A stretch of 32,670 nt of DNA from a bacterium (GTDB lineage: Bacteria > Verrucomicrobiota > Verrucomicrobiia > Limisphaerales > UBA11358): assembly GCA_021817945.1 (NCBI GenBank), contig JAKAFL010000039.1, forward strand, positions 1 to 32,670. The letters run 5' to 3'. Below the pieces are notes generated by a model. That model was not told where the DNA came from. It ran no database searches and saw nothing but the letters and a program-made list of their open reading frames with translations. A program made the position numbers and the translations under genes. Of this stretch, positions 1-32,670 are shown piece after piece. Positions within the stretch are counted from its first letter, which is position 1. Every line of letters begins with the position of its first letter.

Positions 1-101
1 AGCGCAAGGCGCGGGGATACCGATCCACGGAGTATCAGATCGCGATGCTCTACTTTGTCGCTGGCAAGTTGGAGGTTCCATACTATAACTACCATGAATA
101 A
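1..101 (+). CDS. C-terminal tail of a probable transposase (partial at the window edge)
   Basis: An open frame enters from the left edge (first full codon at base 3) and stops with TAA at 99-101, giving 32 residues. They include ARGYRS, then a hydrophobic stretch (IAMLYFVAGKL). An ARGYR/ARGFR motif followed by a short hydrophobic segment is, from memory, how several DDE transposases end, ISL3-type ones among them. The family call is therefore tentative. No terminal inverted repeat could be identified just downstream, so the end of any insertion sequence is not defined. The fragment matters because it sits directly beside the short plus-strand cassette at 410-1572, which itself looks partly broken. 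Confidence 0.4.
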   Translation, partial: RKARGYRSTEYQIAMLYFVAGKLEVPYYNYHE

Positions 102-131
102 CTACCCATTAAAAACGTCGAGGAACCTGTT

Positions 132-389
132 ATGTATGTGGTTACAAATGGACTATGGCCATCATTGGAAAATAGTTATATTCAGCAACTTCTAGTTCAC
201 GCTCCCAGATTCACTGAGGAAGATGAGGCCCTCGCCGAACTTGGAATTAGGCAGATTGGTGACATAGCGTCGCCAAATCAAAAAAAGCAAAGACAAGAAA
301 AAGCCAAATGGCTGTTTTTAATAATTCTCTTCTTGCCTTCAATTTATTTTTGCGCTCGGATAATCCAAGCGCAAAAGCAAAACAGATAA
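132..389 (+). CDS. Possible small single-pass membrane protein, unknown
   Basis: An 85-residue frame starts with ATG at 132 behind a GAGGA (120-124) at a workable spacing of 7 bases. It has a polar, acidic N-terminal half, a lysine-rich stretch (about residues 51-59) and one hydrophobic segment near the C-terminus (about residues 60-78), then a basic tail. This is a plausible topology for a tail-anchored or single-pass inner membrane protein. I do not recognise the family. The opposite strand is also open and hydrophobic here, so coding status is uncertain. It lies between the transposase tail and the small signal-peptide gene at 410. Confidence 0.3.
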   Translation: MYVVTNGLWPSLENSYIQQLLVHAPRFTEEDEALAELGIRQIGDIASPNQKKQRQEKAKWLFLIILFLPSIYFCARIIQAQKQNR

Positions 390-409
390 CAAAACCAAAG
401 ATTGATAAA

Positions 410-517
410 ATGAAAAATAAAATGCAGCTTATTGTGCCGGGTCTTATGTTAATTGGAGCAGTTGCGGCATTGGCTGACTGTAATAAAAATGGTCTCCATG
501 GCAGAATCTCTGGGTGA
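410..517 (+). CDS. 35-residue secreted peptide precursor, unknown function
   Basis: This small gene reads as a textbook Sec signal peptide. It has a short basic start (MKNK), a hydrophobic core (LIVPGLMLIGAVAA) and an ALA cleavage site before D23. That leaves a 13-residue mature peptide with one cysteine (C24) and several Gly, Asn, Lys and Arg residues. The frame stays open upstream to 308, but the internal ATG at 410 is preferred because it gives the signal peptide a proper N-terminus. No strong ribosome binding site is visible. It is followed on the same strand by a MauE-like membrane protein and a truncated O-antigen-ligase-like protein, which suggests a small cassette. A lipobox is absent: the cysteine is at +2 after the predicted cut, so lipidation is unlikely. 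Whether it is expressed is unproven. Confidence 0.5.
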   Translation: MKNKMQLIVPGLMLIGAVAALADCNKNGLHGRISG

Positions 518-647
518 ATCCTAAAATGAATCTTATGGAAATAATATGGCATCAATTGGTTGCAGAATGGTCCAGACCACCCGCAGCCGGTTGTTAGAAT
601 GCGCGATTTCTGCCCACGAATTGTGCTATAGACCCAGAAAAATAAAT

Positions 648-1094
648 ATGCGGCTGATTCGCCTTTTCATTATTCTTGCAGGTGTTTTGCTCCTAGTCAC
701 CGCAATTGCCATACTTATAAGCAGCACCGGAAATGCCCAAGTTCTGAAAAAAATCGATCCCATCCTATCAAATTCCTTGCAGAAGGTATTCTGGATTGTT
801 GGAGCGATAGAATTAATCGTCTGGTTAATTTGTCTTTTCGGCAAGCGAACTGGTTTACAGGCCCTTCTTGCCGCTTGGCTTTCGACGAGTTTTGTGGTGT
901 ATAGACTTGGCTTGCTCTGGGTCTGCTACCGTAAGCCTTGCAGTTGCATGGGCAATCTCACGGATGCGCTGCGCATTTCTCCCGAAACCGCTGATGCGGT
1001 AATGAAAAAAATCTGGCATATCTTCTTATCTACGGTTATTCCATCTTGCCTTCGCTTTGGCATCAAAGTAAAAATGTATCCGAGTCGGCTCTGA
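648..1094 (+). CDS. MauE/DoxX-like membrane protein, C-terminus possibly frameshifted
   Basis: The call rests on about three hydrophobic segments (residues 4-26, 46-64 and 70-92) followed by a YRxGLLWxxxxKPCSCMGN motif with C98 and C100. This is the pattern of MauE/DoxX-family redox-associated membrane proteins, which assist disulfide or cofactor maturation of exported proteins. The start at 648 (MRLIRLF) is preferred over 546, because the upstream residues are polar and cysteine-rich and do not look like a membrane protein N-terminus. Family members usually have one more membrane helix after the TDAL...PxxAD segment. Here that helix is missing, and the protein continues as a poorly hydrophobic tail after an A7 tract at 1005-1011. 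Removing one A opens a more hydrophobic end stopping at 1069-1071. The gene may be decaying or the read may contain an error. Confidence 0.6.
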   Translation: MRLIRLFIILAGVLLLVTAIAILISSTGNAQVLKKIDPILSNSLQKVFWIVGAIELIVWLICLFGKRTGLQALLAAWLSTSFVVYRLGLLWVCYRKPCSCMGNLTDALRISPETADAVMKKIWHIFLSTVIPSCLRFGIKVKMYPSRL

Positions 1095-1098
1095 CAAA

Positions 1099-1572
1099 AT
1101 GACTCGGCGAGAGAAAGTTCCGGCGGCGTTGGTATTAGCCATCGTGGCTTTTTGTCTGGATGACCTTGTCTTGCAGCGTGAATTCGAGGTTTTTCGCGAA
1201 TGGGAAGCGTTAGTACTATCGCTTCGATGGATTTTGCTTTTGTGCCTCTCGCTTTGGTGCAGTGCTTTTATTTTTTTGAAATTTAACTTCAGAGATTTTC
1301 TTCTGATTGGCTTTTTGTTTCTTGCACTGGCCAGATGCCTTATCTCTACGCAACCATTCTTGAATGGAATCACTCTTTTGTTCGGCATTACGCTGGGCAA
1401 GGGAGCACATTTTGCCCTTCTGGATGTGTTTGACGGCGGATTTTTCAAATTGCCCACAGCCGCCATGTTTTGGGTGTTGCTTGAATTGGGCAGCCAAATT
1501 CCCAAGCCATTTTGCCCAAACCAACCAGCGGGTTCGACCAGTTCGGCTGAAACGCGCGGGCCAACTTCATAA
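1099..1572 (+). CDS. Truncated O-antigen-ligase-like membrane protein (N-terminal part)
   Basis: The gene starts 4 bases after the stop of the MauE-like gene and codes for 157 residues. It has hydrophobic segments at about 8-22, 38-60, 64-82 and 88-105, with phrases such as LALARCLIS and ITLLFGITLGKG. These remind me of the N-termini of large verrucomicrobial O-antigen ligase-family proteins (Wzy_C class, usually several hundred residues). That recognition is from memory and unverified. After about residue 110 the hydrophobic character is lost, and the last 25 residues are polar and low-complexity (PNQPAGSTSS). The periplasmic catalytic loop of the family is absent, so the gene is probably a truncated remnant and not a working ligase. 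Alternatively it is a genuine small membrane protein. Confidence 0.5.
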   Translation: MTRREKVPAALVLAIVAFCLDDLVLQREFEVFREWEALVLSLRWILLLCLSLWCSAFIFLKFNFRDFLLIGFLFLALARCLISTQPFLNGITLLFGITLGKGAHFALLDVFDGGFFKLPTAAMFWVLLELGSQIPKPFCPNQPAGSTSSAETRGPTS

Positions 1573-1644
1573 GCCTGACCATTTGTGCCAAATCGGTTTT
1601 CACATTCAAAGGCGGATTCCAAATGAGTTATGGCGGGCGGCGGG

Positions 1645-3060
1645 TTATTTTCCCTGAAAGACCTGCATTGCCTGGCGGAAGGTGTCTGGCAGGCCCCAGA
1701 GGTCGAAAGCGGTGATGATCAAGGCGGAACACCAACCCAGAATCATCAAAGGCAGGCCCAATTTCCATTGTCCCATCCGGCGGCGGGAACAGGCAAAATA
1801 CAAGAGTGGGAACATGGCGAAAGGCAGTTGCAGCGCCAGAATCACCTGGCTGAAGACCAGAAGGTCGTTCACATTGCCAGCCCCATGGATTCCCACAAAG
1901 AGGGCCGTGGGAAGAATGGCCAGGGATCGGGTAAGCAAACGGCGTTTCCAAGGGGCAATTTTCCAATGCATGAAGCCTTCCATGACCACCTGGCCGGCCA
2001 TTGTCCCCACGATGGTGGCGCTTTGCCCGCTGGCCAGCAAGGCCACCGCAAAAATGGTTCCCGCAGCAGCCGTGCCAAGGAGGGGGGCAAGGGTCAGGTA
2101 GGCCGCCTGAATCCAATCCGTCTGGTCGTTGAATTGTTGAATGCTTCCATCCGGCAATGTAATCCCGCTTTTTCCAAAAAAGACAATCGCCGCAAGAATC
2201 AAAATCGCTGCATTCACCAGGAATGCCGCGGAGAGGTTGGTCACCACATCCAGGGAATTGAACCGGATGGCTTGGCGGATGGAATTATCGTCGTTTTGAA
2301 TCTGGCGGCTTTGGACCAGAGCCGGGTGCAGGTACAGGACATGGGGCATGACCGTGGCGCCGATGATGCCGATGGCAACATAGATCATGGTTGGAGAATC
2401 CAGGCGCGGGGTGAACAGGGAGCGGGCAATTTCACCAAAACCCGGATGGGTCTGGGGCAGAACGAAGATTTCCAGGAAAAAACAGGCGGCAATCGTCAAA
2501 ACCAGCAGCAGGATGACAGCCTCGATGGAACGCATTCCCAGCCTTTGCATTCCCAGCAAAAGCAGGACATCTGCACCGGTGATCAACACGCCCCAGAAAA
2601 CGGGTATGTGAAAAAGCATGGTCAGGGCGATGGCTCCGCCCAAGACCTCGGCCATGTCACAGGCGATGATGGCCACCTCCGCCATCAGCCAGTTCGGCAT
2701 GCGCGTCCAGCGCGGGAGCCAGTCATGGCAGCATTGGGCCAGGTCGCGTCCTGTGGCCACGCCTACGCGGGCGGCGATGACTTGCAGGACCATCGCCATC
2801 AGGCTCGCCAGGGCCACCACCCAGAGCAGCCGGTATTTGAATTGTCCGCCCGCCTGCAAGTCGGTTCCCCAATTGCCAGGATCCATGTAGGCCACGCTCA
2901 CCAGGGCGGCGGGCCCGGCAAAGGCGCGAAACTGGCGCCAAAAACCCGCCTGCCAATGAGGCACATGCACCGTGTGATGAATCCCTTCCAAGGACACCGG
3001 CCCCACCCGTGGTGGATTGGTTGGCGCCGGATCGGGCAAAATGGATGGAGCGGTCTTCAT
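1645..3060 (-). CDS. mntH: Nramp-family divalent metal (manganese) transporter
   Basis: The protein has about 471 residues and around eleven membrane segments, typical of bacterial Nramp proteins that import Mn(II) with protons. The metal-site motif DPGN is in TM1 (AYMDPGNWGTD). The TM6 counterpart reads MPHVLYLHPALV, where many homologues have MPHNLYLHS. The conserved GQSATIVGTMAGQVVMEGF segment is also present. The ATG at 3060 is chosen; an in-frame TTG at 3081 would add seven residues and neither has a strong ribosome binding site. It is divergent from a MntR regulator, with two inverted repeats between them, so manganese is the likely substrate and repression by MntR is expected. The 20-30 residues before the core are proline-rich and probably cytoplasmic. 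Confidence 0.93.
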   Translation of the reverse strand: MKTAPSILPDPAPTNPPRVGPVSLEGIHHTVHVPHWQAGFWRQFRAFAGPAALVSVAYMDPGNWGTDLQAGGQFKYRLLWVVALASLMAMVLQVIAARVGVATGRDLAQCCHDWLPRWTRMPNWLMAEVAIIACDMAEVLGGAIALTMLFHIPVFWGVLITGADVLLLLGMQRLGMRSIEAVILLLVLTIAACFFLEIFVLPQTHPGFGEIARSLFTPRLDSPTMIYVAIGIIGATVMPHVLYLHPALVQSRQIQNDDNSIRQAIRFNSLDVVTNLSAAFLVNAAILILAAIVFFGKSGITLPDGSIQQFNDQTDWIQAAYLTLAPLLGTAAAGTIFAVALLASGQSATIVGTMAGQVVMEGFMHWKIAPWKRRLLTRSLAILPTALFVGIHGAGNVNDLLVFSQVILALQLPFAMFPLLYFACSRRRMGQWKLGLPLMILGWCSALIITAFDLWGLPDTFRQAMQVFQGK

Positions 3061-3099
3061 GGCTGTCGGCGGCGCTCTCAAGGCGCCGCCTTTTAATTA

Positions 3100-3115
3100 T
3101 GTAACCCATGCTACA
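3100..3115. promoter_or_regulatory. Putative MntR operator 1
   Basis: This is a near-perfect inverted repeat, TGTAAC-CCAT-GCTACA, with five of six arm positions paired. It lies 40 bases upstream of the mntH start and shares its form with a second copy at 3143-3158. The pair of matching sites in a shared mntH/mntR promoter region supports an operator for the DtxR-family repressor. Binding is inferred. Confidence 0.6.
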
Positions 3116-3142
3116 AAAGGCGGGTCGGAGGTCAATTCAAAA

Positions 3143-3158
3143 TGTAGCGTCTGCTACA
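3143..3158. promoter_or_regulatory. Putative MntR operator 2
   Basis: This is a perfect inverted repeat, TGTAGC-GTCT-GCTACA, 44 bases upstream of the mntR start. Its centre is 43 bases from the centre of the first copy, about four helical turns. It is not obviously the E. coli or B. subtilis MntR box, so it may represent a lineage-specific site. It could control both divergent genes. Confidence 0.65.
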
Positions 3159-3201
3159 AAACTCTGGACAATCGTCCGGCTTGGGTCTTCAATGAGGCAT
3201 C

Positions 3202-3681
3202 ATGCCTCGTTTATTCCATGCCGTCTCAAACGCCGAAGTCCGGCGCGCCGAGGGAATGCGCCGGTCCCGACGGGACCGGGCGCTGGAGGTGGCCCAGGAT
3301 TATGTGGAGGCCATAGCCGAGCTGGCCGGGCAACAGGAAAGGGTTCGGGTGGTGGACCTGGCGCGGCGCATGGGGGTGACCCATGTGACTGTAAACCGCA
3401 CCATTGGCCGTCTGCAATCGGCTGGCTATGTGACCATGGAACCCTACCAATCCATTTTTTTGACCCAGTCCGGTTGGAAAATGGCCCGGGAATGCAAGCA
3501 ACGGCATGAAACGGTGGTGGCGTTTTTGCGGTGGTTGGGGGTTTCTGAAAAGGCAGCAGAATTGGATGCCGAAGGGATTGAGCATCATGTCAGCCGCGAA
3601 ACCCTTTCGGTTTTTCGCGCCGTGCTGTGTGGCAGGGCCTTTCCAAGCGGATTAAAGGCGGCGGTTGAAGGCTTCGAATGA
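3202..3681 (+). CDS. mntR: Manganese-dependent transcriptional regulator MntR (DtxR family)
   Basis: A 159-residue protein with the DtxR-family layout. An N-terminal winged helix-turn-helix (about residues 29-90, including VVDLARRMGVTHVTVNRTI) is followed by a helical dimerisation and metal-binding domain (about 97-155). The manganese ligands known from MntR can be placed: D33 and E36 in QDYVE, H102 in RHETVV, and E124, E127 and H128 in DAEGIEHH. There is no SH3-like third domain, as expected for MntR and unlike DtxR/IdeR. The first 25 residues are basic, as in the longer proteobacterial MntR proteins. The gene is divergent from mntH across the two inverted repeats, and its last 30 bases overlap the end of the convergent PLP enzyme gene. 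Confidence 0.92.
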   Translation: MPRLFHAVSNAEVRRAEGMRRSRRDRALEVAQDYVEAIAELAGQQERVRVVDLARRMGVTHVTVNRTIGRLQSAGYVTMEPYQSIFLTQSGWKMARECKQRHETVVAFLRWLGVSEKAAELDAEGIEHHVSRETLSVFRAVLCGRAFPSGLKAAVEGFE

Positions 3682-4776
3682 ACCCAGGGCGCTCGTGAGC
3701 CTTTTCAAATCCTCCCCGGAATGCTCACTCGATATGACAAATCGAAATGCAGCAGATTCTGATGCCGCTGAATACTTGAGCCGGGAAGGGTAGATGCCTG
3801 CCTTAAACAATTGGCTCCCGAGTCGGGCGGATGCAGCAGGCGACAAGTCTGGAAGACGCACAATAGGCCCGGGGTTTTCAGGGATCGGCCAGCCGGTTAT
3901 TTTGAGTTGTTCCCGAACTTGCCGGGTGTGCTGGTGGAGTCGAAATCGGCGGGAGGCGCTCTTTTGTAGTAGCCGCGCAGCGGTCAGGGCAGCACCGGCG
4001 AGAGGCGGTGGGAGGGGAGTGCTGCCCTTGAAAATTCCGCTGCGTTCGAAGATTTGACTGCGAATCCGGCTGTCGCACAACACCACCCCGCCCGCTGATC
4101 CAAAGGCCTTGGCCAGGCTTGCACATAGAATAATGCGTTCATGGCCCACACCAGCCGCTTCCGCCGCTCCGCCACCCGTCGCTCCCAGCACCCCCGCCCC
4201 GTGGGCGTCATCCAATAAAATCCGCCCTTCACGAGGCAGGATTTTCATGTATTCACGCAGGGGAGCCACCGATCCATCATGCGAGAACAAACCATCCGTG
4301 AGAATCACGGGTCGGCTCAGCTTTCTTGGCTTGGCAAGGAGCGAACGAAGATGCCCAACATCCCGGTGACGAAACACCATCACCGGGCAATTCAAATACC
4401 GCGCCGCATCCTGCAAGGCTCCATGGGCCCATTCATCCACAAACGCATGGGTGAAAGTCCCAGCCAAACCTTGGGCCGCCGCCAGGGAGGCAGAGTACCC
4501 AGAATTCAAGAGCACGGCTGATGTGAATCTAAAAAATTCAGCCAGGCTTTCCTCTAATTTGGCATACAGCGAACGATTGCCGGTCGTGATTCTTGAAGCA
4601 GCCACATTCAGCCCCTCCTTATTCATGAGGCTGGCGGCGGAAGCAACCAAGCGTGGGGATCGCGCCAGCCGGAAGTAATCGCATCCTGAAAAATGCAGCA
4701 ACCGGCGCCCGCGCCAGATCAAATGGTTCAGGCCTGCCAAGGCAAGCTCGTCTGAAGGCTGTTCCCGCAAGCCCAT
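3652..4776 (-). CDS. PLP-dependent alpha-oxoamine synthase-like enzyme (BioF/KBL family)
   Basis: The 374-residue protein belongs to the fold-type I aminotransferase group that condenses an amino acid with an acyl-CoA (8-amino-7-oxononanoate synthase, 2-amino-3-ketobutyrate CoA ligase and relatives). DDAHGAG (D189, D190, H192) contacts PLP. SLAKAFGSAGG carries the Schiff-base lysine K223. AHGAL (H118) fits the histidine that stacks on the cofactor. The usual GxxxxH segment is changed (TTGNRSLYAKLEE), and there are no biotin or threonine catabolism genes nearby, so the substrate cannot be named. It is somewhat shorter than BioF, which is about 385 residues. It overlaps the end of mntR tail to tail, and a 0.5 kb non-coding stretch lies upstream. 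Confidence 0.8.
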   Translation of the reverse strand: MGLREQPSDELALAGLNHLIWRGRRLLHFSGCDYFRLARSPRLVASAASLMNKEGLNVAASRITTGNRSLYAKLEESLAEFFRFTSAVLLNSGYSASLAAAQGLAGTFTHAFVDEWAHGALQDAARYLNCPVMVFRHRDVGHLRSLLAKPRKLSRPVILTDGLFSHDGSVAPLREYMKILPREGRILLDDAHGAGVLGATGGGAAEAAGVGHERIILCASLAKAFGSAGGVVLCDSRIRSQIFERSGIFKGSTPLPPPLAGAALTAARLLQKSASRRFRLHQHTRQVREQLKITGWPIPENPGPIVRLPDLSPAASARLGSQLFKAGIYPSRLKYSAASESAAFRFVISSEHSGEDLKRLTSALGSFEAFNRRL

Positions 4777-4892
4777 GTTTCGAGCTTAAACCCGTCCCGG
4801 GGTCTTTCCCATGCCAAAGTGGACTTGCCTGAATTTTTTCGGAAACTCCAAAGTATTCCAAAATGCGGCACTGGATGTGCTAAATATCTCTT

Positions 4893-4965
4893 AGGTTCGG
4901 GCAGTGGTGACTCACGTAGCCTCCCCTTGAATAAATGGGCCGACAATGATACCACTGCCCGACCT
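4893..4965. repeat. Inverted repeat with 12-base perfect arms
   Basis: The arms TCGGGCAGTGGT (4897-4908) and ACCACTGCCCGA (4951-4962) are perfect reverse complements, separated by 42 bases. Pairing extends outward by AGGT/ACCT if one base is bulged, giving the span 4893-4965. There is no T-run, so it is not a simple terminator. It could be the stem of a folded RNA or the ends of a very small mobile repeat. Confidence 0.6.
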
Positions 4966-4986
4966 GCTTTTCTGAAAAACACTCTG

Positions 4987-5012
4987 CGGGGTTCCGGGGG
5001 GTGCAAACCCCG
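4987..5012. repeat. G/C-rich hairpin
   Basis: CGGGGTT (4987-4993) pairs with AACCCCG (5006-5012) across a 12-base loop that is itself G-rich. No poly-T follows on either strand. It lies 21 bases from the neighbouring inverted repeat, so the two may belong to one structured element. Confidence 0.45.
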
Positions 5013-5204
5013 TTTCACCCTGATCTCCCAAAAGCCAAGAGGCCATCCACCTTCCGTTCTTGTTTACTTGGCTTTGTTGCCGCCCTCGTTACAGCCCGCT
5101 ACGGGGATGCGCCGACAACTCCGCCTCGCCCAAGGCCAAAATTCCCAGTCGCAGCACCCTTCCCAATTTTCAGACCAGCTCTTATGTCCAGAAGCCGGCT
5201 TGAG

Positions 5205-5223
5205 CTGTTTGATAATCAAACAG
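5205..5223. promoter_or_regulatory. Perfect 19-base palindrome, operator-like
   Basis: CTGTTTGAT-A-ATCAAACAG has 9-base perfect arms around one central base. It lacks a following T-run on either strand, which argues against a terminator. Its compact symmetry is typical of a dimeric repressor site. It lies about 430 bases upstream of the PLP enzyme start and 67 bases beyond the end of the small membrane protein gene. The regulator is unknown. Confidence 0.5.
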
Positions 5224-5289
5224 TCCAATTGAGTATTGTTGCAGTCAAAGTTGGAAGCCTGCCTGCGAATCCTGGCCGGCGGGATTGCT

Positions 5290-5499
5290 TCAATGGGTTT
5301 GGGAAGGCAGTGGGGCGGAAAAATTGTGCTCCCTGCTCTCACGCAAAGCAGCATAGCCCACCCAGACCACAAAAAGAATCAGGCCCAAAACAACTGCTGC
5401 AGCCACAAACCACGGCCACCGGTAATGGGGCCGAACCTCCTCAAGACTGCCACTGGAATCAGTGAGGCGAATATCGCGGTTTGGATCAGGCTCTGGCAT
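5290..5499 (-). CDS. Small single-pass membrane protein, unknown
   Basis: The frame gives 69 residues from ATG at 5499. A polar N-terminal third with acidic and proline residues (MPEPDPNRD) leads into one clear membrane segment (about residues 30-52: WPWFVAAAVVLGLI...). A short charged tail follows (ALRESREH). The in-frame start at 5520 would add seven residues including two cysteines and is less likely. The composition is convincing for a real small membrane protein, but no family is recognised. It is divergent from the MFS transporter, so the two may share a promoter region. Confidence 0.5.
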   Translation of the reverse strand: MPEPDPNRDIRLTDSSGSLEEVRPHYRWPWFVAAAVVLGLILFVVWVGYAALRESREHNFSAPLPSQTH

Positions 5500-5542
5500 G
5501 CCAGTCACACAGTGACACAAATCTGGCAGGATGAAAGATTAA

Positions 5543-6979
5543 ATGTGGAATCCTAAAAGCAGGGAAAACTCGACCCTTGGGAGGGAATTGATATGCTCGA
5601 TGAAGATTGACTTGATGCACGAGGATGATTCACCGGAAAAACTAGAGGGAACACCTGCTGTGGCGACAGCCGGAGAGCATTCCTATGAGGTGTTTCGGAA
5701 TGGCGATTTCGTCCGGTATTTGCTGGGGCGCCTTCTGGCATCCCTGGGTCAACAGATGCTAGTGGTGGCCGTGGATTGGGAGCTTTATGAACGCACCGGG
5801 TCCGCTTTGCCCCTGGCTTTTGTAGGTTTGACCCAGATGATGCCGATGCTGCTTTTTACCCTTCCAGCAGGTCATCTGGCAGACACACACAACCGGAAGA
5901 CATTGATTTTTTGTTCCACCCTGATGCTTTCTGTAGCAAGCTTGGGATTGACCATCGCATCGCTTTTGACGCTACCCCTGGCATGGTTCTACATTTTCCT
6001 GTTTTTAATAGGCGGAGCCCGCACCTTTTTGTGGCCCGCCAGTGCCGCTTTTGTAACCGGACTGGTGCCGCGCCACCAACTGGCCAGGGCCATTACGTTC
6101 AACAGCGGAGTGTTTCAGATCTCTTCGGTGGCCGGGCCGGTGGCTTTCGGTTTGGTGATGACCCTAACCTCTTCCCCAGGGCACCCGCATTCAGCATGGC
6201 CGGTTTACGCATTCAATGCCCTGGCCGCCTTGGCCTGTTCTGTCCTCGTGGCGTCCATTCGCCACGAGCACAAGGTCAAGGCTCCGGAACCGGTTTCATT
6301 TCGCAGCCTGCTTGAGGGGTTCCGTTTTGTTTACCAAAATAAAATCATCCTTGGGGTGATCACACTCGATTTGTTTGCGGTGCTGCTGGGTGGGGCGGTG
6401 ACGTTGCTGCCGATTTTTGCGAAGGATGTTTTTGCCAGCGGTGCCGCCGGGCTGAGCTGGCTGAGGGATGCGATGGCCATCGGCGCTGTGACCTGCGCGA
6501 TCGTGGTGGCGCATCGTCCGCCGCTGCAAAAGGCTGGGCGGACCATGTTATGGGCGGTGGGCATTTTCGGCGTGGCCACCATCCTGTTCGGCGTGGCAAA
6601 CAAAAACTGCCTGGGCCAATGGTTCAGGCTGCCCGTGTCCGCATGGTTTTGGTTCGCCTTCGCCATGATGGTGCTGGCAGGCGTTGTGGATCAAATCAGC
6701 GTGGTGGTTCGCCAGACATTGGTGCAGATTTTAACCCCCGATGAAAAGCGGGGGCGGGTTTCAGCCGTCAACAGCCTGTTCATTGGTACTTCAAATGAGC
6801 TGGGAGGCTTCCGATCCGGACTGGTTGCCTGGTTTTTTACCAAGGCCACAGTTTTGGGCAGCCCGGAAGCCACCGGAGCCATTGTTTCCACCGTGAGTGG
6901 CGGGCTGGGAACCATTCTGGTGGTTTTGGCTGTGGCCTGGGCCTGGCCGGAAATACGGCGCTATGGCAAGCTGGCATGA
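5543..6979 (+). CDS. MFS transporter, enterobactin-exporter-like (MFS_3) family
   Basis: A 478-residue protein with around eleven to twelve membrane segments. The core begins at VFRNGDFVRYLLGRLLASLGQQ, and the conserved ending RGRVSAVNSLFIGTSNELG is what I recall for the MFS_3/EntS-like group. LPAGHLADTHNRKT is the major facilitator loop 2-3 motif (GxxxDxxxRK). Members export siderophores or small toxic molecules by proton antiport; the substrate here is unknown. ATG 5543 has AGGA at 5528-5531. ATG 5600 has GGGAGGG at 5579-5585, but 14 bases away. The conserved part begins after both, so the start is unsettled. There is no nearby siderophore pathway. Confidence 0.85.
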   Translation: MWNPKSRENSTLGRELICSMKIDLMHEDDSPEKLEGTPAVATAGEHSYEVFRNGDFVRYLLGRLLASLGQQMLVVAVDWELYERTGSALPLAFVGLTQMMPMLLFTLPAGHLADTHNRKTLIFCSTLMLSVASLGLTIASLLTLPLAWFYIFLFLIGGARTFLWPASAAFVTGLVPRHQLARAITFNSGVFQISSVAGPVAFGLVMTLTSSPGHPHSAWPVYAFNALAALACSVLVASIRHEHKVKAPEPVSFRSLLEGFRFVYQNKIILGVITLDLFAVLLGGAVTLLPIFAKDVFASGAAGLSWLRDAMAIGAVTCAIVVAHRPPLQKAGRTMLWAVGIFGVATILFGVANKNCLGQWFRLPVSAWFWFAFAMMVLAGVVDQISVVVRQTLVQILTPDEKRGRVSAVNSLFIGTSNELGGFRSGLVAWFFTKATVLGSPEATGAIVSTVSGGLGTILVVLAVAWAWPEIRRYGKLA

Positions 6980-7047
6980 GAGCCGGGCCGAAAAGGACAA
7001 AAGACCCCGGCGGCCAGACGGGTTTGGAAAGGATTTGACCCTTTGCC

Positions 7048-7055
7048 AAGGAGGA
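7048..7055 (+). promoter_or_regulatory. Strong Shine-Dalgarno (AAGGAGGA)
   Basis: AAGGAGGA is 13 bases before the ATG at 7069, slightly further than ideal. It is the best ribosome binding site in a window where most genes lack one, and it supports the chosen start of the LysM protein. Confidence 0.6.
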
Positions 7056-7068
7056 TTATTTTCTAGAT

Positions 7069-7674
7069 ATGCGAATTTTAATGGCTGGACTGGTTGCTGG
7101 AACGATGGCCGTGGGATCGGTTTGGGCTCAAGACGCCGCCGTTCAGCAACGTTTTGACGAATTGGAGGGACGCATTCAAACCCTTGAAGAGGGTCAAATC
7201 CAGTTGGGCAAGAGGCTGGATGCCTTGGAAAAGCAAGTTTCCGACATTTCAGACAAGGCGAATCAGCCGGTTGTGAACAACAGCGCCAGCCAGGAGGATT
7301 TGAAAAAACTTGCCGAACAAGTCCAGGAGATTGACCAGAAACGGCAGGCCGACCGGGAACTCATCCTAAAGCAGTTGGAAAAACTCGGAAAAATGGGTGT
7401 TGATAGCGGCTCGCGCCGTACCGAAAGCAGTTCGGACTCAAACGATGGAAGCGGCAGGTCGGGGGCGGGTCTGTCTTCCACAGCCGTGGGGCCCCAGTCG
7501 GGACATCCTTACACGGTCGCCCCGGGCGATACCTTGGCTGCCATCGCCAAGGCCTATCGCGCCCAAGGCGTGAGGGTGACCGTTAAAGAAATCCTGGCTG
7601 CCAACCCGGGTTTGGACGCAAACCGGCTCTACGTGGGCAAAAAAATATTCATTCCTGATCCTTCGGCCAAATAA
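7069..7674 (+). CDS. Exported coiled-coil protein with C-terminal LysM domain
   Basis: The 201-residue protein starts with a signal peptide (residues 1-20, VWAQ, cut probably after A20). A long charged heptad-like region follows (about 24-115: FDELEGRIQTLEEGQ, LGKRLDALEKQV, KKLAEQVQEI), predicted coiled coil. A Ser/Gly-rich linker (about 116-145) leads to a LysM module (about 147-196: YTVAPGDTLAAIAKAY ... NPGLDANRLYVGKKIFIP). LysM binds peptidoglycan or chitin-like glycans, so this is probably a periplasmic cell-wall-associated protein, and the coiled coil probably makes it oligomeric. It follows the MFS gene by 89 bases and may be transcribed with it, but the function is not linked in any obvious way. 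No enzymatic domain is present. Confidence 0.85.
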   Translation: MRILMAGLVAGTMAVGSVWAQDAAVQQRFDELEGRIQTLEEGQIQLGKRLDALEKQVSDISDKANQPVVNNSASQEDLKKLAEQVQEIDQKRQADRELILKQLEKLGKMGVDSGSRRTESSSDSNDGSGRSGAGLSSTAVGPQSGHPYTVAPGDTLAAIAKAYRAQGVRVTVKEILAANPGLDANRLYVGKKIFIPDPSAK

Positions 7675-7773
7675 CCTCTGCATGAACCACGAATTCAGGT
7701 TCAGGGGGTCAACGGGCGGATTTTTTCGTGGAATTCCCTTACCTGACCGCTGCGGCCTGGTGAACCATCCGGG

Positions 7774-8631
7774 TCAATGCACCTTGAAGTGAATAAGCAG
7801 GATACCAGCAGCAGCAAAAAGGCAGTAAAAGCCAAAAAATTTCCAGCGTCCGGCCTCAAGCCAGCGTGAGAGCCATTTCAAGGCAAGAAGCCCCGCCAGG
7901 AAGCTGAGCACCATGCCAGTCAGGCAGGCCACGATGAGGTGGGAAAAGGAGGAATGATCCCCCATGTTGTGGTATTTCAAGAGGCGGTGCGCCTCGTGCC
8001 CAATAACCAGCGGAGTAAGGACCACCGCGAGGGCAAAGCTGAATTCCTCCAGCTTTTGTTTGGGCAGACCCAGCAATAAACCGGCAGAGATGGTGGCGCC
8101 GGATCTTGAAAACCCGCGAAAAGGCAGGCAAAAACCCTGGACAATGCCGATCCACAAGGAGTGGCAAGGCTGGAGGTCGGGGTTGCGCGGCGCCTTTGAT
8201 TCGCGAATGCCAGCTATGAGGATCAGGATTCCTGAGGCCACCAAGGCACCGGCGATGAGCGGTAAATTATTGAAAAGGTCCTCCACCTCCGCATACGGGT
8301 TGCCGCGCCTGAGCACCTTTTCCAAAACATGCTTGAGGCCCAGCCCCACCACCCCGGTGCATGCGGTTGCCAGCAGGATTTGCATGGCAAACCATTGAAA
8401 CTGGGCCTTGGAGGCAAAACAATGCCGCCGCCAATCAGACCAGAAATACACGATCACCGCAAACATGGTCCCGGTGTGCAGCATCAGCAAAAACATCACC
8501 ATCTCGGGGCTTGATGGATCAAGGTGCATCCATTTTTCAGCGGCGATGACGTGGGCGGAGGAGGAGACGGGCAAAAGTTCGCAGGCCCCCTGAACCACGG
8601 ACAAGACCAGGATTTGGAAAAAACTGAGCAT
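7774..8631 (-). CDS. uppP: Undecaprenyl-diphosphate phosphatase (UppP/BacA)
   Basis: A 285-residue polytopic membrane protein of normal length for UppP, which dephosphorylates undecaprenyl diphosphate to recycle the lipid carrier for peptidoglycan and surface polysaccharides. The first catalytic motif is present as QGACELLPVSSSAH (residues 14-27; E18 and the SSS-H). The second is FRGFSRSGATIS, which matches the PGxSRSG motif except that the proline is replaced, and the arginine and serines essential for phosphate binding are kept. A second QG repeat (GIVQGFCLP) marks the internal duplication of the fold. It is convergent with the LysM gene and is followed upstream on its own strand by the roadblock operon, 54 bases away. 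Confidence 0.93.
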   Translation of the reverse strand: MLSFFQILVLSVVQGACELLPVSSSAHVIAAEKWMHLDPSSPEMVMFLLMLHTGTMFAVIVYFWSDWRRHCFASKAQFQWFAMQILLATACTGVVGLGLKHVLEKVLRRGNPYAEVEDLFNNLPLIAGALVASGILILIAGIRESKAPRNPDLQPCHSLWIGIVQGFCLPFRGFSRSGATISAGLLLGLPKQKLEEFSFALAVVLTPLVIGHEAHRLLKYHNMGDHSSFSHLIVACLTGMVLSFLAGLLALKWLSRWLEAGRWKFFGFYCLFAAAGILLIHFKVH

Positions 8632-8665
8632 GGCCGATCATTGTGCCGCAAACTTGGAAAACCTC

Positions 8666-8687
8666 AACCCCCAACCTGAGGGGGGTT
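8666..8687 (-). terminator. Possible hairpin between the helical protein gene and uppP
   Basis: AACCCCC (8666-8672) pairs with GGGGGTT (8681-8687) over an 8-base loop. It begins at the stop codon of the minus-strand helical protein gene. On that strand it is followed only by GAGGTTTT, a weak T-tract, so termination would be partial at best. Confidence 0.3.
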
Positions 8688-9081
8688 ATTTGCGGGATGC
8701 GCCCCAGAAATGTTTGGGTTCAACCGCCCGCTGTTTGACCTTCAACTGGCCCAGGATGGCGTGCCAGCCTATGTAAATCTTGTGCCACTGGGTTTCAAGC
8801 CCTCTCAATGCCCCCTCGCTCATGTCCCCAAGGTACCGCAGGGAAGGGGCATTCCCAACCAGCGCGTGAATCTCATCCCGTGAAGGAGATGAAGTCTCCA
8901 CTGCGGAATAAATCAGCTCCAGTTCCTGAATGATGATGCTTTTGATTTCAAGAAAGTGGTTCTCATCCGTGGGCGTGAATTTCTTGGCCCGGGCCAGTGT
9001 GATAAAATGATTGAATTGCTTCCAGCACTCAATATGGGTTTCAATCTGGACGACGAGTTGGTTGATTTCCTTGGGCGTCAT
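8686..9081 (-). CDS. Helical protein of the roadblock/response-regulator operon, unknown
   Basis: The 131-residue protein is mostly alpha-helical in character and has no membrane segment or signal peptide. Its start codon overlaps the stop of the preceding gene in an ATGA (9078-9081), which indicates translational coupling. No known domain is recognised. The helical pattern with conserved-looking tryptophans (CWKQFNHF, HKIYIGWHAI) would suit a small adaptor. As the last gene of the operon with a receiver-DUF4388 protein and a roadblock-like protein, it is a candidate accessory factor of the same signalling module. Confidence 0.75.
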   Translation of the reverse strand: MTPKEINQLVVQIETHIECWKQFNHFITLARAKKFTPTDENHFLEIKSIIIQELELIYSAVETSSPSRDEIHALVGNAPSLRYLGDMSEGALRGLETQWHKIYIGWHAILGQLKVKQRAVEPKHFWGASRK

Positions 9082-9431
9082 AAGCGGGATTCATTGCGGG
9101 ATTCATTGCGCGGTTCATTCAGGTTTTGCGGGACCGCGGTTTGCGGAAAAAGAAAAATGACAGCGCCACCGCGCAACTCACGGGCGGTTATCAAAAGGCT
9201 TCCAAATTGAAGGCTCACCTGGTTCATCGGTATCTGGGCTGCCCGCGCCTCGCGAAAAAGCGTCACCACATCCTGGCCAACCTGCCGCAGGATGACCGAT
9301 GGAAAGGTGGAAGACACCGTGGAGGTGACTATGGATCCGGATTGATCCACGGTCACTGATCCCGAAGGCAGCTCCCGCACCCCGGCGGAGCTGCCAAACA
9401 GGCGGCTGAAAAATGTCTTTAAGAATCCCAT
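9078..9431 (-). CDS. Small roadblock/LC7-like protein
   Basis: After a basic N-terminal stretch (MGFLKTFFSRLFG, amphipathic), the 117-residue protein runs strand-helix-strand-strand. The order is SGSIVTSTVS, then a helix around VGQDVVTLFREARAAQ, then VSLQFGSLLITARELR and GAVIFLFP. This is the order of the second half of roadblock/LC7 domains (dimeric GTPase partner domains), and the ending with a hydrophobic final strand fits. The assignment is by pattern and not by a strong signature. The start overlaps the end of the response regulator gene by 13 bases and its stop overlaps the next start, so the three genes are tightly coupled. The tail is a short repeat (RNESRNESR). Confidence 0.65.
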   Translation of the reverse strand: MGFLKTFFSRLFGSSAGVRELPSGSVTVDQSGSIVTSTVSSTFPSVILRQVGQDVVTLFREARAAQIPMNQVSLQFGSLLITARELRGGAVIFLFPQTAVPQNLNEPRNESRNESRL

Positions 9432-10489
9432 GATGCAACCAGTTTTCGGCTTTTTTCCACCAGGTTCCCGCTCGCGTCATTCGGCCAGCCAATCAGGAAT
9501 ACCCGGTCGCTTTGTGTCATTAATAGCACCTGACGTTCCACATTCTGGCCGGAAAAATAGAGAAGAGGTCCTGCTTCCAGTTTCTCGCCCAGTCGCGCCG
9601 CAGCTTCGCTGGCGCGCAGGGTCCAATGGGTGAGCGAGGAAATGCTTTGGGTGCCCAGGCCTTCAGGCTCCATCTTTCCATCCGTAGGCACTGCCACGAT
9701 GAAATCCGCCCCTTCCCGCGTCAGTTGGGATAATTTCCAGATGGTTTTCCTGTGGCTGCTGCTCTCCATTTGCTCGGGTTCCGCTGATGGGGCGTTTTCG
9801 TCCAGCGTTTGGGCGGACTCCAATAACAAGGCATTGATGGGCTTGAAAATGGTCCGGTTTCGATCAGGCTCCGGCGGCAGGTTTTCAAACGTGCCTGTCT
9901 TCCAGGCCAGAAGCCGTTGAAAGGCAAATTCCCCTCGGGCGCCTTCCGCCTCTGCGTCTATCAAGTCACCTTCCTGAATCCATAGTTTGGCGGTCAATGG
10001 GCCATGTGTGATGCGCAAGACCGTGGAACTGCGCGAGAGACATTCCATTTGAATGATGTCCATCAGGCTTTTGCTCTGAATGCCTCGAAATCCAGCGGTT
10101 GTGTCACGACCCAGCAAGGATTCGAGACACTCATTGAAGAGTCGCGGGTTCCGCTGCATTTCCCCCTTGAGCCAGAACAAGTCCACCCCCAACGCATAGG
10201 CACGGGAACGGTATTCCTCCGCCTCCAACCCGCTGAGTGCTATCGTTCGCAGCTCCGGAAACCGTTTGCGCACAATGGCCAGCATTTGTAATCCGTCTAT
10301 CCGGGGCATTTTTAAATCGCATATCAACAGCCGGATATTGCCAGATTCAAGAATGGTCAAGGCTCGGCGCGCCGTGTTGGCCGTCAAAATCTCAGGCTTG
10401 CTGGGCAGCGTGTTCGCCAGCAAATCCCGGCACAATGACAACCAATCGTTATCGTCGTCCAATATCAATATCTTATAGCTGTGATCCAT
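9419..10489 (-). CDS. Response regulator: receiver, DUF4388 and roadblock-like C-terminus
   Basis: The 356-residue protein has a receiver domain (about 1-125) with acidic pocket D11-D13, phosphoacceptor D58 in CDLKMPRIDG, S86 and the conserved K108. All are present, so phosphorylation by a histidine kinase is likely; none is encoded nearby. Residues about 133-232 match DUF4388 (KSLMDIIQMECLSRSS ... LWIQEGDLIDAE ... FQRLLAWKTGTFE), a domain found in PatA-like and gliding-motility regulators. Residues about 250-350 again read like a roadblock fold (GADFIVAVPTDG ... LEAGPLLYFSGQ ... VFLIGWP). There is no DNA-binding domain, so the output is presumably protein contact. It is the first gene of a minus-strand operon divergent from the proline-rich/MglA/MglB operon. 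Confidence 0.88.
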   Translation of the reverse strand: MDHSYKILILDDDNDWLSLCRDLLANTLPSKPEILTANTARRALTILESGNIRLLICDLKMPRIDGLQMLAIVRKRFPELRTIALSGLEAEEYRSRAYALGVDLFWLKGEMQRNPRLFNECLESLLGRDTTAGFRGIQSKSLMDIIQMECLSRSSTVLRITHGPLTAKLWIQEGDLIDAEAEGARGEFAFQRLLAWKTGTFENLPPEPDRNRTIFKPINALLLESAQTLDENAPSAEPEQMESSSHRKTIWKLSQLTREGADFIVAVPTDGKMEPEGLGTQSISSLTHWTLRASEAAARLGEKLEAGPLLYFSGQNVERQVLLMTQSDRVFLIGWPNDASGNLVEKSRKLVASWDS

Positions 10490-10730
10490 TGGCCAGTGAT
10501 TCGGCTTAAGGTTGAATTCGTTTTAACATCCGATTTTCCAAGGACAAGTAAGCAAGCGCTGTTCCCGATTCGATGATTTTTATCATTTCCAACGAAAATA
10601 GACAAAATTGCAGCAAAAAGTCCTGTCATGAGACATTTCAATGAATTTTCACATCTCCCGGCATTGCTGGCGCGGTTATTGCTTAAATCCCATCTTGGCC
10701 GGTTCGTCGGCTCTTAATCTGGCTAAACGC
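10490..10730. promoter_or_regulatory. Divergent promoter region of the two roadblock operons
   Basis: This is a 241-base AT-richer gap between the response regulator start and the proline-rich protein start. It includes a small inverted repeat ATGAT-TTTT-ATCAT at 10573-10586. No clear sigma-70 boxes could be fixed by eye. Its position means that both arms of the module could be co-regulated. Confidence 0.35.
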
Positions 10731-12743
10731 ATGAAACTCAAATTAACCGGACTGTTCCGAAATCTGCTGGGCAGGACAGAAACCCCTGCCAGCGAGGTTC
10801 CCGCAGAACGTCCGCTGGCATCCTCAGCCCCCGCGCATCAGGAACCCTCCGCTTCATCACCCCAGACAAACCAGGTCCAGGTGCCCCCGTCATCGCAGCC
10901 AGACCTTTCCCATCCGGATGATCTTGCGATTCCTCTCTTGTCCATCACCAATGCGCTACCGATGGACCTCAAGGCCAAGCTGGCCGGAACACCTGCCCCC
11001 GGTCGGCTGGTTTACATCCCCTTGGAAACCGTCATCAATCAATTGGCTTTTGGCGCGGTAAAAATCACTTTCGGGGAATTGCGGCAGATGGCGGCAGGTT
11101 TGTTTGTCAGTGGGTTGAATGGGAATTATGACAATCGCACCGTGACCGTGCCCCTGAACGAAATTTTATCCAGAATCAACCCCGCGCTCCTTGCGCGGCG
11201 TCCAGCCGCTCCCCAGGTGGAGGTTTCCGACGAGATCGCCGGACCTTTCGCCGGCCATGGCCGGGGTGTGAGTTTCACAGAGCAGCCTTTGAAGGGTGCG
11301 CCTTTGCCTTCAGGTTCCACCTCGCGCATCACCAAGGCATCGGTATCTAATGGCGGAATCAGGGAAACCAAGCCCGCTGCCTCCCCGATCCCCCGCGAAA
11401 TCAAACCGGCTGCATCCATCAGTTTCACTCCCCCTGCATCACCTCCACCGTCGGCGGCGCCGATTGCCGCTCCACAGATTCCTCCGCGCCCATCGCGAAT
11501 GGCTCCTCCTTCCGGTTTGGGTTCAGGGCCGGATATTTCCTCCCCGGTAATGCCCGGCGCAGTGAGGCCTCTATCCACCCCGCCTCATTCAGATCGCGCC
11601 AATCATTCTGCCGTCCTGCCCCCTTTTAAATTCAAGGCCACGCCTCCCAGCCCACCCCCCGCAGGAAAGCCTGATGCCGGGGCGCCAATTAGAATGGCTT
11701 CAACCCAAGCGGATTTCCCGTCGGCGCAACATGTGGCTGCACCGGCGCCGGTGACGCCGCAGCCCCCGGGTATTTCCATATCCCTGCCCTTGACCAGTCT
11801 TTGGGAAAAATGGCCCGAGGAAATCAAGGGATCCATCGCTGCCCAAGGATATGCCCAGGCTATGGTGACTCTGCCCTTGCACCTGGTGGAACCCGGATTG
11901 AAACGAGGGCGAATCCTGCTCTCCTGGCGAGAACTTCGTTTGAATATCAACCCGGCATCTTCCCCCACCAGCATGGATGACTTGGAATTGGATTTATCCC
12001 TGGCTGTGGTGGCGCCTGCTTTTCTAGCCGCCCAGCGCAAGGCTGCTGGCCAGCAACAATCACGCGTGGCTGTGTCTGAGGAGATTCCTAACCTGTTCTT
12101 TGGCTTTCCTCAGGCGGATAATACGGACCCGGTTCCATCCGCCCCATTACCCGGGCACGCAAATGGTCCCGTCACGCCGGGGACCAGCCTCCGGGCACGC
12201 CAGCCGGACGCTTTGCCCAAGCCCCCCGTCAAACCTTCAGGGCCGGTTTTGCCTCCCACGCTTCATGCCATGCCGGGCCTGCGGCATGGAGACACCAATT
12301 TGTTTTCTCCGCCAGGCAAAGCTGGCGGGGCTTTGGAGGAATCCACCTTTTTCCGGAAACCAAACTCGCCTGCCACAGATTTCATGAGCCGCCAGATGCA
12401 GCCCAAGGAGGTTGTGGCCCGGGCCATGGCCATGCCTGGCGTGGCTGGCGCGGTGGTTGCCCTGGCGGATGGCTTGCGTGTGGAGGGCCAGGTTCCCCCG
12501 GAATTCAACGCAGACACCATCGCGGCTTTTCTGCCTCAAATTTTTGAGCGGGTCAACCAGTCCACTCGTGAGCTGCGCATGGGCGCATTGAACAATGTGA
12601 GCTTTACCGTGGGCAATGTGCCCTGGAAAATCTACCGGGTGGGATCCATTTATTTTGCGGTGTTTGGTCGTCCAGATGAACCGTTTCCCAAGGCGGAATT
12701 GGCCCACTTGGCGGCAGGTCTTAACCGCAAACCCAAGACATAA
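10731..12743 (+). CDS. Proline-rich scaffold-like protein with duplicated domain and C-terminal roadblock/LC7 domain
   Basis: The protein has about 670 residues from ATG 10731 (MKLKLTGLF). The frame is open to 10641, but the extra 30 residues look non-coding. Two related segments can be aligned by eye: one near residue 90 (GRLVYIPLETVINQLAFG, KITFGELR) and one near 370 (AMVTLPLHLVEPGLKRG, ILLSWRELR). Each is followed by a similar SDEIAGPF/SEEIPNLF phrase. Long Pro/Ala/Ser-rich, probably disordered linkers separate them. The last 120 residues form a roadblock/LC7-like domain (VVARAMAMPGVAGAVVALADGLRV ... FAVFGRP). The 3-base gap to the MglA-like GTPase gene implies joint translation and a role as GTPase partner or scaffold. 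I know no named family for the whole protein. Confidence 0.8.
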   Translation: MKLKLTGLFRNLLGRTETPASEVPAERPLASSAPAHQEPSASSPQTNQVQVPPSSQPDLSHPDDLAIPLLSITNALPMDLKAKLAGTPAPGRLVYIPLETVINQLAFGAVKITFGELRQMAAGLFVSGLNGNYDNRTVTVPLNEILSRINPALLARRPAAPQVEVSDEIAGPFAGHGRGVSFTEQPLKGAPLPSGSTSRITKASVSNGGIRETKPAASPIPREIKPAASISFTPPASPPPSAAPIAAPQIPPRPSRMAPPSGLGSGPDISSPVMPGAVRPLSTPPHSDRANHSAVLPPFKFKATPPSPPPAGKPDAGAPIRMASTQADFPSAQHVAAPAPVTPQPPGISISLPLTSLWEKWPEEIKGSIAAQGYAQAMVTLPLHLVEPGLKRGRILLSWRELRLNINPASSPTSMDDLELDLSLAVVAPAFLAAQRKAAGQQQSRVAVSEEIPNLFFGFPQADNTDPVPSAPLPGHANGPVTPGTSLRARQPDALPKPPVKPSGPVLPPTLHAMPGLRHGDTNLFSPPGKAGGALEESTFFRKPNSPATDFMSRQMQPKEVVARAMAMPGVAGAVVALADGLRVEGQVPPEFNADTIAAFLPQIFERVNQSTRELRMGALNNVSFTVGNVPWKIYRVGSIYFAVFGRPDEPFPKAELAHLAAGLNRKPKT

Positions 12744-12746
12744 CCT

Positions 12747-13367
12747 ATGGCAATCATCAATCAAGCTACAAAAGAATTGCAGGTAAAAATCGTGTACTAC
12801 GGTCCGGCTATGGGGGGTAAAACCACCAATCTGGTCCAGGTCCATGACCACGTGCAGACCAACGCAGGCAACAAAGGTAAACTGGTCTCATTGGCCACCA
12901 GCTCGGATCGAACATTGTTCTTCGATTTTTTACCCATCGAGGCCATGACCATCAAGGGGTACAAAACCAAGTTCCAACTCTACACTGTGCCCGGACAGGT
13001 GATTTACAACACCACCCGACAACTTGTCCTGCGCGGTGTGGACGGGATTGTCTTTGTGGCGGATTCCCAGTTTGAAAAAATGCCGGAAAATGTGGAAAGC
13101 TTCCAGAACCTCGTGGATAATCTGACCGCCCAGCGGCTGAGCCTGACGGAAATTCCCTATGTTCTGCAATACAACAAGCGGGATCTCCCCAACGCGGCCC
13201 CCATGGAATACATGGATTATCTCTTGAATAACCGGGATGTCCAGGTTCCCTCCTTTTCAGGAACCGCACACAAGTGCGAGGGGGTTTTTGAAAGCCTCAA
13301 CATGATCACCCGCATGTTGTTGCAAAAATTCATCAACCAATCCATGCCCCAATACGCTGGAGCCTGA
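12747..13367 (+). CDS. MglA-like small Ras-family GTPase
   Basis: The 206-residue protein is close to the bacterial Ras-like GTPase MglA, the polarity switch of Myxococcus. The P-loop is GPAMGGKTT (19-27, K25 and T26 binding nucleotide). Switch I is around TSSDRTLFFDFLP (51-63), switch II is TVPGQ (80-84) and base recognition is NKRDLP (143-148). VDGIVFVADSQ is the typical MglA strand. The protein is presumably cytosolic, cycles between GTP and GDP forms, and needs a roadblock partner for GTP hydrolysis. That partner is expected to be the gene 22 bases downstream. In other bacteria MglA proteins set cell polarity for motility, but no motility gene is present here, so the process controlled is open. 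Confidence 0.93.
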   Translation: MAIINQATKELQVKIVYYGPAMGGKTTNLVQVHDHVQTNAGNKGKLVSLATSSDRTLFFDFLPIEAMTIKGYKTKFQLYTVPGQVIYNTTRQLVLRGVDGIVFVADSQFEKMPENVESFQNLVDNLTAQRLSLTEIPYVLQYNKRDLPNAAPMEYMDYLLNNRDVQVPSFSGTAHKCEGVFESLNMITRMLLQKFINQSMPQYAGA

Positions 13368-13389
13368 AGCACCCTGGGCAACGAATCCA

Positions 13390-13899
13390 ATGGCCACCCT
13401 GCCTCAATTACTGGAAGAAGACATCCGCGCGCTGGATGCCGTGCTGCTGGAGTTTTCCCGGCAGGCTGAACTGTGTGGCGCCTTGGTGATTGATAAGGGC
13501 GGCTTTTTGATCACCCACCAGGGCAACACCGGGGAACTGGATTTAACCACGCTTGGCGCCCTTGCCTCCGGAGCCTTCATGGCCAGCCAGACCATTGCAA
13601 GCCTGGTCAATGAAAAGAATTTCAACAGCACATTCCAGCAGGGCGAGAATTCCAGCCTCTTCATCCAGGAAGTGGACCCCCAATGCCTGCTGGCTGTGAT
13701 TTTTTCATCCGCCACGGGCCTTGGCCTGGTCAAATATTATGCCGGTTCCGTGGCCGCGTCCATCGCCAGAATCCTTGGTGCCGCGCGCGACCGCAATCCA
13801 TCCGGCGGATTTGACCTTTCCGTCCTCAACATGGCCAACCCTCGGGAGTTGTTTCGAAAGAAAAGCCAGGATGCCCCAAGGCCAGCCAGTTTTGAGTGA
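13390..13899 (+). CDS. Roadblock/LC7 protein, MglB-like
   Basis: A 169-residue protein with a full roadblock domain (about 5-130). It begins with a helix (LLEEDIRALDAVLLEFSR), then strand GALVIDKGGFLITHQG, helix (LGALASGAFMASQTIASLV) and closing strands (SSLFIQEV, CLLAVIFSS). MglB homodimers act as GTPase-activating proteins for MglA, and the location directly after the MglA-like gene supports that role. It could also act as an exchange factor. The 40-residue tail after the domain (ILGAARDRNPSG ...) is polar and variable. It is the last gene of the plus-strand operon; no clear terminator follows. Confidence 0.88.
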   Translation: MATLPQLLEEDIRALDAVLLEFSRQAELCGALVIDKGGFLITHQGNTGELDLTTLGALASGAFMASQTIASLVNEKNFNSTFQQGENSSLFIQEVDPQCLLAVIFSSATGLGLVKYYAGSVAASIARILGAARDRNPSGGFDLSVLNMANPRELFRKKSQDAPRPASFE

Positions 13900-14107
13900 C
13901 TGATTGTGGCCAGGCCCATTGGTACCCTCGGCCTTTGCCGATTGTTACGGATAAACCCTTGAACGCGCCATTCTGGCAACGGCCAGTCCACCAAAATTCA
14001 TCCCATTTTGCGTCGAAACCGCCTCAGAAACCTGCAACAAAAGAGAGAATCTCGCTTTTCCGGGAAATCATGGGTGTTTTATCCGCAAATAACGACCGAA
14101 AACTCTT

Positions 14108-14662
14108 TCAAGGGCCGGGTTCTGAAAGTAATTTTTTAATGACCTGTTCGAGGTATGATGGCTGCAGGCCGACGGCGCGTACGATTCCCTTGCGGTCAAT
14201 CACGGCATACGTTGGATAATAGAACACCGACCATTCCTTCTCGGTTTCCAAGTCTGGATCACGGGCGGCAGGATACATCAGGTCATGTTCCTTTGCATTT
14301 TCCGCAAAGAGGTCCTGGCCTTGGCGGCTGGTGCAGACGCCAATGATAACAAGACCCTGGTCCTTGTACTGCTTTAAAAGCTCGTTGTTGTGGGAAATGG
14401 CCCTCATGCAGGGGCCGCACCAGGTGGCGTACAAGTCCACCACCACAACTTTGCCGGTAATGCCGGTGGAAGAGATCCCGCCATTGATCCAGTCACTAAC
14501 GTGAAAGGCGGGCATGTGCCTGCCCTCCAAGGCGGCGTGGGCTTCGCGCATCCCTGGTTGGTCGTCCCAAAACCAACTGTCTGGAAATTCACCAGCCCGG
14601 GCTGTCTGCATCCAAATTGCCAAGCCGCCCAGCAAAAAAAGAAGGCGCAATATCGTGTTCAT
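14108..14662 (-). CDS. Exported TlpA/ResA-like thioredoxin
   Basis: The 184-residue protein has a signal peptide (1-23, cut after ARA) followed by a thioredoxin fold. The active site is WCGPC (81-85, C82 and C85), preceded by VVVVDLYAT and with the cis-proline segment YYPTYAVID later. This is the TlpA/ResA layout of periplasmic thiol-disulfide reductases, including the insertion between strand and helix (LVIIGVCTSR). Partners could be apocytochromes or secreted disulfide proteins. No cytochrome maturation or DsbD gene is nearby, so the electron donor is unknown. It is flanked by non-coding DNA on both sides and probably has its own promoter. Confidence 0.88.
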   Translation of the reverse strand: MNTILRLLFLLGGLAIWMQTARAGEFPDSWFWDDQPGMREAHAALEGRHMPAFHVSDWINGGISSTGITGKVVVVDLYATWCGPCMRAISHNNELLKQYKDQGLVIIGVCTSRQGQDLFAENAKEHDLMYPAARDPDLETEKEWSVFYYPTYAVIDRKGIVRAVGLQPSYLEQVIKKLLSEPGP

Positions 14663-14984
14663 TCTGCTTATTTATATCATGGAGCGGAATAAATAACAAA
14701 ATGTTTCAGGCGTTTGCGGCTTTGAAGGTGGGATTGGAATTGCGCAGGATTCATGCGCTCGTTGCGCCGCGCATCAAAATCATGTCTTGGACATCATTGA
14801 ATATTTCCGAAGTTCAGTCGCGCCAGGAACTTCCTCCGCAGGGTTTCCAAAGTCTTCCCTCTTGAGCCCAAGCACGTTCTTTGGCAGGTCCCGTTTGACC
14901 CGCCGAAATAACGATGCCCCCCAGGATTCCGCTGGTGTCTGTCCGGCCAGGGGAAAAGAAGCCGGTGCCATCAATCCCCGCTTT
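14663..14984. other. Intergenic stretch, nothing recognised
   Basis: 322 bases lie between the thioredoxin start and the end of the upstream helicase gene on the same strand. Short frames exist on both strands but have no coding character. No hairpin terminator with a T-run for the helicase gene and no RNA gene could be seen. The stretch probably contains the thioredoxin gene promoter. Confidence 0.4.
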
Positions 14985-17900
14985 TCAATCTGCAAACAAA
15001 AACCGCAAATCCTCAAGCGTCAGGCTCTGTGCGAATCGTTCCTCGCCTAAAACGTCGTCGGCCAGTGCGTTCTTGCGTTTTTGGAGGGCGCGGATTTTTT
15101 CCTCGATGCTTTCGGCCATAAGAAGCCGGTAAGCCATCACCTGGCTCGTTTGTCCGATCCGATGCGTTCGGTCTATGGCCTGGTTTTCAACTGCCGGATT
15201 CCACCACGGGTCAAACAATACAACGTAGGATGCGGCTGTAAGGTTCAAACCGAAACCGCCGGCCTTGAGGGATATCAAAAAAACCGCGCCGCCTTTGGCT
15301 TCTTGAAAGTCCTTCACCAGGTTCCCGCGGTCTTCGGTGCTGCCGTCCAGGTAAAAATAGGGCCACTTGTGCTCTTCAACCGATTCCCGCAGCAAATCGA
15401 GCATCCCAACGAATTGGGAAAACACCAGCACCTTGTGGCCCTCTTCCATCAAGGGTTCCAACAAGTCCTCCAGCGCGGAAAGCTTGGCACTTTCGGCCTG
15501 GCGCAATTTTTTGCTCACCAGCGCTGGGTGGCAGCAAATCTGCCTCAGGCGCAGAAGGGAGGTCAGGATGTTAAACCGTTCGGCGTTCAACTGCTGGTGC
15601 GTTTTCAGGCCTAAGACAATCTGTCGGGCTCGTTTGAGTTCGGCGAGATATAACGCTTTTTGTTCCCCCTCCATTTCACAGAGCAGATCCTCCTCAATTC
15701 GCTCTGGCAATTCCTTGGCCACTTGCGACTTTGTTCGCCGAAGAAGAAATGGACGCACCCGGGCCGCGAGGCGCCGCCGCGCCAGCGGGTCCTCCTTGCC
15801 ATTAAAACGTCTGAGGAATTGGGCGCGGGACCCCAAGGCGCCGGGCATGGCAAAGCACAGAATGCTCCATAAATCCAGCAGCCGGTTTTCAATCGGCGTG
15901 CCGGTCAATGCCAGACGGTGCTCGCTTTTCAAGGCGCGTGCCGCCTGCGCTGTTTGTGAATCAGGGGATTTGATGTACTGGGCCTCGTCCAGAATGACCA
16001 CCTGCCAGGCAATATCCGCAATGCCTGGCGAAAGCAGCCGTAATTGGGTGTAATTGATGATAACAAGGTCAGAATTGGCCAGCCCTCCGGCCAATTCATC
16101 GGATGTCTCGCCCCTCCAGATCAGTGTTCGAAGTCCTGGATAAAACCGTTCCGCCTCCGCCCGCCAATTATCCATTACCGATTTTGGACAGACGACCAAG
16201 GCGGGCAAGTTTGAAAGGCGGGACGCAGGAGACGTGGGCGGGGGTTCATTTCGGACGGCAGGCATGTCTGCCGCAGACTCAGTTTGCGGCGAAGCGCCGC
16301 TTTCACGCAGCCAGGCAAGCCAGGTCAGTGTTTGAAGGGTTTTACCTAACCCCATGTCGTCGGCAAGCACCCCGCCGAAGCGGTTCACGGCCAGATAAGT
16401 CAGAAAATGAAAGCCCTCGGTTTGATAAGGACGCAGTTCGGCGCGTATGACAGTCGGCGTTGGCGGCGAAACCCGAGTTTTCAACTCGCTGGCCCGGCGC
16501 TGGATTTTCTCAATGTGGTCGGGCGCCAGAAACCTCTTCGCCGCCTCGTCCGCAAGTTGCAGTGCGTGAAAACGCTGGGGTTCATCCGAAAAATCGCGCG
16601 CATCCAGCCCCAGCCGCGCCAGTTGCTCATCGTCCTGGGGCGTTAAATTATATTGAAGCTTCCTCCAGCCTTTGTTGCCAAGACGCACGTAACCTCCGCG
16701 GGCTTGAAGCAGCAGCTTCAACTCCGCCGGCGTGAGCTTGGTGTCGCTCACTTTGAGCGCCACTTTCAGGTCAAACCAGTCCATGCCCGCCTCAGACACG
16801 TCCAGTGAAACACTGCCGCTGAGCGGTTCGTCACGCAGAGTGGCCAGTTCGGGATCAAGCTTCAGTTCAATCTCCGGTGGCAACGACCTGACCCATGCTG
16901 CAAAATATTCAGGCGTCTTCTTTGTGAGCCGCAGGCGCCAGTCGCTCTGGAAACCGCTCCGTTTCAAATCCGGCAGGGATTCGATGACACGTGGGAAATG
17001 TGCTTGGGCCGCCCGGTCGTAAATGGCGATTTTGCCTTTTGCCAGCGGGGGCATTTTGTCCGTGGCGTTGCTATAACTTTCCGCCCAGCCGGACGGGAAG
17101 AATTGTTCCGGCGTCATCCCCGGGGCCTTGGCCGTGACCGTGATGATTATCTCCTCGGAGCGTGACCCCGGATATGCCAACTTCATTTCACACGCAATGG
17201 TCACGGTCACTGGCACGGTTTTGACGCGTTGGGCCAGGTGTTCTGGCGGCGGCACTCCTGCGCTGTGAAGAAAACGAAGGCCTTCAGCCGTCTCAATTGC
17301 CGACGCGGGGATCCTTTTCTGCTCAATGATATCCAGCCGTGATGCGGGCGGACCCGCGTACAAGCCGCGTTCGGTCAAATACAGGGTGGGATTCCCGGCC
17401 AAAGTGCAATAAATCTTTGGAAGTGGCAGGCTGTCTGGCGTGGCCAGCGTCAGTTCGTAGTCGCCATTGTCCTCTTTTGGCGCGCACAGGATTAAACGCA
17501 GCGGCTCCGCAAATTTGGGCAGGGGCTGACCGTTGCCCGCCACCATCTGCGCTGGCGAGAGGGGCATGCGCAAAAGGCGGTTCAGCGCCGGGCGGTTTGT
17601 GGCGTTGGAGTATTTGAACAGCCACCACTTTTCAAAATCCCACGGCTTGTATGTTGCCGCCCAGAGCAGGAGTGATTGGGAATCCAGGGTCAGCGTGCCA
17701 TGCTCAAACTGTTGGGCCAGGCTCTTGGCCAACTCCGGTTTGAACTCAGAATATTCCGACTGGGCGTCCCTGCGCCATTGCAAACGGGCTTCCTCGGGTA
17801 AAACGACCAGCCGCAACTCCAGCGTGCTCGGTTGAGAAACCGGCACCTGTCCGTCAAAATCGCCAAACCATTTCCTCCATTTTTCCATTTCCTTCTCGCG

Positions 17901-18563
17901 CTCCCATGCCGTCATCTCCGGTTCAATCACTTTCAGGTCGGTGACATCCGCCATGAAAGATGGATAGCGCAAGCCTCGCCGCCGCAGTTCCCATGCGATA
18001 AACAGCCAAAAATGCCAATCATCACGAGGGGAGGCCGGCCAGATGTCCAGCGGCTTCCAATAATCCAGGAGGCTGGTGTGGCCCAGGATCGCCAAAAGGT
18101 CGCTCTCCCACAGTGGACGCGATTGGATGTTGGCGTAGGTTTTCTGGATTAGGAGAATAAACTTTTCTTCAGGCTTCCGCAATTCCCGCCCAAGATGTCC
18201 CGCCAGCCTTTCATAAATCTGCGAGCCGGAGGGCTGCGGGTTTTGTTTTTTTTTGCCGGACTCTGTCACCGCTTTGGCCGACGCGCTTTCCTGCAGGGCC
18301 AGAAGGACTGCGACGATATGGTTGCAATGAAAGCCCACCCGGCAGGTGCATTCACCCGTCCACTCGCCATCAAAAAAATCCAGCTCCACTTCATGACACT
18401 CTTTACTGCGCACCATTGCAGTATAGAAACGGCCCTCTTCAAAAAACTTCAGACCATTCACCTGCCCGAACTGGTAAAAGCTCCGGCCACCCGCCACCAC
18501 CTTTGGAGGCAAGGTGTCCAAATACTCTTGAATTCCATCAAACGCGTCTGCATTCAATTTCAT
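14985..18563 (-). CDS. SWIM zinc-finger SNF2-family helicase (1192 aa)
   Basis: A large DEAD/H-type ATPase. The N-terminus carries a SWIM zinc finger (CTCRVGFHCNH; C72, C74, C80, H82). A long middle part (about 100-690) with no sequence-recognised domain corresponds to the region found in bacterial SWIM-SNF2 proteins. The C-terminal 480 residues form the SNF2 helicase. Motif I is DDMGLGKT, motif II DEAQ (VVILDEAQYIKS) and motif III LTGTPIENR. Motif V/VI is KAGGFGLNLT ... DRTHRIGQ. This family (HepA/RapA-like in the wide sense) translocates on DNA or remodels protein-DNA complexes. It is divergent from a second SWIM-SNF2 gene across 128 bases, an unusual pairing. The start MKLNADAF at 18563 gives the SWIM domain its normal distance from the N-terminus. 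Confidence 0.92.
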   Translation of the reverse strand: MKLNADAFDGIQEYLDTLPPKVVAGGRSFYQFGQVNGLKFFEEGRFYTAMVRSKECHEVELDFFDGEWTGECTCRVGFHCNHIVAVLLALQESASAKAVTESGKKKQNPQPSGSQIYERLAGHLGRELRKPEEKFILLIQKTYANIQSRPLWESDLLAILGHTSLLDYWKPLDIWPASPRDDWHFWLFIAWELRRRGLRYPSFMADVTDLKVIEPEMTAWEREKEMEKWRKWFGDFDGQVPVSQPSTLELRLVVLPEEARLQWRRDAQSEYSEFKPELAKSLAQQFEHGTLTLDSQSLLLWAATYKPWDFEKWWLFKYSNATNRPALNRLLRMPLSPAQMVAGNGQPLPKFAEPLRLILCAPKEDNGDYELTLATPDSLPLPKIYCTLAGNPTLYLTERGLYAGPPASRLDIIEQKRIPASAIETAEGLRFLHSAGVPPPEHLAQRVKTVPVTVTIACEMKLAYPGSRSEEIIITVTAKAPGMTPEQFFPSGWAESYSNATDKMPPLAKGKIAIYDRAAQAHFPRVIESLPDLKRSGFQSDWRLRLTKKTPEYFAAWVRSLPPEIELKLDPELATLRDEPLSGSVSLDVSEAGMDWFDLKVALKVSDTKLTPAELKLLLQARGGYVRLGNKGWRKLQYNLTPQDDEQLARLGLDARDFSDEPQRFHALQLADEAAKRFLAPDHIEKIQRRASELKTRVSPPTPTVIRAELRPYQTEGFHFLTYLAVNRFGGVLADDMGLGKTLQTLTWLAWLRESGASPQTESAADMPAVRNEPPPTSPASRLSNLPALVVCPKSVMDNWRAEAERFYPGLRTLIWRGETSDELAGGLANSDLVIINYTQLRLLSPGIADIAWQVVILDEAQYIKSPDSQTAQAARALKSEHRLALTGTPIENRLLDLWSILCFAMPGALGSRAQFLRRFNGKEDPLARRRLAARVRPFLLRRTKSQVAKELPERIEEDLLCEMEGEQKALYLAELKRARQIVLGLKTHQQLNAERFNILTSLLRLRQICCHPALVSKKLRQAESAKLSALEDLLEPLMEEGHKVLVFSQFVGMLDLLRESVEEHKWPYFYLDGSTEDRGNLVKDFQEAKGGAVFLISLKAGGFGLNLTAASYVVLFDPWWNPAVENQAIDRTHRIGQTSQVMAYRLLMAESIEEKIRALQKRKNALADDVLGEERFAQSLTLEDLRFLFAD

Positions 18564-18691
18564 CGCTACAATTTTGAAGTAATTTCAGCGGCAGCACAAG
18601 CGCCTCATGCGCCTCATGGCGCCCCGGCCTGCTGGGTTGATTTTTGGCATTTGCCCGGCTTGAAATCCCAGCCCCGATGACGGCATATTGA
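18564..18691. promoter_or_regulatory. Shared divergent promoter region of the two helicases
   Basis: A 128-base gap between opposite starts. It contains the tandem direct repeat GCGCCTCAT (18600-18617, two copies). TTGAAA at 18660-18665 and CATATT at 18684-18689 are separated by 18 bases and could serve as -35 and -10 boxes for the plus-strand gene. If so, the transcript would start at or near the start codon. This reading is tentative. Confidence 0.3.
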
Positions 18692-21600
18692 ATGGTCATG
18701 TCCATGGAGTTAGATGAATCGTTATTCAGCCAGGCGGCGGGTTGGGACGCCATGAAAATGGCCAAGACCTGTCTTGCCCAAGGTCATGTGTTGAGTTCCG
18801 CATGGAATCCCCCCTTGCTGCGAGGGGTGGTGCAGTCGGGTGGAACCACCCTGAGGGCTTCCATGGTCATTCACAACCGGGCCAGCATGGAAAACCTCTG
18901 CGCCTGTCGCGAGGCCCGTGAGTGGGGCAAAATTTGTCACCACGTGGTGGCCGTGGGTTTGCATTGGTTGCAATCCAACAAAATTCGCCCGACTGATCCT
19001 GACGTTCCGGCCCGGTCACAAAGGCCGCAATCTGCCAGCCGCAAGTCCCGGCTTGGACGCCAGCCTGACGGCACCCCAGCGAAATTATTTATCATTTTAC
19101 CCCCCAGTCTCGATTCCGCCTTGGACCGGGGGAAGATCATGGTTTTGTTGGAGGCGGAGTTGGAGGCTGGACGCCGCCCACTGAATGCTCTTCCTCCCGA
19201 CAGGTGTTACTTCTTCGATCCTGCGGATGAATCGGTCCTGGATCATTTGGAGTCCATTTCAGGTGATGAAATCCCTTTCATGCTTCAACTGGAAACGGTT
19301 CAATTTGCCTCCCTTTTGCCTCGGCTGGTTGATCATCCGCGCATAAGACTCGGTAAAAATCGCCCAGTCACGGTTTCCAGCAGCCCGCTTCATTTGCCCC
19401 TGAAGGCCATGCTCGAACCTTCTGGAGATATTGTGCTGGGCTTCTTTCCACGCCCTCCAGTCTTGCGCCGTGCCGGTGAATGGTGCTGGCAGGATCCGGT
19501 GTGGCAGCCTTTGGGCTTGCCCGTGCTCCAGGGGGATCCTTTCAAGGCCCCGCTGCGCATTGCCCGGATGCAGGTTCCCTTGTTTTTATCACGGGATTGG
19601 CCCGCGCTCGCCGCAGCAGGTTTGGAATCCAATTTCAAGCCTGAAGATTTTTCACTGGCGCCCAAGCCCCCGCTTTTCATCCTTTCCCTCAAGGGCGGTC
19701 TGGCCCAATTATCCGGCCTGCTCCAATTTGCCTATGATTCGCGGATTATGACCGCCGGCATTCCCGGAAAAGACGAGGATTCCTGTTTTCCAGATCCAGC
19801 CGATCCGCGCAGGTATTTCATGAGGGATTTTCAAGCTGAAAAGGAGGCTCTCGCCCGATTGCAGCGTCGCGGTTTTTCAGCCCCAGACGAGCGCGGTCGA
19901 ATCCAGATAACGGGTGAGAATGCCGTGTTACAGTTCCTGGCTTTGGACCTGCCCAAGCTTCAGCAAACGTGGACGGTAACGTTGGATGAACAGTTGGAGA
20001 ACCGGACCTTGCGCAATTTGGATCGTTTGGAACCCGTTTTTCAGGTCACCACTTCGGGTATGCAATGGTTTGACCTTGGCGTGGCTTTCAAAACACGGAC
20101 GGGAGAGGCATTTTCCGCGGCAGAAATCCAGCGGCTTTTATTATCGGGTCGCGGCCATGTCCGCCTGAAAAATGGCCAGGTGGCTGTGGTGGATTCGGAA
20201 GCCTTGGAGGAATGGCAGCAGGCGCTTCGAGATTGTGCCCCGCAGCAGCAGGATGGAAAGTATCGCATAAACCAGGCACAAGCGGGTTTTCTGGATTCCA
20301 CCCTGAGCCGGCACGCGGGTTGGAAAATCCAGGCACCGACAACCTGGCGCGAAATGGTGGACCAACAAACCGGTCAGGTAAACCTCGCCTGTCCCCCGCT
20401 GGGGCAACTCGAGGAGGTTTTGCGGCCCTACCAAAAGCACGGTGTGGCATGGATGCAGTTTCTGCGTGAAAATGGGTTCTCGGGGATATTGGCGGATGAA
20501 ATGGGGCTTGGAAAAACCCTCCAAACCCTTGCCTTTTTGCAGGCCATGAAACCCGCCGCAGGTCGCCCTTATTTGGTGGTATGTCCCACCAGCCTGGTCT
20601 TTAACTGGATGGCGGAAGCAGCCCGGTTTACTCCCGGGCTGAAAGTGGTTGCCTTGCATGGTCCCGGGCGACACCGATTGTTTGCCGATGTATCCAAGGC
20701 AGACTTGGTGATTACCAGTTACGCCCTGATCCGTCGTGATGGGGAGAAATACCGCGGATTGGAATTTGACACCCTCATCCTGGATGAGGCCCAGCATATC
20801 AAAAACCGGCAAACCCTTAATGCGCAGGCGGTCAAAGCCATTGCAGGACGAAACCGTCTGGTTCTCACCGGTACTCCTCTGGAGAATTCCGTCCAGGATT
20901 TGTGGTCCATTTTTGATTTTCTCATGCCTGGTTATCTCGGCACCGCGGCGGACTTCAAGGATCGGTACGAGGTTCCCATTGCCCGTGGCGGGGATGATGC
21001 CATTCGTTCGCGCCTGGCGCGTCGGCTGCGTCCATTCATGCTGAGGCGGCTCAAGCGCGAGGTGGCCAAGGATTTGCCGGAACGGCTGGACCAGGTGGCC
21101 TATTGCGAATTGAGCGCCCGACAACGGGCGGTTTATGAGCAGGTGCTGGTTGCCACGCGGGAGGAAGTGCTGGCCGCCACCGGAGAGGCCGGGTTGGCTC
21201 GCAGCCGCATGGTCATCCTCACCGCCCTGTTGAGGTTGCGCCAGATATGTTGCGATCTGCGGTTGCTTAACCCGGATGATTCAGACTCCTCCGGCAAAAT
21301 GGAGTTGTTTGGCGAGTTGCTTGAGGAAGTAATGGATGGTGGCCATCGGTTGCTGGTCTTCAGCCAGTTCACCACCATGCTGGGTTTGCTTCGGGAAAGG
21401 CTGGTCCAGGATGGAATTCCATTTTGCTACCTGGACGGATCCACGGCGGACCGCGCTGCAGAAGTGACCCGCTTCCAAACCCAATCCTCCATTCCGGTTT
21501 TTCTCATCAGTTTGAAGGCTGGCGGGGTGGGATTAAACCTGACGGCCGCTGACACCGTGATTCATTTTGATCCATGGTGGAACCCAGCCGTGGAGGATCA

Positions 21601-21796
21601 GGCAACCGACCGGGCGCATCGCATAGGCCAGACCCGGATTGTCACCAGCTACAAGCTGATCGCCCGGGATACCATCGAGGAAAAAATTCTGGCGCTCCAA
21701 ACCCGCAAACGAGGCGTCATCCAAGACATGCTTGGCAATGAGGAAGCCCTGGCTTCGGGATTGAGCTGGGGTGAGATTCAGGAATTACTGTCCTGA
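18692..21796 (+). CDS. SWIM zinc-finger SNF2-family helicase (1034 aa)
   Basis: This is the second member of a divergent pair. The SWIM motif is CACREAREWGKICHH (C70, C72, C82, H84 by the CxC...CxH rule). The helicase half is complete: motif I DEMGLGKT, motif II DEAQ (LILDEAQHIKN), LTGTPLENS, the RPFMLRR segment, VFSQFTTMLGLL, LDGSTADR, KAGGVGLNLTAADTVIHFDPWWNP and the arginine-finger motif VI DRAHRIGQ. It therefore has the same order as its neighbour but a shorter middle region and a different linker. Several in-frame ATGs (18692, 18698, 18704) lie close together, so the exact start is uncertain. The two proteins probably share an ancestor; whether they work on the same target is unknown. 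Confidence 0.92.
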   Translation: MVMSMELDESLFSQAAGWDAMKMAKTCLAQGHVLSSAWNPPLLRGVVQSGGTTLRASMVIHNRASMENLCACREAREWGKICHHVVAVGLHWLQSNKIRPTDPDVPARSQRPQSASRKSRLGRQPDGTPAKLFIILPPSLDSALDRGKIMVLLEAELEAGRRPLNALPPDRCYFFDPADESVLDHLESISGDEIPFMLQLETVQFASLLPRLVDHPRIRLGKNRPVTVSSSPLHLPLKAMLEPSGDIVLGFFPRPPVLRRAGEWCWQDPVWQPLGLPVLQGDPFKAPLRIARMQVPLFLSRDWPALAAAGLESNFKPEDFSLAPKPPLFILSLKGGLAQLSGLLQFAYDSRIMTAGIPGKDEDSCFPDPADPRRYFMRDFQAEKEALARLQRRGFSAPDERGRIQITGENAVLQFLALDLPKLQQTWTVTLDEQLENRTLRNLDRLEPVFQVTTSGMQWFDLGVAFKTRTGEAFSAAEIQRLLLSGRGHVRLKNGQVAVVDSEALEEWQQALRDCAPQQQDGKYRINQAQAGFLDSTLSRHAGWKIQAPTTWREMVDQQTGQVNLACPPLGQLEEVLRPYQKHGVAWMQFLRENGFSGILADEMGLGKTLQTLAFLQAMKPAAGRPYLVVCPTSLVFNWMAEAARFTPGLKVVALHGPGRHRLFADVSKADLVITSYALIRRDGEKYRGLEFDTLILDEAQHIKNRQTLNAQAVKAIAGRNRLVLTGTPLENSVQDLWSIFDFLMPGYLGTAADFKDRYEVPIARGGDDAIRSRLARRLRPFMLRRLKREVAKDLPERLDQVAYCELSARQRAVYEQVLVATREEVLAATGEAGLARSRMVILTALLRLRQICCDLRLLNPDDSDSSGKMELFGELLEEVMDGGHRLLVFSQFTTMLGLLRERLVQDGIPFCYLDGSTADRAAEVTRFQTQSSIPVFLISLKAGGVGLNLTAADTVIHFDPWWNPAVEDQATDRAHRIGQTRIVTSYKLIARDTIEEKILALQTRKRGVIQDMLGNEEALASGLSWGEIQELLS

Positions 21797-21829
21797 GGTC
21801 CCGCACCGGTTGTTGGTAAACGTCTTATA

Positions 21830-23629
21830 TCAGAGATATTCCTGGAGCGTTTTAACGCTGTACCCGGATTTTTTCAACGCTGCAATACCGAGGGCAGCCG
21901 CGCGCGCCCCGCTGAGAGTGGTGGCAATGGGGGTGCCGGTGTAAACCGCAGTGGTCCTGATCCTGACTTCGTCTTCACGCGGGGCGGCGCCACTGGGGGT
22001 GTTGATGACGAACTGGATTTCCTTGTTTTTGAGAAGGTCCACAATATTGGGGCGGCCCTCCAGGAGCTTGCGCACGCGCTGGACTTTCAACCCGGCTTTT
22101 TCCAAAACCGCTGCCGTTCCGCTGGTGGCCACCAAGTCAAAACCCAGCTCCGCAAAAGATGCCGCCACCGCGGCCACCTCCGGCTTGTGCCCGTCACTGA
22201 CGCTGATAAACACCTTGCCGGCAAGGGGCAGGGACGAATTTGCCGCCATTTGCGACTTTGCGTAGGCCACTCCCAGGTCTGAATCCAATCCCATCACCTC
22301 CCCGGTGGAGCGCATTTCAGGTGAGAGAAGAATGTCCTGGCCGTGAAACCGGCTGAAAGGGAAAACGGATTCCTTGACAGCCCAGTAAGCGGGCCGGATT
22401 TCCTTGGTGAAACCCAGTTCCTTGAGTGTTTTGCCCGCCATGACCTTTGCCGCCAGTTTGGCGAGGGGTCGGCCTATCGTTTTGGAGACAAAAGGGACGG
22501 TCCGTGAAGCCCGTGGATTCACCTCCAGCACATAAACCATGTCCCCTTTGACAGCATACTGGACGTTCATCAAGCCCGTCACCTTTAGTTCCCTGGCCAT
22601 GGCATGGGTGTATTCACGGATGGTGCCAATCACTTTTTCAGAAAGGGTGTGGGGGGGTAAAACCATGGCTGCATCTCCGGAATGAACCCCGGCGTACTCG
22701 ATATGCTCAAGCATGCCTCCAATCACGATGGTCCCCTCCGCTGGATTGGAAAAATGGCCCACGTCCGCAATGCAATCCACGTCCACTTCCGTCGCATCCT
22801 CCAGGAATTTGTCCACCAGCACGGGTCGCTCTGGAGAGGCCTCCACTGCAAAGCGCATGTAATGTTGCAGTTCCGCATCCGAGTAAACAATTTGCATGGC
22901 CCGGCCTCCCAGCACAAAACTGGGACGCACCAGCACCGGGTAACTCAACCTTCGGGAAATGACCAATGCCTCTTCCGCGTTGGTCGCCAACCCGTTCGGC
23001 GGCTGGGGGATGCCAAGCTTGTTCAGCATGGCTGAAAATAGCTTGCGATCTTCCGCCACCTCGATGCTTTGTGGTGATGTGCCGATGATGCGCACACCGT
23101 TTTTTTGCAAACCCAGCGCCAGGTTCAGGGGGGTCTGCCCGCCAAACTGCGCAATAGCGCCCCAGCAGCCTTCCCGCTCATAAATGTGCAAAACATCCTC
23201 CAGCGTGAGCGGCTCAAAAAATAGCTTGTCGCTGGTGTCGTAATCGGTCGAAACCGTCTCAGGATTGGAATTGACCATCAGGGTCTCAAAGCCGTCCTCC
23301 TTCAGTGCAAACGCCGCATGCACGCAGCAGTAATCAAATTCAATGCCCTGGCCGATCCGGTTGGGGCCCCCTCCCAAAATCATGACCTTTCGGGCTTTAT
23401 TCCCCTTCACCTCGTCGTCGCCGCGGTCGTAGGTGGAGTAATAGTAGGGAGTGTACGCCTCAAATTCTGCGGCACAGGTGTCCACCAGACGATAGCTTGG
23501 CACCAAACCCAGTTTCCGGCGCTCCGCACGCACCGCGTCTTCGGTGGAACCGGTTAAGTGCGCGATCTGCCGGTCTGAAAACCCCAGGCTCTTGGCTTTT
23601 TGCAGCGTTTCAAATGTCATGCTTGGCAT
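21830..23629 (-). CDS. carB: Carbamoyl-phosphate synthase large subunit, C-terminal section only
   Basis: The 599-residue protein aligns with the second half of CarB (normally about 1070 residues). It begins in the oligomerisation region (AKSLGFSDRQIAHL ... VDTCAAEFEAYTPYYYSTY). The second synthetase half follows with GGGPNRIGQGIEFDYC, an ATP-grasp region (LVRPSFVLGGRAMQIV, LEVNPRASRTVPF), and then the allosteric MGS-like domain (KVFISVSDGHK ... TSGTAAVL). This half phosphorylates carbamate. The N-terminal ammonia-handling half is not in the window, and an in-frame TGA lies just upstream of the start (ATG 23629, TTG 23632), so this is a separate gene and not a frameshift inside one gene. Split CarB is known from Aquifex and methanogens. 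It would need the N-terminal half and CarA from elsewhere. ATG 23620 is another possible start. Confidence 0.88.
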   Translation of the reverse strand: MPSMTFETLQKAKSLGFSDRQIAHLTGSTEDAVRAERRKLGLVPSYRLVDTCAAEFEAYTPYYYSTYDRGDDEVKGNKARKVMILGGGPNRIGQGIEFDYCCVHAAFALKEDGFETLMVNSNPETVSTDYDTSDKLFFEPLTLEDVLHIYEREGCWGAIAQFGGQTPLNLALGLQKNGVRIIGTSPQSIEVAEDRKLFSAMLNKLGIPQPPNGLATNAEEALVISRRLSYPVLVRPSFVLGGRAMQIVYSDAELQHYMRFAVEASPERPVLVDKFLEDATEVDVDCIADVGHFSNPAEGTIVIGGMLEHIEYAGVHSGDAAMVLPPHTLSEKVIGTIREYTHAMARELKVTGLMNVQYAVKGDMVYVLEVNPRASRTVPFVSKTIGRPLAKLAAKVMAGKTLKELGFTKEIRPAYWAVKESVFPFSRFHGQDILLSPEMRSTGEVMGLDSDLGVAYAKSQMAANSSLPLAGKVFISVSDGHKPEVAAVAASFAELGFDLVATSGTAAVLEKAGLKVQRVRKLLEGRPNIVDLLKNKEIQFVINTPSGAAPREDEVRIRTTAVYTGTPIATTLSGARAAALGIAALKKSGYSVKTLQEYL

Positions 23630-23632
23630 CAA

Positions 23633-23998
23633 AAGGATTCACCGCAGTCCTGCCGTTTTTTCTTCCGAAATGGCCGACCCCGGATTCCGCAAAATGTGCG
23701 CAGAGTTTCGCTCCTTGTCCAGACATAGATTCAGCCCTTTGCCAATTCATGAAAATTGCTTTTGGCGGGCAGGTGTTGCGCAAGCCTTCCGGAGTGAAAT
23801 TTCAAAGGATGGCCCTTGGAAAAATTCTACCTTGCCGGATGCAGGACTTCAAAAAATATTTTGGTTAACCGCCTCCAGGTGCGCGGTCCATGGTGCCGAC
23901 GTTGCACCATTCCATTTTGTGGATTGTAAAGCGGCGTGGCAAATAGTTTCCTGTAGTCATGAACCGATGGAGCCAACTCAAACTGGCCTGGGGCGATC
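23633..23998. other. Divergent intergenic region between carB section and TPR protein
   Basis: 366 bases with no convincing gene on either strand. It holds the promoters of the two divergent genes. A perfect inverted repeat, ATGGTGC-N7-GCACCAT (23890-23910), lies about 90 bases before the TPR gene. No RNA leader or riboswitch could be recognised. Confidence 0.4.
23890..23910. repeat. 7-base inverted repeat
   Basis: ATGGTGC (23890-23896) and GCACCAT (23904-23910) flank a 7-base spacer. No T-run follows. It might be an operator for the TPR gene or the distant carB section, or may be chance. Confidence 0.3.
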
Positions 23999-25492
23999 AT
24001 GTCTGACTCGCCTTCAGGAAAAGGGGTGGCCACGGGAGGCAGCCAGCAAATGCTGGCGTTGGCGCGGCAACAAATGGCGCGGCAACAGACACTGGAAGCG
24101 GCCCGCACCTTCGCTGCCGTGTTGGCACGGGAACCTCAATGCGTGGAGGCTCTGGCCCAGTTGGGATTCCTCCTTTTCCAATTTAACCAACTTTCCGAGT
24201 CGCTAACCTCCCTTCATCGCGCCCTTGATCTGGCTCCGGCAATGCCCAAGTTGAATTTGTTGACCGCAGCCGTGTATCGCAAGCTGGGTCGTCTGGAGGA
24301 ATCTGCCACACATTGCGTTCGGGAGACTGAACTTTGTCCTGCGGACGCCGATGCCTGGTATAATCTTGGGTTGGCCCAGCAATCTCTCGAAAAACCTTTG
24401 GACGCCATTTCAGCTTATCGCCGGGCTTTGGAATTACGTCCGGGATACGTTGATGCCATGATGGGATTGGGACTGGTCCTGCGCCAGACTGACGACCATG
24501 CGGACGCGCGGCAAATTTTTGAGCGGATTATTGTGATGGATCCCAACCATGCCAAAGCACATTGGGAATTGGCAACCATCCTTCTTTCCCATGAAAATTT
24601 TGAAAGAGGCTGGCCGGAATATGAATGGCGGCTCCAATTGAAAGATCGCCCCGCCCCGTCCCATTTTTCGCAGCCCAAATGGGACGGTAGCCTCCTGCAT
24701 GGGCGATCCATTCTTTTGCACGGGGAACAAGGATTTGGTGACATCATTCAATTTTCCCGATTTGCCGCCACGGTGGCCGCTCTGGGTGGCAGGGTAATTC
24801 TAGGCTGCCCTGCCGCTCTGCTTCCCATCATGGAAACTGTCCCAGGAGTGGCGGAAGTGGTGGTGGACCGGGCAAAACACCCGCCCTTTGATGTGTATGC
24901 CTCACTTTTAAGCCTGCCAGCCATCCTTGGCACCACGCCACTCACACTGCCAAATTGTGTTCCCTATGTGTTTGCACCACCCCCGGCAAACGGCTTTCCT
25001 TGGTCCGGTAATTTTGCTCCAGGATTGAAAGTGGGTTTGGTTTGGGCTGCCGAATCCGCCAGCGCCAACGCTCGTTTGCGCTCTATTCCATTGAAATTTC
25101 TTGAGCCTCTGTGGAACTTGGAGGGGGTACGATGGTACAGCTTGCAGGCTGGGGCGGCGGCCGCAGGACTCGCCATTGCGGCGCAGCCGCCTGTGGTTGA
25201 TTGGGGAAGTCATTTTACCCAATTCGGCCAGACTGCGCAGGCGGTTCAAACCTTGGATTTGGTCCTCACCGTGGATACCAGCGTGGCGCACCTGGCGGGG
25301 GCGATGGGAAAACCGGTCTGGACCTTGCTGCCCTTTGATGCAGATTGGCGCTGGATGCAACACCCCGGGCATTCTCCCTGGTACCCCACCATGCGCCTGT
25401 TCCGGCAGGCGAGGCGCGGCGACTGGACAGGGCCTGTCTCCCAGATTCGAGCCTCGCTTTTGGAAAAACTCCAAAGCCCCAAAATCCAATAA
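23999..25492 (+). CDS. TPR protein with GT9-like (heptosyltransferase-type) C-terminal domain
   Basis: The 497-residue protein has an N-terminal solenoid of at least five TPR units (about 18-205; for example DAWYNLGLAQQSLEKPLDA, GYVDAMMGLGLVLRQTDD). The segment FERGWPEYEWRLQL follows and leads into a C-terminal domain (about 225-490). That domain shows the GEQGFGDIIQFSRFA phrase and the ending DLVLTVDTSVAHLAGAMGKPVW ... HSPWYPTMRLFRQ. The layout is that of TPR/glycosyltransferase family 9-like proteins. They are often annotated simply as TPR proteins and may transfer sugars to proteins or lipids; the donor and acceptor are unknown. No signal peptide is seen, so it is probably cytosolic. It stands alone, convergent with the YihY gene 62 bases away. 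Confidence 0.85.
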   Translation: MSDSPSGKGVATGGSQQMLALARQQMARQQTLEAARTFAAVLAREPQCVEALAQLGFLLFQFNQLSESLTSLHRALDLAPAMPKLNLLTAAVYRKLGRLEESATHCVRETELCPADADAWYNLGLAQQSLEKPLDAISAYRRALELRPGYVDAMMGLGLVLRQTDDHADARQIFERIIVMDPNHAKAHWELATILLSHENFERGWPEYEWRLQLKDRPAPSHFSQPKWDGSLLHGRSILLHGEQGFGDIIQFSRFAATVAALGGRVILGCPAALLPIMETVPGVAEVVVDRAKHPPFDVYASLLSLPAILGTTPLTLPNCVPYVFAPPPANGFPWSGNFAPGLKVGLVWAAESASANARLRSIPLKFLEPLWNLEGVRWYSLQAGAAAAGLAIAAQPPVVDWGSHFTQFGQTAQAVQTLDLVLTVDTSVAHLAGAMGKPVWTLLPFDADWRWMQHPGHSPWYPTMRLFRQARRGDWTGPVSQIRASLLEKLQSPKIQ

Positions 25493-25554
25493 AGCACACC
25501 GTAAAACCCCAGGTCGGTTGCCTTGTTCAAGCGTCCGGATTCGACCTAATCGTG

Positions 25555-27339
25555 TCAAAGAGGAAAGGTTGTCTCACCGGGTTGCGCCACTTCCTTGGAG
25601 GTGGTCTGCGGGGATTCCGTCTCCGCGAGGGGGACATTTTCATTTGAGGCGATATCTGGAGCCTTTTCTTCAGCAGGCAAGGGCATTTCATTTGCGAAGG
25701 AACGCTCATTTGGCGCTGGTGCTGCGGGTTGGTCTGAAACATCTGAAAAATTGGAAAAGACGGGCCGGGTTGGAGAGGTGGAGGAAGGCAGGTCCAGGGC
25801 CATGAGAACAGGCGACCGGCGAACCATGGCCAGCACGGTTATTTTTTCCGCCGCCGCCTTTTCCGCCGCTTCAATTCGGGCAAAATTTCCGTAGATTTCG
25901 GCGCGTCCGGGGGTGTTTTCCAGGAGCAAATCCTGGCCCGATCCGGCGCGCATGGCCTGGAGTATCTGGTGCGCGTTGATAGCATCCAATGGCCTGGCTG
26001 GCAGAAAGGCATGGTCTTCACCCGCCGCTTCGGTCACCAACCCGGCTGAGGCCAGGGTGCGAAGAACCCGCTGGGTCAAACGGCTGGGCACACCCAGTTC
26101 ACTGGATAGATCGAGGATGGGCGCCGGGGGCAGGCCGCCTTGGAATCTCTGCCCCAATAAGGCCATGATCCGCATTGCCACGAACTCCCGACCGCGCTGG
26201 TTGACGTTGTCCGCTATTCGGTCTTGCAAATAGGCCGCCCGGTTTTGAAAGGCGTATGCCACTTGCGCGCCAAACAAAAGAATGGCCCAGGATAAGTACA
26301 AACCCAGCATGAAGACAGGCACCAACCCCAGCTTGCCGTAGATGGCGCTGTTGGTAACCACGCGTGACACGTAGAGAAAGGCAAAAATATTGTTCAGATG
26401 CCAGAGTGTCCCCGCAACCATCCCGCCAAAGAAAGCCGCAGAAAATTTTACCTGGGTGTTGGGCACAAGCATGTAAAACAAGGCGAACATGACCCAAAGA
26501 AAAGCCAGGGGGCCAACCTGAAAAACAATCTGCCCCAGAAAGGGGACGGCATCCAGCCAGTGGTCCGCCCAGTGGAGGGAGGGAGCCTCCGCCAGGGTGG
26601 CCGCAGCCACCAAAACCAGCGGGCCCAGGGCCACGATGGTGAAATAACTGGAAATCTGCCGCCACCACTGGCGATCCACAGTCACCCCCCAGATGTCATT
26701 GAAGGTGCTTTCCACGCCCCGCAACATCCCTATCGCAGTGAATAAAAACAGCACCATGCCTGTGATTCCCAACTGCCCGCTTTGTGCGTTTTGAATGTAC
26801 TCATGAATACTGCGGGCAGCCTCCCACTGTGCTGTCATCATCCTCTGGTCCCCCTTGGCGGGCGGCGTAATGGCTGTCGTCAGGGTCAGGTTGGTTTGCA
26901 CATTTGAAGATGCCAAATGAGTCGTTTGCCCTTCCGGAACCGGCGGGATGGGAAATGCCCCGGCAGGTCCACCTGCCCACTTTCCCTCCATGTGGGTGAC
27001 CACCATTTGTCCATTGGTGTTTTCCACTGTGGCTGGAGGCACGAGCGTGGAAACAAACCGATCAATGGCATGATAGATTTGGTCCTCGCCTTCGGATTTC
27101 AAGAGGCTGCTGGTGATTCCCACGGCCACAACCAGAAGTGGGATCAACGCCAGCAAGGAAGTGAAGGCCAGGGCCGAGGCCCGGACCAGACACCGGTTTT
27201 TGATGAAATGCCGCACCACCAGCGTCCAGAAGTGAACGACTTTCTCAAGCCTGCCCTCCAATTGCAACAATTCCTCACCAGCATCTGAACTGGTGCCGGT
27301 GCATATCTTGATCAGGCGGGAAATCCGGTTTGGGCGCAT
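25555..27339 (-). CDS. YihY/BrkB family inner-membrane protein with long C-terminal extension
   Basis: The first 60% fits the YihY/BrkB (UPF0761) family, once misnamed ribonuclease BN. RCLVRASALAFTSLLALIPLLVV is the first helix with the family signature. Further helices are at LGITGMVLFLFTAIGML, YFTIVALGPLVLVAAATL, LAFLWVMFALFYMLVP and VFMLGLYLSWAILLFGAQVAYAF. The gene is 594 residues, against about 290-420 for many homologues. The extra length comes from a periplasmic loop (about 100-165) and a soluble C-terminal part. The latter includes a winged-helix-like stretch (about 375-455: LDLSSELGVPSRLTQRVLRTLASAGLV) and a disordered Pro/Ser/Glu tail. The function is unknown, although export or envelope roles have been suggested for the family. 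Confidence 0.85.
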   Translation of the reverse strand: MRPNRISRLIKICTGTSSDAGEELLQLEGRLEKVVHFWTLVVRHFIKNRCLVRASALAFTSLLALIPLLVVAVGITSSLLKSEGEDQIYHAIDRFVSTLVPPATVENTNGQMVVTHMEGKWAGGPAGAFPIPPVPEGQTTHLASSNVQTNLTLTTAITPPAKGDQRMMTAQWEAARSIHEYIQNAQSGQLGITGMVLFLFTAIGMLRGVESTFNDIWGVTVDRQWWRQISSYFTIVALGPLVLVAAATLAEAPSLHWADHWLDAVPFLGQIVFQVGPLAFLWVMFALFYMLVPNTQVKFSAAFFGGMVAGTLWHLNNIFAFLYVSRVVTNSAIYGKLGLVPVFMLGLYLSWAILLFGAQVAYAFQNRAAYLQDRIADNVNQRGREFVAMRIMALLGQRFQGGLPPAPILDLSSELGVPSRLTQRVLRTLASAGLVTEAAGEDHAFLPARPLDAINAHQILQAMRAGSGQDLLLENTPGRAEIYGNFARIEAAEKAAAEKITVLAMVRRSPVLMALDLPSSTSPTRPVFSNFSDVSDQPAAPAPNERSFANEMPLPAEEKAPDIASNENVPLAETESPQTTSKEVAQPGETTFPL

Positions 27340-27427
27340 GGTTCCGTCACGCTAACAAAGCCCGCCGCCAAGTCAACGCCATCACCATCAAAAATCACCC
27401 TCAGCGATCCGTCTCAAACAACCCACA

Positions 27428-28984
27428 TCAATGGATTGCAGACGGTGCAGGGAGATCAGGCCCAGCCAGGCCAACGACCGGGATTGGCTCACCCAAGGCA
27501 TGGCACAATTCCAGCGCTGCTGGAACCAGGTTGCCCTCTGCATCAAAAAGTGAAGTGGTGTCAAATCCTGCCTCATGGTTTCCGCCCATGTTCTGGTACT
27601 CAGCTCCCCACCAGAAAACACCGGCTCCCAGATGACCGGGAACCGAGGCCACGATCGCGCCCAATTCACTGGCGTACTGGCTCTGGCCCTCTATGGTGCC
27701 AGGCAGGTCACAAATATTGGTCTGCCAGAAAGTGTTGGTCCAGGGGAAAGCTGTTTCCACCACGACCACCGGCTTGCCATACCGGCAGGCGGCATTGTCC
27801 AGGCATCGCTTCAAATCACGCAATGGACCATGCCACCATGGATAATAGCTCTCCCCGATCACATCAAATGGCACGTGTTCCTGTTCCAAATGATCAAAAA
27901 ACCAGCGGGTGGTGGCCCAGTCGCCCCCCCGGTCTATGTGAATCATGATCCGGGGCATTGCTCCAATTGAACCCTCTTGGAGCCCCTTGATGGCTGCAGC
28001 CAGCAAATCCGCCAGGCGGTCCCAATGGTCGGGACTCGCCCCGGATCCCCGCACCCGGCCATCATCCCACAACATTCCCGGCGTGATTTCGTTTCCCACC
28101 TGGACCATGTCCGGACGGGCTCCAGCCACACACAGGGTTTTCATGGTCTCGAAACTGTAACTCCGCACGCGCGCCGTGAGAGCTTGAAAATCCAAATTCC
28201 GCCACCCATCCGGTTTCCTTTGCTTGCCGGGATCCGCCCAAGAATCCGAGAAGTGCAGGTCCAAAAGCAGTTTTAATCCATCCTTTTTCACCCTCACCGC
28301 CAAGGGCAAAGTGTAAGCCAGATTGTTGACGAAATTGTAAGGATCTCTGGCAGCTTGTTGGGCGTTGCTGGTGAACAACCTCAAACGAATGTAGTTGAAT
28401 CCAGCCTTTTTCAACAGGACCAGCGCATCCATGGCGTTCCCTTTTTCCTTGTATTGCTTGCCCTGACTCTCAAAAAAAGGCAGGAGTGACATGTCTGCGC
28501 CCGCGATTGGATCCATCCGCATGGGTTGGCCATTCGAAACCCCGGCCAGGCTGACATCGTCAAAAGGTGTCATTGGCAGTCTCAATGGCATGTCTTGTGT
28601 GACAAACAGCCGGTTTGTTCCCGCTTCCCAAATCCAACCATCCCTTTCATGATTGCCGTGCGGCAGGATGATATATTTGTATTCCTGCTCCGCGCCTGTT
28701 GGCGCAGGATCATTAAAGGTCCCGGAAAACAAATCCGGCTGGTTAAGATTTTGGGTGAGTATGGCCCTGGGATCCCAGCTTTTGCCGCCAAATTTGCCGC
28801 AAATGGCCACCTGGTCGCCCACAGCCGGGTTGAATATTCCTTCCAACCTTGGCAATGACATGTCCACTTGGAATTGAACCTGGGCGGCTCCTGCTTTGGA
28901 GGCCAAAGCCGACATAACAATCCAAACTGCCAGCCGCCTGCCAATGGCGACCGAGTTTCGGGCACATGCCTTATATAGCCTCAT
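27428..28984 (-). CDS. Secreted GH53 arabinogalactan endo-beta-1,4-galactanase
   Basis: The 518-residue precursor has a signal peptide (about 1-33). An N-terminal beta-sandwich-like module (about 35-135: VQFQVDMSLPRLEGIFNPA, then WDP and YKYII) is of a type often placed before bacterial glycan-acting domains. The GH53 barrel occupies about 160-500. GADMS opens it, and DLHFSDSWADPGKQ is the strand that carries substrate contacts. The acid/base E299 is in MVQVGNEI and the nucleophile E410 is in VVVVETAFPW. The enzyme would cut beta-1,4-galactan, as in pectic side chains. It is the last of three minus-strand genes (pseudopilin, Ig-repeat protein, galactanase) separated by 52-60 bases, a likely operon. 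Confidence 0.92.
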   Translation of the reverse strand: MRLYKACARNSVAIGRRLAVWIVMSALASKAGAAQVQFQVDMSLPRLEGIFNPAVGDQVAICGKFGGKSWDPRAILTQNLNQPDLFSGTFNDPAPTGAEQEYKYIILPHGNHERDGWIWEAGTNRLFVTQDMPLRLPMTPFDDVSLAGVSNGQPMRMDPIAGADMSLLPFFESQGKQYKEKGNAMDALVLLKKAGFNYIRLRLFTSNAQQAARDPYNFVNNLAYTLPLAVRVKKDGLKLLLDLHFSDSWADPGKQRKPDGWRNLDFQALTARVRSYSFETMKTLCVAGARPDMVQVGNEITPGMLWDDGRVRGSGASPDHWDRLADLLAAAIKGLQEGSIGAMPRIMIHIDRGGDWATTRWFFDHLEQEHVPFDVIGESYYPWWHGPLRDLKRCLDNAACRYGKPVVVVETAFPWTNTFWQTNICDLPGTIEGQSQYASELGAIVASVPGHLGAGVFWWGAEYQNMGGNHEAGFDTTSLFDAEGNLVPAALELCHALGEPIPVVGLAGPDLPAPSAIH

Positions 28985-29036
28985 GATACTGTCCTAAATG
29001 AAAAAGGTTTGGTTCCCTATTGAACCTTGCTTGTTT

Positions 29037-31694
29037 TCACGGAGCTGCCAGCCGGAAATACATTTGGCGGCCGGTTGTGGGAATGGTGGCGTTTCCCTGC
29101 CCCAGAGTGCCTGGGACATCCGTCCAAACCACCGGAGGTGCAAGGTTGGTGGCGCTTTGAAGGTTCAAGCCTGCTTGGGCCGGCCAACTCAGGGTCAGGC
29201 TACCACGGCCAACCACCAAGGCGGTGATTGTTTCAGGCGGGGCCGTTTCGTTTCCGGTTATTTGAAAATCATTCAGATTGAAACTCCCGGCGTTCGAGAA
29301 ATGAAATACAAGGCCTGCGCCGGTCAATGTGCCGGTCAAGGCAGCGGTAGCCTGCGACCCTTCGCTGGCGCCAGTGGATGTGAGGGTCAACTGGTTCCAG
29401 TTTGTGGCATAAGGCGAAAAAGCCTGTGACACCACGGTATAGGTGGCAGAGGCGGCGCTGGTATCAACCGGCAGGTTGGTGGATGAAACGTACCAGGCGC
29501 CTCCATCAATTTGGACCGCGACGCTGGCTGTCAAATTGGTGGGGTCTGTGGTGGGTGCAATGCTGGCAGAGAACAGCAGGTTGGAGACTGAGGCCAGGGG
29601 TATGGATGGGAACGGAAGTCCCGAAAGGCCGGTGTCCGTGAGGGTGGTGGCATAAAACGCCGTCGTGCCAGGGCTCCCTTCATAGCTGTAAACCGCGCCA
29701 AAACCACTGGCTACCTGGAAGAGCCGGTTGGGGGAATCCGGCACCGCAGCCACCCACCCGACCGTGCTGGGCGATGCATTGCCTGTCTGCGGCCCCACGA
29801 ATGGAAACGATTCATCGTACAACAAATTGGTGGGCTGACTGTTCACGGTAAGCGCCGTGGCGAAGTAATTGGCGCTGTTATCCGTGCCGGCAGAATTGCT
29901 CGCGATGAGCGAATAGGAGCCTGTCTGGTTTGTCCCGACGTTCAAAAGGGTCAGGACATTGCTGTTGGCACCCAGAATACCCGGGCCATTCGTGAGCGGA
30001 TTACCATTGAATTGCCAGGAATAAACCAGGGGCTGGCTGCCGGACGCCATGCCCGCAAAGGACACCCCGGCTCCCGCGTAAACCGTCTGGCTCAGGGGTG
30101 AAACCGTGATGACAGGAGGCGTGGCAGCCGCAGCATCCGTGACGATCAGGAAATTGGCAAAATTGAAATTGCCGCCTCCACCGCCATAGTTGACCACCAG
30201 CCCGGAGCCGGTGATGACACCGGTCAGGTTTCCGGTTGCTGCCGCTCCAATGGTCGCGCCGGATGAACTCAGGCTCAGTTGATTCCAATTGCCCGAAAGG
30301 GAGCTGAATTGTTGTGAATAGGTGGTGTAGGTGGCGCTGGCCGCGGAAGTGTTGACTGGAATGGGCGAATTCATCGCATACCAACTTGATCCATTCATCT
30401 GCACGGCAAAATAAGCTGAAACATTGGCTGGCTGATATGTGGGGGCCACTTGGACGGAAAAAGAAACGGCGGGATAGTCCGCCGGATTGATGGCGGGAAA
30501 TGCCAATCCGGACAAACCCGCATCACTATTGGTCGTGACGGTAAACGCCTCTGTGGCAGGTCCTCCTTCATAAGCAAAAATAGCCCCGGCGCCTCCACTG
30601 GTTTGGAAAAGTCTGTTGGGGCTGTTGGGCAGGTTTCCCACCCACCCCACTGTGCTCACCGGGTAATTCACCAGTTTGGGCCCGACAAAGGGAAAGGTTT
30701 CGGCATACAAATAATCCTGTGGCAATGCATTGACGGTGAGGGTGCTGGGGATGGCATTGGTGCTGGTGTCAAAATAGCCCGCCGAATTACTCACCACCAC
30801 CCAATAGGTTCCGGCATCTGCCACGCCTGCATTTTCGATGCTTAATTCAGCCGAATTGGCGCCGGATATCCGGCTGTCATTCGTCAGGGCAACCCCGTCC
30901 TTGATCCATGCATAGGAAAGCGGAGCCGAAATGCTGGTTCCCACCGCAAATGAAAACCCGCCTCCGGCATAAACCGTCTGGCTTAGAGGCGGAGCAGTCA
31001 TGACAGGCGCTTGGACCGGAGGGTTGGATATGGACAAGATTTGGAAGTCGTTGAAATTCCAACTGCCCGCATTAGCCAGGGATACCATGATGCCGATGCC
31101 ATCAATGGCCCCGGAGAGATTGGCGCTGGCCACGGGTCCGATGGAGGGCGCCGATACGTTTGCGAGCACATTCCAATTTGTCGCAGCCGGGTTGTAGGCC
31201 AGCGTGGTCGAGTAGAAAATGGAACCTGCACTGTGCTGGGCGGTGGTCAATGGCGCGTTGGTATCCACGTACCAGGCCCCTCCCACTTCGACCGCAAACC
31301 AGCACGTGAGGTTTGCGCCCTGGTAGCTGTACTGGCTCTCAATCGAGAGACTCAGGTTGGTGTAAGGGGTGGGATCAATGCTGGTGAAGGCGGAATCACC
31401 TCCGGTGCCGCTGCCAGCTCCGTTGGTGGTAAAAAAAATTCCAGTTCCGGAGGTGCCGCCAAAATAGAGCGTAGCCTGGGGAAGTGGCAGGCCTGTATTC
31501 CCGTCCACGGCAGGACTCTGGGCGTAAATACCGCTGTACCCGGAGGCGGGCAAAGCCTGCCCCCACCCCACGGCAGCCAGGGTGGTGCCACCATTGGTGG
31601 TGCCAAAGTCCTGCTGGTAAAGCACCGTCGTTTGGGCTTGAACAATGCCGGCGCTGGCCAGCGCCACTGCAATCAATTGGATCAGGTTTTTCAT
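29037..31694 (-). CDS. Large secreted protein: three jelly-roll-like modules, two Ig-like domains, C-terminal anchor-like domain
   Basis: The precursor has 885 residues and a signal peptide (1-20, cut after AQA). Three related modules of about 200 residues (about 22-225, 328-535, 630-825) each contain VGW, a phrase like AVEVGGAWYVDTN / AVQMNGSSWYAMN / AVQIDGGAWYVSS, TNWN/GNWN and an ending like FNDFQI. They look like beta-sandwich carbohydrate-binding-type repeats, but no family can be named. Two Ig-like domains lie between them (about 230-325 and 540-625), each with PPLSQTVYAGxG ... GTYWVVVSNSAG. The last 60 residues (LTLSWPAQAGLNLQSATNLA ... YFRLAAP) form the short terminal domain frequent in verrucomicrobial exported proteins. 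It is placed between a pseudopilin and a galactanase gene, which suggests a cell-surface or secreted glycan-binding role. Confidence 0.82.
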   Translation of the reverse strand: MKNLIQLIAVALASAGIVQAQTTVLYQQDFGTTNGGTTLAAVGWGQALPASGYSGIYAQSPAVDGNTGLPLPQATLYFGGTSGTGIFFTTNGAGSGTGGDSAFTSIDPTPYTNLSLSIESQYSYQGANLTCWFAVEVGGAWYVDTNAPLTTAQHSAGSIFYSTTLAYNPAATNWNVLANVSAPSIGPVASANLSGAIDGIGIMVSLANAGSWNFNDFQILSISNPPVQAPVMTAPPLSQTVYAGGGFSFAVGTSISAPLSYAWIKDGVALTNDSRISGANSAELSIENAGVADAGTYWVVVSNSAGYFDTSTNAIPSTLTVNALPQDYLYAETFPFVGPKLVNYPVSTVGWVGNLPNSPNRLFQTSGGAGAIFAYEGGPATEAFTVTTNSDAGLSGLAFPAINPADYPAVSFSVQVAPTYQPANVSAYFAVQMNGSSWYAMNSPIPVNTSAASATYTTYSQQFSSLSGNWNQLSLSSSGATIGAAATGNLTGVITGSGLVVNYGGGGGNFNFANFLIVTDAAAATPPVITVSPLSQTVYAGAGVSFAGMASGSQPLVYSWQFNGNPLTNGPGILGANSNVLTLLNVGTNQTGSYSLIASNSAGTDNSANYFATALTVNSQPTNLLYDESFPFVGPQTGNASPSTVGWVAAVPDSPNRLFQVASGFGAVYSYEGSPGTTAFYATTLTDTGLSGLPFPSIPLASVSNLLFSASIAPTTDPTNLTASVAVQIDGGAWYVSSTNLPVDTSAASATYTVVSQAFSPYATNWNQLTLTSTGASEGSQATAALTGTLTGAGLVFHFSNAGSFNLNDFQITGNETAPPETITALVVGRGSLTLSWPAQAGLNLQSATNLAPPVVWTDVPGTLGQGNATIPTTGRQMYFRLAAP

Positions 31695-31753
31695 GATGAT
31701 TTGCGGGTTGGTGGTTTGTTTAATTCCTCAATAGAATCCCATGGTCCAGCTTG

Positions 31754-32662
31754 TCACTGAAACGAGTTCATCCACGCCGGCCACATGTTCAGCGACGCCA
31801 TGTAGGTGATGTTGAAACTCCGGCTCCAAGTCAGCGTCCATAATTGCTTGATGCCCACGCTGCGAACAGAGGAGTCGGCAAAACTCATGTCCACGGGCGT
31901 TCGCCCCGGATGACGCGGAATGGAGAACATGCTCATGCCACTGCCCTGCCCGCTGGAGATATACCACCCTTCATGCGGTTCAGGGGTGTCATTATACAGC
32001 GGAGGTGATCCATCAAATATGGAATCGGCAAAAACAGGAATTTCCGTCACTAACCCGCCGCTGGCCGAGAGTTTGCGCCAGTAATCGGATGCGGGTCCGG
32101 ACATATAAACACCTATTGCGGTGGGGGGCGGATTCATGGCCCAGGCGTTCATCCCATAACTGCCAAAATCCCCTGCCACGGCCCAACTGGGAACGAAATA
32201 CCCATTCGTTCCAAATATTCCCCACGAAATTTGCGAATTATCCATGGAGGAATTGAATTGCATGCTGGTCGGAAGGTCGCTTCGAAATTTTTTGGCGGCT
32301 GGACACAGCCGGATGTTGGGGTTGGAATAATAATTTCTAAGGGTGGACATCCATTCACCGGAAAGATTGTTTACCGCAGGGCTCCAGCCCGGCGGCATGC
32401 TGTCATTGTTGTCCCCGGCATACAGCGCGAAGCACACCCCCCATTGATGAAGGTTTGAGACGCATTGTGCGTGATAAGCCCTTAATTTGGCGCTGCTCAG
32501 CACCGGCAATAGCATCGCCGCCAGAATGGCTATGATGGCTATCACCACCAGCAGTTCAATGAGGGTGAAGGCTATGTTGCTCTTGCACCGGGGACGAATT
32601 CCCCGTTTGCTGGAACGACTATGAATACCGCCACCACGAAAACCATCGGAGTCGATCTGCAT
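31754..32662 (-). CDS. Type II secretion-like pseudopilin, DUF1559-like
   Basis: The 302-residue protein has a long basic leader (about 1-31) followed by [25 protein letters not shown], the class III prepilin N-terminus processed by prepilin peptidase. The residue before the phenylalanine is alanine, where glycine is usual; E at +5 is kept. The remaining region is soluble, with the PRHPG ... [13 protein letters not shown] segment that corresponds to the H-x9-DG ending of the DUF1559-like family, here without the exact DG. Such genes are multicopy in Verrucomicrobiota and Planctomycetota. GAGG precedes the ATG at 32662, supporting this start, but the gene lies 8 bases from the window edge. It heads the group with the Ig-repeat protein and galactanase. 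Confidence 0.85.
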
Positions 32663-32670
32663 AAAGCCTC

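Follow-up and report, generated by a model that had tools for sequence, protein, structure and literature searches.

The locus raises the question of what a bacterial Ras-like GTPase is used for when it is encoded together with several roadblock domains and a phosphorylation input. In the window (the whole stretch of 32,670 nucleotides that was analysed), six genes form two divergent operons with one GTPase, at the positions of the original prediction. Our reading, to which we give somewhat better than even probability, is that they constitute an MglA module that sets the polarity of type IV pili and is controlled by phosphorylation. Detailed knowledge of how MglA controls polarity comes mainly from Myxococcus. 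A one-locus module of another phylum would show the essential parts of the circuit and a phosphorylation route to a bacterial Ras-like switch. It would also show whether bacteria build multi-roadblock GTPase platforms like eukaryotes.

The plus operon encodes a proline-rich protein, hereafter called Big (10731..12743, + strand), an MglA-type Ras-like GTPase (12747..13367, +) and an MglB-type roadblock protein (13390..13899, +). The GTPase, which is the sole match of this genome in the MglA search, matches M. xanthus MglA with an E-value of 8e-62. Furthermore, the P-loop GKT, R55, TVPGQ and the N, K and D of NKRD are invariant in 38 of 38 orthologues (38 of the 41 copies, the short ones and that of locus L073 being left out). 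Judged by these motifs and by the M. xanthus match, it appears to be an MglA of the group 1 type. The MglB-type protein is recognised by Robl_LC7 (Pfam, 42.9 bits). Its profile matches M. xanthus MglB (6izw, E-value 7.9e-24) and aligns up to residue 157 of 6izw, i.e. the region of the C-terminal helix; the NCBIfam MglB model (GTPaseActivMglBThm) gives 61.6 bits, under its cut-off of 200. The protein is thus predicted to combine a roadblock fold, an MglB-like sequence and a C-terminal helix (31 of 41 copies aligned; residue counts on 39 of 41, without short copies and L073). Big carries two copies of an unnamed domain, at residues 60-182 (10908..11276, +) and 348-462 (11772..12116, +), which align with each other over 112 columns in hhalign (probability 98.7, E-value 2.2e-16). 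Its C-terminus (12384..12740, +) is a roadblock domain by sequence: Robl_LC7 is found there in 35 of 36 orthologues (E-values up to 1, best 3e-9; 36 of 45 copies aligned), as the original prediction had proposed, and the PDB roadblock 7f8f matches it with an E-value of 3.9e-8. With Robl_LC7, the C-terminal segment by itself scores 23.5 bits (cut-off 23) and full-length Big 19.3, below this cut-off.

The minus operon begins with a response regulator of 356 aa (9419..10489, - strand) made of a receiver (10166..10471, -), a DUF4388 domain (9794..10069, -; Pfam 52.6 bits, cut-off 25) and a C-terminal roadblock fold. We take DUF4388 to be a PATAN or PATAN-like domain. The receiver is recognised by Pfam and by conserved residues: D11, D58, K108 and a Ser/Thr at position 86 are each present in 44 of 44 orthologues and D12 in 43 (44 of 47 regulators, excluding short copies and paralogue L105). 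The residue set of response regulators (acidic pair, phospho-acceptor Asp, Ser/Thr and Lys) is therefore complete. Since a PDB search with the C-terminal sequence placed a roadblock chain in the top row, but at an E-value of only 0.085, the structure of this part was predicted. The AF2 model of the last 117 residues (9422..9772, -) has a roadblock topology, confirmed with Foldseek/VIA-align. Robl_LC7 matches it in just 2 of 39 orthologues, with a best E-value of 0.059 (41 of 47 copies aligned after removal of near-duplicates, fragments and one paralogue; 39 of these 41 for the C-termini).

The second gene encodes a stand-alone 117-aa protein (9078..9431, -) that is likewise a predicted roadblock fold. 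Its AF2 model (pLDDT 82.5) resembles roadblock folds in Foldseek and VIA-align, and the only PDB entry matched by its profile is that of a roadblock protein (E-value 0.014); it has no match in Pfam (41 of 44 copies aligned). The model contains the b-b-a-b-b-b core only, with an N-terminal helix of low confidence and no C-terminal helix. This gene overlaps that of the regulator by 13 nt (9419..9431, -), the end of the regulator (WDS-stop) and the MGFL start of the 117-aa protein sharing the same bases, and 38 of 44 loci show a 13-nt overlap too. Its 3' end overlaps by 4 nt the start of the third and last gene (8686..9081, -), whose product is a conserved orphan protein of 131 aa that was used as the marker of the module. 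By our reading, as in the original prediction, this protein seems helical (its alignment used 28 of 43 copies). It has no Pfam, NCBIfam or PADLOC match and no convincing relative in the PDB; splicing-factor rows (E-value 0.1) are weak and were taken as chance. The two operons are separated by the intergenic region 10490..10730, the median length being 247 nt in 41 loci with script-chosen starts. Scanning of 10490..10730 found no sigma-70-like site, and one weak terminator-like site for 0.2 expected.

Four roadblock domains are therefore encoded beside one GTPase, two identified by sequence (MglB and Big) and two by AF2 models. Motifs, matches and models thus confirm the original prediction of one MglA-like GTPase, four roadblock domains and a receiver input; the outcome set beforehand as counting against it, a lack of the fold in the 117-aa protein and in the regulator C-terminus, is not what AF2 and Foldseek/VIA-align gave. 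Comparison of the four segments with each other by hhalign profiles yielded no match and is not used as evidence, since MglB and the Big C-terminus, both Pfam-positive, failed to match as well. Roadblock folds are general dimerisation modules. Hence, the additional domains might only dimerise the regulator and Big, without contact to MglA, MglB alone regulating the GTPase, and a 117-aa model that is good just in its strand-helix core is in line with this. We regard this as a minority possibility, because all parts of the module are co-conserved and because, in the available parts of two reports, extra partners change the activity or binding of MglB: MglC-RomR-MglB (PMC12719032) and MglB/RomY (PMC9481161).

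The regulator was found in 46 of the 59 genomes searched, gene presence being taken from per-genome tables of best E-values, and the divergent operon pair in 41 of these 46. Gene order is identical in 31 of the 32 six-gene loci, so that the two operons do stay together as predicted. In the remaining locus (L073), one frame covers both Big and MglA without its start, the first 35 MglA residues being missing from the match, which was taken as a frame error. Three genomes (G020, G040 and G046) contain both halves of the module on different stretches. No plus operon was seen in G026 and G044, and the regulator of the latter carries stops. As far as sampled, the six-gene set is limited to one verrucomicrobial order.

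A BacA/UppP gene (Pfam, 189.9 bits) lies directly behind the 131-aa gene, and the cluster of its ORF is present in 31 of 53 sequences compared. This neighbourhood would suit a Ras-like switch outside pili, e.g. in cell-envelope growth or division. Such a role, which we find quite unlikely, predicts no tie to a class of PilT or to a PilU-like gene behind mglB, and both were seen. In 167 genomes of the same order that are at least 90% complete, the 131-aa marker and one PilT-like class occur together in 80, the marker only in 3, the PilT class only in 13 and neither in 71 (phi 0.81; 16 of 167 discordant, as genome counts without species-tree correction). By family majority (42 families), the corresponding numbers are 28, 1, 3 and 10. 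For the regulator and the same class in the 59-genome set, they are 40, 6, 4 and 9, the six regulator-only genomes all being at most 85% complete. PilT-like genes in general exceed the cut-off in 58 of 59 genomes and have no power to separate module-bearing genomes; this one class separates genomes with and without the module. Moreover, among the 37 loci with sufficient downstream sequence, 11 have a PilU-like ATPase gene immediately behind mglB; this arrangement is seen only in the genus of this stretch and not in the stretch itself. These two observations speak against the original proposal of a switch outside motility. Since module-free genomes have other PilT-like classes, pili in general can do without the module; so can the pili of the 13 genomes that have the PilT class without the marker.

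CheW served as a comparison gene, the sole control used, and as a possible input. A chemosensory array could act upstream of the module, like Frz in Myxococcus, and the association of CheW with the marker is positive, if weak (phi 0.31; 51 of 83 marker genomes versus 26 of 84 others), so that CheW is not a fully unrelated control. However, 32 of the 83 marker genomes, including that of the stretch, gave no CheW match, and we hold such an input to be very unlikely. The PilT class is also associated with CheW (phi 0.37), indicating some shared lineage signal; the marker follows the PilT class better than CheW does. Since the genome of the stretch has no CheW match, the usual directed taxis is not indicated. 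This is consistent with a role on type IV pili other than movement, such as surface sensing, adhesion, DNA uptake or secretion, with motors switched on or off without polarity; a motor gene as the co-occurring partner says nothing about what the pili do. We nevertheless judge it unlikely, since MglA systems serve polarity and motility in the available parts of the literature, and since other PilT-like classes of the same genomes could serve non-motile pili.

We retain the polarity module for type IV pili, which may steer surface movement. Everything beyond folds, linkage and co-occurrence we infer as follows. A histidine kinase would phosphorylate D58 of the regulator; it would be encoded elsewhere, Pfam finding none among the 24 ORFs of the stretch (18 of them other ORFs of at least 120 aa). 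Phosphorylation would alter the pairing of the regulator roadblock with MglB, the 117-aa protein or the Big C-terminus, and this would shift the GAP/GEF activity on MglA. MglA-GTP would in turn determine the place of action of the pilus motors PilB, PilT and PilU, or whether they act at all. The DUF4388 domain probably acts directly on pilus motors too, and Big, in which a doubled domain is combined with a long proline-rich linker, is a likely scaffold. This functional lead, drawn from the tracking of the PilT class by the module, is new in this analysis, and type IV pili are the first one for the 117-aa and 131-aa families and the duplicated Big domain.

The module is best read as analogous to RomR-MglA-MglB-MglC of Myxococcus, with other parts. 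RomR has a proline-rich middle part. The M. xanthus polarity module (MglA, MglB, MglC, RomR, RomX and RomY) shares with ours a canonical MglA, the C-terminal helix region of MglB, a second roadblock protein and a receiver regulator, as well as a type IV pilus output, probable here and, according to the available text of two papers, promoted by MglA in M. xanthus (PMC7668184, PMC7519303). Here, there are four roadblock domains instead of two roadblock proteins (MglB and MglC), and one divergent locus, whereas the mglA of Myxococcus is described as lying away from its partner genes (PMC4316618, available part). Unlike in Myxococcus, the genome of the stretch lacks a CheW match. RomR contacts MglC by way of a helix at its C-terminus (PMC12719032, in part); assignment of our regulator to RomR was rejected, its DUF4388 and roadblock fold coming after the receiver.

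The cyanobacterial PixG, PixE, LsiR and TaxP2 also combine a receiver with a PATAN-type domain and have a probable link to pilus motors (available parts of PMC10519157 and PMC7690835), PATAN regulators of Synechocystis binding PilB (PMC10519157). Unlike these, our regulator has a roadblock domain after DUF4388 and a gene beside mglAB. In the available part of PMC4316618, a GTPase is likewise accompanied by one or more linked roadblock proteins and by a two-component part, both in the MglA loci of group 3 and in group 2, the actinobacterial conservons. Group 3 has a receiver-like/winged-helix protein beside its one or two homologues of MglB; the conservons have a kinase and no regulator. MglA of our module retains NKRD, from which both groups deviate, and the arginine finger R55, absent from group 2 (PMC4316618).

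The claim of an undescribed system has to be qualified: Myxococcus already has an MglA under the control of a receiver protein, together with two roadblock proteins (RomR, MglB, MglC; PMC12719032), and PATAN-domain genes occasionally near mglA/mglB were noted in 2014 (PMC4316618), in the accessible text of both. Ragulator/LAMTOR, listed with similar heteromeric roadblock complexes in PMC9481161 (part available), also offers several roadblock domains to one small GTPase, an analogy that is here one of fold similarity only. A Ragulator-type counterpart is possible, though rather doubtful. In it, four or more different roadblock domains would be assembled by Big into a heteromeric platform that serves one MglA, is rewired by receiver phosphorylation and sets pilus polarity without a chemosensory array; a cassette of HEAT, receiver-DUF4388 and small proteins would plug into the same GTPase with up to two more roadblock-like domains.

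A search with PADLOC up to an E-value of 1 returned nothing for the six proteins except a weak receiver match (E-value 0.0047), and the module was not retained as a known anti-phage system. The genes that come next after mglAB in G040 code for a HEAT-repeat protein, a second receiver-DUF4388 protein and a small protein, for which a roadblock identity was not confirmed. The same cassette of three genes is also present in G000:C54.

The locus comprises two divergent three-gene sets separated by about 240 bases. The minus strand encodes a receiver-DUF4388 regulator (9419-10489; we take DUF4388 to be the PATAN domain) together with two further proteins, of 117 aa (9078-9431) and 131 aa (8686-9081). 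On the plus strand, the gene for a proline-rich protein called here Big (10731-12743) is followed by those for an MglA-type GTPase (12747-13367) and an MglB-type protein (13390-13899). The regulator gene shares 13 nt with the 117-aa gene, the end of the former (...WDS-stop) and the start of the latter (MGFL...) being read from the same bases. The overlap has this length in 38 of 44 loci, and conservation of the residues encoded there is therefore partly forced. Furthermore, the 117-aa and 131-aa genes are joined by a 4-nt ATGA-type overlap (25 of 43 loci). The 131-aa gene is followed directly by a BacA/UppP gene (7777-8631, minus strand). The ORF cluster of the latter occurs in 31 of 53 compared sequences, at a mean distance of 118 nt from the module, and it may be part of the minus operon.

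A regulator orthologue is carried by 46 of 59 related genomes (E 3e-50 or better), and MglA by 41 of the 59, every one inside the regulator-positive set. The regulator and Big genes are divergent on a single contig in 41 of these 46 genomes, and the module halves lie on separate stretches in G020, G040 and G046. Among the 46 genomes examined, the plus operon was not found in G026 and G044. The regulator of G044 (L113, contig C104), a genome only 57% complete, contains internal stops; this locus is possibly a decaying module. Gene order is identical in 31 of the 32 loci in which all six genes were recognised, and the deviant order of the other looks like a frame error. Moreover, the 131-aa profile matches 83 of the 167 genomes of the same order that are at least 90% complete. 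Among 288 genomes drawn from the phylum (21 of them listed), the sole match is the window's own genome. Titles of the contigs with the 131-aa gene mostly read Verrucomicrobia subdivision 3, Verrucomicrobiia, Limisphaerales or Pedosphaera (80 listed of 134 relatives). Five others (L115, L162, L167, L172 and L188), titled Methylacidimicrobium, Akkermansia muciniphila or Proteobacteria, are probably mislabelled metagenome bins.

All 38 MglA orthologues compared keep the arginine finger R55, the GKT of the P-loop, TVPGQ and the N, K and D of NKRD, and all 44 regulators keep D11, D58 and K108. Judging from these motifs, both the GTPase and the receiver input look functional. A search of the window's genome for MglA gave one match. 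In the excerpt of PMC4316618 considered here, an intrinsic arginine finger is ascribed to M. xanthus-type MglA (group 1), and Verrucomicrobia appear there solely as one of the lineages having group 5 members. Since the same excerpt places PATAN genes occasionally near some group 1 and 5 mglA genes, part of the MglA-PATAN link has been seen before. The module is described in no title or abstract start among the open-licence papers listed (MglA/roadblock/DUF4388/PATAN, Verrucomicrobia, pili), and we call it a variant, itself new, of the known MglA polarity module. Big contains a duplicated domain of about 115 aa (10908-11276 and 11772-12116, plus strand; probability 98.7 between copies) that has no Pfam match. 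Homologues of copy 1 are 480-720 aa long (120 listed of 212, within the length limits of the tool), and a number of Big homologues bear the JGI label "predicted regulator of Ras-like GTPase activity".

A PilT/PilU-like gene with a T2SSE domain, named here PilU-like from its sequence, lies directly 3' of mglB in 11 of the 37 loci (window included) with enough sequence there, all from the window's genus. The window itself has no such gene at that position. In two genomes (L078, L085), the PilU-like gene 3' of mglB is in two pieces, reflecting either assembly error or decay. All but one of the 59 genomes have some PilT-family gene above the cut-off. One PilT class is bimodal: among the matches listed, its orthologues are 78-96% identical, other classes reaching at most about 52%. 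Its copy in the window's genome (contig C14) adjoins a PilU-like gene. Behind this pair, a 159-aa protein without Pfam match (L196:11276-11752) looks by eye like a degenerate receiver.

Co-occurrence of this class with the 131-aa gene, taken as marker, was assessed in the 167 genomes with the PilT gene, and not its PilU-like neighbour, as query (presence: E below 1e-120). Both are present in 80 genomes, the marker only in 3, PilT only in 13 and neither in 71 (phi = 0.81, uncorrected for phylogeny, so that no weight is placed on the Fisher values). Taking the majority per family (42 families), the counts are 28, 1, 3 and 10; in the 59-genome set, with the regulator in place of the 131-aa marker, they are 40, 6, 4 and 9. 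Joint absence is seen in five genomes within the genus and in families f23 and f103; families f16, f101 and f102 include counter-examples. For CheW, phi is 0.31 against the marker and 0.37 against the PilT class (167 genomes, likewise uncorrected).

From the folds, motifs, linkage and co-occurrence shown here we infer a most likely mechanism. Phosphorylation of D58 would alter roadblock pairing and shift the GTP state of MglA; MglA and the DUF4388 domain would then act on pilus motors. Precedents, as excerpted from the respective papers, are RomR-MglC-MglB (PMC12719032), MglB/RomY (PMC9481161), MglB with a C-terminal helix in a GAP/GEF role (PMC6785124) and PilB bound by PATAN regulators (PMC10519157; PMC7690835).

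A second cassette, made of a HEAT-repeat, a receiver-DUF4388 and a small gene, is present in the window's genome (L199:5845-8604, G000:C54). The same three gene kinds lie directly behind mglAB in G040 (L105:6718-10048, contig C161). By eye, the small protein looks roadblock-like. No histidine kinase was found by Pfam scan among the 18 other window ORFs of at least 120 aa. Other window ORFs encode a LysM protein, an MFS transporter, a thioredoxin-like protein, two SNF2 helicases and an aminotransferase. Near the window edge, the protein encoded at 31757-32662 (minus strand) has an N-terminal methylation motif of prepilin type (Pfam N_methyl, 29.5 bits).
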